Assembly (NCBI RefSeq): GCF_900111995.1
Contig: NZ_FOKF01000005.1
Location: forward strand, 124,001 to 188,000
DNA length: 64,000 nucleotides
Direction of reading: 5' to 3'
Origin: Collimonas sp. OK607
Lineage (GTDB): Bacteria > Pseudomonadota > Gammaproteobacteria > Burkholderiales > Burkholderiaceae_D
The position numbers were made by a program, and so were the translations under genes. The notes beneath the pieces were generated by a model, which did not search any database, had not been told where the DNA came from, and was given only the letters and a program-made list of their open reading frames with translations. Shown piece by piece: positions 1 to 64,000 of this stretch; position 1 is the first letter of the stretch, and each line of letters opens with the position of its first letter.

Positions 1-569
1 ATTTGCAGCGCGACGGTTTTCACGCGGCACTGCGGCAAGGGCGCGGCGGCTGGCCCGGGTTGAGCGACGAGCGTCTGTTTGATAGTCCGTTGGTGGTGGT
101 AGCGTCGCCGGCCACCGCGCGCCGTTTGCAGGGCAGCGGCGCCGCCGCCCTGGTGCACGAAGCGCTGCTGGGTGACGCCGATTTATGGGATCGCTGGTTC
201 AGTGAAGCCGGGCTGACGGTAAGGACTAATCCGGTGGCCAGCTTCAACGATGCCGGCCTGATGCTGCAAGCTGCCGAGCAAGGCCTGGGGATAGCGATGG
301 GGCGCGAGTTCATGGTGGCCGAGGCCTTGCGCGATGGTTTACTGGTGCAACTCTCAGAACAACGGCTGGCGCCGGACGCCGATTTCGCCTCGTACTTCCT
401 GGTTTATCCGCCGGCTTTGCGTGACTGGCCGCCGCTACAAGCTTTGCGCAGCTGGCTGCATGACGAAGTGCGCGCATTGCAAGAGCCGCATGCGTCGCCC
501 GCCGCCATCATTGCGCCGGTGGACGTGCCTTCGCCAAAAAAAGCATCTGCGCGCAAGAAAGCCCCATAG
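1..569 (+). CDS. LysR-family transcriptional regulator, C-terminal part (cut by window edge)
   Basis: The reading frame is open from the left edge and ends at a TAG at 567-569, so only the effector-binding half is visible. About 188 residues show the typical periplasmic-binding-like fold segments of GcvA-type LysR proteins: a stretch of hydrophobic strand (PLVVVASP) at the hinge, then FNDAGLMLQAAEQGLGIAMG, the usual signature near the end of the domain. The N-terminal helix-turn-helix lies outside the window. The tail is rich in Lys, Ala and Pro (SPKKASARKKAP) and runs past the usual end of the domain. The next gene converges on it with only five bases between the stops. The regulated gene cannot be seen. 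Family assignment is firm; the target is unknown. Confidence 0.85.
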   Translation, partial: LQRDGFHAALRQGRGGWPGLSDERLFDSPLVVVASPATARRLQGSGAAALVHEALLGDADLWDRWFSEAGLTVRTNPVASFNDAGLMLQAAEQGLGIAMGREFMVAEALRDGLLVQLSEQRLAPDADFASYFLVYPPALRDWPPLQALRSWLHDEVRALQEPHASPAAIIAPVDVPSPKKASARKKAP

Positions 570-574
570 AGGTG

Positions 575-1558
575 TTAAAAGCGGCAAGTATCCGGCTCGG
601 AAATTGGCTCGGATGGCAGGAAATTCACAGCCTGCCGCGATACATTGCCGGTATTCAGCCAAGCCAGCGACTCTGGCCATAAATTCTGGCTGAAGCGATC
701 ATGGAAAAAAGCGAAATGGCCGATCTCGGATAGTGCGAATTCACCGGGCGTCACCATCACATGGATCCTGTCGCTGCCGCGGTAATAACGTAGCAGCCGC
801 AGCACCGCGGCCGGGGTACCGAAATTGTCGTCGCTGATGCTATACGCCAGCAGCGGGCAGTGCAATTGCCGGAAATAACGCGTCCGGTCGTAGCGTTCCT
901 TGTGCTTTACGGGCTTGCTAAAGATACCGGTGCTGCGCTTGCCCAGCGTCGCGCCCCGGAATGCCCATTCATAGGCCACGCCAGCCGGGAGGTCTTCCAG
1001 CCAACCCAGCAAGCGACCGGGGAAGAAGCCTGCCAGGGTTGTCGCCAAAGGCATCAGCACGTGCCATTTCAGCAGCATCTGGTAGCGAGCATGTTCTGCA
1101 TAATCCTGCCAATACGCGAATTGCGCGCCCACCGTCAGCAAGCGGTCTATGCGCCAGTTCGAGGCGCTGAAGCCGGGTAATACGCCGCCAATGCTGTGGC
1201 CGACCACGACGATTTTTGCGTCCGCAAAATTCTTGATCACCCACAGCATGATGCCTTCGAAATCCTTGCTTCCCCAATCGAATTTTGTTGCGCGCAACTG
1301 GCGTAGCGACGCTGGCCGCGAAGCACCGATGCCGCGATAGTCGTAAGCGATAGCCAGATAACCATGGGCTGCCAGGAATTTTGCGTAACGCGCGTAATAG
1401 GCTGCCTTGACGCCGGTGGCGCAATTGATGATTGCCACAGTTTGCGGCAGGTGCAGGGCATCGGAATAGTACAAGCAGGCGCCCAAGGGATAACCATCCG
1501 TGGCTGGAATCTGGATCGGCGATTCGATCGGCGCTTCAGTTTGCAATTCAGGGGACAT
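575..1558 (-). CDS. alpha/beta hydrolase
   Basis: A 327-residue alpha/beta-hydrolase-fold protein. The nucleophile elbow is VVVGHSIGG, giving a Ser in a GxSxG context, and the early part has the usual strand pattern with YDYRGIGAS. A conserved His near the end (EIGHFAFF) is a good catalytic candidate. No signal peptide is seen, so it should be cytoplasmic. The frame stays open upstream to 1774, but that part overlaps the divergent LysR gene and has no hydrolase similarity; the ATG at 1558 (MSPELQ) is chosen, although its ribosome site is weak. The divergent LysR gene starts about 105 bases away and is the likely regulator. Substrate is unknown; the family includes esterases, lipases and haloperoxidase-like proteins. 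Confidence 0.85.
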   Translation of the reverse strand: MSPELQTEAPIESPIQIPATDGYPLGACLYYSDALHLPQTVAIINCATGVKAAYYARYAKFLAAHGYLAIAYDYRGIGASRPASLRQLRATKFDWGSKDFEGIMLWVIKNFADAKIVVVGHSIGGVLPGFSASNWRIDRLLTVGAQFAYWQDYAEHARYQMLLKWHVLMPLATTLAGFFPGRLLGWLEDLPAGVAYEWAFRGATLGKRSTGIFSKPVKHKERYDRTRYFRQLHCPLLAYSISDDNFGTPAAVLRLLRYYRGSDRIHVMVTPGEFALSEIGHFAFFHDRFSQNLWPESLAWLNTGNVSRQAVNFLPSEPISEPDTCRF

Positions 1559-1663
1559 TTTTTCATCAAGCCTGCTGGTCTGTGTACAGTCGATTGTAGA
1601 GAGCAAAAGGCGTCCGCATAAGGTATGCTGCCGGCATATCTTTGTTGAGTGCAGCTCACCAAT

Positions 1664-2557
1664 ATGAATAATCTCGATGCCAATTCGCTGATCATTTTTT
1701 ATCACGTCGCCAGCAGCGGCAGCCTGACCAAGGCGGCCGAAGCGCTGGGTCTGTCGCGTTCGGCGCTCAGCCACCGGATCAAGGCGATTGAAGCAAAACT
1801 CGGTTGCCAGTTGCTGATCCGCACCACCCGCAGCGTCGGCCTGACCGACGCCGGTTACCGGCTGGCCGCCTACGCCAGCCGGATCGCCGATACCCTGGGC
1901 GAGGCCAACCTGCTGGCCAACGGCCTCAACCAGGATACCGCCGGGCTAGTGCGCATTTCCGCACCGTCCGGCCTCGGTTCGGTTTGGCTGCGGCCGCTGC
2001 TGATGGCGTACATGCAGGCCAATCCCTTGGTCAGCATCGATGTGCGTTTGAGTGAATTCGGCGTCGACATTACCAAAGATCCTTTTGACCTGGCTATCCG
2101 CGTGACCTCTCAGCCACCTGAGAATGTGGTCGCCAAAAAACTGTTCGGCGTCTCCTGGTGGCTGTGCGCCAGCCCGGCACTGGCTTCAAGGTTTGCCGAT
2201 GACCTGGCCGCGCTCGACCTGTCGGCGATACCGATTGCAGGTTTTTCGCGTGCCAGCCAGCTGCATGAAATCACGCTGACGCGTGGTACGCAGAAGCTGG
2301 TCGCAATGCGGCCCCCGGTGCTGGTGTCGAACGAACTTGAAATGGTCCGGGATGCAGTGGCGCGCTCATTAGGTATGGCGGTATTGCCCGACTACTATGC
2401 AAAGCAGGAAGTACAAGCCGGGCGTTTGCTGCGCTTGTTACCCGACTGGCAAGTCAGCGCAGGATTTGGCGACCACGTCTATGCCTTGCATCTGCCGGGA
2501 CGCATGCTGCCGTTGCGGGTCAAGCGACTGATCGATTTCCTGAGCCGGCGCAGTTGA
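1664..2557 (+). CDS. LysR-family transcriptional regulator
   Basis: A 297-residue LysR protein. The winged helix-turn-helix fills residues 1-60 (SLTKAAEALGLSRSALSHRIKAIEAKLG), followed by a linker helix and the effector-binding domain. The ATG at 1664 is preferred to an in-frame GTG at 1649 because the ATG gives the standard N-terminus (MNNLDANSL). It is divergent from an alpha/beta hydrolase gene and is followed in the same direction by an MFS carrier gene, so either may be the target. The divergent spacer contains TACA-N6-TGTA at 1585-1598, a short dyad of the size LysR proteins use; this is weak evidence. The inducer cannot be predicted. Confidence 0.9.
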   Translation: MNNLDANSLIIFYHVASSGSLTKAAEALGLSRSALSHRIKAIEAKLGCQLLIRTTRSVGLTDAGYRLAAYASRIADTLGEANLLANGLNQDTAGLVRISAPSGLGSVWLRPLLMAYMQANPLVSIDVRLSEFGVDITKDPFDLAIRVTSQPPENVVAKKLFGVSWWLCASPALASRFADDLAALDLSAIPIAGFSRASQLHEITLTRGTQKLVAMRPPVLVSNELEMVRDAVARSLGMAVLPDYYAKQEVQAGRLLRLLPDWQVSAGFGDHVYALHLPGRMLPLRVKRLIDFLSRRS

Positions 2558-2560
2558 TAT

Positions 2561-2579
2561 TGTTGAAATCGGTTCAACA
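2561..2579. promoter_or_regulatory. small dyad between LysR and MFS genes
   Basis: TGTTGAA and TTCAACA form a perfect 7-base dyad around a 5-base centre, 4 bases after the LysR stop and about 90 bases before the MFS start. There is no T-run after it, so an operator for the MFS gene is as likely as a weak terminator. Confidence 0.3.
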
Positions 2580-2667
2580 CTGATGCGTTCACTGGCCATC
2601 TTATCTAGCCTCTTTGGCACGCTTACAATTGTGTTTTCGATAGCGGCATCCAATGGAGAGTCATCAC

Positions 2668-3870
2668 ATGCTTCATAAAGCGCGCACCAATTGGTTAATG
2701 CTGACCTGCTTCGGCATGATCCTGTTTCTTTGTATCGGCCAGCGCCATAGCTTCGGTCTTTACCTGCGGCCGATGACGATGGATCTGGGCTGGGATCGCG
2801 CGACCTTTTCCTTTGCCATCGCGTTGCAAAACCTGGTGTGGGGCATCAGCCAGCCGTTCACCGGAATGCTGGCCGACCGCTACGGGGCCAGGCGGATTTT
2901 CATTGTCGGCGGTATTTTTTATGCGCTCGGCTTGTACGGCATGTCGCAAGCCACCACCGGGATCGGGTTTGCCTCCAGCGCCGGACTGCTGGTTGGCATT
3001 GCCCAGAGTTGCACCGGCTTTGGCATCGTCTATGGCGCTGTCGGCAAAATAGTCAGTGCTGAAAAGCGTGGCACGGCGCTGGGAATTGTCGGCGCCTTCG
3101 GCTCATTGGGACAATTTGCGATGCTGCCGTCCAACCAGGCATTGATCGGTCATGTGGGCTGGGCGCATGCCCTGCTGATCGGCAGCGGCGCGTGTCTGCT
3201 TATGGTGGCGCTGGCATTCGGGACTTCAGCACCGGCAGGCAAGCCATCCGGGGCCGCAGGGCAAAGCATGGTGCAGGCGCTCAAACAGGCATTCCGGCAC
3301 CAGGGATTCTTGTTGTTGACGCTGGGTTTCTTCGCTTGCGGTTTTCAGCTGGCGTTCATCGCTACCCACTTGCCGGCATATCTGGCGGATGAGGGGTTAA
3401 GCCCGACAGTCGGCGTGACGGCGCTGGCAATCGTGGCGCTGGCGAATATCCTGGGGACCTATCTATGCGGTTATTTCGGTGAAAAATTCAGCAAGAAATA
3501 TCTGCTGGCAGCGATCTATGCCGTACGCGGCATCGCCCTGGCGGCATTTGTCCTGGCGCCGGTGACGCCGCTGGCGACTTATATATTTGCCGCCGTCATG
3601 GGGTTGATATGGTTGGGTACGGTACCGTTGTCGAACGGCGTGGTCGGCCAGATATTCGGCTATCAGCATATCTCCATGCTGTACGGGTTTGTCTTCCTGA
3701 GCCATCAGCTCGGCAGTTTTCTCGGGGTGTGGCTGGGTGGGGTTTTGTTTGACCTGACCGGTAATTACCAGGCGGTCTGGGCGATTGCCATCGGCCTTAG
3801 CGCCGTCGCCGCGATCATCAGCTTGCCGATTGATGATCGAGCGGTTCAGGCAAGGCCGGCGCATGTCTGA
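2668..3870 (+). CDS. MFS transporter
   Basis: A 400-residue major facilitator carrier with about twelve hydrophobic segments. After the second helix it has the family loop motif (GMLADRYGARR), and a matching half-motif follows in the second half (GYFGEKFSKKY). The start at 2668 (MLHKARTN) is chosen over the ATG at 2653 because GGAGAG at 2655-2660 lies seven bases upstream of it. The overall pattern resembles the oxalate/formate and monocarboxylate carriers of the superfamily, so an organic acid is a reasonable guess at the substrate, but nothing in the sequence fixes it. The upstream LysR gene may control it. The last bases overlap a tiny membrane protein gene. Confidence 0.88.
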   Translation: MLHKARTNWLMLTCFGMILFLCIGQRHSFGLYLRPMTMDLGWDRATFSFAIALQNLVWGISQPFTGMLADRYGARRIFIVGGIFYALGLYGMSQATTGIGFASSAGLLVGIAQSCTGFGIVYGAVGKIVSAEKRGTALGIVGAFGSLGQFAMLPSNQALIGHVGWAHALLIGSGACLLMVALAFGTSAPAGKPSGAAGQSMVQALKQAFRHQGFLLLTLGFFACGFQLAFIATHLPAYLADEGLSPTVGVTALAIVALANILGTYLCGYFGEKFSKKYLLAAIYAVRGIALAAFVLAPVTPLATYIFAAVMGLIWLGTVPLSNGVVGQIFGYQHISMLYGFVFLSHQLGSFLGVWLGGVLFDLTGNYQAVWAIAIGLSAVAAIISLPIDDRAVQARPAHV

Positions 3871-4012
3871 TCTGTCGCCCATGCGCCTGAGAAGATTGTT
3901 CGCTATTTGCGTCGGCTGGCTTTTGCTGGCCGGTTTGCTTGCCGTTTGTTTTCGGGCCTATTTGCAGCCGGATTTTCTATTGGATCTGATTTCAGGTAAC
4001 TTATTGTGCTGA
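3863..4012 (+). CDS. small single-span membrane protein
   Basis: A 49-residue product beginning MSDLSPMRLRRLF, with a positively charged N-terminus, one hydrophobic helix (AICVGWLLLAGLLAVCF) and a short tail ending FLLDLISGNLLC. Its ATG at 3863 overlaps the stop of the MFS gene by eight bases, which suggests translational coupling. The pattern of basic N-terminus, one helix and short tail is that of a real small membrane protein and not of a chance frame, but I do not recognise a named family. It could help the carrier or be an independent conserved protein that happens to sit upstream of the DTW-domain gene. Confidence 0.55.
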   Translation: MSDLSPMRLRRLFAICVGWLLLAGLLAVCFRAYLQPDFLLDLISGNLLC

Positions 4013-4065
4013 CATTGTTTTCCCGCATAATGCGGCCATTCGTGTAGCCCATCATGTAGCAACTC

Positions 4066-4701
4066 ATGCAGCCAACCTCAACCAAACGCCTTACCTGCAC
4101 CAGGTGCCTGCGTCCGCAGCGCACCTGCATCTGCAATTGGGTCACGCCTATAGAGAATGCGGTCGAAGTGCTGATCCTGCAGCACCCTTTGGAAGTCGAC
4201 AATGCAAAAGGCAGCGTTCGGTTGCTCCAGTTGAGTTTGTCGCGTAGTGAAGCGGTTGTCGGCGAGGTCTTCGCGGAGCAGGCGATGCAAACGCTGCTGC
4301 AACCGGCGCAAGCCAGGTACACCATCCTGCTTTACCCGGACAGTCCGGACGACAAAGGCTTGAACCTGGCGACGCCGCCACAGTTGGACCCGGCACTTTT
4401 GCTAGATCCTGCGCAAGTGCGTTTGATTGTGCTGGACGGCACCTGGCGCAAGAGCCGGAAAATGCTTTACCTGAATCCCTTGCTGCAGCAATTGCCAAGA
4501 TTGTCGTTGAGCAACACGCCAGCGTCACGCTACGTGATTCGCAAAGCCCACAGTCCTGGACAGTTATCCACGTTGGAGGCAACTTGTTATGCCTTGATGC
4601 AATTAGAGCAAAACGAGGAGAAATATCAGCCTCTGCTGACAGCATTCAGTGGCTTTGTGGCGCAGCAGTTTACCTATGAAAAACACATAAATCGACACTA
4701 G
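4066..4701 (+). CDS. tapT: DTW-domain tRNA-uridine aminocarboxypropyltransferase
   Basis: A 211-residue DTW-domain protein. The N-terminus has the cysteine cluster CTRCLRPQRTCIC, a probable zinc site, and the family signature appears in the middle as VLDGTWRKSRKM. Members of this family (TapT/YfiP in Escherichia coli) transfer the 3-amino-3-carboxypropyl group of S-adenosylmethionine to uridine 47 of tRNA, giving acp3U. Length and motif order fit the family. The ATG at 4066 begins MQPTSTKRL. It follows the small membrane-protein gene by about 50 bases in the same direction. The assignment to the DTW family is strong; position 47 is carried over from the E. coli enzyme. Confidence 0.88.
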   Translation: MQPTSTKRLTCTRCLRPQRTCICNWVTPIENAVEVLILQHPLEVDNAKGSVRLLQLSLSRSEAVVGEVFAEQAMQTLLQPAQARYTILLYPDSPDDKGLNLATPPQLDPALLLDPAQVRLIVLDGTWRKSRKMLYLNPLLQQLPRLSLSNTPASRYVIRKAHSPGQLSTLEATCYALMQLEQNEEKYQPLLTAFSGFVAQQFTYEKHINRH

Positions 4702-4911
4702 AAAGCGTGGCTTTACGGCGACTCCCGCCATCGACTTATTGCAGCTATTCGTGTATGATCTTCGGACCCTTCTTAAGCGTTTGTATCTGCTTGGCAACAT
4801 TCAACAATGTTCGGCACTAAGCGCTTACCCTGCAAGTATTCATTCCATCTGTTACAAGACGGCGATCGCTGACAAATAGCGATAATCGCCACCGCCAACG
4901 TGTGAGGACGC

Positions 4912-5190
4912 ATGAAGGATTATTACGCCGTTCTCGGCATAGACAGTGATGCAACGGCTGGCGCGCTGAAAAACGCCTACCGCAAGAAAGCCTCAGAGTT
5001 TCACCCCGACAGAAATACCGCGCCCGATGCGCCCTCGCGATTCCGCGACGTCCAGGAAGCCTACGATCTTTTGTCGGATGCGGTGAAACGCCAGGAATAC
5101 GACGAAAACCGACGGCGCAGCTTGCTGGAAAACCCGCTTGAGACTGCCCGACAAATCTGGACCACTTATATGAACAAGGTTATGCAATGA
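4912..5190 (+). CDS. mini J-domain protein (DnaJ-like co-chaperone)
   Basis: A 92-residue protein made almost entirely of a J domain (residues 1-68). It has DYYAVLGI at the start, the essential HPD tripeptide in SEFHPDRN, and the fourth-helix pattern VQEAYDLLSDAVKRQEYD. There is no glycine/phenylalanine region, zinc finger or client-binding domain, so it is a class III J protein that should stimulate DnaK ATPase for a partner or client supplied by something else. A ribosome site (GAGGACGC) precedes the ATG. Its stop overlaps the ATG of the next gene (ATGA at 5187-5190), which points to tight co-expression with the three uncharacterised genes downstream. Confidence 0.92.
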   Translation: MKDYYAVLGIDSDATAGALKNAYRKKASEFHPDRNTAPDAPSRFRDVQEAYDLLSDAVKRQEYDENRRRSLLENPLETARQIWTTYMNKVMQ

Positions 5191-5729
5191 TGCTTTCCGC
5201 TTTTTTCGAAGACATGACCAAGGCTTACCAGGCTGAACTGGAAGACTTGCAAAGCGATTCCGAGGGTAACGACATCCTGACGTCGCGCCTGAAAAGCAAG
5301 CGCTCGCAGTTTGCGTTGATGATGCCGATGATCGAAACCGACCCGGAAATGGTGGCGGTGGCTTTTCACGGCGGTATCGACTTTACCAATCCGCAGACGC
5401 TGACGATGTTGCTGGGCGATGAGCCGGATGACTTCCCGTCGTGGACCGATGTCGCCGATGCTGTGCAGTTTGAATCGTGGGCGCAAAAGCTGGCGGACAT
5501 TGCATTGCAGGAACCGGGCGGCGAGCGTTTTCTGATCACCACGGTGTGCCTCGAATACCTGTATGAGAAGAGTAACGGCAGTTATCAAGGCGTTTATAAC
5601 CAGTCTGCCCATGGCGAGTCCGACGATGCGGTGGAAGGGGTTGAGAACGACGATGACGACGACGGCCGCGATCTCGAAGTAGAAGGCGCCGACTGGCTCT
5701 CCGAGCAAGGCTTCGAACGCCTGGGCTGA
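5187..5729 (+). CDS. uncharacterised acidic protein in J-domain gene cluster
   Basis: A 180-residue soluble protein of no family I recognise. The start overlaps the stop of the J-domain gene. Residues 1-130 look helical and globular (LTSRLKSKRSQFALMMPMIETDPEMVAVAF). The C-terminal part has a strongly acidic run (ENDDDDDGRDLEVEGADW) and ends in a short helical tail. No signal peptide or membrane segment. The overlap with a J-domain co-chaperone makes it a candidate client or adaptor of that co-chaperone, but this is inference from position only. Confidence 0.75.
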   Translation: MMLSAFFEDMTKAYQAELEDLQSDSEGNDILTSRLKSKRSQFALMMPMIETDPEMVAVAFHGGIDFTNPQTLTMLLGDEPDDFPSWTDVADAVQFESWAQKLADIALQEPGGERFLITTVCLEYLYEKSNGSYQGVYNQSAHGESDDAVEGVENDDDDDGRDLEVEGADWLSEQGFERLG

Positions 5730-5773
5730 TCTGCTCCCATTTTAGATTTAGACATTTTTGATTTAGTGATTCC

Positions 5774-6484
5774 ATGACAAACGCGCTAGTAGTAAAAGCA
5801 GCAAACCTGATCCGCACCGGCGATATCGCCGGTGCTGAATTCGCTTTGGTCAGCCTGGCTGAGACCGAGGGCGATTACGCCCTGGTCGCCGCGCTCGACA
5901 CGCTGCCGCCCAAAGACCTGCTGGCCGTCATCCGCGAATACGACACATCGAAAGAGTCGGTGGTTAATTTACTGGTGACGCCGGAGCAATTCGCGCGCGC
6001 GGTGGTCATGGAACGACTGTATGGCGACCATAGCCATGTACGCCTGCGCGGCATGGTGAACGCGGTGCTGTTCCGCGACGACAGCCACACCGGTGAATTT
6101 CTCGAAGCGATCGGCGACGTCGACGGCGGCTGCGAAGCGCTGATCGATTACCTGTCGGACCGCGACGAAGAGGTGGTGCATTTCGTCACCTACGATACGT
6201 TCAACGTCAATCGCACCGAAGAGGGCGATGCAGTCGACAAATCAGAAGTCAGCGATCGCGACTGGAAAGAACTGACCTGGCTGCTCAAGCATGAGCACGC
6301 CGATATGTTCGAACAGATCTGGCCGGTGCTGAAAAAACGGCTGAAGGAACGCTTGCGGCGCGAAGCGGAGCTGGAATTGCAGGAGCAGAAAAACCTCGAG
6401 CAGCTGGACCGTCCGGCAACTCGCCCGGCAGCTGCCGTGCAACCTGCACCGGCTGTCGATCCTGGCGAAGAATCCGCGCTTTAA
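5774..6484 (+). CDS. uncharacterised protein in J-domain gene cluster
   Basis: A 236-residue soluble protein with no family I recognise. The body is rich in short helices (VVKAANLIRTGDIAGAEFAL, then ALVAALDTLPPKDLLAVIRE), giving a repeat-helical look that could be HEAT- or TPR-like. The C-terminal 50 residues form a charged helix or coiled coil (KKRLKERLRREAELELQEQK) followed by an Ala/Pro-rich tail. It starts 44 bases after the previous gene and precedes the next by 37 bases, all in one direction. No transport signals are seen. The function is unknown. Confidence 0.75.
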   Translation: MTNALVVKAANLIRTGDIAGAEFALVSLAETEGDYALVAALDTLPPKDLLAVIREYDTSKESVVNLLVTPEQFARAVVMERLYGDHSHVRLRGMVNAVLFRDDSHTGEFLEAIGDVDGGCEALIDYLSDRDEEVVHFVTYDTFNVNRTEEGDAVDKSEVSDRDWKELTWLLKHEHADMFEQIWPVLKKRLKERLRREAELELQEQKNLEQLDRPATRPAAAVQPAPAVDPGEESAL

Positions 6485-6521
6485 TTACTCAAGATAACCG
6501 TTCCAGAAATCCACGTATCTC

Positions 6522-7757
6522 ATGTCCGACAAACACCGGAATATCGAACTAGTCGACAAGCGCCCTTTCTTTGAAAAGGCGCTTGGTTTCGGCCTCAAGA
6601 GCCATATCCTGGATCAGGAAAAATGCCGCGCGATGATAGTGGATGCCGCCAAGGGCACGGTCCAGGTAGCGGCATTCTTCGGCACCAGCCATCTCCATAC
6701 CGATCTTGAAAACGCGCGGCAGCGCATCGTCAACCTGATCAGCCTGTATCTGGAACAGACGTACAACGGCGATTTGCAAAAATCGGCGGAATCTCTGCGC
6801 GACAACACTTTTTTATCGCATTCGCGCGGCGGCAATGAAATGCTCAAGGCGTTGCATGCATTACCTGACTCAACGGTTTTCGGCGATACCAAAGGCCAGG
6901 GGCTTAAGGAGTTTCAGGACGAGCGCACGCTGAACAAACCGTTTGCGCTGAACGCCTATCGGAAAGAGCGTAAAGCGCGCGAGGAGTGCGCGGCCGTCGT
7001 TGAGGCGGCGCTCTGGTTTGCCGACGATATGGGTTTGGAACATTCGGCGCTTGATTTCACCGGGGCTGAAACGGTCATCCGTACGGCGTTGCTGGTGCGC
7101 CTCGGTGGCGGCGGAGAGTTCCCTAACCGGCTTGGTTTTGCCAAATTGCTGGCGACGATACGCAGCAATGCGGCTAACAGTACCGCTGCCGGGAAACTGA
7201 AGATTCCCAAAAAATTGCTGGACGACGTGCCGCTGGAATATCGCGACGTTGCTGAAAAAATCCGGCGTGAGATCGAGAAGCGCGACGCGCTGACCGACCC
7301 TGCGGTGACGCTCGACAGCTTGCTCAACCTGGTCGAACTGCGTTACTTCGTGCAGGAAAGCAGCCTGGAAGACGTCGACGGGTTTGATGCCATGGTGTCG
7401 AAGGAATGGCACAAGGTTACCAAGGGCAAGGAAGATCCCTACTCGCGCCTGACGATTTTCATGTGTATCGCGGCTGCTGCAAAACCCAAGACGACCGTGT
7501 CGGAAACCGTGGCGCGCGCCATGATCCGGCAAGTCCGCCAGCATGGCTTCGATAGCGCCGCGGTAGCTGCTTTCATCAACAGCGCTGCGCCGTTCGAGAT
7601 CAAGGAGAATCTGCTGTCCTTGTGGGAAGACGAATTCCTGCCGGAAGCGCAGGAATATCTGACCGACGATGACGATCTCAAATACACGCGCGCCCTGAAA
7701 TTCTTGAAAGAGAATTGCAACATCAAGGTAAAAACAGCCGGCAAGGTGCAAGACTAA
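6522..7757 (+). CDS. uncharacterised protein, last gene of J-domain cluster
   Basis: A 411-residue soluble protein, mostly helical by eye, with no recognised catalytic motif. The opening section (FFEKALGFGLKSHILDQEKC) and a middle block with alternating charged helices run without gaps, and there is no signal peptide or membrane segment. It is the largest product of the four-gene run that begins with the mini J-domain gene. The next gene (fadH) converges with 34 bases between stops, so this run ends here. Position alone suggests a shared role with the co-chaperone. I cannot name a function. Confidence 0.75.
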   Translation: MSDKHRNIELVDKRPFFEKALGFGLKSHILDQEKCRAMIVDAAKGTVQVAAFFGTSHLHTDLENARQRIVNLISLYLEQTYNGDLQKSAESLRDNTFLSHSRGGNEMLKALHALPDSTVFGDTKGQGLKEFQDERTLNKPFALNAYRKERKAREECAAVVEAALWFADDMGLEHSALDFTGAETVIRTALLVRLGGGGEFPNRLGFAKLLATIRSNAANSTAAGKLKIPKKLLDDVPLEYRDVAEKIRREIEKRDALTDPAVTLDSLLNLVELRYFVQESSLEDVDGFDAMVSKEWHKVTKGKEDPYSRLTIFMCIAAAAKPKTTVSETVARAMIRQVRQHGFDSAAVAAFINSAAPFEIKENLLSLWEDEFLPEAQEYLTDDDDLKYTRALKFLKENCNIKVKTAGKVQD

Positions 7758-7791
7758 TCGACTATTGGTCGGCTGTTTTACCGCGGTAATC

Positions 7792-9993
<2,202 letters not shown>

Positions 9994-11304
9994 CTATTTC
10001 GCCCCTGTCCTTGTCGATCGGCGTGAGCCCAATAATGTGCCCAGATCGATCGCATCCGCCATGGCATGGTAACCGCGGTCGCCGGGATGCAGATGATCGC
10101 CGGAATCGCAGGCTGGCAAGAAGCGTCGCGGATGCCTGGGATCTCTCACCGCGGCGTCGAAATCGATCACGGCATCGAATTCGCCGCCGCTGCGAATCCA
10201 CCGATTCACCGTCTGCCGGGTCTGTTCCTTGGCCTCGGAATAATAGCCTTTCAGGGCAGTGTCCTGCAGTGCGCCCTCGAATGGCGTCAAGGTGGCGCCG
10301 ACGATACGCACATGACGCATGTGTGCACGCGCTATCAACTGCCGATAGGCGGCGATCAGTCGATCCGCAGGCAACGCCGGCTCATCAGGTGTGAAGCTGC
10401 TGCTTGGCCAGCCGATGTCATTGATGCCCATCAACAGGATCACGGTGTCTACATTGGGTTGATTCAGCACATCCCGGTCGAAGCGGGCCAGGGCGTTGAC
10501 GCCCATCTTGTCGCTCAGCACCCTGGCTCCCGAAATGCCGGCGTTGATGACCGCGATTTTTTCCTTTACCAATCGCTGCGCCAGCAGATCGGGCCAGCGC
10601 TGATTGCTGTTCGATGTAGAGCCGGCGCCGTCGGTGATCGAATCGCCAAAGGCCGCCACCGCGCGTGATGCGGGAGGTACGTCGACCAAAATCGTGCTGA
10701 GTAAGAGCCGTGCTTCCACAGTCTGGTCGGTCTTGATCAAAGGCGCCGCCGTCAGGTTGCCGGGTGCGATGTACGCGGTCTGCTTGCCTTCCCAGTGGAA
10801 GGTGGCGAGTGGTGTCGTCTGCGGCAAGAAGATACTGACCGCAATCTGGGCTAGCGGCACCAGTGCCAGGTCAATCGGATCGCTGACGGCGGGCGCGCCC
10901 GGTGCAATCGTTACTTCGCCGCGGCCGCCGAAGGTGAGGACACGATCCGAGCCGACGACGATTTCCGAGCTATTACCGGACGATGCGGCCAGCGCAACAT
11001 GCGCCGCACCTATCGTCAGCGGCATCGTGCCGTATTCGTTGGATAACACCACCCGGGCACGCTTGCCGCCGATGCTGACGCGGACGATCTGGCGCACGGT
11101 CTGGTTCGACAAGGTCGCCGGGATGTTGGTCGGCAAGGCGAAACCGTCCTCCCAGGCCGGTTGCGGGCTGGCAGTCCAGCTGGCGCTCCAGTGCCGTGTA
11201 GCATGGCCGGTTTCAGCCGCTTGGGTTGTCACGGACGATATAGTCAGGAGCGACAGCAGGGTTAGTGCCGCGGCGATTTTCGGATAGCTCATAGGAAGGC
11301 GCAT
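9994..11304 (-). CDS. secreted SGNH/GDSL-type esterase
   Basis: A 436-residue exported hydrolase. The start at 11304 (MRLPMSYPK) has AAGGAA about eight bases upstream and gives a clear signal peptide ending near TTQAAE. The four SGNH blocks are present: GDSITDG with the nucleophile Ser, an internal Gly in NAGISGAR, Asn in MGINDIG, and Asp/His in GDHLHPGDRGY near the end. This arrangement is that of the XynE-like/rhamnogalacturonan acetylesterase branch, which removes acetyl groups from polysaccharides or acts on small esters. It is divergent from a LysR gene, the likely regulator, and the spacer holds a 13-base direct repeat. Substrate is not determined. Confidence 0.88.
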   Translation of the reverse strand: MRLPMSYPKIAAALTLLSLLTISSVTTQAAETGHATRHWSASWTASPQPAWEDGFALPTNIPATLSNQTVRQIVRVSIGGKRARVVLSNEYGTMPLTIGAAHVALAASSGNSSEIVVGSDRVLTFGGRGEVTIAPGAPAVSDPIDLALVPLAQIAVSIFLPQTTPLATFHWEGKQTAYIAPGNLTAAPLIKTDQTVEARLLLSTILVDVPPASRAVAAFGDSITDGAGSTSNSNQRWPDLLAQRLVKEKIAVINAGISGARVLSDKMGVNALARFDRDVLNQPNVDTVILLMGINDIGWPSSSFTPDEPALPADRLIAAYRQLIARAHMRHVRIVGATLTPFEGALQDTALKGYYSEAKEQTRQTVNRWIRSGGEFDAVIDFDAAVRDPRHPRRFLPACDSGDHLHPGDRGYHAMADAIDLGTLLGSRRSTRTGAK

Positions 11305-11337
11305 GAAGTAATTCCTTTGGTTGATTAAGTATGCAGT

Positions 11338-11367
11338 ACAAGCAAGGTATCTACACAAGCAAGGTAT
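11338..11367. repeat. 13-base direct repeat in SGNH/LysR divergent spacer
   Basis: ACAAGCAAGGTAT occurs at 11338-11350 and again at 11355-11367, a period of 17 bases, in the 126-base spacer between divergent genes. Two copies in phase near both promoters suggest a regulator binding pair, possibly for the LysR protein, though LysR sites are usually dyads. It may also be a small local duplication. Confidence 0.5.
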
Positions 11368-11430
11368 ATTCTTCCCAATGCGCATGGTAGAGGCCATAAT
11401 TGACTATCGCTTATTCCAAAATCGAATGAT

Positions 11431-12348
11431 ATGGATCAAATCAGGGCAATCCGCAGCTTCGTGCGGGCAGTTGAGCTTGGCAGCCTGTCGGCGGTAGCGC
11501 GCGAAGAGCACAGCACGCAACCGACCGTCAGCAAAACCATCGCTGCACTGGAGAAGGACATGGGGGTGCGTTTGCTGGAGCGCAGCACTACCAGCCTGAC
11601 CACCACTGAACAGGGCAAGCGGTTTTACGCACGCGCCAAACGGGTGTTGGAAGAATTCAACGAAGCGGTCAGCGATGCTCGCGGTTTGACCGAGAAACCC
11701 GCCGGCCTGCTGCGCGTCAATGCGCCGCTTGGCCTTGGCCAATTGCGGCTCAACGGGCTGGTGCTGGAATTCCTGGCGTTGTATCCCGAGATCGAGGTAG
11801 AGCTGATATTGAATGACCGCTTTGTCGACCTGGTGGAAGACGGCGTTGACGTGGCGTTACGGCTTGCAGGTGAACTGCCGCCCAACATGATCGCGCGCAA
11901 GATAGCCAGCGCCGAGCGTTATCTGGTGGCGGCGCCGGCTTATCTGGCGCGCCATCCGGAGATCCGGCGCCCTGAGGATCTGGCCAGTCATCGCTACATC
12001 GGTTTTGCGCGGCCGGCCAATGGCGAGGTGACCCGGATAAACGGTCCCGCCGGCACGATCGAGATCGCCACCGGCAGCCGTTACCAAGTCAACAGTTCGC
12101 TTGCGATACGCGAGAGTTTCCTGATGGGCGCCGGTTTTGGCATATGTCCATCCTGGCTGGTCCACGACCTGCTTGAATCGGGCCAGTTGCAGCGCATTCT
12201 TCCGGAATGGAGCGCGTCTGGGCAGGAAGCCTCGTTGCTGTATCCGTCGCGCCGCTATCAATCCTTGCGCGCGACGGTTTTCATGCAATTCATGGCGGAG
12301 CGGATTCCAAAGCTGCCAGGATTTTCCGCACCGGTATTCGGTCGCTAA
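11431..12348 (+). CDS. LysR-family transcriptional regulator
   Basis: A 305-residue LysR protein of the CrgA/DmlR-like branch. Residues 1-60 carry the helix-turn-helix (GSLSAVAREEHSTQPTVSKTIAALEKDMGVRLLER), and the effector domain follows (PAGLLRVNAPLGLGQLRL, then VDVALRLAGELPPNMIARKI). Length is normal. It is divergent from the SGNH esterase gene and so is the best candidate to regulate it. The stop is 21 bases from the stop of the convergent TssQ-like gene. Confidence 0.9.
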   Translation: MDQIRAIRSFVRAVELGSLSAVAREEHSTQPTVSKTIAALEKDMGVRLLERSTTSLTTTEQGKRFYARAKRVLEEFNEAVSDARGLTEKPAGLLRVNAPLGLGQLRLNGLVLEFLALYPEIEVELILNDRFVDLVEDGVDVALRLAGELPPNMIARKIASAERYLVAAPAYLARHPEIRRPEDLASHRYIGFARPANGEVTRINGPAGTIEIATGSRYQVNSSLAIRESFLMGAGFGICPSWLVHDLLESGQLQRILPEWSASGQEASLLYPSRRYQSLRATVFMQFMAERIPKLPGFSAPVFGR

Positions 12349-12369
12349 CTGCAAATTAGATCTGCGGCC

Positions 12370-12837
12370 TTATTTCTTGGCGCTGGTCGCAACCGTGCGC
12401 TTGGCTTGCTTGAATACCGGACCCCACAATGGATGGCCTTGTTCGCCGGGCGCCAGGTCGAAGTTGGGATCGAGCTTCAGCGCTTTTTCAAATTGCTGTT
12501 TGCATAGCTTCTTCCGGGACGTCACGCAATAACTGAAAGCCATGGTTTTCAAGGCTTCAGTCTGGTACGAGATATCTGCCGACCAGATTTCCGGGGCGTT
12601 GGCGAGGCGCTTGATGGCGGCGCTGTAACTGCCCTTGTTGTACAGGGCGATGCCATCGGTCAACGCGGCTGGCGGCGCCGGCGGTTCAGGAGCAACTGCC
12701 GCCACCGGCGTCGACGCGCCGGGGACTGGCTTGGCCGCCACCGGCTTTTGCCCGGGATTGAGGCTGTCGCAGCCGCCGAGCATAAAAGTTGCAGCCAGCA
12801 TGGCGGCGCTGCTGATACGGTAGAAAGAGTGAGTCAT
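12370..12837 (-). CDS. TssQ-like T6SS-associated lipoprotein
   Basis: A 155-residue lipoprotein. The signal sequence ends in the lipobox LGGC, with the acceptor Cys near residue 23, followed by a Pro/Ala-rich spacer. The remainder looks like tetratricopeptide helices (ALYNKGSYSAAIKRLANAPE, then FSYCVTSRKKLCKQQFEKAL) and ends with a conserved-looking GHPLWGPVFKQAKR. That pattern matches the TssQ family of lipoproteins found with type VI secretion genes of Burkholderiales. It is the last gene of the tagH-phosphatase-kinase operon. The function of TssQ is not well defined; an outer-membrane tether or sensor for the system is inference. Confidence 0.75.
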   Translation of the reverse strand: MTHSFYRISSAAMLAATFMLGGCDSLNPGQKPVAAKPVPGASTPVAAVAPEPPAPPAALTDGIALYNKGSYSAAIKRLANAPEIWSADISYQTEALKTMAFSYCVTSRKKLCKQQFEKALKLDPNFDLAPGEQGHPLWGPVFKQAKRTVATSAKK

Positions 12838-12861
12838 GACGGATTCTTGGCTAAGCTATAT

Positions 12862-14451
12862 TTATTGGGACGAAAAATCATAATCGATATTCCGTGATTT
12901 CTTCGGCGAGACGTCGATGTCGAAAACGCGATCCGGAAAACTCGGATTGATCACTTTGATCTGATGTTTGCCTTCCGGCAGAACCAGTTTTTTCAGTGGC
13001 GGACTGACACCCTTCATGCTGCCGTCAACCAGCACCTTGCCCCAAGGTTTGATGGTCAGCACGACGACGCCGGTTGGTTCGACGACTTTTACCTCAGTGG
13101 CTTTGGCGTCAACGGCTTTGGCCGCAACGGCCGCGTTGGCCTCGGTGGCCGTGGCTTTACCGTCCGGCTCCGCCAATTTAACGTGAGCTTGTTCGGCCTG
13201 GGTCGCTGCAAGCTTCGGCGCCGCCAACACGGCTGGCGCGACTTTTGCAGGCATCACAGGCACGCGTGCCGTAGCTGCGGCAGTGGCGGTTGTCGGCAGC
13301 CGCGCCGGCTTGAGCCACAGAAAGGCGCCCAACCCAAGCACAGCTACCGCGGCGACCAGCCACCAGCCTGGCGCTCGCAGCGGCCTATCCAGCAGGCTGG
13401 CCTGCGGGGCCGGGGATCTGTTGCGCCTGCGCCTGCCGCTGGTAACCACCGGCGCTTCGCCAGATTTGCGGCCAGGCGGGCGTAATCCGACCGGTCTGCT
13501 GGTATCGTTGTCGGGCATCGGCATCGGCACCGACAGTTCCAGATCGAGCAGCTTACGAAACTCTTCAATCGATTGCGGCCGGTCTTCCGGCTTCACCGCC
13601 AGGCCCTTGTCGATGGCGGCCAGGAATTCTTTGCTGAATCCGCTGTGCTGTCCATCTTGCAAGGGAGTGATCGGGTCCTTGATCATGCGCGCAACCGATG
13701 TCGGCGGCGCAGTCTTGACGATCGCAAAATAGATGACCGCCGACAGCGAATAGATATCGGTCCACGGCCCCTGCTTCATCATGGCGTCGTCGGCATACTG
13801 TTCGATCGGCGCGTACCCGGGCTTCAGGATGACCGTCAGCGAATGCGTCATGTCGCCGATAATCTGGCGCGCCGCGCCGAAGTCCAGCAAGACTGCTTCA
13901 CCGCTCTTCTGGATCATGATGTTGTCAGGCGAGATGTCGCGATGCAGTATCTGTACCCGGTACATGGCGTCGAGTGCTTCCAGCATCGGCTTCAGCATGC
14001 TTTTCAGCCACGCTTCGGTAACCTGTGCCGGCGAGTTCTGGACCACGCTTTTGAGCGTCCGTCCTTCGTAATAACGCATCGCCATGTAGGCAGTATTATT
14101 CTGCTCCCAGAACCGGTACACCTTGATCAGCGCCGGGTGGTCGAATTGCGCCAGCAGGCGCGCTTCCTTTATGAAACTCTTGAGGCCGATGCTGAAAGTC
14201 TCGCGGTGCCGCTGTGAGCGCACCACGACCTTCTTGTCCGGTCCGCGCCCGGCAAAGGCGCCCGGCATGTATTCCTTGATGGCGACCATGCGGCGCAGCG
14301 ATCTGTCGAAGGCAAAGTAGACGATGCCGAAACCGCCTTCGCCAATCACGCCGATGATTTCAAAATCGGCCAGGCGGGTGCCCTTAGGCAAGCAGTTTTC
14401 GACAGCCGTTGCTGATATTTCCTGTTGATCAATCGGCTTGACGTTTGGCAT
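12862..14451 (-). CDS. Ser/Thr protein kinase with PEGA domain (PpkA-like)
   Basis: A 529-residue membrane kinase. The catalytic domain fills residues 28-300: glycine loop GEGGFGIVY, Lys59 in VAIKEYMP, catalytic HRD at 170-172, and DFG at 190-192. A Pro-rich linker leads to one transmembrane helix near residue 365 (WWLVAAVAVLGLGAFLWL), an Ala-rich periplasmic stretch, and a C-terminal PEGA domain near 460-520 (LVDGSMKGVSP). The ATG at 14451 (MPNVKPIDQQ) is chosen; the frame extends 14 codons upstream only to a TTG. With the adjacent phosphatase and FHA genes it fits the threonine phosphorylation pathway that switches type VI secretion (PpkA, PppA, Fha). The PEGA domain suggests sensing at the envelope. 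Confidence 0.85.
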   Translation of the reverse strand: MPNVKPIDQQEISATAVENCLPKGTRLADFEIIGVIGEGGFGIVYFAFDRSLRRMVAIKEYMPGAFAGRGPDKKVVVRSQRHRETFSIGLKSFIKEARLLAQFDHPALIKVYRFWEQNNTAYMAMRYYEGRTLKSVVQNSPAQVTEAWLKSMLKPMLEALDAMYRVQILHRDISPDNIMIQKSGEAVLLDFGAARQIIGDMTHSLTVILKPGYAPIEQYADDAMMKQGPWTDIYSLSAVIYFAIVKTAPPTSVARMIKDPITPLQDGQHSGFSKEFLAAIDKGLAVKPEDRPQSIEEFRKLLDLELSVPMPMPDNDTSRPVGLRPPGRKSGEAPVVTSGRRRRNRSPAPQASLLDRPLRAPGWWLVAAVAVLGLGAFLWLKPARLPTTATAAATARVPVMPAKVAPAVLAAPKLAATQAEQAHVKLAEPDGKATATEANAAVAAKAVDAKATEVKVVEPTGVVVLTIKPWGKVLVDGSMKGVSPPLKKLVLPEGKHQIKVINPSFPDRVFDIDVSPKKSRNIDYDFSSQ

Positions 14452-14499
14452 AGGGAGTTGGGTCGACTTTAGTAATATTATTTTGAACAGCAATCAACA

Positions 14500-15339
14500 T
14501 TAAAGGGGTGTTGAATACGCTGACGGCACTGATGGTCGAGGATCGGCTACACGGATTGTAAACGCAGTACAGTTATCAAGCGGAACGCTAGGCGGAGCGT
14601 TGCACGCGCTACTGTTTTTCTCCACCAGCGAGTGCATGCTGTCCAGCCAGTCTTGGGCGGAGTCGGCCTGGATTGCCGCTTGTTCCATTTCTGCTTCGCT
14701 GATCCATTCCCAGAAACCGTCGGTGCAGATCAGGAAAGCGTCATCGCCCTGCAATTCGGTTACGTTCTGGGTCACCGTGGCGGGCGCGCTACCCTCCACA
14801 CCGACCGCAGCCGACAGAATGCTGCGCCGTGGATGCCGGCGCAACTGGTCGGCTGAACAATGGCCGGCATCGACGAATTGCTGGATCAGGCTGTGATCCC
14901 TGGTGGCACTCAGCAGTTTGCCCTGGCGGAACAGATAGAGGCGAGTATCGCCCATATGGGCCCATAACGCGCAACGATTTTTTTGATCGATCAGCAACAC
15001 CGCCACTGTCGAGCTCATGTCTTTCAAACGCGGTATTTGCGCTTGACGCCGCTGCAGCTGCGCCACCGCATGCTCGATATAAGACTGCAAAGCACGCGGA
15101 CCGAAAGAAGCTTCTTCCACGAACATTTCCATGATCGAATTGACCACGACATTCGAGGCGATTTCGCCACCGTACTCGCCGCCGACGCCGTCGGCGACAA
15201 TCATGCAGGCCAGGTCATCCTGCAGCACGCTGCCCCAGGAATCCTGATTGACCTGCCGTCCACCCGCATGACTTAGTTGCGCCAAACTCAGGACGACCGG
15301 AATTGCCGTGTCGCTGCTGAGTAAGGACGGTTCAGGCAT
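14500..15339 (-). CDS. PP2C-type protein phosphatase (PppA-like)
   Basis: A 279-residue metal-dependent Ser/Thr phosphatase. The PP2C metal-binding motifs are visible: an early Asp in RQVNQDSWG, ADGVGGEYGGE, and CTDGFWEW for the later Asp. There is no membrane segment or signal. The start overlaps the end of the FHA gene by eight bases, and the kinase gene follows 48 bases after the stop, so kinase and phosphatase are made together. In type VI systems such a phosphatase reverses phosphorylation of the FHA protein. The role here is inferred from that pairing. Confidence 0.88.
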   Translation of the reverse strand: MPEPSLLSSDTAIPVVLSLAQLSHAGGRQVNQDSWGSVLQDDLACMIVADGVGGEYGGEIASNVVVNSIMEMFVEEASFGPRALQSYIEHAVAQLQRRQAQIPRLKDMSSTVAVLLIDQKNRCALWAHMGDTRLYLFRQGKLLSATRDHSLIQQFVDAGHCSADQLRRHPRRSILSAAVGVEGSAPATVTQNVTELQGDDAFLICTDGFWEWISEAEMEQAAIQADSAQDWLDSMHSLVEKNSSACNAPPSVPLDNCTAFTIRVADPRPSVPSAYSTPL

Positions 15340-16585
15340 GCTGCGTCTCTTTCCTCAGCTTCTCGACTTTTCTTTCGTAAGCCTGCAAAAACGCCTTGCC
15401 AAACAAAGTCTGGAAATCATCCTGCGTGGCTTCCGCAATAATCCGCTGGAAGCGCTCGTTATAGGCGTCCCATAACTTTGCTTTACGGGTCGCCGGCAGC
15501 ATTGCCTCCAGCATGCCGCCCTTTTTCTGGCGTTTTTCCATCACTTCGGGATTGAAACGCTGCAGCATCTCGTTCATGGTCGCACGCATGCCGGAAACCA
15601 CGCCCACCTGGTGCGCTTGCAAATCCTGGTAAGCATCTTGCATGGCTTCGGTGGCGCCCATGAAGCCGGGCATCTTCTTGCGCAGCATCTGGATCAGCAC
15701 AGTCTGGCTGTCGTTAAAGAATTTCAAGGGATTATTATTGCGGACCACTACCTTGGTCACATCCGCGTGCGCTTCGCGTTTCACCAGCGCGCGGGTGGCG
15801 TTCAGGTCGATCGTGCCTTGCACGGCTGTCGCCAGTAACTTGCCGACGGTTTCCATCAACTCTGGCGTCAAATCGTGCGTTAACGTTTCAAGCGGCAGGC
15901 CTGCGCCTTTCATGAAGGCCTGCACCAATGCTTCGATGGATGCGGATGGCTCGGTGGCCGGGGTGCTGGTGTCGCTCGCGCTGACCGCAGCAGGGGCAGA
16001 CACAGGAGCAGAAGCAGAACTTACGGTCGGCCGTTGCACCGTATTCACCGGGCGCAGCGATGCAGCCGGCGAGTGGGACGATGTCGACAGCGAGGCATTT
16101 GCGGTCGCCGCCAATTCCAGGTTCAACTGCGCCAGCGCCGCCAGGCGCGTCTCGGAAACGCTCAACAGAGGCTTGTTGCCGCCGGTTTTACCGCTGTTTG
16201 CCCGAGGCGCTGGATTGGTCGATGGCTGGCCTGGCTGATTGATCATGTCAGGGGTATCTTTCATTAAGTTGAGCTGTGCTTCGGCGCGCAATAAATACAG
16301 GCCGATCTGGATTTCATCGCCAATCTGCAAATCGTATTCGCGCTCGGCATCGATCTCATGTCCATTCAACAAGATCGGATTGGCACGGCTGAGATTGGTG
16401 ATCGTTTGGCGGACGCCGTCGCTTTTGATCGCGGCCTGGGTCCGCGATACAAAATTCCTGGGATCGGCCAGGACGAAATAATTCTCATCGCTGCGACCGA
16501 GAGTTTTTGGCTCACGGCCGAATACGGCTGACAAAGGCGCTTCAGGTGCGACGTTGTTGTAAGAAACAACACTAATTTTTATCAT
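15332..16585 (-). CDS. tagH: type VI secretion-associated FHA-domain protein TagH
   Basis: A 417-residue protein with an N-terminal FHA domain at about residues 25-90 (GREPKTLGRSDENYF, SRTQAAI, LLNGHEID), a long Ala/Ser/Pro-rich linker, and a conserved C-terminal domain (about 280-415: PLKFFNDSQTVLIQMLRKK and LWDAYNERFQRIIAEATQDD) characteristic of TagH. The FHA domain should bind phospho-threonine peptides. The start at 16585 (MIKISVV) is an ATG; six more codons lead only to a TTG at 16603. First gene of the tagH-phosphatase-kinase-lipoprotein operon. Secretion structural genes (tssA-M, hcp, vgrG) are absent from the window. Confidence 0.85.
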   Translation of the reverse strand: MIKISVVSYNNVAPEAPLSAVFGREPKTLGRSDENYFVLADPRNFVSRTQAAIKSDGVRQTITNLSRANPILLNGHEIDAEREYDLQIGDEIQIGLYLLRAEAQLNLMKDTPDMINQPGQPSTNPAPRANSGKTGGNKPLLSVSETRLAALAQLNLELAATANASLSTSSHSPAASLRPVNTVQRPTVSSASAPVSAPAAVSASDTSTPATEPSASIEALVQAFMKGAGLPLETLTHDLTPELMETVGKLLATAVQGTIDLNATRALVKREAHADVTKVVVRNNNPLKFFNDSQTVLIQMLRKKMPGFMGATEAMQDAYQDLQAHQVGVVSGMRATMNEMLQRFNPEVMEKRQKKGGMLEAMLPATRKAKLWDAYNERFQRIIAEATQDDFQTLFGKAFLQAYERKVEKLRKETQHA

Positions 16586-16862
16586 TGGATGGGTTTCCAG
16601 CAACGCAATAATTTGCGCAAATTACCTGAGGGAATCATTGCATGCTTGGCAGCAAGTTCCATGCCCAAGAAATACCAGCTGAAAATCGGTCCGGGAAGCG
16701 CGAAAAACCTGTTAATTCTGCGAGGTACAGCCAACAAATCTGCCCTCTCTTGTCATTCGTAGTGACATTTTGTGTCAGCTACAGAGCGGATCGGCTAGTT
16801 GCATGTAATTTTGGAAATGGTGAGGAGAACTAACGGGGGAAAATAATGCGGGGAACCACAAG
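16586..16862. other. intergenic region upstream of tagH
   Basis: About 280 bases without a convincing gene. It must hold the promoter of the tagH operon, which reads leftward. A 63-codon plus-strand frame at 16642-16833 has no ribosome site of note and no recognisable sequence. No clear -35/-10 pair or operator stood out. Confidence 0.5.
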
Positions 16863-16899
16863 ATAGAGCGGCGCCCCCTCCAAGGGGGCGCCGCTCTAT
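16863..16899 (-). terminator. long GC-rich hairpin after alaC
   Basis: Perfect 16-base arms at 16863-16878 and 16884-16899 around a 5-base loop, six bases past the alaC stop. The stem is very strong (ATAGAGCGGCGCCCCC in one arm) but is not followed by a T-run on either strand, so it may act with Rho or as an mRNA 3-prime stabiliser instead of a classical terminator. Confidence 0.7.
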
Positions 16900-16904
16900 T
16901 CCAC

Positions 16905-18098
16905 TCAGGATTGGCGCAACATGGTCTTGATGCCACGAATCGCCTGGCGGATCCGGGCTTCGTTTTCGATCAAGGCGAACCGCACGTACTCATCGCCGTA
17001 TTCGCCGAAGCCTATCCCCGGCGACACGCAAACCTTGGCTTTTTCCAGCAACTGCTTGGAAAATTCCAGCGATCCCAGATGGCGGTACGCTTCCGGTATG
17101 TGAGCCCAGATATACATCGATGCCTTCGGAATATCCACCATCCAGCCGGCTTCGTGCAAGCCTTTCACCAGCACGTCGCGCCGGCTCTGGTATTTTTTGC
17201 AGATATCCTCGACGCATTGCTGATCGCCCTCCAGCGCTGCAATCGCCGCCACCTGCACCGGCGTGAAACTGCCATAGTCGTGGTAACTCTTGATCCGCGC
17301 CAGCGCCGCTACCAGTTCCTTGTTGCCGACCATGAAGCCGATGCGCCAGCCGGCCATGTTATAGCTTTTGGACAGGGTGAAGAACTCCACCGCCACATCG
17401 CGCGCGCCGGGCACTTGCATGATCGATGGCGCCTTCCAGCCGTCGAATACGATATCGGCGTAGGCCAGGTCGTGCACCACCAGGATGTTGTGTTCCTTCG
17501 CCAGCTTTACTACCCGTTCGAAAAATTCGAGCTCGACGCATTGCGCAGTCGGGTTGGACGGGAAGCCCAGCACCATCATTTTCGGTTTCGGATAACTTTC
17601 CCGTATCGCCCGCTCCAGCTCGGCAAAGAAATCCACCCCCGGGCTCATCCGCACCGAACGGATATCGGCGCCGGCAATCACTGCGCCGTAGATGTGAATC
17701 GGATAGCTGGGATTCGGCACCAGCACCGTGTCGCCGCGATCCAGCGTCGCCAGCATCAGATGCGCCAGGCCTTCCTTGGAACCGATGGTGACGATCGCTT
17801 CGGTATCCGGATTGAATTCAACGTCGTAGCGCTTCTTGTACCAATGGGTAATCGCCCGCCGTAGCCGGGGAATGCCTTTGGAGGCTGAATAGCCATGGGT
17901 GTCAGGGCGCTGCGATACTTCGATCAGCTTTTCGACAATGTGCGGCGGCGTGGCGCCGTCGGGATTACCCATCGACATGTCGACAATATCTTCGCCACGG
18001 CGGCGCGCCGCCATCTTCAGTTCGGCGGTGATATTAAAAACGTAGGGAGGAAGGCGATCGATGCGCGAAAACCTGCGCGGAGTTGGGGATTCAGACAT
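16905..18098 (-). CDS. alaC: alanine transaminase AlaC
   Basis: A 397-residue class I/II PLP-dependent aminotransferase. The PLP lysine lies in [15 protein letters not shown], the substrate-carboxylate Arg near the end in [16 protein letters not shown], and the PLP-ring Asp/Tyr in [10 protein letters not shown]. The N-terminus ([14 protein letters not shown]) is characteristic of the AlaC (YfdZ) group, which makes alanine from pyruvate and glutamate. Length is typical. It ends just before a strong hairpin. It is divergent from pip. A broader aspartate aminotransferase annotation is common for this family but AlaC fits better. Confidence 0.88.
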
Positions 18099-18256
18099 GT
18101 TTTTCTTTCACGTTAGCGCCCGGAACCGTCCGAGCGACGTTGGAACGGTTTTACCATTTGCATGGTATGTTCCAGCACCGATTCTAGTGAACATCGGGCG
18201 AGTGCGCAATGGCCGCCGAGCCACCCGCTGGACGTCATCGCGATACTTGCTTATGA

Positions 18257-19279
<1,023 letters not shown>

Positions 19280-19290
19280 AAAAATCCTGC

Positions 19291-19311
19291 CGGAGGGCGA
19301 CCTGCCCTCCG
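19291..19311 (+). terminator. hairpin after pip
   Basis: CGGAGGGC and GCCCTCCG pair across GACCT, 12 bases past the pip stop. Followed by CATGAATA and not by a T-run, so a weak or Rho-assisted terminator at best. Confidence 0.45.
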
Positions 19312-19352
19312 CATGAATACGGAGCGATTACCGTTTGTCCAGGAGGATCGGT

Positions 19353-19862
19353 ATGCCACGCTTGCCTCGTTTTCTCCGCGTGTCGTTGGTGGTGTTGCCT
19401 GCCTTGTTCCCGGCCTACGGCGAAACCCTGAAAAACTGGTTCAACGACCCTTTCATCCAGGTACGTAGCGCCGTGCCGGATTGCCCGATGCCGCTTGGGC
19501 CGTTGATCAGCGAGCAGGAGATGCGCAAAGAGACCCATTGGCGCAGTGAGCGAGGCACCAGTTGCTGGCTTGCCGGCCAGTGTCAAAAGCCGAATTCCTA
19601 TCTGTACGATGCGCCGATTGCCCGCTCGGTACGGGCGCATTTTGCCGCCGAGCCCGGCTTCGCCCGCAACAGCAGCCTGTGGCTGACGTTTCAGCGGCGC
19701 TTCGTCTGGGTCGAGGGTTGTAGCGCTGATACAGCCATCACGGTCGCGGCCTTGGAAGCATTCGTTCGCGTCGAACCGGATGTTGAACGGGTGATTATCA
19801 ACCTGCGCGGCATGGGCGACAGCAAATCACCCTATCCGCTGGCGCCGCCGGATGCACACTGA
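19353..19862 (+). CDS. exported BON-like domain protein
   Basis: A 169-residue exported protein. The ATG at 19353 has AGGAGG six bases upstream, and the first 24 residues (LPRFLRVSLVVLPALFPAYG) form a signal peptide. The middle has a cysteine-containing segment (RGTSCWLAGQCQKPNSYLYD). The final 70 residues have the strand-helix-strand pattern of a BON domain (WVEGCSADTAITVAALEAF, then VERVIINLRG), a fold linked to phospholipid or peptidoglycan contact in the envelope. Four Cys in the mature part could form disulfides. No close neighbours in the same operon. BON assignment is by pattern. Confidence 0.7.
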   Translation: MPRLPRFLRVSLVVLPALFPAYGETLKNWFNDPFIQVRSAVPDCPMPLGPLISEQEMRKETHWRSERGTSCWLAGQCQKPNSYLYDAPIARSVRAHFAAEPGFARNSSLWLTFQRRFVWVEGCSADTAITVAALEAFVRVEPDVERVIINLRGMGDSKSPYPLAPPDAH

Positions 19863-19958
19863 CACGGCTCGAAGAAAAAACCACTTAAGCGTGGATCAGT
19901 TGCCAAGAGGCTGGGATAATGCAGCAATTCAGCCAAATTCAAACGACGGGGAGAACAC

Positions 19959-21110
19959 ATGCAGAACCATGCCAAAGCGACTTTTCTGACGGCAGCCATT
20001 GCCTTGACCTTATCTGCAACCTTAGCCAGCCCTGTGCAGGCCCAGGAGCAAGTCGTGAAGATTGCGCACGTCGGCCCGATCACCGGCCCGGTCGCGCATG
20101 TCGGCAAGGATAATGAAAACGGCGCGCGCATGGCGATCGACGACCTGAACGCCAAGCATCTTGTCATCGGCGGCAAGAAGATCCAGTTCGTTTTGCAGGC
20201 TGAAGACGACGGCAGCGATCCGAAACAAGCTACCAGCGTCGCCCAGAAACTGGTTGACGCCAAAGTGGCGGCGGTCATCGGGCATTTGCAATCCGGCACC
20301 TCGATTCCTGCCTCGAAAATCTATTTCGACGCCGGCATCCCGCAAATTTCGCCTTCTGCAACCAGCGCCAAATATACCGAACAAGGTTTCAACACGACTT
20401 TCCGCGTGGTCGCCAACGACTCCCAACTCGGTGCTGCGATGGGCCGTTATGCGGCAAAAACCTTGCACGCAAAACGTATCGCGGTGATTGACGACCGTAC
20501 CGCCTACGGCCAGGGACTAGCCAACGAGTTCCTCAAAGACGCCAAAGCCAACGGCGTAGAGATTGTATCCACGCAGTATACGAACGACAGAGCCACCGAT
20601 TTCAACGCCATCCTCACTGCCGTCAAGGCCAAGCAGCCTGACTTGATTTTCTTTGGCGGTATTGATGCCAGCGCCGGCACCATGTTGCGCCAGATGCGGC
20701 AACTTGGTATCACTGCCAACTTCATGGGTGGCGATGCGATCTGCACCGGAGCCCTGCCACGCCTGGCCGGTGAAGGTTTGATCGACGACAAGGTCTATTG
20801 CGCGATCGCCGGCGGCGTCGAAAATCCTGCACCGCTTGAGGCGTTCAAGGCGGCTTACAAGAAAAAATACAATGCCGACATCGTCCAGTATGCGCCGTAC
20901 ACCTACGACGCCGTGATGGTCATCGCCAAAGCCATGCAACAGGCCAATTCGGTCGATCCAAAGAAATATTTGCAGGCACTCAGCAAGATCCAGTACACCG
21001 GTGTGACGGGTAAGATCGCCTTTGACGACAAAGGCGATATCAAGAACGGCACGCTGTCGATCTATACCTTCAGGAATGGCCAGCAAACGTTGCTGACGCT
21101 GACCAAATAA
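19959..21110 (+). CDS. branched-chain amino-acid ABC transporter substrate-binding protein
   Basis: A 383-residue periplasmic binding protein of the LivJ/LivK class. A signal peptide covers residues 1-28, cut after SPVQA. The mature part has the opening KIAHVGPITGPVAHVGKDNENGA, the ligand-loop region SGTSIPASKIYFDAGIPQISPSATS, and the later VIDDRTAYGQGLANEFL hinge. A ribosome site (GGGGAGAAC) precedes the ATG. No permease or ATPase genes lie next to it, so it must work with a transporter encoded elsewhere. Leucine, isoleucine, valine or another amino acid is the likely ligand. Confidence 0.9.
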   Translation: MQNHAKATFLTAAIALTLSATLASPVQAQEQVVKIAHVGPITGPVAHVGKDNENGARMAIDDLNAKHLVIGGKKIQFVLQAEDDGSDPKQATSVAQKLVDAKVAAVIGHLQSGTSIPASKIYFDAGIPQISPSATSAKYTEQGFNTTFRVVANDSQLGAAMGRYAAKTLHAKRIAVIDDRTAYGQGLANEFLKDAKANGVEIVSTQYTNDRATDFNAILTAVKAKQPDLIFFGGIDASAGTMLRQMRQLGITANFMGGDAICTGALPRLAGEGLIDDKVYCAIAGGVENPAPLEAFKAAYKKKYNADIVQYAPYTYDAVMVIAKAMQQANSVDPKKYLQALSKIQYTGVTGKIAFDDKGDIKNGTLSIYTFRNGQQTLLTLTK

Positions 21111-21125
21111 GAAAGTTATCAGTCT

Positions 21126-21983
21126 ATGATAGACCTCGGCATACTGATCTACATTGACGACAATCCAACGATGTACGAAGAGTTCGACTGGATTTACAAA
21201 AGCTGGATTTATTCGGGTAATTGACGCACTTCAGACTTGATTGCAGTTTGCCATCCGAATGCGATCGACAAACTCCCCTCGAACGATCCCCGCGTCGTCA
21301 AAATGGTAGCCGAGCCGATGGCTGTGCCCGGCAGCCGCTGGGACGGATATAAGTTCATCAATTCAATCGGCTGCTTGTCCGGCCCGCATACCGATGCCGA
21401 TGTTTTCCTGACCTCCAACCTGATCAATTTCCGGCCATCGGTGGTAGTGCAAGGACGAGGCAATTATGCCCATCCGGAAGGTTCTGAAGTATGGACGAAA
21501 ATGGCGGAGTTTTGTACCGCCAACGGTGTCCGGCACGGCGGCGTCTTCGGCTGCGGCAGTTCGCTCATGGGAAAATCCGAGCTGGTGCTCGATCTGCTTC
21601 GACGCCAGCTATTCTGGAGCGAGAAACTGCTGGATCACTTCAAAGAGTACGGCCCGGGAACCTGGCCCGGCTGGTTTTCGGGCGTGATCACGATGTATGC
21701 GGCCGAAATTGCCGCCAACGAAAATTACGATACCTATCTGCGCCATGCATATCACCGCATCCTGGATATGGAAAGCATGCTGCCCTATCCGATCGATAGC
21801 CTGGTGATGCATATCCAGGCAGTACCTACCGACGAGCATTTTTCAAAAAGCCGGTATCGGCAAGGCGCGTATCAGGGCACGGACCTGAGAACCCTTGACC
21901 GCACCAAGATCAATCACTGCGCACACTGGATAGCGGCGACGCCGCTGGAACAGATCAAGCGCGAAGTCGGTTATCCGTTTTAA
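21126..21983 (+). pseudogene. gene interrupted by a single in-frame TGA (putative glycosyltransferase-like protein)
   Basis: From the ATG at 21126 the frame reads MIDLGILIYIDDNPTMYEEF and on to SGN, then hits TGA at 21222-21224. The same frame continues without another stop to 21983, giving RTSDLIAVCHPNAIDKLP and about 245 more residues. Change of one base (TGA to TGG) would restore one 285-residue protein reading SGNWRTSDLIAV. The combination suggests a recent nonsense mutation or a sequencing error. The part after the stop contains GGVFGCGSSLMGKSELVLDL and looks like a soluble nucleotide-sugar or capsule-type protein. I tentatively compare it to the DUF7164 group. It follows the binding-protein gene by 15 bases. 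Confidence 0.75.
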
Positions 21984-22018
21984 GGCTACCTGATTAAAAT
22001 TTCTTTTCGAAAATCGTC

Positions 22019-22438
22019 TTAAGTTGATTTCAATGCTTGTTTCAATTCTTTAATTTGAAAACAAATACACACCATATATGTGGCCCAAAAAATACATGAA
22101 AGCGTTGTAAGAATTAATTTAAATTGCGGAAAAACAAAAGGAACTACGCTGAAAATAATGGAAGAAATTCCAATAACTTCCCCGTATTCGATTCTTTGTA
22201 TTTTAGTCAGGCGCTGCCGATTCTCGGTATGCAAAGATTTTGCTATCTTGTTGATAACAACTAATATCCAAAAAAAGCCAAGTACAGGAACTAAAGCGCC
22301 CCAGACACTCCACGCTGGCAATGCTCTATTTTGAGGAGCGATCAGACTCAAGCATTTGTACATCGCCCAAAATGAAAGTAGTGCGATCAGGAAACCCACG
22401 AGGGCGAAGACTATTGACGCGGTCGATTGAATAGGCAT
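22019..22438 (-). CDS. four-span membrane protein, AT-rich
   Basis: A 139-residue integral membrane protein with four hydrophobic helices (SIVFALVGFLIALLSFWAMY, then VWGALVPVLGFFWILVVI and two near the end) and basic loops. I do not recognise a named family. The gene and the spacer beyond it are visibly richer in A and T than their neighbours, with codons such as AAA, ATT and TTA, suggesting acquisition from another source. It lies between a broken gene and the aspT promoter. Function unknown. Confidence 0.6.
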   Translation of the reverse strand: MPIQSTASIVFALVGFLIALLSFWAMYKCLSLIAPQNRALPAWSVWGALVPVLGFFWILVVINKIAKSLHTENRQRLTKIQRIEYGEVIGISSIIFSVVPFVFPQFKLILTTLSCIFWATYMVCICFQIKELKQALKST

Positions 22439-22706
22439 GGGATGGGGAGAGTTTGGCGAAGGACATTAAAGAGAAATGTTGTAGAGGAAATCAAAATAAT
22501 CGCACACCTCTGGAATCGAATTTACCCTTGGGATTTCTTTCCTGCAAGAAATATTTTGAATTCGCGCATCAATGCTGTTTTATTGGCAAATCATCTTTGT
22601 AACTTCTAAAACCTGATCAATCATTTCTCGTCACGCCCATAGCCTGGGAATGCGCTACGAGGTTGTGCCTTTGTTCTGCCCCGTCCCTGCCCCCATTCTG
22701 CAAAGC
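22439..22706. other. AT-rich spacer upstream of aspT
   Basis: No convincing gene in this stretch. A 60-codon plus-strand frame at 22427-22609 has neither recognisable sequence nor ribosome site. The first part keeps the AT-rich character of the membrane-protein gene; a change to GC-rich sequence occurs near 22620. Confidence 0.5.
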
Positions 22707-22736
22707 AATCGTTATTCCTTTTCGGAAATAACGATT
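22707..22736. promoter_or_regulatory. inverted repeat upstream of aspT (site 1)
   Basis: Perfect 10-base arms AATCGTTATT (22707-22716) and AATAACGATT (22727-22736) around a 10-base centre, about 130 bases before the aspT ATG. It may be an operator or an RNA hairpin. A TATTAT at 22741-22746, right after it, could be a -10 element. Confidence 0.55.
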
Positions 22737-22755
22737 CTGCTATTATGAAAGTACT

Positions 22756-22774
22756 TTTTGGCAACTTGCCAAAA
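22756..22774. promoter_or_regulatory. palindrome upstream of aspT (site 2)
   Basis: TTTTGGCAA-C-TTGCCAAAA, a perfect 9-base palindrome with a one-base centre, about 95 bases before the aspT ATG and just after the possible -10 element. Its size and symmetry suit a dimeric repressor. No regulator gene is adjacent. Confidence 0.6.
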
Positions 22775-22868
22775 TTTCATCTGCACGCCCCCAGCCTCAA
22801 ACGCTCTGCCAGCGACACTATTTTGTTGAGCAATCTGTACTCCTCATCATCATGAAAGGATGTCCCTT

Positions 22869-24554
22869 ATGGAATGGCTGCACGACATATTCAAGAGATC
22901 TCCCGAGATCGCACTGTTTTTATCGCTGGCAGTCGGTTATGCCATCGGCAAGATAAAGTTCGGCAAGTTCCAGCTGGGCGGCGTCGCCGGTTCGCTGCTG
23001 GTGGCGGTGCTGGTCAGCCAGGTCGGGGTGCACATCGATCCGGGCGTCAAGGCGGTGCTGTTTGCCTTGTTCATTTATGCGGTCGGTTATGAGAGCGGTC
23101 CGCAATTTTTCAACTCGCTGGGCAAACAGTCGATCCGGGAAATCATCCTGGCGGCGATACTGGCGTTGACCGGGCTGGCGACGGTAGTGGTGATGGCCAA
23201 GCTGTTCGGTCTCGACAAAGGTTTGGCGGCAGGTGTCGCCGCCGGCGGCCTGACACAGTCGGCGATCATCGGCACCGCCGGCGACGCCATTACCAAGCTG
23301 GGGCTGGATGCCGCCGAAGTGGCGCGCTTGCAAGGCAATGTCGCGGTGGGTTATGCAGTGACTTATGTGTTCGGCTCTTTCGGCGCGATTATCGTCTGTG
23401 TGAATATCCTGCCGAAGCTGATGGGGCGCAGTATCCGCGAAGACGCGATCAAGGCTGAGACCGCGATGCAAGCCGGGGTCAAGGTGTTGGGGCCGGAGCA
23501 GCATGCGGCGCTGCCGGAACTGGTGGGCCGCCTGTATGAAGTCACGCAAGGCAATATCTCGGTCGACGAGGTGGAAAACCTGGATCCCGCCACAGCAGTG
23601 ACCATCGAGCGCGTCAAGCGTGCCGGCCAGGTGATCGAGGTTAGCCCGCAGCTGGTGCTGCAGGCGCACGACATTGTGCTGGTGGTCGGCCGCCGCGAAG
23701 CCGTGGTCAGCACTTCCGGTTTCCTGGGCAAGGAAGTGTACGCGGTCGAAGGTATGGAACTGACCATGCAGCATCGGGAAGTGGTGCTGACCAACAAGGA
23801 ATTCCATAATAAAAGCGTGGCAGAAATCCGGGCCCAGACTGCGGGCGCGGTACGCCATGGCATTTTCGTGGTGCAGATCAGCCGCATGGGACAGGTGCTG
23901 GCGATACGGCCGGAAACCATCGTGCAAGTGGGCGACGTAGTGTCGATCTACGGCGCTGAACAAGACGTAAAGCGGGTCGCCGATATCGTCGGTTATGTGA
24001 TCGTACCGAGCGCCAAGACTGACTTTGTTTATCTGGGGGCTGGTTTGGTAGTCGGCTTGCTGGTCGGCTTGCTGGTGGCCAAGGTCGGCTCGATTCCGCT
24101 GACATTGGGCAGCGGCGGCGGCGCCCTGCTTTCCGGCCTGCTGTTTGGCTGGTTTCGTTCCAGGCACCAATCCTTCGGCGCCATGCCGGTCGCTGCGGTG
24201 CAGATCCTGAAAGACCTTGGGCTGGCCGGTTTCGTTGTGGCGGTCGGCCTGTCTTCCGGTTTGCAGGCGGTGCAGACGGTCAGGCTGCAGGGTTTCACCA
24301 TCTTCGGCGTCGGCGTGGTAGTGACCATCCTGCCGATGATCCTTACCATGCTGATCGGACGTTACATACTGCGTTACGACAATACGGCAGTGTTCGCCGG
24401 CGCTCTCAGCGGCTCGCGCAGCGCCAATCCGGCGTTCGGCGAGGTGCTCGACAAAGCCGAGAATGCGATTCCTACCGTGCCTTTCGCCATCACCTATGCT
24501 TTGGCTAATGTGTTCCTGACTTTGCTTGGGCCGTTGATTGTGGCCTTGGTGTAA
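22869..24554 (+). CDS. aspT: aspartate-alanine antiporter AspT
   Basis: A 561-residue carrier of the aspartate:alanine exchanger family. About five to six transmembrane helices at the N-terminus are followed by two cytoplasmic TrkA-C (RCK-C) domains (roughly residues 205-375) and a second membrane block, the order typical of AspT. Family residues such as GLTQSAIIGTAGDA and SGSRSANPAFGEVLD occur in matching positions of the two membrane halves. The ATG at 22869 has AAAGGA eight bases upstream; a nearby ATG at 22860 has none. It imports aspartate and exports alanine electrogenically. The next gene, aspD, makes the alanine. Confidence 0.92.
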   Translation: MEWLHDIFKRSPEIALFLSLAVGYAIGKIKFGKFQLGGVAGSLLVAVLVSQVGVHIDPGVKAVLFALFIYAVGYESGPQFFNSLGKQSIREIILAAILALTGLATVVVMAKLFGLDKGLAAGVAAGGLTQSAIIGTAGDAITKLGLDAAEVARLQGNVAVGYAVTYVFGSFGAIIVCVNILPKLMGRSIREDAIKAETAMQAGVKVLGPEQHAALPELVGRLYEVTQGNISVDEVENLDPATAVTIERVKRAGQVIEVSPQLVLQAHDIVLVVGRREAVVSTSGFLGKEVYAVEGMELTMQHREVVLTNKEFHNKSVAEIRAQTAGAVRHGIFVVQISRMGQVLAIRPETIVQVGDVVSIYGAEQDVKRVADIVGYVIVPSAKTDFVYLGAGLVVGLLVGLLVAKVGSIPLTLGSGGGALLSGLLFGWFRSRHQSFGAMPVAAVQILKDLGLAGFVVAVGLSSGLQAVQTVRLQGFTIFGVGVVVTILPMILTMLIGRYILRYDNTAVFAGALSGSRSANPAFGEVLDKAENAIPTVPFAITYALANVFLTLLGPLIVALV

Positions 24555-24611
24555 TTTGTTGCATCCCGGTCCGCCGTAGCGGATTCCATCTCACGCATAA
24601 GGAGTAGCAAT

Positions 24612-26240
24612 ATGGATTTCAGTGATCCGGATAAACTCGCCTTGCTTAGCCCGTTCGAATTGAAAGATGCATTGATCCAGGTAGCGGCGAAAAGCGATCG
24701 TTCAATGCTAAACGCCGGCCGCGGCAACCCTAACTTCCTGGCGACCACGCCGCGCCACGGCTTTTTCCAGTTCGGCCTGTTTGCCATGAGCGAAGCCGAG
24801 CGTTCCTATGTCTACATGGATGGCGTGGGCGGTTTTCCGAAACGCGACGGCATCGAAGCGCGTTTCGATATTTTCACCACGGCCCATGCCGGGATCGACG
24901 GCGTGCGTTTCATTGAAGCTGCTGTGTCTTATGTACGCGACCAGCTGGGCCTGTCGGCCGGCGATTTCCTCTACGAGATGTGCGTAGCTATCCTCGGCTG
25001 CAACTACCCGGTGCCGGACCGTATGCTGAGCCTGGGCGAGAAGATCGTCGGCCAGTACATCCGCCAGGAGATGATTGGCGAGCAGCCGTTCATCGGCAAT
25101 TTCGACATGTACGCGGTAGAAGGCGGCACCGCCGCCATGACTTACATCTTCAACAGCCTGCGCGAAAATCATATTATCGAGGCTGGCGACACCATCGCTC
25201 TCGGCATGCCGATCTTCACGCCGTATATCGAAATTCCGCATCTCAACGACTATCAACTGGTCGAGCTGATGGTCGATGCGCCGGCCGAGAACAACTGGCA
25301 GTTCACCAGGAAGGAACTGGACAAGCTGCTCGACCCTAAGGTCAAGGCGTTTTTCCTGGTCAATCCCAGCAATCCTCCTTCGGTCAGGATCAATGATGAG
25401 ACGCTGGCCTATATCGCCGAGATTATCCGGCAGCGCCCCGACCTGATCATTCTCACCGACGATGTATACGGCACTTTTGCCGACAACTTCATATCGCTGT
25501 TTGCTATCTGTCCCTACAACACCATCCTGGTGTATTCCTTCTCCAAGTATTTCGGCGCCACCGGCTGGCGCATGGGCGTGGTCGCGACCCATGAAAAAAA
25601 TATCCTGGATGACAAGATCGCGGCATTGCCCGAGGTGCGGCGCAAGCAACTGGACCAGCGTTATAACTCGATCACCACCGAACCGCGCGCACTGAAATTC
25701 ATAGATCGTCTGGTCGCCGACAGTCGCACCGTGGCGCTCAACCATACCGCCGGCCTGTCGACCCCGGTGCAGGCGCAGATGACGTTGTTCTCTCTGTATT
25801 CGCTGCTGGATGAGCCGCAGAATTACAAGAAATCGATGAAGCGCATCGTCCTGCGTCGCAAGGAAGCGTTGTACCAGGCGTTAGCGTTGCCGTTGCCGGT
25901 CGATCCCGATTCGGTCCACTATTACCATCTGCTCGATCTGGAAACGTTGGCCACGGCAATGTACAGCGTAGATTTCGCCAAGTGGATGGTGAAGCGGCTG
26001 AAGCCGAACGAAGCACTGTTCCGGCTGGCGGAAGAAACCGGGGTAATCCTGCTACCCGGCCGCGGCTTCGGCACGGCGCACGCGTCGGCGCGGGTGTCGC
26101 TGGCTAATCTGAACGAATACGACTATACCAATATCGGCAAATCGATCCGCAAACTGGCGCTGGAATTCCATACGCAGTTTGAGAAAAGCGCGGGCGGAAA
26201 ATCGAAAGTAGCGAAGACCGGAAAGAAAGCCAAAAAATAG
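24612..26240 (+). CDS. aspD: bifunctional aspartate transaminase/aspartate 4-decarboxylase
   Basis: A 542-residue PLP enzyme of the aspartate 4-decarboxylase type, which converts L-aspartate to L-alanine and CO2. The PLP lysine is in YSFSKYFGATGWRMG, and the Asn and Asp/Tyr cofactor contacts are in VNPSNPPSV and ILTDDVYGTF. The length, about 140 residues longer than ordinary aminotransferases, is characteristic. A ribosome site (AAGGAG) lies nine bases before the ATG. The gene is 57 bases downstream of aspT and should be co-transcribed. The basic tail (AKTGKKAKK) is a small oddity. Decarboxylation uses an internal proton, so with AspT the pair conserves proton motive force. Confidence 0.93.
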   Translation: MDFSDPDKLALLSPFELKDALIQVAAKSDRSMLNAGRGNPNFLATTPRHGFFQFGLFAMSEAERSYVYMDGVGGFPKRDGIEARFDIFTTAHAGIDGVRFIEAAVSYVRDQLGLSAGDFLYEMCVAILGCNYPVPDRMLSLGEKIVGQYIRQEMIGEQPFIGNFDMYAVEGGTAAMTYIFNSLRENHIIEAGDTIALGMPIFTPYIEIPHLNDYQLVELMVDAPAENNWQFTRKELDKLLDPKVKAFFLVNPSNPPSVRINDETLAYIAEIIRQRPDLIILTDDVYGTFADNFISLFAICPYNTILVYSFSKYFGATGWRMGVVATHEKNILDDKIAALPEVRRKQLDQRYNSITTEPRALKFIDRLVADSRTVALNHTAGLSTPVQAQMTLFSLYSLLDEPQNYKKSMKRIVLRRKEALYQALALPLPVDPDSVHYYHLLDLETLATAMYSVDFAKWMVKRLKPNEALFRLAEETGVILLPGRGFGTAHASARVSLANLNEYDYTNIGKSIRKLALEFHTQFEKSAGGKSKVAKTGKKAKK

Positions 26241-26377
26241 TCCGCTTTTTGAATGGTTTTTTACGGTATGCGCGAAGAGCAGCACGAACTAACCGGGGTC
26301 AGAGTGGACTACGGAGTAGAAGTAGTAAAACGCAAAGAAACAAACCTGCGATAAGTGAACGGCCGTTCTCCGAACCC

Positions 26378-26443
26378 GTGATGTGGGGGCAGAGTCAAGT
26401 TTCGCGATAAGGCCTGCGAAAGTTGACTTTGACCCCACATCAC
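26378..26443. repeat. REP-like imperfect inverted repeat
   Basis: Arms of 28 bases at 26378-26405 and 26416-26443 pair with three mismatches around GATAAGGCCT. The outer part of the arm is GTGATGTGGGG and the inner part ends in TTTCGC. A fragment of the same motif, GGGGTCAGAGTG, occurs at 26295-26306. It sits between convergent genes, the usual place for REP sequences mobilised by RAYT transposases. A terminator role for aspD is possible. Confidence 0.65.
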
Positions 26444-26502
26444 TATGTCGTCGATCCGCAACTGAATGCCCACCCTGCGATTCCTGCATTTTATTCCAAC
26501 AT

Positions 26503-27789
26503 TTAAGGTTGATATCCATCGTTCAGCGTTTTCAGGAAGGCGATGACATCCTTGATTTCACCATCCGTCAACGCCGGCCGGTCGCCGGGTTTGCGGTCGA
26601 ACGGCGCTTCGACATTGACGTTGCCACGATATTCCCTGGGCAGGTCGTCATATTTGCGCACCGTGCCATCCTTATCGCGCGGATACCATTTCTGCGGCTG
26701 GGTATCGCGCTGCACGTAGAATTTCATCACCTGCTCCAGACTGGTGAATGCACCGTTATGGAAAAACACCTGGCGCGTAGCGACGTTGCGCAAGGACGGT
26801 GTCTTGAACATGCCGCAATACTCTGTCTTGTCCTTGAGGTCGGTGCGATCGGGGCCGCACAGGCCCATATCGAAATACTTCGGATCAGCGTTGGCGGGGA
26901 TATGCGGGTTGCGCGGCACGCCGATGGCGATCAGGCCGTAGTCGGTAAATTGCGGAAATGCTCCGCTAGCCGTGATTTCGCTGATATGACATGAGGCGCA
27001 ATTGCCTTTGGCAGGATCGTTGAACAGGCGCAAACCGTTCAGTTCCTGTTTACTGAGTTGGGTTTGCTGGCGCAGGAAGGCGTCGTACTTACTGTTGTAG
27101 GGATAAAACTCGGCCGGACTTTCCTGGAATACTTCGAGCGCCATCAGCGCCCATTTGAAGGCTTGCTCCTGATTGTCGAAGATATCTTCACCGAAGGTTG
27201 CGCGGAACTGCGTTGCATAACTGGCCTTTTTCAGCTTTGCCACTACCTCGGCCGCATTTGCATTGCCCATCTCGTGCATCGACAACAGCGGAATCCGCGC
27301 CTGATCGTGGGTGGAAGGCGCGCGGCCGTCCCAGTTGTGGCCGCCGGTGGGGCCGGCGTCGATGCTGTCGTCGCCGTCGTCATCGAAAAAATGCTCGGTG
27401 AAGGCCGGCACATTCTGTATGTAGCGCAATGAAGGCACCGCGCGCGTGCCCAGCGTTTTCATTTCCTTGCCGCCGAGTTGTACCGCCAGGTTATTCGGCG
27501 GTCCGAACGCATGCTCTGGGCTATGGCAGGTGGCGCAAGACATCTTGCCTGAGGCCGAAAGCGACGGATCGGAAAACATGGTGCGGCCCAGCGCAGTCAT
27601 GGCGGCGACCGTTGGCTGCTTTTTAAGCGTCGGTGCGTAGGTCGCGCCGAGGTAGGCCGGGGTTGCCGGGATTGTCGATTTGGCGGGCGTCGCCACTTCG
27701 GCTTCGGCCCGCTGCTGGCCGCAACCGTTCAGGAAAAGCGCGGTAAGCGCGGTGATGGCGCTGAGGAGTGCAATGACAGCAGGTTTCAT
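26503..27789 (-). CDS. di-heme cytochrome c peroxidase-family lipoprotein
   Basis: A 428-residue exported c-type cytochrome. The start at 27789 (MKPAVIALLS) gives a signal ending in LNGC, so a lipoprotein or a cleaved periplasmic protein. Two heme-binding motifs are visible: CATCH near residue 90 and CASCH near residue 265, with the usual distal segments (LGRTMFSDPSLSASGKMSC, then GMFKTPSLRNV). This is the MauG/CcpA organisation of two-heme peroxidases that reduce H2O2 with electrons from small cytochromes. It is divergent from a phosphoesterase gene, with a Pho-box-like site in between. The length is greater than classic CcpA. Confidence 0.88.
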   Translation of the reverse strand: MKPAVIALLSAITALTALFLNGCGQQRAEAEVATPAKSTIPATPAYLGATYAPTLKKQPTVAAMTALGRTMFSDPSLSASGKMSCATCHSPEHAFGPPNNLAVQLGGKEMKTLGTRAVPSLRYIQNVPAFTEHFFDDDGDDSIDAGPTGGHNWDGRAPSTHDQARIPLLSMHEMGNANAAEVVAKLKKASYATQFRATFGEDIFDNQEQAFKWALMALEVFQESPAEFYPYNSKYDAFLRQQTQLSKQELNGLRLFNDPAKGNCASCHISEITASGAFPQFTDYGLIAIGVPRNPHIPANADPKYFDMGLCGPDRTDLKDKTEYCGMFKTPSLRNVATRQVFFHNGAFTSLEQVMKFYVQRDTQPQKWYPRDKDGTVRKYDDLPREYRGNVNVEAPFDRKPGDRPALTDGEIKDVIAFLKTLNDGYQP

Positions 27790-27858
27790 AGAAATGGCGG
27801 GGTCCCGGGTGACGAGCGAGGTGCTGCGTCGAATGGGAGGCAAGACTAGCAGCGTTCT

Positions 27859-27876
27859 ATGACAGAACGATGACGC
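27859..27876 (-). promoter_or_regulatory. Pho-box-like direct repeat
   Basis: On the minus strand the sequence reads GCGTCAT-CGTT-CTGTCAT, two seven-base units separated by four bases, the spacing and consensus (CTGTCAT) of PhoB sites. A TAGTCT, a plausible -10 element, follows after ten bases toward the di-heme peroxidase gene (ATG at 27789). The divergent phosphoesterase gene starts 98 bases away on the other side. Confidence 0.6.
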
Positions 27877-27974
27877 ATTCTCTTGTAAAAAATAAATGAT
27901 GACGAACGGCAAATTTCATACAGCTGAAATATTCAAGGCATAGGATTGCGCTTTTTATCGCCCAGGGAGGGCTT

Positions 27975-30116
27975 ATGAAGCGGACCATGAAATGGCTGCC
28001 GGTAACGGTAGCGACGGTAACGTTGTCGGCAGGCTTGAGTGCGTGCGGCGGCGGCGGTGGCGGCTCGGTCGGTGACGGCGGCGCGGTCACGAGCGGCCAG
28101 GTGACCGGTAGTTATTATGAAAACGCCCAAGTGTGTTTTGAAGACAAGATCAAAAAAGCCACATGCGATGTCACCTCGCCGGTGGTCAAGACTGCAGCCG
28201 ACGGTTCGTATTCACTTAAAGGCCAGGGCGCAGTGGTGGCGACTATCGACACCAGTGTTACACGCCATGAAGTGCTGGGTGACAAAGGCAGCCCCGTAAC
28301 GCAAAAGCTGGTGTTCCGTGCACCTGCCGGACGCAGCGCATTTGTCAGTGCGATCTCGACTGAGCTGGCCGCGGCGATGGACGCCAACGGTGGCGATTTC
28401 GCCGATGCCAGCAAGAAGCTGGCCGCCAAGATCGGCACCGCAGAAGCCAACCTGCTGGCCGATATCAACAAGCTGGCTGGCAATGACCAGGCCGCTCTGA
28501 AAGCTGAGGCTGCGGCCATCAATGCCGCCATTGCAGCTGCGATCACGCAAGGCGGTAGCGTTGACCTGGGCCAGGCTTTGGGCGGCGCGCTGGCAATGAA
28601 CAACATCCAGAACGTGGTGGTGATCTTTGCTGAAAACCGCGGCTTTGATAATCTGTACGGCCTGTACCCCGGTGCTAACGGCATTCCCGGCGTCAATCCG
28701 ACTTCTACTTCCAGCTACATTCCGCAAAAAGACTTCGATGGCAGCACCCTGCCTGTCTTGCCACCGACATGGGGCGGCATGACCCTGGCCGGCCAAAGCA
28801 CAGTCATCACCCAGGCGCAATCGGCGAATCTGCCGAACAAGCCGTTCCAGATCGATGATGTCAACAGCCCGATCTACATGTCGTCGGCAGTGATTACCCG
28901 CGATCTGGTGCACCGTTTCTACAATAACCAGATGCAGATCAACGGCGGCAAGAATGATAAATTCACCGCTTACTCCGATGCCGGCGGCCTCAGCATGGGC
29001 TATTACGACGGCAGCAAGATGAAGCTGTGGAACATCGCCAAGCAATACACGCTGGCCGATAATTTTTTCATGGGCACCTTCGGCGGCTCGTTCCTCACGC
29101 ATCAATACCTGATCTGCGCCTGCGCCCCGACTTATCCGAACGCCGATGCCGCTACTTCGCCTGCGAAGAACAACATCTCGGCCGTCAATCTTGACGCCAG
29201 CGGCAACCTGGTCGGCCTGACCCCAGGGACCGGCAATCCGACTTCGGTGTTGAACGGCGCAGCGGTGTACCTCAAGGACAGCACCATCACGCCGAAAGAT
29301 TCCTCAGGCATGTTCTACGCGGTCAACACCATGCAGCCACCGTATCAGCCTAGCGGCAATAACGCTGCCACCGTGGCAGCGTATGCCGATCCAAGCAAGG
29401 CCACTACCCTGCCAACCCAGACCCAGACCACCATCGGCGATCAGCTGACAATCAAGGGTATCGACTGGGCGTGGTATGCCGGCGCCTGGAATGCCGCACT
29501 GGCTGATGCACCGAATGCCACCCGTAGCGTCATCTATGGCGGCAAGATCCAGTTCCAGCCGCATCACCAGCCGTTCAACTACTATAGCCGCTTCGATCCG
29601 ACGACTGCGACCGGTGCTACCGAACGTGCCAGCCACCTGAAGGATTTCGACGCCTCGTTCTTGCAGGATGCAGCAGCCGGCAAGTTGCCTGCAGTGGCGT
29701 TCTACAAACCGCAAGGTAACTTGAACCAGCATGCCGGTTATGCCAACGTCGCCGACGGCGATGCCCATATCGCCGATGTGATCACCAAGCTGCAAGCCAG
29801 CCCGCAATGGAAGCACATGCTGATCGTTGTGACTTACGATGAAAACGGCGGCTTCTGGGATCACGTGGCGCCGCCGAAGGGCGACCGTTGGGGCCCGGGC
29901 ACACGCTTGCCGACTATCCTGGTCTCGCCGTATGCGAAGAAAGGGTTCGTCGATCACACTCAGTACGATACCGCTTCCATCCTGCGTTTCATCACCAATC
30001 GCTATGCGTTGCCTGTACTGCCAGGCATCACCGCGCGCGACAAAGCACTGGTGGCGAACGGCGGCAAGCCTATGGGTGATTTGACCGGGGCATTGACGCC
30101 GGTACCTCAGGAGTAA
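27975..30116 (+). CDS. exported phosphoesterase (acid phosphatase/phospholipase C family)
   Basis: A 713-residue exported lipoprotein. The signal ends in the lipobox LSAC and is followed by a run of glycines. Residues 40-190 form an accessory region, after which the phosphoesterase family (PF04185) core begins: NVVVIFAENRGFDNLYGLYPG. The later metal and catalytic segments are visible in TYDENGGFWDHVAPP and in the end part RLPTILVSPYAKKGFVDH. The family includes AcpA acid phosphatase and non-haemolytic phospholipase C. A strong ribosome site (AGGGAGGG) precedes the ATG. A perfect intrinsic terminator follows. It is divergent from the di-heme peroxidase gene; a Pho-box-like site lies between them, in keeping with phosphate scavenging. 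Confidence 0.88.
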   Translation: MKRTMKWLPVTVATVTLSAGLSACGGGGGGSVGDGGAVTSGQVTGSYYENAQVCFEDKIKKATCDVTSPVVKTAADGSYSLKGQGAVVATIDTSVTRHEVLGDKGSPVTQKLVFRAPAGRSAFVSAISTELAAAMDANGGDFADASKKLAAKIGTAEANLLADINKLAGNDQAALKAEAAAINAAIAAAITQGGSVDLGQALGGALAMNNIQNVVVIFAENRGFDNLYGLYPGANGIPGVNPTSTSSYIPQKDFDGSTLPVLPPTWGGMTLAGQSTVITQAQSANLPNKPFQIDDVNSPIYMSSAVITRDLVHRFYNNQMQINGGKNDKFTAYSDAGGLSMGYYDGSKMKLWNIAKQYTLADNFFMGTFGGSFLTHQYLICACAPTYPNADAATSPAKNNISAVNLDASGNLVGLTPGTGNPTSVLNGAAVYLKDSTITPKDSSGMFYAVNTMQPPYQPSGNNAATVAAYADPSKATTLPTQTQTTIGDQLTIKGIDWAWYAGAWNAALADAPNATRSVIYGGKIQFQPHHQPFNYYSRFDPTTATGATERASHLKDFDASFLQDAAAGKLPAVAFYKPQGNLNQHAGYANVADGDAHIADVITKLQASPQWKHMLIVVTYDENGGFWDHVAPPKGDRWGPGTRLPTILVSPYAKKGFVDHTQYDTASILRFITNRYALPVLPGITARDKALVANGGKPMGDLTGALTPVPQE

Positions 30117-30152
30117 TTCAGAAGTAATTCGCGTAATCTGCCCGCAACGAAG

Positions 30153-30188
30153 AAAGCCGGCTGCCTTGGAAAAGGCAGCCGGCTTTTT
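30153..30188 (+). terminator. intrinsic terminator after phosphoesterase gene
   Basis: Perfect 15-base arms at 30153-30167 and 30172-30186 (AAAGCCGGCTGCCTT and its complement) around GGAA, ending in TTTTT. It lies 36 bases past the stop. Since the next gene converges, it can serve both strands. Confidence 0.92.
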
Positions 30189-30205
30189 ACATGGTTTTTA
30201 GATGT

Positions 30206-31204
30206 TTACCAAGACCCCATCGGTGCGAGCGCCGGCGACATTTCCGCCTCGCTCCAGCGCAACGGCAAGGACGCTTCAACCCTTATGGCGCGCTCCACAT
30301 GAAAGCGCAACAAACGCTCGGCGCCTTTGAAGGCCGCTACTTCAGCGCCATCCCAGATCAGCTCGGCAGTGACCGCCAGATATAACAGGTCGCCGCTGAT
30401 GAAATCGATAAACAGCAGGCCGGCGCGTGGATGCTCGACCAGGTTGCCGATGGTGTTGAAGAAAAAATTGCCGACGAAATCGGGCACTGTCAGCGTCCTG
30501 GCGTCATCGATGCGGACAAAGCCGGGTTTGCCGCCCCGGTGTGAAACGTCAACGCCATGCCGCCGATCGGCGCTCCCGGAAGCGGTTGTTGATTCACCTG
30601 CGGACTTACCCAGATACGCCGTGGCAATGAAGAAGGTGTCTGCGGTAGTAATTAGCGCTTGCATCGCAGTGTCGAGTTGCTGTGCGCGATGCACCACCGG
30701 GGTAGCTGCGGTTGCGTTGACGTTCTCGATCAAGCCGGGCCGGCGCGCCTGGATATATTTCGGACAATTGCCGAAGCTTTGATCTACCTTCACCGTCCAT
30801 CCTGCCGCACTCAACCTCTCAACTTTGCCGTTCATGCGATTGCGGCGGCGCGTATTCGGTTCGATTCCCAGCAAGCCGAGCGTGGCATTATCGACCAGGT
30901 TCAACTGCAACGGATCGGCGGGCAAAACCTGCGCATGAATCGCCAGATGTTCCGGGTCCGGCGAGGTCGCGAAACCGGGTGCGCCGATCACTACCGACGC
31001 CCACGGCTGCTGCTGCTCATCGATACTGCCGACGATCAGGAATGGCAACTGCTGAAAGAATTCACGATGCTGGTCCGGCATGAAGCTGCGGATTACCTGG
31101 CTGCGAGCCGCCATCTTTTCCAGCACGCCGACGCGCTGCTGCACTGCACGTTCGCCGCTGTGGAAAGCGGTATCTTCGGTGGCGGCCATTTCAGGGTGGG
31201 ACAT
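30206..31204 (-). CDS. pyridoxamine 5'-phosphate oxidase-family FMN-binding protein
   Basis: A 332-residue protein with two split-barrel FMN-binding halves of the PPOX type. The first contains FFQQLPFLIVGSIDEQQQPWASVVIG and the second FVGNFFFNTIGNLVEHPRAGLLFID, both typical strand-turn patterns of the fold. No signal or membrane segment. It is about 60 bases downstream of a GST gene and has a very strong ribosome site (GGAGGTGA). With the GST and the TetR gene upstream it forms an operon-like group that looks like detoxification of an electrophile. The substrate is unknown; true PdxH function is unlikely given the length. Confidence 0.82.
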   Translation of the reverse strand: MSHPEMAATEDTAFHSGERAVQQRVGVLEKMAARSQVIRSFMPDQHREFFQQLPFLIVGSIDEQQQPWASVVIGAPGFATSPDPEHLAIHAQVLPADPLQLNLVDNATLGLLGIEPNTRRRNRMNGKVERLSAAGWTVKVDQSFGNCPKYIQARRPGLIENVNATAATPVVHRAQQLDTAMQALITTADTFFIATAYLGKSAGESTTASGSADRRHGVDVSHRGGKPGFVRIDDARTLTVPDFVGNFFFNTIGNLVEHPRAGLLFIDFISGDLLYLAVTAELIWDGAEVAAFKGAERLLRFHVERAIRVEASLPLRWSEAEMSPALAPMGSW

Positions 31205-31271
31205 AGTTCACCTCCTTGCGCACGTCTTCAGTGACGCGCTCTGATCAGCACGTGGATCAGAGCGCACGGTC

Positions 31272-31910
31272 TCAGGCCGCCAGCGGCGGCCGGGTAGCCT
31301 GCATGGCGACAAAGCCAGGCAACGCTTCAATCCGGCCTAGCCATGCACGGATATTGGGATAGCCATCCAGCGCCACGCCGCCTTCCGGAGCATGCGCTAT
31401 ATAGCTGTAAGCCGCGACATCGGCGATGGTCACCTGTGGGCTGGCCAGGAACTCATGGCTGGCCAAGTGCTGTTCCAGGATCGCGAGCAACTGCCTGGCG
31501 GTGGCGCAGGCCGCATCATGGTCCAGCGGTACTCCGAACAATGTGATCAGACGAGCGCTGGCCGGACCCCTGTAGATTTCACCGGATGCAAGCGATAGAA
31601 CGCGTTGCACGGTAGCCGCTCCCAAGGGATCGCGCGGCAGCCAGCCGGCGTCGCCATACTTGCCTGCCAAATAAACCAGGATTGCAGTCGAATCGGCGAG
31701 CGTCACTTCGCCATCTTCAATCACCGGCACCTGGCCGAACGGGTTTTTGGCCAGGAATCCAGGTTTTTTGTGTTCGCCTGCGCGCAGGTCGATATCGATC
31801 ATTTCAAACGGCAAGTCCAGTAAAGAAAGGAACAGCTGCACCCTGTGGGAATGGCCGGACAATGCGGCACGGTAGAGACGGATCGGTTGGGCTGGACGGG
31901 CGACGGACAT
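31272..31910 (-). CDS. glutathione S-transferase
   Basis: A 212-residue GST. The thioredoxin-like N-terminal half has LYRAALSGHSHRVQLFLSLLD, with Ser at the usual catalytic position, the cis-Pro in FGQVPVIEDGEVTLADSTAI, and the E/DS glutathione contact. The all-helical C-terminal half is complete (VTIADVAAYSYIAHAPEGG). A ribosome site (GGAGATCC) precedes the ATG. It sits between the TetR regulator and the PPOX-family gene, and its promoter spacer contains a near-perfect operator at 31989-32010. Glutathione conjugation to an electrophile is probable; the substrate is unknown. Confidence 0.88.
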   Translation of the reverse strand: MSVARPAQPIRLYRAALSGHSHRVQLFLSLLDLPFEMIDIDLRAGEHKKPGFLAKNPFGQVPVIEDGEVTLADSTAILVYLAGKYGDAGWLPRDPLGAATVQRVLSLASGEIYRGPASARLITLFGVPLDHDAACATARQLLAILEQHLASHEFLASPQVTIADVAAYSYIAHAPEGGVALDGYPNIRAWLGRIEALPGFVAMQATRPPLAA

Positions 31911-31988
31911 GTTGGATCTCCTGGTTGGCGTGAACCTATTGCTTGAATAAGATGCACCGAAAACGATGCATGAAGAAACTGGTTATCT

Positions 31989-32010
31989 TTGTACCGAACA
32001 ATCGGTACAA
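31989..32010. promoter_or_regulatory. TetR-type operator in front of GST gene
   Basis: TTGTACCGA-N4-TCGGTACAA, a perfect 9-base dyad. It lies 79 bases before the GST ATG and 49 bases past the TetR stop. The same left arm, TTGTACCGA, recurs at 32649-32657, 18 bases upstream of the TetR ATG, which marks the TetR protein as the likely binder. Confidence 0.8.
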
Positions 32011-32058
32011 TACAAAAGCAAACTTACCCTGTCAAGTAAACCAGGAAATTCAGAACAA

Positions 32059-32631
32059 TTACTCCGCTGGCTGAGGGCCAAGCAGGATGGCAGGGAAGTT
32101 TTCTATCATCCGCAAGAATGGGCCGTTGCTATCCAGAGCGCGCGACACGATCAGCGATCCCTGGATCGCCACCACGGCATTCTCCGCCCTCACCGCGGCC
32201 TCTACCTTATCGATGCCGGCCTCTTCAGCCACCGCCGCCAGCAAGGCCATCAGCGCCCGCATGCGGCCGCCCAGGTGCTGCTGGAACAGCGAGCCGGCTT
32301 CGCCGATGGTGAACACATCCATCAGGCAAGGCGCCATGCCGTTAGCATAATACTCCGTCAGCTTGCCGGCGAAACGCTGCAAGCGGATGGCAGAGGTCTC
32401 GTGGCTGTTCAGTGTCGATAGCACATGATGCGTAAACCAGGTCCCGACCGCGCCCATCGCGGCGCTCGCCATATCTTCCTTGCCGTTTGGAAAATAATGA
32501 TAGAGGCTGGAACGGCCCAGGCCAGTGGCTTCCGACAAGCGCGACAGGCTGCTGCCCTCATAGCCATAGCGGCGAAAGGCGGCCAGGATGCGTTCGACGA
32601 CTTCGTCGCGGGTAAGGGTGGCTACGGGCAT
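32059..32631 (-). CDS. TetR/AcrR-family repressor
   Basis: A 190-residue regulator. The helix-turn-helix is near residues 25-50 (SSLSRLSEATGLGRSSLYHYFPNGKEDM), with the YHYF signature of the family. The rest is the all-helical ligand-binding domain. It precedes the GST and PPOX genes in the same direction. The perfect dyad in front of the GST gene and a half copy just upstream of its own start suggest that it represses both. Removal of an electrophile or biocide would be the expected inducing condition, but the ligand is unknown. Confidence 0.88.
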   Translation of the reverse strand: MPVATLTRDEVVERILAAFRRYGYEGSSLSRLSEATGLGRSSLYHYFPNGKEDMASAAMGAVGTWFTHHVLSTLNSHETSAIRLQRFAGKLTEYYANGMAPCLMDVFTIGEAGSLFQQHLGGRMRALMALLAAVAEEAGIDKVEAAVRAENAVVAIQGSLIVSRALDSNGPFLRMIENFPAILLGPQPAE

Positions 32632-32648
32632 GTTTTTGGTCCGGATGG

Positions 32649-32661
32649 TTGTACCGAATGT
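32649..32661 (-). promoter_or_regulatory. partial TetR operator upstream of the TetR gene
   Basis: TTGTACCGA repeats the left arm of the perfect operator at 31989, here with a poor right arm. It lies 18 bases before the TetR ATG, so it could provide weak autoregulation. Confidence 0.5.
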
Positions 32662-32764
32662 TCGTTGCTATCAATGTAGTAGCCGAATAGTAAAACAGCA
32701 AGGACCCGGCGCGCAAATTCACCGATTCGTATCTCGCCGCCGACGCGCATGCGATAATAGTTGC

Positions 32765-32772
32765 TTAGCTAA
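32765..32772. promoter_or_regulatory. MarR-gene promoter octamer
   Basis: The palindrome TTAGCTAA lies 23 bases before the MarR ATG, next to AT-rich sequence that could be the -10 element. The identical octamer occurs at 33363-33370 ahead of the small membrane-protein gene, so MarR binding to both is likely. Confidence 0.55.
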
Positions 32773-32795
32773 TTATATTTGCATAGAATAAAACC

Positions 32796-33212
32796 ATGTT
32801 CGATCACTGCCTTTATTTCAACACCACCGCACTGGCGCGTATCGTGGAGCGCGAGTGGAACGCCGCGTACCAGCCGTTTGACCTGACTGCGCCGCAGGGC
32901 TTCGTTTTGCGCGCAGTGCTAAGACAACCCGGCCTGCTCAATAGCGAACTGGCGGCCATCTTCGGTATCGCGCGGCCAACTGCTACGCGCCTGCTGGATG
33001 CACTGGATACTAAAAAACTGATCGAACGTCGGCCCTCTGCCGCGGACGGCCGTGAATGGAATATCTTCCCGACCGCTGCGGCGCTGGAGCTGGATGGGCC
33101 GATCAACGCCGTCAGTGCCGAACTGGACCGGCGCTTGCGCGGGCAGATCGGTGGCGACCACTTTGATGAATCGATCAGCGCCTTGCGCGGTGTCAGGGAA
33201 AGCATCGGCTAA
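32796..33212 (+). CDS. MarR-family transcriptional regulator
   Basis: A 138-residue winged-helix regulator. The recognition helix region reads LNSELAAIFGIARPTATRLLDALDTKKLIERR, followed by the wing (SAADGREWNIFPT), and N- and C-terminal helices for dimerisation. Length is normal. It faces away from the TetR-GST group. An octamer in its promoter recurs before the next gene. The ligand is unknown; such proteins commonly sense phenolic compounds or oxidants. Confidence 0.88.
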   Translation: MFDHCLYFNTTALARIVEREWNAAYQPFDLTAPQGFVLRAVLRQPGLLNSELAAIFGIARPTATRLLDALDTKKLIERRPSAADGREWNIFPTAAALELDGPINAVSAELDRRLRGQIGGDHFDESISALRGVRESIG

Positions 33213-33362
33213 CTGCCGTGTAGCTTGAGAGCGCGTTACCGTGATAACCGGAGTACGCACCTGCGCGGCGCAGAACCCGGCACGTACATGGAGTGAGTTC
33301 ACGCGTGGGCAATGTGTCCACCCTGCAAGATCAGTTCGCCCTGATTCTTACCAATTGGTTGT

Positions 33363-33370
33363 TTAGCTAA
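33363..33370. promoter_or_regulatory. second copy of the MarR octamer
   Basis: TTAGCTAA, identical to 32765-32772, lies 22 bases before the ATG of the small membrane protein gene. The spacing to each ATG is alike (23 and 22 bases), arguing for one regulator. Confidence 0.55.
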
Positions 33371-33392
33371 CTTCTTTTCACAAGGAAACTTT

Positions 33393-33647
33393 ATGCCAGC
33401 AATTTCACAGGATTTGCAGAAAACTACAGGGCGTCGCACCGCACTGATCGTGTTTGCCATTGCAGCTGCGGCGCTAGGAATCAGCGCGTACATCTACGCC
33501 GAATCAAATCCGCCAGACACCCCCGATACCTGCCTCGCGGCACATGCGGCGGACTACGGCATCACGACGCAGCAATTGACGCGCGACGTCAGCCATCAAT
33601 CCGAATTGGTGGCGGCGGTTTCATCGTGCTATGGAATGACGCCTTAG
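33393..33647 (+). CDS. small single-span membrane protein
   Basis: An 84-residue protein with one hydrophobic helix at about residues 16-37 (ALIVFAIAAAALGISAYIYA) and a C-terminal part of about 45 residues likely to lie outside the membrane (DTCLAAHAADYGITTQQLTR). Two Cys in the tail could form a disulfide. AAGGAAAC precedes the ATG with good spacing. The MarR gene is upstream, and the same octamer occurs in both promoters, so it is likely a MarR target. I know no family. Function unknown. Confidence 0.6.
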   Translation: MPAISQDLQKTTGRRTALIVFAIAAAALGISAYIYAESNPPDTPDTCLAAHAADYGITTQQLTRDVSHQSELVAAVSSCYGMTP

Positions 33648-33695
33648 TAGAAGCATGTGTCGACAGGCTCTGATAGCTCGGCCGATCTGTCGCGC

Positions 33696-34433
33696 TCAGC
33701 TATCGGGTTTGATGATACCCATCATGACCGCTCTGCTAATGGCATGGCGGGTGCTGTAGACACCCAGTTTCATCGCCACATTCTTCATGTGGAAATACAC
33801 CGTACGTTGGGATATGCCCAGGATCAGCCCGATTTCGGAGCTGGTCTTGCCGTCGGCGCTCCAGCGCAGGCATTCGAGTTCGCGCACTGAAAGCACCGGG
33901 CCCTGATCCGGCGCTGTCTTACGCCACAAGAATTCAGCCGCTTCCTGCAAATAAACGCCGAGCAGAAGAGCATCGGCCTGGATACTGGTCGACGGTGCCT
34001 CCGGGCGCGCCGTATTGCTATAGAAATCGAGGCGGCTTATCGCATGTTTGCTGTGAATTGCCAGGCTCATGCCCTGCGTCACACCCATGGTTTTCAACAA
34101 AGGGTAGATCTGGCCGCCATGCAGCAAGCACAATTGTTCGACCTGCCAGTTCAGCGGCAGGGAGGAGCGCGCAAGATGCTGCCGGACCGGATCCGTCGCG
34201 TCTTCGGCCGGCAGGCTGAACTGCTGCAGCACGGCATCGGGCAAACTGCCGAACAGCTGCATCTGTGAAGCGCCGCTGACACTAGCGATCTCCGTCTGCA
34301 ACATGAAATCGCAAATCCCGAGTTGTGCCAGCTGACGTTGCACGCATACGCGCAACTGGTCCCAATCGGATGCCTGAACAATTTGCAGCAGGCCGGGAGT
34401 GGATATTCTAGGAGCGGCTTCGCTTCGCAACAT
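33696..34433 (-). CDS. LuxR-type autoinducer-binding regulator (solo)
   Basis: A 245-residue LuxR protein. The C-terminal HTH (about 178-240) is typical (LSVRELECLRWSADGKTSSEIGLILGIS and TVYFHMKNVAMKLGV). The N-terminal half has the autoinducer-domain pattern including DPVRQHLARSSLPLNW, yet at the two ligand-pocket positions usually Trp and Tyr in acyl-homoserine-lactone receptors (W57 and Y61 in TraR numbering) it has Val and Phe (LPDAVLQQF). There is no luxI gene in the window. It is the last gene of the kinase-response regulator operon facing the autoinducer synthase gene, so a non-AHL signal, possibly linked to that synthase, is a fair inference. Confidence 0.82.
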   Translation of the reverse strand: MLRSEAAPRISTPGLLQIVQASDWDQLRVCVQRQLAQLGICDFMLQTEIASVSGASQMQLFGSLPDAVLQQFSLPAEDATDPVRQHLARSSLPLNWQVEQLCLLHGGQIYPLLKTMGVTQGMSLAIHSKHAISRLDFYSNTARPEAPSTSIQADALLLGVYLQEAAEFLWRKTAPDQGPVLSVRELECLRWSADGKTSSEIGLILGISQRTVYFHMKNVAMKLGVYSTRHAISRAVMMGIIKPDS

Positions 34434-34448
34434 GGATTTTTTCGAGCT

Positions 34449-35462
34449 TTATGATTTTATATCGGCAGATTGGTCGCGTAAAAAATCTGCCAATGAATAA
34501 AAAGGTTCACGTGAATAATGTTTAGGAAAATCGAACAGGGCCCAATAGTACTCTTGGACGCCGAAACAAATCTGGGCCGGCAGACAGTATGATAGCCAAT
34601 CATGGCGTATGGCGTCGGTATACATACCGTCGCTGTCGGAAAAGAACGGCACCAGGCGCATTTCGCGCAAACCAGTCAGCAATTCCAGCGGCGCTGCGTA
34701 ATCCTGCGCTACTTCCAGCTGCGACATCAGGCTGGCTTCGGTTTCCACTACCATCAGCGTGGCCTTGCCCCGCATATCGAAGAACAGGATGCCGGTCGGG
34801 TTAGGGAACAGGTAGTACTCGACAAAGCCATGCCGTTTGCATAACTGCTCGACCAGCGCCGCCATCGCCGGATCCGACAGGAAGGTATATGAATGGCGCG
34901 ACAGCAGATCTTTCAAGGTCAGTGACCGGGAGTGGAAGAATTCTTTCTGGAGGCTATGAATCTCCAACTCCAGATGATCCAGCGCGTCGTGGTCGCTCTT
35001 TTTAATGAACCGATCGATCAGCCCGCGATTGAAGGCATCGATGGCGATCTTTTCGTCGGCCTGGCCGGTAAACAGGATTTTCTTGCACGGCAGGTCGCGC
35101 ACCGCCTCGCAAAATGCCAGGCCGTTCATTTGCGGCATCGCGTAGTCGATTACCAGCACCGACGGTAACAAGAAACGCCGGCGGTTCATGGACTGCCGGT
35201 AAATCTGATCGATATCGACTGCCACCGTGCGCCGGTCGAACGAAAATGACTGTTCATCATAGTTGACCCGGATCGACTGGCTCTTGCTGGGCGAATGCCG
35301 ATAGGCGTCGCGCAACCACTCGAGGGCGAGCTGCGTATCGTGAAACACTTTGCGCACCATGTTCGGCGGCAGCTGGAAAGCTAGGCTGTCCAAGAAACTC
35401 TGGCTATCGTCGATCAGGATAGTCAGGGTCGGATGTTGATAAACAGGTAATGAAATATTCAT
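34449..35462 (-). CDS. response regulator with atypical output domain
   Basis: A 337-residue two-component regulator. The N-terminal receiver has the acidic pair at Asp18-Asp19 (LIDDS), a phospho-acceptor Asp106 (VLVIDYAMPQMNG), a Thr in ILFTGQAD and Lys in FIKKSD. The distance from acidic pair to acceptor is about twice the usual, due to an insertion near residues 55-100. Residues 190-337 form a domain without a recognised helix-turn-helix. The ATG at 35462 (MNISLPVYQ) is chosen; further upstream the frame only overlaps the kinase gene. It follows the kinase gene by 65 bases and precedes the LuxR gene by 15. It resembles the regulators paired with alpha-hydroxyketone sensor kinases (LqsR, JqsR). 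Output is unknown. Confidence 0.8.
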   Translation of the reverse strand: MNISLPVYQHPTLTILIDDSQSFLDSLAFQLPPNMVRKVFHDTQLALEWLRDAYRHSPSKSQSIRVNYDEQSFSFDRRTVAVDIDQIYRQSMNRRRFLLPSVLVIDYAMPQMNGLAFCEAVRDLPCKKILFTGQADEKIAIDAFNRGLIDRFIKKSDHDALDHLELEIHSLQKEFFHSRSLTLKDLLSRHSYTFLSDPAMAALVEQLCKRHGFVEYYLFPNPTGILFFDMRGKATLMVVETEASLMSQLEVAQDYAAPLELLTGLREMRLVPFFSDSDGMYTDAIRHDWLSYCLPAQICFGVQEYYWALFDFPKHYSREPFYSLADFLRDQSADIKS

Positions 35463-35527
35463 ATTGAGGCGCTGCAGGCGCAAGGAGCGGTGTAAAGCGC
35501 TCAGTATAGAAAGACACGGAAAGAGTG

Positions 35528-36847
35528 TTAATTTAACAGAGAGCGCATGTCTGCTGCTTTTTGTTGCACTATAGGCGGAAAATCCAGCACAAAAATAGAG
35601 TAGCCAAGCGGCCGTGACACCACACGGATATGGGCGCCCCAAGCTTCCAATACGTCTTTGCAAAAAGCCAGTCCGATGCCGGTACCGCTGGATTCCGGGT
35701 AAGCGTAAAAGCGCTCGAAAATCTGTGATGCGCGGCCTGCCTCGATACCGCAGCCAGTATCGATGAACAACAACCGGGGCCGGGCCCGGGCGCCGTCCAG
35801 TATGATCCGTACCCGGCCTTTGCCGACGCGTTGGATCGAGGTTAGCGCGTTGCGCAGCAAATTGATCAGAACCATCGAGCACAACTCGCCTTGCCCCAGC
35901 AAACGAAAATCGGAGCGGACCGTGATGGCGACGAGATCGCGTTGTTCCTGGTTGACGAACGGGTAGCGTTGCATCATCAGCTCTACTACCGCCGCCATCG
36001 ACACGATGTCTTTCGGTATCAGGTTCTCCCTGCCGGTAGAGGCGCTCAACAGGAAAAGGTCGATCACATTATTCATGTGCCGCACTTCAAGTTCGATCCG
36101 CGCCAGCGCCTTTTCCATCGGGATCTGGTTTGGAGATGTGCGGTCTGTACTTTCTTGCAACAGACGATTCAAGCCACGCGCATTGGCGTTGATGCTACGC
36201 AAGGGCGTACGCAGTTCATGCGACACGGTCGACAACGCGGTCGCCATGCCTGCCAATTTTTCCTGCGCCAGGACTTTTCTGCCGACCTTGGCCAGCGATA
36301 CGGTAAAGACCGCAAAAAGTTGGATCGGCAATTGCTCCAGCACTTGATAGGTTAACGGCATGATCTTGCCGTGGACCGCATCATAAGCCAGATAGGCCAG
36401 CGCGGTTCCTATGACATAGGCTAGCAAAGCCAGGGTAGTGTCGAAGTGAAACAGGAGGATCAGGGCGATCAGCAATGACTGGGCCCAGACCGACGAGCCG
36501 TCATTCATGAGGAACATGAAGGTGAAAAAAAACGGCAGTCCGTAAGTCAGGCAAACAAAAAAATAAGCTGCCAGCCACTTTCTGTGGGGCAGGTGGCGAG
36601 TAAAAATAATCGGTGCGCAGAGGACAACGCAAAACAGGCGCAAACTAAGGCTTTCATACGGCTGCGGAAACCAGTAGGTCCAGACCACGTAGAACAACGG
36701 CATGCCAAAGACCGCAACCCACGCGAGGAAAGCCACGCGATTGGTCATGTCGTTAAATTGGGTGTTGATACTTTGCCACCAACGGTTAGCCGCACGCTCC
36801 CAAGCGCGCCAGGGCGGGTTTTTCCAGCTGCTGTTGTTTTCAGTCAT
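35528..36847 (-). CDS. membrane sensor histidine kinase (CqsS/LqsS/JqsK-like)
   Basis: A 439-residue kinase. Roughly six hydrophobic helices occupy residues 35-190, with short loops and no large periplasmic domain, an arrangement suited to a small hydrophobic signal. The dimerisation box has His210 in STVSHELRTPLRSIN, and the ATPase part shows LINLLRNAL (N box), FIDTGCGIE (G1) and GTGIGLAF (G2). The ATG at 36847 (MTENNSS) has no good ribosome site; three further codons lead to a TTG. It is the first gene of an operon with the response regulator and LuxR genes, divergent from the autoinducer synthase gene 161 bases away. The ligand is presumed to be that synthase's product. Confidence 0.83.
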   Translation of the reverse strand: MTENNSSWKNPPWRAWERAANRWWQSINTQFNDMTNRVAFLAWVAVFGMPLFYVVWTYWFPQPYESLSLRLFCVVLCAPIIFTRHLPHRKWLAAYFFVCLTYGLPFFFTFMFLMNDGSSVWAQSLLIALILLFHFDTTLALLAYVIGTALAYLAYDAVHGKIMPLTYQVLEQLPIQLFAVFTVSLAKVGRKVLAQEKLAGMATALSTVSHELRTPLRSINANARGLNRLLQESTDRTSPNQIPMEKALARIELEVRHMNNVIDLFLLSASTGRENLIPKDIVSMAAVVELMMQRYPFVNQEQRDLVAITVRSDFRLLGQGELCSMVLINLLRNALTSIQRVGKGRVRIILDGARARPRLLFIDTGCGIEAGRASQIFERFYAYPESSGTGIGLAFCKDVLEAWGAHIRVVSRPLGYSIFVLDFPPIVQQKAADMRSLLN

Positions 36848-37008
36848 GGGAATCAAATATTTGGCCTATCGGATTTTCATATAACAATATTATGAGGCGA
36901 AGATCAGCCGCAGATCTTCAACGCCGACTGCATAAACTGATTCCACGTTCCAGACAGGGACATGGCGGCTCTGTTTGGTATTTCATACTAAAGTACAGGG
37001 AGAAAACC

Positions 37009-38253
37009 ATGCCATTAACAGAAAGCTACCACGAACCACTAGTCTTGACAGCGGAGCAACGCTTGCCGGCTTTTGTATCTGCCCGGCTAGATGAGTATTA
37101 CATAGAGCGGATGGAAAAACTGTGGGGTGGCGAACATTTACTTCACTGGAGTTCGCCTGGGCCGAATGCGATTTATTTATCCAGCAACGATTATCTGTGC
37201 ATCGCTGCAGAACCGCAGTTGATCAACGCCCAGGCAGCGTGCCTCATGAGCGGCGAGGCAGACCTGCTGATGTCGACGGTATTCATACGGGAAGGCAGCA
37301 GTCAGCCGCGCCTGGAAAAAAAGCTGGCAGGTTTCATGGGCGCGGAAGACGGCTTGATCACGCAATCCGGCTGGAGTGCCAATGTCGGCCTGTTGCAAAC
37401 CATTGCCGGTCCAGGCGTGCCGGTTTATCTGGACATGCAGGCACACGCTTCTTTGTGGGAGGGTGTGCAAGCGGCGCAGGCCCGACCGGTGCCATTCTTG
37501 CATAACGAGGTTGAGCACCTGCGGCGGCAAGTACTCAAACACGGAGCCGGCGTCATCGTGGTCGACTCGGTCTACAGCGTGAGCGGCAGCGTATGCCCGC
37601 TGCTCGAAGTACTGGCCATCGCCGAAGACAGCGGCAGCATCCTGGTGGTGGACGAATCGCATTCGCTCGGCACGCATGGACCGGAAGGCGCCGGTCTGGT
37701 CATGCAGATGGGCTTGTCGGACCGCGTCCATTTTCGTACTGCATCGCTGGCCAAGGCGTTTGGCGGGCGCGCCGGATTCATTACCTGTTCGAGTAAATTC
37801 AAAGGGTATTTCTTGTCCACCTCTCGCCCCGCGATTTTCAGTTCCTGCATGCTGCGGCACGAACTTGCCTGGTTCGACGCTGCGCTGGCATTCATACGGA
37901 AGGCAGATGACCGGCGCCTTGCACTGCACCGCAATGCACGGCGCATTCGCGATGGCTTAGGGGCATTGGGCTACAACGTCAGCGACGGCACCGAGCAAAT
38001 CATTGCGTTGGAAGCCGGAACGGAGCCGAAGACGCAGATCTTGCGTAAAGCATTGGAGGAGGAGGGCATTTTCGGTGCGGTTTTTTGTGCTCCGGCGACC
38101 CCTAAAAACCGTTCATGTGTCAGGCTGACGCTCAACTCCGGCCTGACGGAGGTAGAAATCCAGCAGATCTTGCGGGGATGCGCTGCCATCCGCGACAAAG
38201 TAGGTCTGGCCGACTGGTCGTCAAGCCGTCGCCGGGCGGTAGCTTTCGGTTGA
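37009..38253 (+). CDS. cqsA: alpha-hydroxyketone autoinducer synthase (CqsA/LqsA/JqsA type)
   Basis: A 414-residue PLP-dependent alpha-oxoamine synthase-like enzyme. The PLP lysine is Lys249 in TASLAKAFGGRAGF, with the Asp215/His218 pair in VVDESHSLGTHG and His146 in DMQAHASLW. The first 100 residues have the pattern of CqsA-type enzymes (YLSSNDYLCIAAEPQLI). CqsA, LqsA and JqsA condense an acyl-CoA with an amino-acid-derived substrate and lead to alpha-hydroxyketone signals. GGGAGAAAA precedes the ATG. Its position opposite a kinase-response regulator operon matches the lqs, cqs and jqs systems. The related 8-amino-7-oxononanoate synthase (BioF) or KBL would be alternatives, but no biotin or threonine genes are here. 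Confidence 0.85.
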   Translation: MPLTESYHEPLVLTAEQRLPAFVSARLDEYYIERMEKLWGGEHLLHWSSPGPNAIYLSSNDYLCIAAEPQLINAQAACLMSGEADLLMSTVFIREGSSQPRLEKKLAGFMGAEDGLITQSGWSANVGLLQTIAGPGVPVYLDMQAHASLWEGVQAAQARPVPFLHNEVEHLRRQVLKHGAGVIVVDSVYSVSGSVCPLLEVLAIAEDSGSILVVDESHSLGTHGPEGAGLVMQMGLSDRVHFRTASLAKAFGGRAGFITCSSKFKGYFLSTSRPAIFSSCMLRHELAWFDAALAFIRKADDRRLALHRNARRIRDGLGALGYNVSDGTEQIIALEAGTEPKTQILRKALEEEGIFGAVFCAPATPKNRSCVRLTLNSGLTEVEIQQILRGCAAIRDKVGLADWSSSRRRAVAFG

Positions 38254-38263
38254 TTTTTGCGGT

Positions 38264-38294
38264 CTTTCCCGAAGGCCGTCTGTCTTCGGGAAAG
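38264..38294. terminator. bidirectional hairpin between synthase and HxlR genes
   Basis: CTTTCCCGAAG (38264-38274) and CTTCGGGAAAG (38284-38294) form a perfect 11-base stem with a 9-base loop. On the plus strand TTTC follows. Convergent genes on either side make it a shared terminator. Confidence 0.7.
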
Positions 38295-38296
38295 TT

Positions 38297-38722
38297 TCAG
38301 TTGTCTGCAATATCGTACTGTCGACGCGCGCCGCGGATCACCGATTGATGGCTGCCAGCCCATTCGGCCAGCACCTTGAGCGGTGAGCACAGCGAGCGTC
38401 CGGTCGCGGTCAGGGCATACTCAACCTGCGGCGGCGTGCTCGGAATCACGGTGCGCGACACCAACCCGTCGCGTTCCAGATGGCGCAGAGTCACCGTCAG
38501 CATGCGTTGCGAGATACCTTCAACCTGACGCCGTAGCTGGTTGAAACGGCTAGGGCCGGGTTCTAGCGTGGTGATGACCAGCACGCTCCAGGCATCGCCG
38601 ATGCGGTCCAGCACATCGCGGATCGGGCAGGGCAAGTCTTCGCGGGCGCTGGGACGCCCCTTGCCGCGGGTTACAACGGAAATCGGCTGAATGGCGGTTA
38701 CCCGCATGTTCCTATCGTTCAT
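38297..38722 (-). CDS. HxlR-family transcriptional regulator
   Basis: A 141-residue winged-helix protein. The family core is visible in CPIRDVLDRIGDAWSVLVI, with the Cys usually seen near the start of HxlR domains, and in SRFNQLRRQVEGISQRMLTVTLRHLERDGLVSR. It is divergent from an NAD(P)H-binding oxidoreductase gene 100 bases away, the usual partner for such regulators. The ATG at 38722 (MNDRNMRV) is favoured; a second ATG at 38707 would shorten it by five residues. Many HxlR proteins sense electrophiles or quinones through the Cys. Confidence 0.88.
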   Translation of the reverse strand: MNDRNMRVTAIQPISVVTRGKGRPSAREDLPCPIRDVLDRIGDAWSVLVITTLEPGPSRFNQLRRQVEGISQRMLTVTLRHLERDGLVSRTVIPSTPPQVEYALTATGRSLCSPLKVLAEWAGSHQSVIRGARRQYDIADN

Positions 38723-38822
38723 CAAAGTGCCTTCTTGCGCATAAGTTTGAAATAATTATACTGGTTACTTTAAATAACTACCCCGGCCGTTTGCTTTGGC
38801 CCTCACCGAAAGGAAATTCATC

Positions 38823-39431
38823 ATGAAGATTGCCATCATCGGCGTTACCGGCCGCGCCGGCTCCCGTATTGCCGCCGAAGCGCTGCGGCGCGGCCATAGT
38901 GTGACAGGGATTGCCCGCTCTACATCTCAGGCCGCGCCAGCCGGTGTCGATCTGCGTCAAGGCGACGCCACCCAGCCCGAGCAACTGGCAGCCCTGATTC
39001 GCGGTCACGATGCAGTGGTCAGCGCGGCGCAGTTTCGGGTGTTGAAAGCGGCGCCTTTGCTGCAAGCGGTCAAGAGTGCCGGAGTCAAGCGTCTGCTGGT
39101 GGTCGGCGGCGCCGCCAGTCTGGAAGTAGCGCCTGGCGTCATTGTGCTGGATAGCCCGGATTTCCCTGCCGAGTACAAGGTGGAAGCAGTGCCGGGCAAA
39201 CAATTCCTGGATGATCTGCGGGCGGAAACCGCTGTGGATTGGACATTCCTGTCGCCGCCGGCCATGTTCGCGCCGGGCGAGCGCACTGGTAAATTCCGGA
39301 TTGGCAAGGATCAGCTGCTGACGGATGAGAAAGGGCAAAGCCAGATTTCGATGGAGGATTATGCGATCGCTATGCTGGACGAAATCGAACAGCCCAAGCA
39401 TCTGCGCCAGCGTTTCACTGTGGCTTATTAA
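38823..39431 (+). CDS. NAD(P)H-binding oxidoreductase (SDR-type epimerase family)
   Basis: A 202-residue protein with a Rossmann fold starting MKIAIIGVTGRAGSRIAAEA, the glycine-rich GxxGxxG pattern of atypical short-chain reductases. It lacks the Tyr-x3-Lys pair of true dehydrogenases in the usual place, as in NmrA/YwnB-like family members. A good ribosome site (AAAGGAAAT) precedes the ATG. It is divergent from an HxlR regulator gene, which probably controls it. A hairpin follows the stop. A role in reduction of quinones or as a redox sensor is possible but not shown. Confidence 0.82.
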   Translation: MKIAIIGVTGRAGSRIAAEALRRGHSVTGIARSTSQAAPAGVDLRQGDATQPEQLAALIRGHDAVVSAAQFRVLKAAPLLQAVKSAGVKRLLVVGGAASLEVAPGVIVLDSPDFPAEYKVEAVPGKQFLDDLRAETAVDWTFLSPPAMFAPGERTGKFRIGKDQLLTDEKGQSQISMEDYAIAMLDEIEQPKHLRQRFTVAY

Positions 39432-39468
39432 CTCGGCGTCAGCCTTCGGCATCAGCCCCAGGCGTCAA

Positions 39469-39495
39469 CCGTGCTACGGACTAGCCGTAGCACGG
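39469..39495 (+). terminator. hairpin after SDR-type gene
   Basis: CCGTGCTACGG and CCGTAGCACGG pair perfectly around ACTAG, 38 bases past the stop. TGTTCCGG follows, so the T-tract is poor; a Rho-assisted stop is likelier than a classical one. Confidence 0.6.
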
Positions 39496-39580
39496 TGTTC
39501 CGGCTCATGGTGCAAGCCGGGCGTGGTATAAAATCAGAGATGCCGAAATCATTCAGCAAATAACATACCCATACCAAGAT

Positions 39581-40120
39581 ATGACCTATCTAAGCGACGC
39601 CTCGCGCGCAACGCTGATCATTGTCGACCTGCAGGAAAAACTGATGCCGGTAATTCTCGACGGCGCACAAGTCCTGCAGCGTGCAGTGATATTGGCGCAG
39701 GCAGCGAGATTGTTAGGCATCCCCGTGATCGGCACTGCACAACAGCCGTTACGGCTGGGACCTACCGTTGTCCCGATTCATCCGCTGCTGGATCGAACCA
39801 TAGAAAAATCCAGTTTCGACGCATGCGCTCAGGCCGATTTCATGGAGGTTTTGATCAACGGCAGGGACGATTTGATCGTGCTTGGCTGTGAAGCCCATGT
39901 CTGTGTTTTGCAAACGGTGCTGGGTTTGCTGCACAGGCAGCGGCGGGTCAAACTGGTAAGCGACGCAACAGGCTCGCGCCGGAGCAGCGACAAGATCGCC
40001 GCGATAGATCGTGCCCGCAACGCCGGCGCTGAAATCGTCAGCAGCGAAATGCTGATGTTCGAATGGATGGGCGACAGTAATCATCCAAAATTTCGCGAAA
40101 TACTGAAGCTGATCAAATAA
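39581..40120 (+). CDS. isochorismatase-family hydrolase
   Basis: A 179-residue cysteine hydrolase of the isochorismatase/nicotinamidase fold. The Asp of the triad is in TLIIVDLQEKLMP, the Lys follows in DRTIEKSSFDAC, and the nucleophile Cys is in GCEAHVCVLQT with the cis-peptide before it. Length is normal. It stands alone between a hairpin and an orphan transposase-like domain. Family members hydrolyse isochorismate, nicotinamide, ureidomalonate-type amides and others; the sequence does not decide. No enterobactin or NAD-salvage genes are nearby. Confidence 0.85.
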   Translation: MTYLSDASRATLIIVDLQEKLMPVILDGAQVLQRAVILAQAARLLGIPVIGTAQQPLRLGPTVVPIHPLLDRTIEKSSFDACAQADFMEVLINGRDDLIVLGCEAHVCVLQTVLGLLHRQRRVKLVSDATGSRRSSDKIAAIDRARNAGAEIVSSEMLMFEWMGDSNHPKFREILKLIK

Positions 40121-40266
40121 TCCGGCGCTGTTCGCACAATCATTCGCACCAGCACGATTCAGCCATCCCTTATGTATTTTTTACTCGAAATGATCAAAAA
40201 TAGCGTGAACAGTTTGATAACCATCATCAAAGCGCGATATGAACCTTCGAAGAGCATTGGCAAAAA

Positions 40267-40692
40267 TTGAAACCGTTGTTGTTAGGGAGTGAAGCTGATC
40301 CTGGCGCTACCGGCCGCGACAATCGCCTGTTCCTGCAAGCGATTCTCTGGATTGTGGCAACCCGATCCAAGTGGTCGGCGTTGCCGCCGGAATTCGGCCG
40401 ATGGCAGAATTCCTACGTGCGTTTCATGCGCTGGAACCAGGCCGACATCTGGCGGCAGCTGGCGAATCACCTGAGCGATGACAGCGAGTTGCAAAAAATT
40501 CTGAATCCGATTGTTGCGTTTGGCGATGAATACACCCGGCGTGCGACGCGCCGACTGGCAAACAAAAGCAACAGGATTGCCTACAGCGCGAAGCTGGGCG
40601 GCAAGGCGCAGCCCAATGCATCATCTAAAAAAGAGGAAAATACGATAGCGAACGCCAGTTCCAACTGGATATGGCTGCTGACCGGCAAATGA
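40267..40692 (+). CDS. orphan IS5-family N-terminal (DUF4096-like) domain protein
   Basis: A 141-residue product whose residues 18-75 read as the N-terminal domain of IS5-type transposases (DNRLFLQAILWIVATRSKW, then LPPEFGRWQNSYVRFMRWN). The DDE catalytic domain that should follow is missing; instead there is a basic, Ser/Lys-rich tail ending IWLLTGK. Initiation is at a TTG at 40267 with only a fair ribosome site, and there are no terminal inverted repeats I can find around it. It is either a decayed insertion sequence or a domesticated DNA-binding domain. It is convergent with the ProQ-domain gene. Confidence 0.55.
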   Translation: MKPLLLGSEADPGATGRDNRLFLQAILWIVATRSKWSALPPEFGRWQNSYVRFMRWNQADIWRQLANHLSDDSELQKILNPIVAFGDEYTRRATRRLANKSNRIAYSAKLGGKAQPNASSKKEENTIANASSNWIWLLTGK

Positions 40693-40746
40693 GCCTGCTA
40701 CCGCTCGCGGCTGAATGCCGCAGGCGGCGAGGTGATTTTCCGGTTG

Positions 40747-40769
40747 GGCACAGCTGAGTCAGCTGTGCC
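40747..40769. terminator. palindromic hairpin between convergent genes
   Basis: GGCACAGCTGA-G-TCAGCTGTGCC, a perfect 11-base dyad with one central base, between the stops at 40692 (plus) and 40819 (minus). Moderately T-rich sequence follows on the plus strand (TTAACTTAATCGCGTTTTAATT). Such a tight centre could instead be a protein site. Confidence 0.55.
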
Positions 40770-40818
40770 ACTTAACTTAATCGCGTTTTAATTGTGTGTT
40801 AATTGCGTGTTAAGTGTA

Positions 40819-41268
40819 TCAACTGCGATTGCGCGAGAACTTTGCCGTAAGCTGATTGAGCTTCTCGGTGTGCTGGCGCGCGGCTTTTTCGGCAGCTTCT
40901 TGCGCTGCTTCGGCGGCACGCTGGGCCTTGCGCTGTTCGGCGTTTTTCTTGAAGCGTTCGCGCAGCGTTTCGGTAGCATGGGTGCGGTGGACTTCCGTCA
41001 CTTCATCCGCGCTGTTGCCTTCAAGGTCAAACCTGTGAGTCGCTTTTTCCATCCCTTTGAGATAGCGCAGCGAGTTGGTATGCATGCCCAATGCGATGCG
41101 CAAGGTCTTGCGGTTGATTTCGGGAGACAGGGCGATAAGTTGCTTGTCGATGCCAATGGCAAGCGGCAGGTAATCGCGAAATACCGTGTATTTTTCCTGG
41201 AGTTCCTTGAGCAGAACGCGTGCAGTTTGAACAGGGTTGGGAGTGGATGCAACAACAGGTGTATTCAT
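40819..41268 (-). CDS. ProQ/FinO-domain RNA chaperone
   Basis: A 149-residue protein. Residues 15-85 form the FinO/ProQ RNA-binding domain: LLKELQEKYTVFRDYLPLAIGIDKQL, then RIALGMHTNSLRYLKGMEKATHRFDL. The tail is a long charged, Ala/Glu/Lys-rich helix (RERFKKNAEQRKAQRAAEAA) ending with a basic patch, and lacks the Tudor-like domain of E. coli ProQ, as is common in betaproteobacteria. The ATG at 41268 is preceded by TTG codons and no clear ribosome site. It should bind structured RNAs, affecting small RNAs and mRNA 3-prime ends. It stands alone. Confidence 0.85.
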   Translation of the reverse strand: MNTPVVASTPNPVQTARVLLKELQEKYTVFRDYLPLAIGIDKQLIALSPEINRKTLRIALGMHTNSLRYLKGMEKATHRFDLEGNSADEVTEVHRTHATETLRERFKKNAEQRKAQRAAEAAQEAAEKAARQHTEKLNQLTAKFSRNRS

Positions 41269-41503
41269 TGACAACAAAAGCGGTGTGTTTTAGATCGCCT
41301 AGGATATCACGTGGATGCGCCCAAGCTCTTGCTAACGGTCATGTTTTCCGGCATGAAGCGGGGTTTTCTCTTGAAGTTGTTGTTCTGTGGAGAACCTTGG
41401 CGCCGCGAATAGCCGTCGCATGCACCTTTACGGACCAACTGGCCAACATACTGTCAGTACTGTCGGTATTGACATGACATCACTGGCCGGTGTTATTTTT
41501 CCG

Positions 41504-42454
41504 CTATTTTTCGATTTGCGCCAACAACCTCTGTGCGCAGACCTTGACCGCATCGCGCAGCTCCGGCGGATGACGTATTTCAAATGCGAAAGGCATCCGC
41601 GCCAACTCCCGGGCAAACCAGTCAAGGTCATCCGCTTGACTGTGGACCAGCACGCCGTCTTCAGTTTGGGCAAAGATACCGATAGCGTCGAACAACTGTT
41701 CACGTGCCGATTTGAGATCTGTTTTCAACAGCACTTCGATCGCAAACGCACGCGGTATGGAGGCTACCGCAAGCGCCAGGTGGGTCAGGGCGTCGAAATC
41801 GACCGGACGCGTGAAGCTTGTTTCCAGTAATTGCACCTGGCCGATACGGTCCAGCCGGAATGAGCGCAGATCCTTGCGCAAATGACACATGCCAACCACA
41901 TACCAGCGCCCACCGCGATAGGCCAGGCCGTAGGCGTCGAAATCACGCTCGCTGTCGTCGCCGCTGGCGCTGCGGTAGTGAAGATGCACCCGCTGCCTGT
42001 TTTGCGCCGCCGCGCTGAGAGCCACCAACGCAGCGTTGTCTGCAGGCGAGACTGCCTGCGACAGATCGAGTTTGACTGTTTCGTCGACGGCACTGACGCG
42101 ACGTTTCAGATTCGCCGGCATGATCCGCTCCAGCTTGGCCTGGGCGCTCGCCACTGCGGGCGCTGCCTCCGCCAAGCCCAGGCTGCGCGCCGCCAGCAAG
42201 CCGATCGATAAAGCCAGCGCTTCGTCATCGGTGAACATCATCGGCGGCAGCTTGAAGCCGGCGATCAATGCATAACCGCCGTGGCGTCCGCGATCGGTGG
42301 TGATCGGAATCCCCATTTCCTCCAGGGTCACTATATAGCGGCGCAGCGTGCGGCCGTCGATCTCAAGACGCGACGCCATCTCAGCCCCGCTCATACGGCC
42401 ATGGGTTTGCAGCAGTTCCAGCACTGCCAGCACGCGTGTAGTCGGGTGATACAT
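41504..42454 (-). CDS. YafY-type WYL-domain transcriptional regulator
   Basis: A 316-residue regulator with an N-terminal HTH (VLELLQTHGRMSGAEMASRLEIDGRTLRRYIVTLEEMG), a linker, the WYL domain (about 145-215: RVHLHYRSASGDDSERDFDAYGLAYRGGRWYVVGMC) and a WCX-like C-terminal part. Length is as expected. It is divergent from a LysE-family exporter gene, with a perfect dyad of 10-base arms in the spacer 19 bases from its own ATG. WYL domains bind nucleic acids or small ligands; the likely target is the exporter gene and itself. Confidence 0.87.
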   Translation of the reverse strand: MYHPTTRVLAVLELLQTHGRMSGAEMASRLEIDGRTLRRYIVTLEEMGIPITTDRGRHGGYALIAGFKLPPMMFTDDEALALSIGLLAARSLGLAEAAPAVASAQAKLERIMPANLKRRVSAVDETVKLDLSQAVSPADNAALVALSAAAQNRQRVHLHYRSASGDDSERDFDAYGLAYRGGRWYVVGMCHLRKDLRSFRLDRIGQVQLLETSFTRPVDFDALTHLALAVASIPRAFAIEVLLKTDLKSAREQLFDAIGIFAQTEDGVLVHSQADDLDWFARELARMPFAFEIRHPPELRDAVKVCAQRLLAQIEK

Positions 42455-42472
42455 GCTTCGCAGGATATTTTA

Positions 42473-42499
42473 TATATAGGACTAATTATGTCCTATATA
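42473..42499. promoter_or_regulatory. operator palindrome for the WYL regulator
   Basis: TATATAGGAC-N7-GTCCTATATA, perfect 10-base arms, in the 122-base divergent spacer. It is 19 bases from the regulator ATG and 78 from the exporter ATG. Such AGGAC/GTCCT dyads are common ahead of YafY-type genes, so the neighbour is the expected binder. Confidence 0.75.
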
Positions 42500-42576
42500 C
42501 ACTTTATCTTCGATTCCAGCACCAAAAATGCAAACAAATCCAAAACGAATCCAATTGCGAACAAGGAGTCTTTCCA

Positions 42577-43221
42577 ATGAACCAATCCGTCAATCTCTGG
42601 CTATATTTCATGATCGTATTCGGCGTCATCATCCTGCCAGGGCTGGATATGGCTTTCGTCCTGGCGAGTGCCTTGGTCGGTGGGCGACGCTCAGGTCTGG
42701 CGGCGGTGGCCGGGATTGTCGCCGGTGGTGTCTGCCACATGACCATGGGCGCGCTGGGTTTGGCGGTAGTGCTTAAACTTTGGCCTAGCTTGTTCAATCT
42801 CGTATTGCTGGCTGGCGCCGCTTACATCGCCTGGATCGGCTGGTCGCTGTTGCGCAGCGAGAGCGGCTTCCACTTTGCGTCGACCTCGGAGCAGACGGCA
42901 GCCAAGGCGCCGGCAACCACCTTTTACCAAGGCATGCTGACCAGTTTGCTCAACCCGAAAGCCTACGTCTTCATGCTGGCGATCTTCCCGCAATTCCTGA
43001 AAATCGATGCCGGCCCGATCTGGAGCCAGGCATTGGTATTGTGGATCATCACCGCGCTTACCCAGGCTGGCGTGTACGGAGTCATTGCCATTTTGTCCAG
43101 CCGCACCCGCAATTGGTTCGATGCCAACCCGCGCGGCAGCCTCATTACCGCCCGCGTGGTAGGCGGGCTTTTGATTGCTGCCGGCATATTCACCGGATTC
43201 GAGGGTTGGCAGGCGATCTAG
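42577..43221 (+). CDS. LysE-family exporter
   Basis: A 214-residue inner-membrane exporter with about six hydrophobic helices. The family opening (FGVIILPGLDMAFVLASALVGG, where PG is the signature) and LLNPKAYVFMLAIFPQF are present. AAGGAGT precedes the ATG. LysE/RhtB proteins export amino acids or related compounds; the specific substrate is not visible. It is divergent from the WYL regulator gene and likely controlled by it. The next operon begins after its stop with its own promoter region. Confidence 0.87.
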   Translation: MNQSVNLWLYFMIVFGVIILPGLDMAFVLASALVGGRRSGLAAVAGIVAGGVCHMTMGALGLAVVLKLWPSLFNLVLLAGAAYIAWIGWSLLRSESGFHFASTSEQTAAKAPATTFYQGMLTSLLNPKAYVFMLAIFPQFLKIDAGPIWSQALVLWIITALTQAGVYGVIAILSSRTRNWFDANPRGSLITARVVGGLLIAAGIFTGFEGWQAI

Positions 43222-43352
43222 ATAACGCCGGCTGACAGATGCACCGAAATAGATTGCAGCGCACCATTTTCACGCAAGAATTCTGTGCGATGCGCTGCAA
43301 AGGCGCGGCCGATACTCTTTCTCTTTGCCAGGAAAGTAAATAAATCGTTTTA
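43222..43352. other. upstream control region of the nitrate operon
   Basis: No gene. GCACC occurs at 43241-43245 and 43261-43265, 20 bases apart, which could be NtrC half-sites (consensus GCACC with a GGTGC partner), but a full dyad is not present. The next features, from 43353 on, are an IHF site and a sigma-54 promoter. Confidence 0.35.
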
Positions 43353-43365
43353 AATCAATTGCTTA
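43353..43365 (+). promoter_or_regulatory. IHF-binding site
   Basis: AATCAATTGCTTA fits the IHF consensus WATCAA-N4-TTR at every fixed position. It ends six bases before the sigma-54 promoter, between it and the presumed enhancer region, where IHF usually bends DNA to bring NtrC to the polymerase. Confidence 0.65.
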
Positions 43366-43371
43366 GATTGG

Positions 43372-43387
43372 TGGCACGACGCTTGCA
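43372..43387 (+). promoter_or_regulatory. sigma-54 promoter of the nitrate operon
   Basis: TGGCACGACGCTTGCA matches the -24/-12 consensus TGGCAC-N5-TTGCW perfectly, with GG and GC ten bases apart. Transcription should start near 43398, four bases before the first hexaloop hairpin. Sigma-54 control means the operon should need NtrC-type activation under nitrogen limitation. Confidence 0.88.
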
Positions 43388-43401
43388 TTAGATCAGGTCA
43401 C

Positions 43402-43458
43402 AGGATCAACGAAGATCCTACCCTTTCTGACGCAGGTCCAACGATGGATCTGTTGGAC
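43402..43458 (+). promoter_or_regulatory. two-hexaloop leader RNA (ANTAR/NasR-type antiterminator target)
   Basis: Two hairpins lie at the start of the leader. The first (43402-43419) has a 6-base stem AGGATC/GATCCT with the loop AACGAA. The second (43436-43458) has the stem GTCCAAC/GTTGGAC, a further G-C pair, a bulged T and the loop ATGGAT. Both loops have A at position 1 and G at position 4, as in the target RNA of ANTAR proteins such as NasR, where the pair of hexaloops is recognised. A terminator follows immediately. The tandem design is as expected for nitrate-responsive antitermination. Confidence 0.8.
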
Positions 43459-43461
43459 AAC

Positions 43462-43520
43462 GGCGTCCTCTTGGCTCGATCACTTTGTGGTTGGGTCGAG
43501 AGGACGCCTTTTTGTTTTTT
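43462..43520 (+). terminator. leader terminator of the nitrate operon
   Basis: GGCGTCCTCT (43462-43471) pairs with AGAGGACGCC (43499-43508), and a T-rich tract TTTTTGTTTTTT follows directly. It lies 14 bases before the first structural gene ATG at 43534, downstream of the hexaloop hairpins, so it is the switch element of an attenuator. Confidence 0.88.
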
Positions 43521-43533
43521 AAAGAGACAAAAA

Positions 43534-44859
43534 ATGGCAAACAAAGCGACCAGTATCCAACTCTTCAGCCTGCGTACACCGCAGATGCGCGCCTTTCATC
43601 TGACCTGGATGGCGTTCTTCGTCTGTTTCTTCGCGTGGTTCGCCTGCGCGCCGCTGATGCCACTGATCAAGGGGCAACTCGGATTGAGTATGGCGCAAAT
43701 CGCCAATATCAATATCGCCGCAGTGGCGGTGACGATACTGGTGCGCTTGCTGGTCGGCCCGCTGTGCGACCGTTACGGCCCGCGCAAGACCTATACCGGG
43801 CTGTTGCTGATTGGTGCGTTGCCGGTGTTCGGCGTGGCCATGGTGCAGAGTTATGAGAGTTTCCTGTTCTTCCGCCTGTGTATCGGTGCGGTCGGCGCCA
43901 GTTTTGTCATCACGCAATATCACACCTCGGTCATGTTCGCCTCCAACGTGGTCGGTACCGCCAATGCCGCTTCGGCCGGCTGGGGCAATTCCGGCGGCGG
44001 CGCGGCGCAAGCCTTGATGCCGTTGCTGGTGGCAGCACTGCTGATGCTGGGTGTCAACGAGACCATGGGCTGGCGTCTGGCCTTGCTGGTGCCGGGCGTT
44101 TTCATGCTGATCATGGCGGCGCTGTACTGGCGTTATACGCAAGATTGCCCGCAAGGCAATTACGCAGATTTGCGCGCCCGCGGCGTGGCGATAGAGGGTG
44201 GCAAAAAGGGTGGCTGGGCCAGTTTTCGCGCCGCCAGCGCCAACTACCGGGTGTGGCTGTTGTTCGTTACTTACGGTGCCTGTTTCGGTGTCGAGATTTT
44301 CATTCACAACATCGCCGCCATTTATTACGTCGATCACTTTGGTTTGTCGCTAAAGGGTGCCGGCATGGCAGCCGCCAGTTTCGGTCTGCTCGCCTTGTTT
44401 GCGCGTGCGCTGGGCGGCTGGCTGTCAGACAAGGCGGCATTGCGCGGCAACCTGGATAGCCGCGCAGCCCTGCTGTTTGTGTTGATGTTGGGTGAGGGAT
44501 TGGGTTTGTTGTGGTTTGCCCATGCGGGCAGTGTTGCGCTGGCAGTGGTGGCGATGCTGACGTTCGGCTTGTTCACCCACATGGCTTGCGGCGCGACTTA
44601 TGCGCTGGTGCCATTCATCGATCGCAAGTCGCTCGGCGGCGTGGCCGGCATCATCGGCGCCGGCGGCAATGTCGGTGCGGTGGCGGCCGGTTTCCTGATG
44701 AAAGGCCTGGGCGATACCCAACAGACGCTGACCATGCTCGGCGTGCTGGTATCGATCTCGGCATTGTGCGCCATCGCCGTACGCTTCAGTCCGGAGCACA
44801 AGGCGCAGGAACAAGAATTGCACAACAGTGCATTGGCTTCCAGAAGCCTGAGCGTTTAA
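43534..44859 (+). CDS. nitrate/nitrite MFS transporter (NarK/NasA family)
   Basis: A 441-residue carrier with about twelve membrane helices. The nitrate/nitrite porter signature is present as AGWGNSGGGAAQ in the fifth helix, and the basic residues used for the anion are in the helices (VTILVRLLVGPLCDRYGPR). The ATG at 43534 (MANKATS) has AAAGAGAC upstream; the frame extends to 43444, but that ATG is the loop of the leader RNA hairpin, not a real start. It is the first gene of an operon with nirB, nirD, an FAD reductase and nitrate reductase. Confidence 0.92.
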   Translation: MANKATSIQLFSLRTPQMRAFHLTWMAFFVCFFAWFACAPLMPLIKGQLGLSMAQIANINIAAVAVTILVRLLVGPLCDRYGPRKTYTGLLLIGALPVFGVAMVQSYESFLFFRLCIGAVGASFVITQYHTSVMFASNVVGTANAASAGWGNSGGGAAQALMPLLVAALLMLGVNETMGWRLALLVPGVFMLIMAALYWRYTQDCPQGNYADLRARGVAIEGGKKGGWASFRAASANYRVWLLFVTYGACFGVEIFIHNIAAIYYVDHFGLSLKGAGMAAASFGLLALFARALGGWLSDKAALRGNLDSRAALLFVLMLGEGLGLLWFAHAGSVALAVVAMLTFGLFTHMACGATYALVPFIDRKSLGGVAGIIGAGGNVGAVAAGFLMKGLGDTQQTLTMLGVLVSISALCAIAVRFSPEHKAQEQELHNSALASRSLSV

Positions 44860-44870
44860 AGGAAGACACC

Positions 44871-47450
44871 ATGAAAATCATCGTTATCGGTCACGGTATG
44901 GTCGGCCACAAATTCCTGGAATGCCTGACGGATGCCGGCACACCAGGCGTCGAAGTCACAGTGCTGTGCGAAGAACCGCGTCCGGCTTACGATCGTGTCC
45001 ATCTGTCGGAATTCTTTGCCGGCAAGTCGGCGCAAGACTTGTCGCTGGTGGCGCCCGGCTTTTTCGAAGGCAACCATCATATCGAACTGAAGCTGAACGC
45101 CAAGGCGCAGTTGATCGATAGCGAGGCCAAGACTGTTACGTTCAATATCAACGGCGCGATCGAAACACTGCCTTACGACAAACTGGTGATCGCTACCGGC
45201 TCCTATCCGTTTGTGCCGACACTGGCCGGTAACCAGCGCAAGGATTGTTTCGTCTATCGGACCATCGAAGATCTGGAAGCGATGCTGGAGTGTGGCAAAC
45301 GGTCTCGCAGCGGTGTGGTGATCGGCGGCGGCTTGCTGGGACTGGAATGTGCCAAGGCGTTGCGTGACATGAAGCTGGAAACCCATGTGGTCGAATTCGC
45401 ACCTCGTCTGATGGCGGTGCAGGTAGATGAAAGCGGCGGCCGCGTCCTGCGCCAGAAAATTGAAGAGCTGGGCGTCACCGCGCATACCCAAAAAAACACA
45501 CTCGAAATTGTCGACGGAAAAACCGGCACGCATCGCATGAATTTCGACGATGGCAGCCATCTCGATACCGACATGATCGTGTTCTCGGCCGGTATTCGTC
45601 CGCGCGACGAACTGGCGCGTGACAGCGGACTCAAGGTCGGCGACCGCGGCGGCATCGTGATCGACAATAGCTGCCGCAGCTCCGATCCGGACATTTATGC
45701 GATCGGCGAATGCGCTCTGTGGAACGGCAAGATATTCGGCCTGGTTGCGCCGGGCTATGACATGGCGCGAATCGCCGCTAAACATATGCTGGCTGAAGCT
45801 GCTGCTAGCGCCACCGATATCAGCGTAGCTACTCCGGAATTCAACGGCGCCGACATGAGCACCAAGCTCAAGCTGATGGGTGTCGACGTCGCCAGCATCG
45901 GCGACCCGCACGGCAAGGAAGCCGGCAGCCGCTCCTATCAGTTCACCGACGAGCGCAAACAGATCTACAAGAAAATCGTGGTGTCGGAATGCGGCAAATA
46001 TCTGCTGGGTGGCGTGATGGTGGGCGACGCCAGCGAATACGGCACGCTGTTGCAGATGATGCTCAACCGTATTGAATTGCCGGCATCGCCTGAATTCCTG
46101 ATTTTGCCGCAGGCCGATGGCCAGGCTCGGGTAGGACTTGGGGTCGACGCCTTGCCGGAGACGGCGCAGATATGCTCATGCAATAACGTGTCGAAAGGTG
46201 ATCTGTGTGCGGCAGTGAGCGGCGGCGCCACCAGCATCGGCGCTCTGAAAACGTGCACCAAGGCCGGAACCTCGTGCGGTGGCTGCGTGGCGCTGGTGAC
46301 GCAGATCATGAAGGCAGAGATGAAGAAGCAAGGCATGGCTGTCAACAACCATGTCTGCGAACATTTTCCTTACTCGCGGCAGGAGTTGTTCCATCTGGTG
46401 AAAGTCGGCAAGATCAAGACTTTCGGCGCCTTGCTGGAACAGCATGGCAAGGGTCTCGGTTGCGATATCTGCAAACCGGTGGCGGCCAGCATCCTGGCTT
46501 CTTGCTGGAATGATTTCGTGCTGAAGAAAGAACATGCCAGCCTGCAGGATTCCAACGACTACTTTCTTGGCAATATCCAGAAAGACGGCACCTATTCAGT
46601 GGTGCCGCGCATGGCCGGCGGTGAAGTCACGCCGGACGGCTTGATTGCAGTCGGCCAGGTTGCCAAGAAATACGGCTTGTATACCAAGATCACCGGCGGC
46701 CAGCGAGTCGACTTGTTTGGCGCTCGCGTCGAACAGTTGCCGCTGATCTGGGAAGAACTGATCGCAGCCGGGTTTGAATCCGGCCACGCCTACGGAAAAT
46801 CCCTGCGCACCGTCAAATCCTGTGTCGGTTCGACCTGGTGCCGCTACGGCGTCGACGACAGCGTCGGCCTGGCAATCGAACTGGAAAACCGCTACAAGGG
46901 TTTGCGGGCGCCGCACAAGATCAAGTTCGGCGTCTCCGGCTGCACTCGCGAATGTGCCGAAGCGCAGGGTAAGGATGTCGGCATCATCGCCACCGAAAAA
47001 GGCTGGAACCTGTACGTTTGCGGCAACGGCGGCATGAAGCCACGTCACGCCGAACTGCTGGTGTCCGATCTCGATAAAGCAACCTTGATCAAGACCATCG
47101 ACCGCTTCCTGATGTTCTACATCCGCACCGCGGATCGCCTGCAACGCACCAGTGTCTGGCGCGACAACCTGGAAGGCGGCCTCGATTACCTGAAGCAGGT
47201 GGTGGTGGACGACAAGCTGAACATCGCGGCAGAACTGGAAGCCGACATGCAGCACGTGGTCGATACCTACGAATGCGAATGGAAGCACGCAGTGACCGAT
47301 GCCGAAACGCGCAAGCGCTTCCAGCATTTTGTCAACAGCGACCAGGCCGACAGCAACGTGGTGTTCATGGAAGAGCGCGGCCAGATTCGTCCGGCCACGA
47401 TCGTAGAACGCAAGCGTATCAATATCCCGATTGTTGTTGAAACCGCCTAA
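44871..47450 (+). CDS. nirB: assimilatory nitrite reductase large subunit
   Basis: An 859-residue enzyme that reduces nitrite to ammonium with NAD(P)H. The N-terminal FAD/NAD domains begin IIVIGHGMVGHKFLE and have the second GGG motif in VVIGGGLLGLECAK. A BFD-like [2Fe-2S] segment follows (ICSCNNVSKGDLCAA and TCTKAGTSCGGC). The C-terminal siroheme/[4Fe-4S] domain has CVGSTWCRYG and SGCTRECAEAQGKDVG. AAAGGAAG lies ahead of the ATG at 44871. Length and order equal NirB. nirD is 19 bases downstream. It acts in the cytoplasm. Confidence 0.96.
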   Translation: MKIIVIGHGMVGHKFLECLTDAGTPGVEVTVLCEEPRPAYDRVHLSEFFAGKSAQDLSLVAPGFFEGNHHIELKLNAKAQLIDSEAKTVTFNINGAIETLPYDKLVIATGSYPFVPTLAGNQRKDCFVYRTIEDLEAMLECGKRSRSGVVIGGGLLGLECAKALRDMKLETHVVEFAPRLMAVQVDESGGRVLRQKIEELGVTAHTQKNTLEIVDGKTGTHRMNFDDGSHLDTDMIVFSAGIRPRDELARDSGLKVGDRGGIVIDNSCRSSDPDIYAIGECALWNGKIFGLVAPGYDMARIAAKHMLAEAAASATDISVATPEFNGADMSTKLKLMGVDVASIGDPHGKEAGSRSYQFTDERKQIYKKIVVSECGKYLLGGVMVGDASEYGTLLQMMLNRIELPASPEFLILPQADGQARVGLGVDALPETAQICSCNNVSKGDLCAAVSGGATSIGALKTCTKAGTSCGGCVALVTQIMKAEMKKQGMAVNNHVCEHFPYSRQELFHLVKVGKIKTFGALLEQHGKGLGCDICKPVAASILASCWNDFVLKKEHASLQDSNDYFLGNIQKDGTYSVVPRMAGGEVTPDGLIAVGQVAKKYGLYTKITGGQRVDLFGARVEQLPLIWEELIAAGFESGHAYGKSLRTVKSCVGSTWCRYGVDDSVGLAIELENRYKGLRAPHKIKFGVSGCTRECAEAQGKDVGIIATEKGWNLYVCGNGGMKPRHAELLVSDLDKATLIKTIDRFLMFYIRTADRLQRTSVWRDNLEGGLDYLKQVVVDDKLNIAAELEADMQHVVDTYECEWKHAVTDAETRKRFQHFVNSDQADSNVVFMEERGQIRPATIVERKRINIPIVVETA

Positions 47451-47469
47451 TCGAACTAAGGGAATTGCC

Positions 47470-47817
47470 ATGCATCATGACCATCAAAGCAGTAACTGGA
47501 TTGCAGTTTGCCCGCTGGACGACATCGTACCGAATACCGGCGTCTGTGCCCTGATCAACGGTGAACAGGTTGCCGTATTTCACGTGATCGATGGCGAACA
47601 TCGTGTGTTCGCCATCGGCAATTACGATCCGAATGCCGAGGCGGCGGTGCTGTCGCGCGGCTTGGTCGGCAGCCTTGGCGAACGCATCGTGGTGGCTTCA
47701 CCTATCTACAAACACCATTTCGATTTGCAAACCGGCGAATGCCTGGAAGCGCCGGAACATTCGGTAAGCGCCTATCCGGCCCGCATCAGCGAGGGCAAGG
47801 TCTGGGTAGGCGTATGA
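47470..47817 (+). CDS. nirD: nitrite reductase small subunit
   Basis: A 115-residue protein with the Rieske-like fold of NirD (WIAVCPLDDIVPNTGVCAL, then VVASPIYKHHFDLQTGECLE). As is usual in NirD, the Cys/His pairs of a true Rieske cluster are not all present, so it does not bind an iron-sulfur cluster. The ATG at 47470 follows AAGGGAATT. It overlaps the start of the next gene as ATGA (47814-47817). It assists NirB. Confidence 0.93.
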   Translation: MHHDHQSSNWIAVCPLDDIVPNTGVCALINGEQVAVFHVIDGEHRVFAIGNYDPNAEAAVLSRGLVGSLGERIVVASPIYKHHFDLQTGECLEAPEHSVSAYPARISEGKVWVGV

Positions 47818-49067
47818 ACATGAAAACTGCCACCACCATGCCATCGATCGCCAAAAAACCAACGCTGGCGGTGATCGGCAATGGCATGGCCGGCATGCGC
47901 ACGGTGGAAGAGTTACTCAAGCTGGCGCCGGATCTTTACGACATCACCGTGTTCGGCGCCGAACCGCACGGCAATTACAACCGTATCCTGCTGTCGCCGC
48001 TGCTGGCGGGTGACAAGAGCATGGACGACATCATGCTCAATACGCCTGAGTGGTATCGGCAGAATGGCATCACGCTGCATGCCGGCGATCCGGTATCGAG
48101 CATAGATCGGCATCGCCGCATTGTGCGTTCGCGCGCGGGTATCGAATTGCGTTATGACCGGCTGCTGCTGGCGACTGGCTCCAAGCCGTTCATCATCCCG
48201 GTGCCGGGCCATCAGCTGCCCGGCGTGATCGCTTTCCGCGATGTGCAGGATGTGGAAACCATGTTGACAGCGGCACGCAATCATCGTCATGCGGTGGTCA
48301 TCGGCGGCGGGCTGCTTGGTCTGGAAGCCGCTAACGGCTTGATGCGGCAAGGCATGGATGTCACGGTGGTGCATGTGATGGACAGCTTGATGGAACGGCA
48401 ACTCGACAAGTCTGCAGCGATCTTGTTGAAGAAGGCTTTGGAAGAAAAGGGCCTGCGTTTTTTACTGAATGCTCAGACTGCTGAAATCGTCGGCGTCGAG
48501 CAAGTCACTGCAGTACGCTTCAAGGATGGCACGGAAATCCCGGCCGATCTGGTAGTCATGACTGCCGGCGTCCGCCCCAATATCGAACTGGCGCAACAAG
48601 CCGGCCTGCATTGCGAGCGCGCGATTGTGGTCGACGACACCTTGCAAACCTACGATCCGCGCATCTATGCCGTGGGCGAATGTGTGCAGCACCGCATGGC
48701 GACTTTCGGGCTGGTGGCGCCGATCTGGGAGCAGGCGCGCGTCTGCGGCGCCCATCTGGCCGGCGCCGGCCATCGCCGTTATGTGCAGCAAGCCACCGCC
48801 ACCAAACTGAAGGTAACCGGGGTGGATTTGTATTCTGCCGGTGATTTCATCGGCGGCGAGGGCAGCGAAGACCTGGTGTTGCGCGATCCACGTCGCGGTA
48901 TTTATAAACGGCTGGTGATCAACGGGCCGCATATCGTCGGTGCGGTGCTGTATGGAGACGTCAAGGATGGTCCATGGTATTTCGAGATGATCCAGAACCG
49001 TACCGATATTTCTGCGTTGCGTAGCCAATTGCTGTTCGGCCAGGCGCTGTGCGCCCGAGCCGCCTGA
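47814..49067 (+). CDS. FAD-dependent NAD(P)H oxidoreductase of nitrate reduction (NasC-type)
   Basis: A 417-residue flavoprotein like the first 400 residues of NirB: FAD motif LAVIGNGMAGMRTVE, NAD motif AVVIGGGLLGLEAAN, and GVRPNIELAQQAGL followed by an FAD Asp/Glu in IYAVGECVQHR. It has no iron-sulfur segment. Its start overlaps the nirD stop, and the nitrate reductase gene begins 12 bases later, so it likely passes electrons from NAD(P)H to that enzyme, as NasC does in Klebsiella. NirB already has its own flavin domain, which supports this division of labour. Confidence 0.85.
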   Translation: MNMKTATTMPSIAKKPTLAVIGNGMAGMRTVEELLKLAPDLYDITVFGAEPHGNYNRILLSPLLAGDKSMDDIMLNTPEWYRQNGITLHAGDPVSSIDRHRRIVRSRAGIELRYDRLLLATGSKPFIIPVPGHQLPGVIAFRDVQDVETMLTAARNHRHAVVIGGGLLGLEAANGLMRQGMDVTVVHVMDSLMERQLDKSAAILLKKALEEKGLRFLLNAQTAEIVGVEQVTAVRFKDGTEIPADLVVMTAGVRPNIELAQQAGLHCERAIVVDDTLQTYDPRIYAVGECVQHRMATFGLVAPIWEQARVCGAHLAGAGHRRYVQQATATKLKVTGVDLYSAGDFIGGEGSEDLVLRDPRRGIYKRLVINGPHIVGAVLYGDVKDGPWYFEMIQNRTDISALRSQLLFGQALCARAA

Positions 49068-49079
49068 CCGGGAGCGTAC

Positions 49080-51845
49080 ATGAAATCGGTCTCGACTTTT
49101 CCCTTGGTGGCAGCCAGCCAGCTTGCCAGCAAGCAGGGCGGCACAAAGACTACCTGCCCTTACTGTGGCGTCGGCTGCGGTGTGCGCGCCACGTTACGCA
49201 GCGATGGTCAGGTTGATATCGCCGGCGATGAAACTCATGCATCGAACGCTGGTCGGCTGTGTGTCAAAGGTTCAGCGCTGGGAGAGACTGTCGATCTGGA
49301 CGGACGTCTGTTGTATCCGCAGATGCGGGTGCAGGACGGTGATCAGCAATCATTGCAGCGTGTGTCCTGGGATGCGGCGCTGGATAAAGTCGCACAAGGT
49401 TTCCGCACAATCATCGACCAGCACGGTCCGGACGCCGTCGCGCTGTATGTCTCGGGCCAGCTGCTGACGGAAGACTATTACATCGCCAACAAGCTGATGA
49501 AGGGTTACATCGGCAGCGCCAATATCGATACCAATTCGCGCCTGTGCATGTCGTCCGCTGTCGCCGGCCATAAGCGCGCATTCGGTGCCGACCTGGTGCC
49601 GGTTTGCTACGAAGATCTGGAACTGGCGGATCTGGTGGTGCTGGTCGGCTCCAACACGGCGTGGTGCCACCCGATACTGTTCCAGCGCATCGCCAAGATC
49701 AAGGAGACGCGGCCGCAGATGAAGCTGGTGGTAATTGACCCGCGCCGTACCGCAACTTGCGAGTTGGCCGATCTGCACCTGCCGCTGAAGGCCGGGAGCG
49801 ATGTCTGGCTGTTCAACGGCTTGCTTAGTTTTCTGGCGCGTGAGGATGCCGTCGATACCAATTTTGTTGAAGCGCACACCAGTGGTCTGGCTGCAGCGCT
49901 TGAAGCAGCCGAAGTCGAATGCGCCGACCTTGCCGCAGTGGCTAAAGCTTGCAAGTTGGACCTGCAAGATTTGCAGACCTTCTACGAGTGGTTTGCAGCG
50001 AATCAAAAAGTCGTGACCGCATTCTCGCAAGGCGTCAATCAATCGTCATCCGGTACCGACAAGGTCAACAGCATCATCAATTGCCATCTGCTGACCGGAC
50101 GCATCGGAAAACCGGGCATGGGCCCGTTCTCGATCACCGGCCAGCCGAACGCCATGGGCGGCCGTGAGGTGGGCGGGCTGGCGAACATGCTGGCGGCGCA
50201 TATGGATCTGGACAATCCCCGTCATCGTGAAACGGTGCAGGATTTCTGGCAAGCGCCGCGCATGGCGGACCGGCCCGGCTTGAAAGCGGTGGACCTGTTC
50301 CAGGCGATCGAAACCGGCCGCGTCAAGGCGGTATGGATCATCGCCACCAATCCGGTGGTCAGCCTGCCGGATGCCGACCAGGTCCAGCGTGCGCTCGCCA
50401 AATGCGAACTGGTAGTGGTGTCCGACATCATTGAAAAAACCGACACCAACGCCTTTGCGCACGTCTTGTTGCCAGCCATGGGATGGGGCGAAAAAGACGG
50501 CACGGTCACCAGTTCGGAACGTCGGATTTCGCGCCAGCGTGCTTTTCTGAGCGCGCCGGGCGAAGCCCGTGCCGATTGGCAGATCCTGTGCCAGGTGGCG
50601 CAGCGCATGGGCTATGCGGGATTCGATTTCAGCGCAGTACACCAGGTGTTCGACGAACATACTCGCTTGAGCGCCTTCCGCAACGGCGATGCCTACGGCC
50701 AGCGCCGGCTGTTCAACCTGACCGGCCTGAGCGGCCTGGACCAAGCGGGGTTCGATGCTTTGCAACCGGTGCAATGGCCTCTCGTCACTACATCGTCAGG
50801 TGAAAAGCAGGGTACGGCGCGCTTGTTTGCCGATGGCCGTTTTTCCCATGCCGACGGCAAGGCGCGCTTTATCGCCACTACGCCGCGGGCGCCGCAGCAC
50901 GCACCCGACAGCGAATATCCGCTGAGTCTGAATACCGGCCGCGTGCGCGACCAGTGGCACACCATGACGCGCACCGGAAAGTCGCCCAAGCTGGCCGATC
51001 ACGTGCCGGAATCGTTCGTCGACATGCATCCGCAAGACGCCCTGCTGTACGGCGTGCGCGAAGGCATGCTGGCGCGCATTTCGACGCGCTGGGGTGCGAT
51101 GGTGGCCAGGGTGCAGCACGGCGGCGGCATCACCCGCGGCAGCATTTTCGTGCCGATTCACTGGAGCGGGCAGTCGGCTTCAGATGCCCGGGTGGGAGCC
51201 TTGGTCAATCCGGTGGTCGATCCGGTTTCAGGTGAGCCGGAATTCAAACACACGCCGGTGCGAGTCGAAGAATTCAGGGTGGCCTGGTACGGTTTCGTAC
51301 TGAGCCGCAGCCAACCGGCATTGGATAATGTCACGCATTGGACGCGGATCCAGGGGCGGCGCTTTAATCGCTACGAACTGGCCGGCCGCAGCCCGATCGC
51401 CGATCATGGCGCGTGGGCTGCCAAACTGCTCGGGGTAGATGCCGCCGACGCCGACTGGCTGGAATATGAAGATGCCAGCGCCGGCATCTACCGCGCCGTG
51501 CATGTGGTCGACGAGCGTATCGATGCTTGCGTGTTCCTGTCGCCGCGCCCGGATTTACCTTCGCGTGCCTGGCTGGCGAGTTTGTTCGTCAAGGAACAGC
51601 TGGAAGATGCCGATCGGGTCGGCCTGCTGATCGGCCAGCCGATTGAGAAGGGCGCCGATACCGGGGCCACGGTGTGCTCCTGTTTTTCGGTCGGACGTAA
51701 TACCATTTGCGATGCGGTGCGCAAGCAAGGTATGACTACCGTGGCAGAAGTAACCGCTTGCCTGAAAGCCGGTGGCAATTGCGGCTCATGCGTTCCCGAG
51801 ATTAAGAAGCTGCTGTCGGAAATATTAGTCGAAGAAAGCGCGTGA
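49080..51845 (+). CDS. nasA: assimilatory nitrate reductase, catalytic subunit
   Basis: A 921-residue molybdenum bis-MGD enzyme that reduces nitrate to nitrite in the cytoplasm. The [4Fe-4S] site is at Cys26, Cys29, Cys33 and Cys61 (CPYCGVGCGV and LCVKG). The molybdopterin domain has SRLCMSSAVAGHK, in which the Cys ligand sits, then FSITGQPNAMGGREVGGLAN. A C-terminal BFD-like [2Fe-2S] segment (VCSCFSVGRNTICDAV, then CLKAGGNCGSC) is as in Klebsiella NasA and is the expected contact with the FAD reductase. CCGGGAGCG precedes the ATG. It is the last gene of the operon. Confidence 0.94.
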   Translation: MKSVSTFPLVAASQLASKQGGTKTTCPYCGVGCGVRATLRSDGQVDIAGDETHASNAGRLCVKGSALGETVDLDGRLLYPQMRVQDGDQQSLQRVSWDAALDKVAQGFRTIIDQHGPDAVALYVSGQLLTEDYYIANKLMKGYIGSANIDTNSRLCMSSAVAGHKRAFGADLVPVCYEDLELADLVVLVGSNTAWCHPILFQRIAKIKETRPQMKLVVIDPRRTATCELADLHLPLKAGSDVWLFNGLLSFLAREDAVDTNFVEAHTSGLAAALEAAEVECADLAAVAKACKLDLQDLQTFYEWFAANQKVVTAFSQGVNQSSSGTDKVNSIINCHLLTGRIGKPGMGPFSITGQPNAMGGREVGGLANMLAAHMDLDNPRHRETVQDFWQAPRMADRPGLKAVDLFQAIETGRVKAVWIIATNPVVSLPDADQVQRALAKCELVVVSDIIEKTDTNAFAHVLLPAMGWGEKDGTVTSSERRISRQRAFLSAPGEARADWQILCQVAQRMGYAGFDFSAVHQVFDEHTRLSAFRNGDAYGQRRLFNLTGLSGLDQAGFDALQPVQWPLVTTSSGEKQGTARLFADGRFSHADGKARFIATTPRAPQHAPDSEYPLSLNTGRVRDQWHTMTRTGKSPKLADHVPESFVDMHPQDALLYGVREGMLARISTRWGAMVARVQHGGGITRGSIFVPIHWSGQSASDARVGALVNPVVDPVSGEPEFKHTPVRVEEFRVAWYGFVLSRSQPALDNVTHWTRIQGRRFNRYELAGRSPIADHGAWAAKLLGVDAADADWLEYEDASAGIYRAVHVVDERIDACVFLSPRPDLPSRAWLASLFVKEQLEDADRVGLLIGQPIEKGADTGATVCSCFSVGRNTICDAVRKQGMTTVAEVTACLKAGGNCGSCVPEIKKLLSEILVEESA

Positions 51846-51869
51846 GCACTGGCCGTCGGTGATCGGCGA

Positions 51870-53093
51870 TCAGTGATGGCTGGCGTCGCCAATCGAACCT
51901 GGCGTGACGTGGGTAGCTTTTTCGTTGCGTCCCAGGAACCACCAGATAACCAGCCCGGCCGCACTTAATCCCGCACCAGTCATCGACACTCCAAACCAGC
52001 CGGCATAGCCATACATCGACGTCGACAGCACCGAACCGCAAGCGCCGCCGATGAAGTAGCTAGTCATGTAGCCGGCAGTCAGGCGGTTGCGGGATTCCGG
52101 ATGCAGATGATTAATGACGCTGAGATTGGTAACGTGTACTGCCTGCACCATCAGGTCCAGCAGCAAGATGCCGATGATCAGGCCCGGCAATGAGCTCTTT
52201 GCAAACGCCAGCGGCAGCCACGACAGCAACAGCAGGCCCAGGCCGATGACGGTGGAACGCCCGGCATGGCCGCGATCAGCCAGCCGTCCCGCATGCGAAG
52301 CAGCCAGGGCGCCGGCAGCTCCGACCAGTCCGAACAAACCGATGGTGCCGTCGGAATAATTGTAAGGCGCAGCCGCCAGCAGGAAAGAGATCGAAGTCCA
52401 GAGCACGCTGAACACGGCGAAGATGATTGCTCCTATCAAGGCGCGGGTGCGCAATACCGGTTCTTCCACGAACAGGGTCAGCATCGATGCCAGCAAGCGC
52501 GGATAGTTGAGATGTTGTGTCTGATGATGACGCGGCAATGCGCGCCCGAGCACAATCGCCGTGACGATCATCAATGCGGCGCCGAACCAGTAAACAGTTT
52601 GCCAGCCGCCCAGCGCCGACAAATAACCGGCAACGGTACGCGCCAGCAAGATACCCAGCAGCAGGCCGGTCATGACGTGACCGACCACTTTGCCGCGCTC
52701 TTGCGGCGCCGCCAGCGTCGCGGCAAATGGCACCAGCACTTGCGATACTACCGAAAACAAACCGGTCAGCGCGGTGCCTGTCAAAACGAACACCATGCTT
52801 TGCGCGGTGGCGGTGATCAACAGTCCGCAGGCGGACAGCAGGGTCATCACGACGATCAGTTTCTTGCGTTCGACCATATCCGCCAGCGGCACCAGCAGCA
52901 GCAGACCCAAGGCATAACCCAGTTGGGCAACGGTAACGACCAGGCCGGCGCTGCCGTTGGAGATGCCAAAGCGCGAGGCGATGGTGTGCAACAAAGGTTG
53001 TGCGTAATAGTTGCTGGCCACTGCGACGCCGGTGGCGATGGACATCATGATCACCAGGCCGGAACTGAGTTTGGTGGATTGTGGTTCTGCCAT
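51870..53093 (-). CDS. MFS transporter (DHA1-type)
   Basis: A 407-residue major facilitator with twelve helices. The A-motif loop is present as LADMVERKKLIVVM. The opening MSIATGVAVASNYYAQPLLHTIASRFGIS is typical of a drug:proton antiporter or sugar-efflux-type group common in Burkholderiales. The ATG at 53093 (MAEPQST) has AAAGG upstream, while the frame continues eight codons without a site. The tail has several His (IGDASHH), maybe a metal-binding feature. It converges on the nitrate operon and is divergent from the DUF1348 gene. Substrate unknown. Confidence 0.86.
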   Translation of the reverse strand: MAEPQSTKLSSGLVIMMSIATGVAVASNYYAQPLLHTIASRFGISNGSAGLVVTVAQLGYALGLLLLVPLADMVERKKLIVVMTLLSACGLLITATAQSMVFVLTGTALTGLFSVVSQVLVPFAATLAAPQERGKVVGHVMTGLLLGILLARTVAGYLSALGGWQTVYWFGAALMIVTAIVLGRALPRHHQTQHLNYPRLLASMLTLFVEEPVLRTRALIGAIIFAVFSVLWTSISFLLAAAPYNYSDGTIGLFGLVGAAGALAASHAGRLADRGHAGRSTVIGLGLLLLSWLPLAFAKSSLPGLIIGILLLDLMVQAVHVTNLSVINHLHPESRNRLTAGYMTSYFIGGACGSVLSTSMYGYAGWFGVSMTGAGLSAAGLVIWWFLGRNEKATHVTPGSIGDASHH

Positions 53094-53248
53094 GTTGAAG
53101 TGCCTTTGAAAATTCAAGCCGACACTTTATCCCTTATCTCGGCGCGGCGCTTTGCCGGCCCGAAAATGGTCGAATGGACGCACGCATGGCCGCCAGCAGG
53201 ATTTGCATTTTATGATTACCATTCATAACCCGACCAAGGAGTCTTGCC

Positions 53249-53728
53249 ATGAGCCAAACCAGCGAAACCCGTCCGCCGTTCCCACCCTTCACCCGCGAGA
53301 CTGCGATACAGAAAGTCAGGATGGCGGAGGACGGTTGGAATACCCGCGATCCGCAGCGCGTGTCGCTGGCCTACACGGTTGATACCATCTGGCGCAATCG
53401 CTCAGAGTTTCCGCAAGGGCGTGAGCAGATCGTGCAGTTCCTGACGCGCAAATGGGAACGGGAACTGGAGTACCGGTTGATCAAGGAATTGTGGGCTTTC
53501 GACGGCAACCGGATCGCCGTGCGTTTTGCCTACGAATGCCACGATGCAGCCGGCAACTGGTTTCGCTCTTACGGCAATGAAAATTGGGAATTCGCTGAAA
53601 ACGGCTTGATGCATCGGCGTTATGCGAGTATCAACGACTTGCCGATCAAGGAGTCGGAGCGTAAGTATCACTGGCCTCTGGGGCGGCGTCCAGATGATCA
53701 TCCTGGCTTGAGCGATCTGGGTCTGTAA
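53249..53728 (+). CDS. DUF1348 (NTF2-like) family protein
   Basis: A 159-residue soluble protein of the DUF1348 (PF07080) type, a fold related to nuclear transport factor 2 and SnoaL. Family segments visible are [21 protein letters not shown], then [18 protein letters not shown] and [15 protein letters not shown] near the end. CAAGGAGT precedes the ATG. It is divergent from an MFS gene with about 155 bases between, and no close operon partner. Function is not established in the family. Confidence 0.85.
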
Positions 53729-53821
53729 ACTTAGTGGCCAGCACTAATCTGGCGTGGCAAAAATTAAAGATTTACATACGGCTATACAATAGCGTTCTCT
53801 TCTTTAGTCCGGATGCTAGCC

Positions 53822-55870
53822 ATGACAGATGCTCAAGCCATCAACCCGCTGTTGCAAGACTGGAACACCCCTTACGGATTGCCGCCGTTCGATCAGGTAA
53901 GGGCGGAACATTTCATCCCCGCATTTGAAGTCGCGCTGCCTGCGCACCTGGCTGAAATCGATGCGATTGCCACACAATCGGCAGCACCGAATTTTGCCAA
54001 CACGCTGGCCGCCTTCGATGTCTCGGGCCGCTTGAACAGCCGCATCAGCCTGTTGTTCGAGAATATGACTGCAAGCGAAACCTCACCGGCCCTGCAAGCT
54101 GTCGAAGTCGAACTGGCGCCACGACTGGCGGCGCACAAGAATGCGATCTATCTGCATGCAGGCATGTTTGCACGGATCGCCGCGCTGCACACAAAGCGCG
54201 CCGAGCTGGACCTGGATCCGGAACAACTGCGTTTGCTGGAACGCGTCCATCTGGATTTCGTCCGCGCCGGCGCCAACCTGCCATCGCAATCGCGGGCACG
54301 CTACAGCGCCTTGACCGAACGACTGGCAGCCTTGAGCACCGAGTTCACGCAAAACGTATTGGCCGACGAATCCAGTTTTACCCTGGTGCTGGAAGACGAA
54401 GCCGCGCTGGCCGGCTTGCCTGATTTTCTGCGTGCCTCTGCCAAATCGGCGGCGCAACAACGCGGCTTGCCGGAAAACACCCACGTCATTACGCTGTCGC
54501 CATCGCTGGCCGAACCTTTCCTGACATTCTCCGACCGGCGTGATCTGCGGCAGGCAGTGTGGCAGGGCAGGGTAGCGCGTGGCGCCCATTCAGGCGCTCA
54601 TGACAATCGCCCGGTTGCCGCTGAAATCATGGCTCTGCGCCAGGAACAGGCACAGTTGCACGGTTATCCGACTTACGCCGACTACCAGCTGATCGACCGC
54701 ATGGCCGGCAAACCGGAAGCGGTATCGACCTTGCTCGGCAAGGTATGGGAACCAGCCAAGGCCAAAGCTGCCGACGACCGCGCCGCGCTGACGGAAATGG
54801 CGCACAGCCTGGGCCAGCCGACCCCGATTGCAGCCTGGGACTGGCGCTACCTCGCTGAGAAGGTCCGGCAGGCGCGCTACGATCTCGACGATGCCGAGTT
54901 GAAGCCTTACTTTGCGCTGGAAAACATGATCGGCGCCATGTTCGATTGCGCTCAGCGCTTATTTGGCATCAGCTTCGTCGAGCAGCACGGCGTCGCCTTG
55001 CATCATGCCGATGCGCGCCTGTGGGAAGTGCGCAATCGCGACAACGCATTGATCGGCTTGTTCATCGGCGATAACTACGCCCGCGCCAGCAAGCGTAGCG
55101 GCGCCTGGATGCATATTTTCCGCAGCCAGTCCGGTCACGACGGCGGTACGCTGCCGGTGGTCATCAACAATAATAATTTCGCCAGGGCCGAAACGACCTT
55201 ACTGAGTTTCGACGATGTCCGCACCTTGTTCCATGAGTTCGGCCACGGCTTGCACGGTTTGCTGTCGCAGGTGAAATACGAACGCCTGGCCGGCACCCAG
55301 GTATTGCAGGATTACGTTGAATTGCCTTCGCAGATTTTCGAGAACTGGGCTGAAGAAGAAGTCGTGCTGCAACGTCATGCGCGTCATTACAAGACCGGCG
55401 AAGCGATGCCACCGGCATTGCTGGAAAAGCTGAAGCGCGCGCGCCAGTTCGACCAGGCCTGGGCCACGATCATGTATGCCGGCCCCGCGTTGATTGATAT
55501 GGCCTTGCATTCGCTGCCGAACGGCAGCAAGGTCGATATCGCCGCTTTCGAAAAGCAGCAGTGCGAGCTGCTGGGTGTGCCGCAAGACATCGGCCAGCGT
55601 CATCATCTGTCCCACTTCCAGCATTTGTTCAGCGGTGCTGATTATGCGGCCGGCTACTACGTGTACATGTGGGCCGAAGTGCTGGATGCCGACGCTTACA
55701 ATGCCTTCATCGAAGCCGGCGACCCGTTCGAGCAAAAGATTGCCGAACGTCTGCAGCGTTATATCTACAGTTCTGGCAACAAACAAGATCCGGCCGTAGC
55801 GTTCCGCGCGTTCCGCGGCCGCGATCCGAAGGTGGAGCCGATGCTGGCTAAGCGCGGTTTGATTGCATAA
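53822..55870 (+). CDS. M3-family metallopeptidase (Dcp/oligopeptidase A type)
   Basis: A 682-residue zinc peptidase. The metal-binding motif is FHEFGHGLHG near residue 470, with the third ligand Glu in the next helix (NWAEEEVV), and the family C-terminal region with HLFSGADYAAGYYVYMWAEV is complete. The opening NPLLQDWNTPYGLPPFDQVRAEHFIPAF is like Dcp and PrlC, which degrade short peptides in the cytoplasm. ATG codons at 53813 and 53822 are in frame; neither has a good ribosome site, and the second is chosen as it gives MTDAQAIN. It stands alone. Choosing between peptidyl-dipeptidase Dcp and oligopeptidase A needs alignment. Confidence 0.88.
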   Translation: MTDAQAINPLLQDWNTPYGLPPFDQVRAEHFIPAFEVALPAHLAEIDAIATQSAAPNFANTLAAFDVSGRLNSRISLLFENMTASETSPALQAVEVELAPRLAAHKNAIYLHAGMFARIAALHTKRAELDLDPEQLRLLERVHLDFVRAGANLPSQSRARYSALTERLAALSTEFTQNVLADESSFTLVLEDEAALAGLPDFLRASAKSAAQQRGLPENTHVITLSPSLAEPFLTFSDRRDLRQAVWQGRVARGAHSGAHDNRPVAAEIMALRQEQAQLHGYPTYADYQLIDRMAGKPEAVSTLLGKVWEPAKAKAADDRAALTEMAHSLGQPTPIAAWDWRYLAEKVRQARYDLDDAELKPYFALENMIGAMFDCAQRLFGISFVEQHGVALHHADARLWEVRNRDNALIGLFIGDNYARASKRSGAWMHIFRSQSGHDGGTLPVVINNNNFARAETTLLSFDDVRTLFHEFGHGLHGLLSQVKYERLAGTQVLQDYVELPSQIFENWAEEEVVLQRHARHYKTGEAMPPALLEKLKRARQFDQAWATIMYAGPALIDMALHSLPNGSKVDIAAFEKQQCELLGVPQDIGQRHHLSHFQHLFSGADYAAGYYVYMWAEVLDADAYNAFIEAGDPFEQKIAERLQRYIYSSGNKQDPAVAFRAFRGRDPKVEPMLAKRGLIA

Positions 55871-55890
55871 GCAGCCGTTCGCGAGTAAAG

Positions 55891-55989
55891 ATGTAGGGTG
55901 GGCAAGGTTTTTTGCCCACGGGTTACCATGACAAGCCTGGTGTTGCTTTTGAGGACATGCGTGGGCAAAAAACCTTGCCCACCCTACAT
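55891..55989. repeat. nested inverted repeat after M3 peptidase gene
   Basis: Two perfect 30-base arms (55891-55920 and 55960-55989) lie around 39 bases. Each arm is itself a hairpin: GTGGGCAA and TTGCCCAC pair within the arm around GGTTTT. The core GTAGGGTGGGCAAGG is like the dispersed repeats seen in several proteobacterial genomes. It lies 20 bases past the M3 peptidase stop and could act as a terminator, but size and symmetry suggest a small mobile or REP-type element. Confidence 0.8.
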
Positions 55990-56105
55990 GAATTCCACTC
56001 ATACAAACTTGAAAATTTGTCGTTTGACGCCACCGGCCTGAACCGGGACACTCGGTAATCAGTGCTGCCTCGTCTTGTCTGGCAGCCGCATTTTTTACTG
56101 CGACC

Positions 56106-56297
56106 ATGACCTCACGCCAGAAACTCGTCCTGCCAAGCACTTCCAGCCAGCCTGCGCCAGGAGATCTACTCGCCAGCATGGAAAAATCGCTAGCCGCATT
56201 CATGCAAACGCTTGCACAAGATGATGAAGATACAAGCCCGCCTCATTTAATGATTCAGCATCGCTCCTGCCCTTGCTGCACCGGACGCGGTGAATGA
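56106..56297 (+). CDS. possible small protein with CPCC motif
   Basis: A 63-codon frame with ATG at 56106 and no clear ribosome site. The product is polar (SMEKSLAAFMQTLAQDDEDT) and ends SCPCCTGRGE, a C-x-C-C cluster that could bind metal. It lies between a repeat and a converging gene. I do not recognise a family; it could be a real short protein or a chance frame. Confidence 0.35.
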   Translation: MTSRQKLVLPSTSSQPAPGDLLASMEKSLAAFMQTLAQDDEDTSPPHLMIQHRSCPCCTGRGE

Positions 56298-56318
56298 AGG
56301 TTCGTTTATGTGTCGCGT

Positions 56319-57077
56319 TCATGAGCCGCTAAACCAGTTATATCCCTGATCTTCCCAATAACCACCCGGATTCTCATTAGTGACGAAGATGGCGGCGATG
56401 TGCTTGGGATTCTTGAAACCCAGCTTGGTCGGCACCCGCAGCTTCAACGGATAGCCGTATTCGGTAGGCAATGGCGATTGTCCAAAGTCCAGCGCCAGTA
56501 TCGTCTGCGGATGCAGAGCCGTGGCCATGTCGATGCTTGAATAATAACGATCTGCACACTTGAAGCCGACATAACGCGCCGTGATATCGGCGCCGATATG
56601 GGCCAGGAAAGTGCGGAACGGCACCCCGCTCCACTGGCCGATGGCGCTCCAGCCCTCGATGCAGATATGCCGCGTGATTTGCGACTCTTGCGGCAACGCG
56701 CGCAATTGCGCCAGATTCCAGCTACGCTTGTCGCGCACCAGGCCGGAGACTTCCAGCTTATAGGTATCGCCGTCGATTTCCGGCGCCGAGTCGGCGTCAT
56801 AGAAAGCGTTGAATGGAAACGGCTTGGTGATCATGCTGGCCGGATAAGTCGGCGCCAGATGATTGGGGCGGAACAGTATGCCTTGTACCCGGTCGTTCCA
56901 GCGTGACATGGCCCACAATACTTTGTCGACTTGATCGCCGTCCTGCAAATTGCAACCGGACAGCAGCGACAACGCACCCAGCGACAGGCCGGAACGCAGG
57001 AACAGGCGACGCTGCAGTTGTACCAGCTCAGGCTGGAGTTCGTTGTTTTTCGGCAGCTTATTTTTCTTTTCGGTCAT
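56319..57077 (-). CDS. sulfite oxidase-like molybdoprotein
   Basis: A 252-residue exported molybdenum protein. It begins with a twin-arginine pattern at residues 23-24 (QRRLFLRSGLSLG) that continues into a lipobox LLSGC (Cys42). The molybdopterin core has the Cys ligand at 139 in RHICIEGWSAIGQW, followed by GFKCADRYYSS and YGYPLKLRVPTKLGFKNPKHI, as in the sulfite oxidase/MsrP family. Its ATG overlaps the stop of the upstream cytochrome b gene (57074-57077), so the two are likely partners in a membrane complex in which the cytochrome supplies electrons. The substrate, such as sulfite or methionine sulfoxide, is not known. Confidence 0.85.
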   Translation of the reverse strand: MTEKKNKLPKNNELQPELVQLQRRLFLRSGLSLGALSLLSGCNLQDGDQVDKVLWAMSRWNDRVQGILFRPNHLAPTYPASMITKPFPFNAFYDADSAPEIDGDTYKLEVSGLVRDKRSWNLAQLRALPQESQITRHICIEGWSAIGQWSGVPFRTFLAHIGADITARYVGFKCADRYYSSIDMATALHPQTILALDFGQSPLPTEYGYPLKLRVPTKLGFKNPKHIAAIFVTNENPGGYWEDQGYNWFSGS

Positions 57078-57727
57078 GCTTTTTGCTCCTGGTTCGGGGC
57101 CTGGTCACGGGAATGACGAGGCGCCCGTCCGGTCAGCATTGGCAGCAAGGTACTCGGCACGATCAGCACCAGCGCCAGATGCACCGCAACGAATGCCACG
57201 ATGCCGGCCATCGCAACAAAGTGCACGCGACGCGCGATATCGTAACCGCCGAACAGGTCGACCAGACCGTCCAGCTGCACCGGTTTCCAGATCGACAGGC
57301 CGGATGCCACCACCAGCACGCCGAGCAGCAGCACGGCGATGTACATCAGGCGTTGCACGGTGTTGTATATGCCCGGCTGGTGCGCCAGCTTGAAAGTCAG
57401 CGCATCCTTGACGTCGCGCAGCAGGTCGCGCGGCCGTAGCGGCAGGAAATGGCGGTGGAAATGACCTGCCAGCAAACCGTAGCCAAGATAGATCAAACCG
57501 TTCACCACCAGCAGCCACATCGCCGCCAGATGCCAGGCAATTGCTCCGCCCAGCCAGCCGCCCAAGGTAGCCCATCGGGGAAAATCGAAACCGAACAGCG
57601 GCGAGGCGTTGTAAATCTGCCAGCCGCTCATCACCATGCAGACGATGGCAAAGGCATTGATCCAGTGGGCCACGCGCACCGGCAGCGGGTGAATGATGCG
57701 GGTAGGGGATTTGTCGGCATTCGCCAT
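57074..57727 (-). CDS. cytochrome b561-type membrane subunit
   Basis: A 217-residue membrane protein with four to five helices and conserved His residues for two b-type hemes, in particular PVRVAHWINAF, GAIAWHLAAM and ARRVHFVAMAG. It resembles thiosulfate reductase or MsrQ/formate-dehydrogenase cytochrome b subunits that pass electrons between quinol and a periplasmic partner. It overlaps the molybdoprotein gene by four bases, which supports that pairing. The periplasmic protein gene is 54 bases upstream in the same direction. Confidence 0.85.
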   Translation of the reverse strand: MANADKSPTRIIHPLPVRVAHWINAFAIVCMVMSGWQIYNASPLFGFDFPRWATLGGWLGGAIAWHLAAMWLLVVNGLIYLGYGLLAGHFHRHFLPLRPRDLLRDVKDALTFKLAHQPGIYNTVQRLMYIAVLLLGVLVVASGLSIWKPVQLDGLVDLFGGYDIARRVHFVAMAGIVAFVAVHLALVLIVPSTLLPMLTGRAPRHSRDQAPNQEQKA

Positions 57728-57781
57728 GAGTGCACCTTATCAAGAGTCGGTGCGGGCGGCGGGGCCGCCCGCGATGCGGCA

Positions 57782-58405
57782 TTACATCGGCGGCACTACG
57801 CCATTGACGCCGACCGTAGCGCGGCCAACGACGTCGCTGCCATCGGCGCCCTTGCCGACAAAAAATACGCCATGCGCGCCAGGCACCAGCAAGCTGCGGT
57901 CGCCTTTGTTGAGGCTGACGATAGGAACATCGGCCGGCACTACGATTTTCTTTTCGCCATCAGGATATTTGACCGTGATCGTGCGGCCGCTGGTCACCAC
58001 CACATCGCCCACGGTGCCGTTGGTCATGCTGCTGTTCTTGCCGAGATCCCAGGCGTAATGACCCTCGCCGACCTTCATGCCGGCCGGGAATACGTGTACT
58101 TCCAGCGCCTTCAGGCTGCCGTCCGGCAGCGGCACGGCAGCGGTGCCGATAAAGCTGTCAGATTTGATATCGCCGATCGCTGCGTGGCTGACCGAGAAGA
58201 GCGTCAGGTCGGGAGCCAGTTTCAGCGTCATTTTCTTGCCACCCCTGGCGCTGACTTCGAGATTGTCAGCGTTCACTTTGTCGATGGTGGCGCGGACCCG
58301 GGTCACCGGCGCCGCTGCTTGTGCGGCAGTCATGCTGCCATAGGCCAGAAGTGCGGATGCTGCCAATGCAGGAACAAGCCGGTGCAGAAGTTGTGTGGTT
58401 TTCAT
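57782..58405 (-). CDS. periplasmic protein, first gene of the molybdoprotein operon
   Basis: A 207-residue exported protein with a signal peptide ending near AAQAAAP and a beta-rich mature part (ARGGKKMTLKLAPDLTLFSVS, then GRTITVKYPDGEKKIVVP). No cysteines or heme motifs are seen. I do not recognise a named family; short beta-barrel domains of the DUF5666 kind are the nearest resemblance. It heads the operon with the cytochrome b and sulfite oxidase-like genes and is divergent from a two-component system. Function unknown. Confidence 0.75.
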   Translation of the reverse strand: MKTTQLLHRLVPALAASALLAYGSMTAAQAAAPVTRVRATIDKVNADNLEVSARGGKKMTLKLAPDLTLFSVSHAAIGDIKSDSFIGTAAVPLPDGSLKALEVHVFPAGMKVGEGHYAWDLGKNSSMTNGTVGDVVVTSGRTITVKYPDGEKKIVVPADVPIVSLNKGDRSLLVPGAHGVFFVGKGADGSDVVGRATVGVNGVVPPM

Positions 58406-58558
58406 GGAACGGTCTCTGTGATTGCTGGGAGGTCCAGTCTAGGCGCGGGGCAATGTCTTATCGGTGACATGCGAATGACAATATTGTCATTCTTCTCGAC
58501 CATCGAATTGATAGAATGGGGGTGGTTTTCAACCCCATAAGCACTCACCAGGCCCAGC

Positions 58559-59239
58559 ATGTCTATCCTCGTCATTGAAGACGATCCCAAGACCGGCGCC
58601 TACCTAAAAAAAGGTTTGCGCGAATCCGGCTACGCGGTCGATCTGGTTCGCAACGGTAGCGACGGCTTGCACATGGCGCTGGAGAATTCCTATGATCTGG
58701 TGGTGCTGGATGTCATGTTGCCCGGCATAGATGGCTGGAAAATCATGGGCGCCTTGCGTGCCAGACGCGATCTGCCGGTGATTTTCCTGACCGCGCGCGA
58801 TCACGTCAACGACCGCATCCGCGGACTGGAGCTGGGCGCCGACGATTATCTGGTCAAGCCCTTTTCATTTACCGAACTGCTGCTGCGCATCCGCACGCTG
58901 TTGCGACGTGGTGTCGTGCGCGAGACGCATGAACTGGATTTCTTCCAGGTGGCCGATCTGCAGCTCGATCTGCTGCGCCGCCGGGTCACGCGCCAGGGCA
59001 TCGATATCGTGCTCACTAACAAGGAATTTCTGTTGCTGCATCTGCTGGTCAAGCGCAAAGGCGAAGCACTGTCACGGACTGTTATCGCCTCGGAGGTGTG
59101 GGATATGAATTTCGACAGCGACACCAATGTGGTTGATGTCGCTATCAAGCGCCTGCGCGCCAAGATCGATAATCCCTTTGAGCATAAGCTGATACACACG
59201 GTACGCAGCATCGGTTACATGTTCTCGGAAAATCCATGA
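58559..59239 (+). CDS. OmpR-family response regulator
   Basis: A 226-residue regulator. The receiver domain (1-115) has IEDDPKTG, the phospho-acceptor Asp in [13 protein letters not shown] and Lys in YLVKPFSF. The C-terminal winged helix (about 130-225) reads [21 protein letters not shown] and ends [18 protein letters not shown], as in CusR and CopR. It overlaps the kinase gene by four bases. It is divergent from the molybdoprotein operon with about 150 bases between, so it probably controls that operon. Metal or redox stress is the usual signal for this group. Confidence 0.92.
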
Positions 59240-60648
59240 ATATCTGGCATAGGCAATCGCTGACGGCACGCGTGACTTTCCTGTTCGCGCTGATAGCCTG
59301 TGCCATCGTGACCAGTCTCGGCATGTACTTGTATTCGTCGACCCGGCTGGCGCTGGAAACGCGCGCCGATTATTCCCTGATCGGCCGGGTCGAGCATTTT
59401 CGCCGCCTGTTGCACGATCTGTATAACGTCAAGCAGATGGAAGATCGGCCGGCCTTGTTCGAGACCATGCTGGGCAGCGAGCAGGATGTACTGATGTTCG
59501 GTTACCCGGGGCAAACACCATTCGTGCGCGTTAATCCCGATAACATGACACCGCCGCCGATGACGCCGCAAAACCTGGATCAACCGCTGAAGCTCGGCGC
59601 GCTGACGCCAGGTGAACGGGCCGATGGCGTGCGCGTGCGCTGGGTGTCGGCACTGGCCGAGGTCGGCAGCGACGGCACTACAGTGGTGATTACCGGCGCC
59701 CATGTGATGACCCAGGAGTCGCATATCCTGGCACGCTATTACTGGCAAGTTATCGCGGCAGCGGCAGCTTCGGTGCTGCTGACGGCGCTGCTGGGCTTCC
59801 TTGTGCTCAAGCGCGGTTTCCTGCCGTTGAAGGCGATGGCCGAACGCGCCGCCGAAGTCAGCCCGACCAATATAGCGATACGTTTGCGGGAAGAAGACGC
59901 GCCGCAGGAGTTGCGCCGGCTGGCAGCGTCATTCAATGCGATGCTGGACCGGCTGGCCGAAGGCTATGAGCATCTGTCGCAGTTTTCCGCCGACCTGGCG
60001 CACGAGATCAGGACCCCGATCGGCGCGCTGATGGGGCAGACCCAGGTAACCTTGGGCAAGGTGCGCAACGCCGCCGAGTACCAGCAAGTGCTGGAATCGA
60101 ACCTGGAAGAATTACAACGCCTGAGCCGAATTGTCGAAAACATCCTGTTCCTGGCGCATGCCGATCATGCCGGGCTGCAGGTAGAAAAAAAGCCGTTGAT
60201 ATTGGCCGACGAGTTGCACAAGATTGCCGATTATTTTGAAGGCGTTGCCGAAGAACGCGGGATCCGCCTGGAAGTCGACGCCAGCGGCAAGGTGCAAGCC
60301 AGCCCGGTCATGTGGCGCCGCGCTGTGAGTAACCTGGTAGTCAATGCGGTGCGTTATGCGCTGCCTGGCAGTACGGTGCGGCTCAGCGGCCGGGCGCAGG
60401 GGGGGGGCATTCAGGTCGAAGTGGAAAACCAGGGCGATCCGATACCGCGAGAGCAGCTGGATCGCCTGTTCGACCGTTTTTACCGTGGTGATAAATCACG
60501 CAGCGAATATACTGAATCGAATGGCTTGGGCCTGGCCATCGTCCGCGCCATCATGCTGGTGCATGGGGGCAGTGCGGATGTTGCCTGTTCGCATGAAGGG
60601 CTGATTCGGTTCAGCCTGTATTTCCCGGATGGCGCCGAGCGCATCTGA
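59236..60648 (+). CDS. heavy-metal-type sensor histidine kinase
   Basis: A 470-residue membrane kinase. Two membrane helices (about 13-33 and 168-190) bound a periplasmic sensor domain of about 130 residues. HAMP follows, then the His box ([16 protein letters not shown]), an N box ([16 protein letters not shown]) and G boxes ([18 protein letters not shown]). It resembles the CusS/IrlS kinases that respond to copper or silver. Its start overlaps the regulator stop as ATGA. No metal resistance gene is in the immediate region, so the molybdoprotein operon opposite is the likeliest target. Confidence 0.9.
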
Positions 60649-60802
60649 GCGCACTTGCTGCATTTGCCACATTTGACGCATGTCCGCCGTTACAGGGATC
60701 GCTGTTTTTTGCTATGCTGACGATTCTGCCGGGCAAGACGGATTGCCGTGGCCAGTGATTATTTGCGAGGCGCTGCTGATGAAGTCGTCAGGAAGTCCAG
60801 GA

Positions 60803-61966
60803 ATGACCGATGTGCTGATTGTCGGCGCCGGCCCGGCCGGCTCTCATCTGGCTTACCTGCTGGCAGAGCAGGGTCTGCAGGTGACTATCATCGACAAGCA
60901 GGCTTTTCCGCGCGCCAAGGTATGTGGCGGCGGTTTGTCGCGCAAAGCGATGACATTGCTTGATTTCGACCTCGGCCCGGTGATGCATCAGGCAATCGGC
61001 GGCGCCATTCTCAATTACGGCAACCGCGACGCCATCATCAAGGAAGTCGAACCGATGGCGGCCTGCACCGTGGTCCGCAGCGAATTCGATAAATTATTGC
61101 TCGACCGAGCCTGCGCCAAAGGCGCGCGCTTTCTCGCCGAAACCGCATTTGTCGACGCGACGGAAAGTGCCGATGCCGTCAGCGTTGTGACCAGCCAGGG
61201 TACCTTGCGCTGCCGCTTGCTGCTAGCCGCCGACGGCGCCGCCAGCGCGGTGCGCACCAAGTTGTTCGGCAAGGATCTGGTGGCTTACGTGCCGGCATTG
61301 GAAGCCATGGTGTGGCCGGCTGAAGGGGCGCTGGAGCGCTTCGGCGCGCGTGCCCTGTTCGATTTCGACGGCATGCCGCGCGGCTACGGCTGGATCTTCC
61401 CCAAGCGCGATCATTTTAATGTTGGTGTGTACTCACCTTTCGGCGGTACCGCATTGCGCCAGCATCTGGATCGCTTCACCGCAGCATACGTCAGCTTGCA
61501 GCAGCCGCTGCGGGTCGAATACCAGGGCTACATCATCCCGTTGAAGAATCGTCGCAATTTGTTCCAGCGCGGCCGGGTCTGGCTGTTGGGAGACGCGGCT
61601 GGCCTGGCGGAAGCTTTGTTTGGCGAAGGGATTTATTTTGCGCTGAAGAGCGCCACCATCGCTGCCCGGGCGATTGCTGCCGATGGCATTGGCGCATCTG
61701 CCGCCGATTCAGGACTCTATAGCCGGTTGCTGCATCGCGAACTGCTACCCGAGTTGCGCGCAGCTGCGTGGATGGCGCGCCTGATCTACCGTTTTCCGAA
61801 ACTGGCTTTCTCGCATCTGGTGCTGAATCAGCACATCAACCACGATTTCGCCGGCTTGATCAGCGGCCAGATGGGTTATCGCCATTGCCTGTTCAAAACC
61901 GCAGTAGGTTTTCCGCGCTGGCTGCTGCCGAGCAAGGCCCCTGAAAGCGGCGGCAATCCATCCTAG
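60803..61966 (+). CDS. geranylgeranyl reductase-like FAD-dependent oxidoreductase
   Basis: A 387-residue flavoprotein. The Rossmann dinucleotide motif (DVLIVGAGPAGSHLAYLLA) starts at residue 3, the flavin motif with KVCGGGLSRKAM follows, and LLGDAAGLAEALFGEGIYFALKS is the second FAD-contact region of the geranylgeranyl reductase family. The ATG at 60803 has CAGGAAG upstream; an ATG at 60779 in frame is less favoured. Related proteins reduce isoprenoid chains or oxidise polyketides. The tail overlaps the convergent ogt gene by four bases. Substrate unknown. Confidence 0.85.
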   Translation: MTDVLIVGAGPAGSHLAYLLAEQGLQVTIIDKQAFPRAKVCGGGLSRKAMTLLDFDLGPVMHQAIGGAILNYGNRDAIIKEVEPMAACTVVRSEFDKLLLDRACAKGARFLAETAFVDATESADAVSVVTSQGTLRCRLLLAADGAASAVRTKLFGKDLVAYVPALEAMVWPAEGALERFGARALFDFDGMPRGYGWIFPKRDHFNVGVYSPFGGTALRQHLDRFTAAYVSLQQPLRVEYQGYIIPLKNRRNLFQRGRVWLLGDAAGLAEALFGEGIYFALKSATIAARAIAADGIGASAADSGLYSRLLHRELLPELRAAAWMARLIYRFPKLAFSHLVLNQHINHDFAGLISGQMGYRHCLFKTAVGFPRWLLPSKAPESGGNPS

Positions 61967-62502
61967 AAACCGGGCAAGCGCAAGCTTTCCTGATCGCCGG
62001 CTTCGGCGCGCTCATGGCCGAGCAGCCAGGCCTTGCGTTCCAGTCCACCGGCAAATCCGGTCAGTTTGCCGTTCGCGCCCACCACCCGATGGCAAGGGAC
62101 GATGATGGCGATCGGATTGGTGGCGTTGGCGCTGCCAACTGCGCGGGCGGCGCCGTTGTGTTCGCCCAGTTGTAAGGCGAGCTTGCCGTAAGTGGTCATC
62201 CGGGCTGGCGGAATCTGGCGTAGCGCGGCCCATACGCGGTGCTGGAAATCGGTGCCGTTGGTGGCGACCTCGATATCTTTCAGCGCATCGAGTTCGCCTG
62301 CGAAATAACGTTGCAGCGCCGGCTCCGCGCTGGACGAGGTGGTCGCATCGCTCAGGTTGTAATGGCCGTAGTGGGTAGTCAGCAAGCTGCGCATGCGTGG
62401 TTCATAATCGTCGAAATCCAGGGCGCGCACGCGATCCTGGGTATCGGTGACCAGCAGGATGACGCCGATGGGCGATGCGATCCGATGCAGGAATAAATTC
62501 AT
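61963..62502 (-). CDS. ogt: methylated-DNA-protein-cysteine methyltransferase
   Basis: A 179-residue DNA repair protein that moves the methyl group from O6-methylguanine to its own Cys. The active site is IVPCHRVVGANGKLTGFAGG, with the family's PCHR. The preceding DNA-binding helix region has MTTYGKLALQLGEHNGAARAVG with the Arg finger. Length fits Ogt, without an Ada N-terminal domain. It converges on the flavoprotein gene and stands alone. Confidence 0.92.
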   Translation of the reverse strand: MNLFLHRIASPIGVILLVTDTQDRVRALDFDDYEPRMRSLLTTHYGHYNLSDATTSSSAEPALQRYFAGELDALKDIEVATNGTDFQHRVWAALRQIPPARMTTYGKLALQLGEHNGAARAVGSANATNPIAIIVPCHRVVGANGKLTGFAGGLERKAWLLGHERAEAGDQESLRLPGF

Positions 62503-62684
62503 GGTGATAATCTCGTCAGATAATAGAGCGTAGTTTAAAGGGTGCTGTGGCTTCCTGCACTCCGTTGCTTGCTTTTAAATTCAGTAAATAGCCATGTAAA
62601 GGCGAACACGTCTTTGTTTTTTCATATTTGGCTGTCTATAGTAATGAAACAACCATACGGCTATATAGCAACTAGCCCGATAAA
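62503..62684. other. AT-rich spacer between ogt and the molybdoenzyme operon
   Basis: No gene seen. The stretch is AT-rich beyond 62570 and should contain both promoters. A direct repeat and a ribosome site for the next gene follow at 62685-62739. Confidence 0.4.
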
Positions 62685-62709
62685 TTAGCGTAAGAAGTTA
62701 GCGTAAGAA
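62685..62709. repeat. 12-base tandem repeat ahead of the 2Fe-2S gene
   Basis: TTAGCGTAAGAA occurs at 62685-62696 and again at 62698-62709, separated by one G. A period of 13 bases is unusual for a regulatory site; it may be a slippage duplication or a regulator pair. Confidence 0.5.
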
Positions 62710-62739
62710 TCCAGCCGCAACCCTTTTGGAGAAATCGCA

Positions 62740-63198
62740 ATGATTAGCCTTCAGGTGAATGGTCTTGCAGTAGAAGTCGACGTCGCGCCAGATACCCCTT
62801 TGTTGTGGGTGCTGCGCGAAAATCTCAAACTGACCGGCAGCAAATTCGGCTGCGGCATCGCTGCCTGCGGCGCGTGTACCGTGCATGTTGGCGGCAACGC
62901 GGTGCGCTCTTGTTCGTATCCCGTGTCTGCGGTCGGGCAACAGCAGGTGACTACTATCGAAGCTGTCGCCGCCGATCCGGTCGGCAAAGCGGTGCAAGTC
63001 GCCTGGATCAGGCATGACGTGCCGCAATGCGGTTATTGCCAGAGCGGGCAAGTGATGACGGCGGTGGATTTCCTCAAAAAGAAACGCCATCCGACCGAGG
63101 CCGAAGTGGTCGCCGCCATGGGTGGCAACCTGTGTCGCTGCGGCGCTTACCAGCGCATCAAGGCTGCGGTGCTGGATGCGTCTAAATCTTTAGCATAG
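62740..63198 (+). CDS. iorA: [2Fe-2S] subunit of isoquinoline 1-oxidoreductase-like molybdoenzyme
   Basis: A 152-residue iron-sulfur subunit of the xanthine oxidase family. The plant-type cluster has CGIAACGACTV and the Cys in AVRSCSYPV; the second cluster has CGYCQSGQV and GNLCRCGAYQ. A strong TTTTGGAG lies ahead of the ATG. The next gene, 9 bases away, is the molybdopterin subunit. This two-gene layout without a flavin gene is that of isoquinoline 1-oxidoreductase and related aldehyde oxidases that pass electrons to cytochromes. Confidence 0.85.
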   Translation: MISLQVNGLAVEVDVAPDTPLLWVLRENLKLTGSKFGCGIAACGACTVHVGGNAVRSCSYPVSAVGQQQVTTIEAVAADPVGKAVQVAWIRHDVPQCGYCQSGQVMTAVDFLKKKRHPTEAEVVAAMGGNLCRCGAYQRIKAAVLDASKSLA

Positions 63199-63207
63199 GG
63201 AGCCATC

Positions 63208-64000
63208 ATGTCTTCCGAATTCATTGCTGCAAATTCAGATTCAGCAACGCTGAAAAAATCGCGCCGCAAATTCCTGCAGGTCTCAGCCGTCACCGGCGCC
63301 GGGCTGGTTCTCGGTTTCTTTATTCCAGGCTTGGGGCGCGTGGCCGGCGCCCAGGCTGCCGCGCCCAAAATCTATCAGCCGAATGCCTTCCTGCGGGTGG
63401 GGCCGGACAATAGCGTGGTGGTACAGGTATCCAAAGTCGATATCGGCCAAGGCACGTTGACTGCGCTGCCGATGTTGTTGGCGGAGGAGCTGGATTGCGA
63501 CTGGACCAACGTGCGGGCCGAACTGGCCAAGGGCGAAGACGTCTTCCGCGATCCCGCATTCGGGATGCAGATGGTCGGCGGCTCCACCAGCATCGCGCAT
63601 AGTTTCCAGCAGTACCGTGAAGTCGGCGCGCGCGCCCGCAGCATGTTGGTTGCGGCCGCAGCTAGCCAATGGAAGGTCGATCCGGCTAAATGTAAAACCG
63701 CAAAAGGAGTCGTTATCGGCCCGGGTGGCCAGCGCCTGAGTTATGGATCGGTAGCCAACGCGGCGATGTCGTTGCCGGTGCCGGACAAGGTGCAGTTGAA
63801 GGATCCAAAGCAATTCACCATCATCGGCAAGGCGACGCCGCGGCTGGATACGCTCGCCAAGTCTAGCGGCCAGCAGAAATTCGGTATCGATCTCGATTTG
63901 CCGGGCATGAAAGTGGCGATGCTGGCACGGGCCGTGCCGTGGGGCGCCAAGATCACCAAATTCGACGACAGTGCGGCCAAGGCAATCCCCGGCGTACGCA
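63208..64000 (+). CDS. iorB: molybdopterin-binding subunit of isoquinoline 1-oxidoreductase-like enzyme (cut by window edge)
   Basis: The ATG at 63208 is followed by an open frame of 264 codons that runs off the right edge, so no stop is visible. The N-terminus has a twin-arginine signal (KKSRRKFLQVSAVTGAGLVL) and Ala-rich cleavage region. The mature part (YQPNAFLRVGPDNSVVVQVS, then DIGQGTLTALPMLLAEELD) shows the family pattern of the large subunit of xanthine oxidase-type enzymes. Export by the Tat pathway is characteristic of the IorB-type aldehyde oxidases. It follows the iron-sulfur subunit by nine bases. Substrate is unknown. Confidence 0.85.
   Translation, partial: MSSEFIAANSDSATLKKSRRKFLQVSAVTGAGLVLGFFIPGLGRVAGAQAAAPKIYQPNAFLRVGPDNSVVVQVSKVDIGQGTLTALPMLLAEELDCDWTNVRAELAKGEDVFRDPAFGMQMVGGSTSIAHSFQQYREVGARARSMLVAAAASQWKVDPAKCKTAKGVVIGPGGQRLSYGSVANAAMSLPVPDKVQLKDPKQFTIIGKATPRLDTLAKSSGQQKFGIDLDLPGMKVAMLARAVPWGAKITKFDDSAAKAIPGVR

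Follow-up and report, generated by a model that had tools for sequence, protein, structure and literature searches.

The island at positions 33,696 to 38,253 of the window (the whole 64,000-nucleotide stretch of Collimonas DNA that was analysed) is best explained as the Collimonas form of JQS, an alpha-hydroxyketone (AHK) quorum-sensing system, with an added LuxR gene. The trio of synthase, kinase and response regulator is the already known JQS system and the LuxR gene is the added part. At a probability of roughly 0.5, we read the LuxR protein as the DNA-binding output of the island, under the control of the regulator, of the AHK, or of both. The identities of the genes, their layout and the tight linkage of the LuxR gene to the regulator gene are established at the level of the sequence, and by the evidence the LuxR gene is associated more closely with the response regulator than with the synthase.

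The four genes described in the earlier note were all found as it had placed them, in a divergent layout with a gap of 161 bases. The AHK autoinducer synthase of the CqsA/LqsA/JqsA type (37,009 to 38,253, forward strand, 414 aa) faces away from an operon that runs on the reverse strand from 36,847 to 33,696 and codes for a JqsS-type membrane histidine kinase (35,528 to 36,847, 439 aa), an LqsR/JqsR-type response regulator (34,449 to 35,462, 337 aa) and the LuxR-type regulator (33,696 to 34,433, 245 aa). The divergent promoter region lies at 36,848 to 37,008; the ATG at 37,009 is a likelier start for the synthase than the one at 36,892, and the start codons of kinase and synthase are then separated by 161 nt. 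The LuxR start is 15 nt downstream of the regulator stop codon. A putative internal promoter (TTAACA/TATACT) in the kinase-regulator gap was dropped as it is not kept in most other Collimonas. A terminator-like hairpin of 13 pairs is present 3′ of the synthase (38,264 to 38,294, forward strand); the region as a whole has 5 terminator-like sites against a mean of 5.1 after shuffling, that is, no excess.

The synthase scored 559 bits with the curated NCBI model for AHK-type autoinducer synthases (NF005526, cut-off 428), while the BioF model gave 232 bits, under its own cut-off of 426, and the models for glycine C-acetyltransferase and serine palmitoyltransferase scored far lower and also under their own cut-offs. 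Its closest solved relative is the CAI-1 synthase CqsA (E 3.6e-104), followed by serine palmitoyltransferase (1.5e-43). Since the AHK model is passed, the rival models stay below their cut-offs and CqsA is the nearest solved relative, the protein is not BioF- or KBL-like by profile and pairwise evidence, and the AHK type proposed for it earlier holds. The kinase has HisKA and HATPase_c domains (Pfam) and a hydrophobic N-terminal part, with hydrophobic peaks confined to residues 34-159 and the H-box at residue 209; it is thus a membrane histidine kinase adjoining the synthase, as in AHK systems. In the regulator, Pfam recognised the receiver domain only, with Asp106 inside the conserved stretch VIDYAMP, and the C-terminal part is without a DNA-binding domain. 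The one strong solved relative of the regulator is 6sy9 ('Response regulator', E 1.8e-48, residues 3-309), which we take to be LqsR of Legionella, and on that assumption the match makes it an LqsR-type regulator. Structural work on LqsR later than 2012 reportedly exists. The C-terminal part of LqsR was described in 2012 as having no resemblance to a known output domain (PMC3376566, as far as the available text goes). AHKs are described as acting on kinases, with phosphorylation signalling converging on LqsR, which dimerises (available text of PMC5289986). The LuxR protein matches both GerE (60.2 bits, cut-off 23.5) and Autoind_bind (30 bits, cut-off 23) and so belongs to the autoinducer-binding LuxR family. 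As the earlier note had it, this protein is without a luxI partner: a search of the source genome for Autoind_synth (PF00765) gave no match, which makes it a LuxR solo there.

To see how far the LuxR gene accompanies the island, a family sample of 392 genomes was used, of which 110 have a synthase over the cut-off. The neighbourhoods of all 110 synthase loci (the source, L064-L142 and L144-L173) were searched by tblastn, and the 109 loci other than the source were re-checked with the LuxR profile. The LuxR gene adjoins the regulator in 14 of the 110, namely 13 Collimonas and one genome of another genus that has a Collimonas-like island (G359). On dividing the rest, 2 loci were without a regulator in place (G037, G087) and 94 had one; in two of these (G181, G353) too little sequence follows the regulator for a LuxR gene to be excluded, which leaves 92 readable loci, and in none of them did tblastn or the profile find a LuxR gene of the Collimonas type. 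The profile did match, where tblastn had not, a GerE-bearing protein coded 93 nt after the regulator stop codon in G350, but this protein is itself a response regulator, of the NarL type and with a GerE domain of its own, and not an Autoind_bind LuxR, and was rejected as an island LuxR. To the question raised earlier, whether the LuxR gene is conserved with kinase and regulator, the answer is yes within Collimonas, where every island has it (13 of 13 genomes with the island) and it is thus fixed, and no for the 92 readable loci outside the genus. Two further genomes of the genus, G102 (1.7 Mb) and G217 (86% complete), have no close LuxR, and no synthase in them exceeds the cut-off. Among 399 genomes of the order, 19 have a synthase, 16 of them new, and the 16 new stretches, several of which are short contigs of 3.2-8.4 kb, gave no full-length match to the Collimonas LuxR; L224 and L225, both from one family, have another kind of LuxR-type gene, with a GerE but no Autoind_bind match, that is divergent from the kinase. 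In the class sample, 360 genomes yielded 7, with a LuxR match in 0 of the 6 newly read stretches (5 genomes, two stretches short). Because most relatives outside Collimonas have the operon without a LuxR gene, this gene is an addition specific to the lineage and no part of the general AHK system.

Where present, the gene keeps very close to the regulator. Between the regulator stop codon and the start of the LuxR gene lie 12-24 nt in all 13 Collimonas, and in G359 an alternative start gives a 7-nt overlap of the two genes. In a third genus (G038) a regulator and a LuxR gene, 66% and 51% identical to those of the source, lie 5 nt apart in a 15-kb stretch that gave no kinase or synthase match, and the G038 genome is without a synthase over the family cut-off. 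The regulators linked to a LuxR gene outside Collimonas are 66-70% identical to that of the source and those without one at most 61%. In the regulator tree the 15 LuxR-linked rows fall inside one clade of 16 rows (SH-aLRT 97), the sixteenth being an orphan regulator with no LuxR match beside it (G222). A single branch sets the LuxR-bearing loci apart in the kinase tree, at a weak support of 77; the synthase tree has no such branch, 2 changes being needed there. These trees took in 116 of 142 regulators, 78 of 124 synthases and 90 of 133 kinases by a quick method with no bootstrap; thinning touched one genus in the regulator tree and two groups in the kinase and synthase trees, and short rows were dropped in all. 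The kinase and synthase of G359 are nearest to those of Collimonas, and its island may have been acquired by transfer from a Collimonas-like source. Also, 24 family stretches that have a regulator but no synthase (L191-L210, L227-L230) gave no LuxR match, so the regulator-LuxR pair is a property of one regulator lineage. As the G038 pair stands alone and the LuxR-linked regulators share a clade, it is the regulator and not the synthase that the LuxR gene follows. That unlinked LuxR relatives co-occur with the regulator was dropped as evidence, since most carriers are in one genus (g40) in which the regulator is common. That the LuxR gene is a chance neighbour with no functional link would agree with its absence from all 92 readable LuxR-less loci that have the regulator, but its place and order are constant across one genus and two further genera with gaps of 5-24 nt, and we regard such an accident as highly improbable.

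The binding pocket was compared at the marker positions of AHL receptors, which in TraR numbering are W57, Y61, D70, P71, W85 and G113 (available text of PMC4414361 and PMC10134790). In the 15 regulator-linked LuxR proteins the equivalents of D70, W85 and G113 are kept in all and that of P71 in 14, while W57, the Trp that anchors the lactone, has given way to V, T, M, L or I and Y61 to F (L in G197). The source protein accordingly reads VFDPWG in place of the AHL-receptor motif WYDPWG, with the Trp57 and Tyr61 equivalents replaced. A Collimonas LuxR paralogue away from the island retains W57. A luxI match is missing in 4 of the 13 Collimonas carriers, the source among them, and present in 9. 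Since W57 is replaced and 4 of 13 carriers are without luxI, it is unlikely from these residues that the protein is tuned to the cell's own AHL. The loss of Trp57 argues against an ordinary AHL receptor without pointing to any one ligand, and the pocket looks kept for something.

These same residues bear on the wiring put forward in the earlier note, in which the LuxR protein is a direct intracellular receptor of the island's AHK, acting in parallel to the kinase with no contact to the regulator. The combination of kept D70, P71, W85 and G113 with a lost Trp57, the carriers without a luxI match, and the precedent of PluR and PauR, LuxR proteins with a changed motif and other ligands (available text of PMC4414361), are what such a receptor would lead one to expect. 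But in G038 the LuxR gene adjoins the regulator with no synthase or kinase in the stretch and no synthase over the cut-off in the genome, and much the same pocket letters occur in LuxR relatives (G212, G155, G313) that have no AHK gene in their 15-kb stretch; elsewhere in the genome G212 does have a synthase, and G155 and G313 have a regulator with no synthase. As relatives away from AHK genes look so much alike, the pocket letters do not point to an AHK in particular, and we hold the parallel-receptor wiring only tentatively, as rather unlikely. Relatives away from AHK genes in other genera, at 38-46% identity, also give some room to an ordinary solo for foreign or host signals that is merely co-transcribed with the island, as does the departure of VFDPWG from the AHL motif; what speaks against it is that the gene stays next to the regulator in all 13 Collimonas as well as in G359 and G038, and we think this reading quite improbable.

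On the DNA-binding side, E178, L182 and G188 are kept in 15 of the 15 regulator-linked LuxR proteins. The predicted structure of the LuxR protein has a mean pLDDT of 62 and a pTM of 0.45; all 50 Foldseek matches listed are LuxR-family chains, and with query-normalised TM-scores below 0.5 the model is weak support for the fold at most. Within Collimonas the LuxR protein (71-92% identity) changes faster than the regulator (87-99%). It is not the fastest-changing of the four proteins, since in G186 identity is lower for the kinase and the synthase than for the LuxR. All 7 named loci matching the LuxR protein are from Collimonas; identity is 73-92% in six of them, and the seventh, in Collimonas sp. 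OK242, is a paralogue at 67%.

The promoter region sets the LuxR-bearing loci apart as well. Haack and co-workers reported the motif TTGAN6/7TCAA ("JAI-1" motif) before almost all AHK-regulated genes or operons of two strains, and upstream of every jqsA that they analysed (PMC5080296, available text). Taking the synthase-kinase gap with about 40 nt on each side, we found the motif in 93 of the 94 LuxR-less loci with a regulator (the exception is G243; G350 retains it) and in none of the 14 LuxR-bearing loci (0 of 13 Collimonas, 0 of 1 for G359), the 161-nt region of the source included, so that in this respect the island departs from JQS as in print. The motif was missing too in G021, which is below the synthase cut-off, and in G087. 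Shuffled gaps had it in a mean of 1.9 of 94 loci and 9 at the largest (200 rounds). The contrast has a Fisher value of 1e-16 with kinship ignored; because the LuxR-bearing loci are essentially one clade, the correlation amounts to about one evolutionary event. Loss of the motif is not claimed as an event: the 15 order-level outgroup loci whose sequence ahead of the synthase could be read are without it too, and a gain elsewhere may explain the contrast instead of a loss in the LuxR-bearing lineage.

In its own promoter region the source has an imperfect inverted repeat, CCAGACAG-N13-CTGTTTGG (36,950 to 36,978), which could be a LuxR operator or a leader hairpin and is a candidate either way. 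All 13 island-bearing Collimonas have this dyad ahead of the synthase, with a spacer of N13 or N16 or in close forms, and neither of two others has it. A search with the exact pattern hit the synthase locus in each of the 13 carriers and one unrelated place in G143, and the reversed control hit once, in G164. As it occurs essentially at the synthase promoter only, no regulon can be read from it, and the dyad at 36,950 was rejected as a general LuxR operator. The changes seen in its arms are all compatible with G-U pairing as RNA, their number being too small to decide.

By analogy with known systems, the synthase would make an AHK and the kinase would sense it and alter the phosphorylation of the regulator. 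The regulator, having no recognised DNA-binding domain, would hand its state to the co-encoded LuxR protein through contact, much like PqsE with RhlR, after which the LuxR protein would act on the island promoter and on further targets. Probably its pocket also accepts a non-AHL ligand, for which the AHK itself would be the first candidate, and direct AHK binding is possible. This output reading, with its roughly even odds, draws on the gaps of 12-24 nt, the G038 pair, the regulator clade and the regulator's want of a recognised output domain, and further on the absence of the JAI-1 motif that tracks the LuxR gene and on the kept E178, L182 and G188; the G222 regulator without a LuxR gene, the weak grouping in the kinase tree and its absence from the synthase tree, the faster change of LuxR than of the regulator and a dyad found essentially at the synthase alone count against it. 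A fuller form, with two receptors for one AHK, namely the membrane kinase and an AHK-binding LuxR protein that is also gated by contact with the regulator, we consider unlikely. If true, it would give the first LuxR-family AHK receptor, as far as our searches show, and a direct output for an LqsR-type regulator. The route of LqsR/JqsR-type regulators to DNA was described as unknown in 2012 (available text of PMC3376566), and a LuxR gene that travels with the regulator, even where kinase and synthase are not next to it, opens the question to direct test in a genus of soil bacteria. It would further bring together two forms of quorum sensing that are usually taught apart.

The literature on AHK and LuxR systems that we searched makes no mention, as far as its available text goes, of a LuxR gene as part of an AHK island. 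Song et al. (2015, PMC4690342) reported a CepIR-like pair in six Collimonas genomes, and the available text has no mention of hydroxyketone, cqsA, lqsA or jqsA; a 2015 survey (PMC4338825) and a 2023 review (PMC10134790) of LuxR solos mention, in the text available, neither Collimonas nor hydroxyketone. The nearest system is JQS (jqsA-jqsS-jqsR) of Janthinobacterium and Duganella, in which the synthase likewise adjoins kinase and regulator and the jqsA-jqsS intergenic region is similarly short (42-172 bp, against 161 in Collimonas); as described in the available text of PMC3566124 and PMC5080296 it has three genes and TTGAN6/7TCAA, whereas Collimonas has a fourth, LuxR gene and no such motif. 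With Lqs of Legionella and Cqs of Vibrio the island shares an AHK synthase and a membrane kinase, and with Lqs also the LqsR-type regulator, but the Legionella order is lqsA-lqsR-hdeD-lqsS and the Lqs and Cqs clusters are described without a LuxR gene inside (PMC3376566 and PMC5289986, available text), while the cqs cluster of V. cholerae is given without an LqsR gene (PMC3566124, likewise). Like the Collimonas LuxR, the non-AHL receptors PluR and PauR have an altered six-residue pocket motif, but theirs is TYDQCS or TYDQYI against V/T/M/L-F-DPWG in Collimonas (one carrier has L for F), and the available text of PMC4414361 mentions no kinase or LqsR-type regulator adjoining them. In RhlR and PqsE, according to the available text of PMC8754118 and PMC13043044, the activity of a LuxR-type protein depends on a protein partner, which is the likeness we propose for Collimonas; PqsE is an enzyme, whereas the partner in Collimonas would be a response regulator, its contact with the LuxR protein being our proposal.

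The intergenic region upstream of the AHK synthase carries an inverted repeat, CCAGACAG-N13-CTGTTTGG (36950-36978 of the window), and we found this repeat or a close form of it kept in 13 of the 13 island-bearing Collimonas, while it is almost missing elsewhere in the genomes of these 13. On two comparison stretches from another family of the order, L224 and L225, the AHK kinase is divergent from a LuxR-type gene which, unlike that of the island, codes for a GerE domain only (11295-12152 and 10895-11815, respectively), and here a DNA-binding partner may have been recruited independently. Also, in a single genome, G350, the stop codon of the LqsR-type regulator is followed after 93 nt, on the same strand, by a response regulator of the NarL type with receiver and GerE domains (L066, 11767-12555), perhaps another such partner. 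Collimonas sp. OK242 has a second LuxR (67% identical; L190, 3781-4548) that is unlinked and retains the equivalent of TraR Trp57, an AHL pocket position. Kinase and LqsR-type regulator pairs were seen on stretches L195-L203, all of one genus (g40), with no synthase within the stretch; it is possible that these are listeners to the AHK of others. A regulator-LuxR pair with neither kinase nor synthase in its stretch was found at 7162-8918 of L175, where it adjoins a gene that appears transposase-like from its sequence. Two AHK-synthase-like genes, on L236 and L240, occur in a single genome of the class (G818), and one of the two scores below the family cut-off.

The published JAI-1 motif TTGAN6TCAA occurs 130 times in the window's genome as against 27 times for the reversed pattern. 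Two stretches of this genome, L241 and L242, together hold 10 of the sites; among the genes around these are a COX1-type oxidase, a HemN-type gene and two regulators of the Crp/FNR type. The motif resembles what we take to be the FNR box, TTGATNNNNATCAA, a likeness that concerns L241, L242 and the synthase-kinase gaps of 93 LuxR-less loci, and its binder may be an FNR-type protein.
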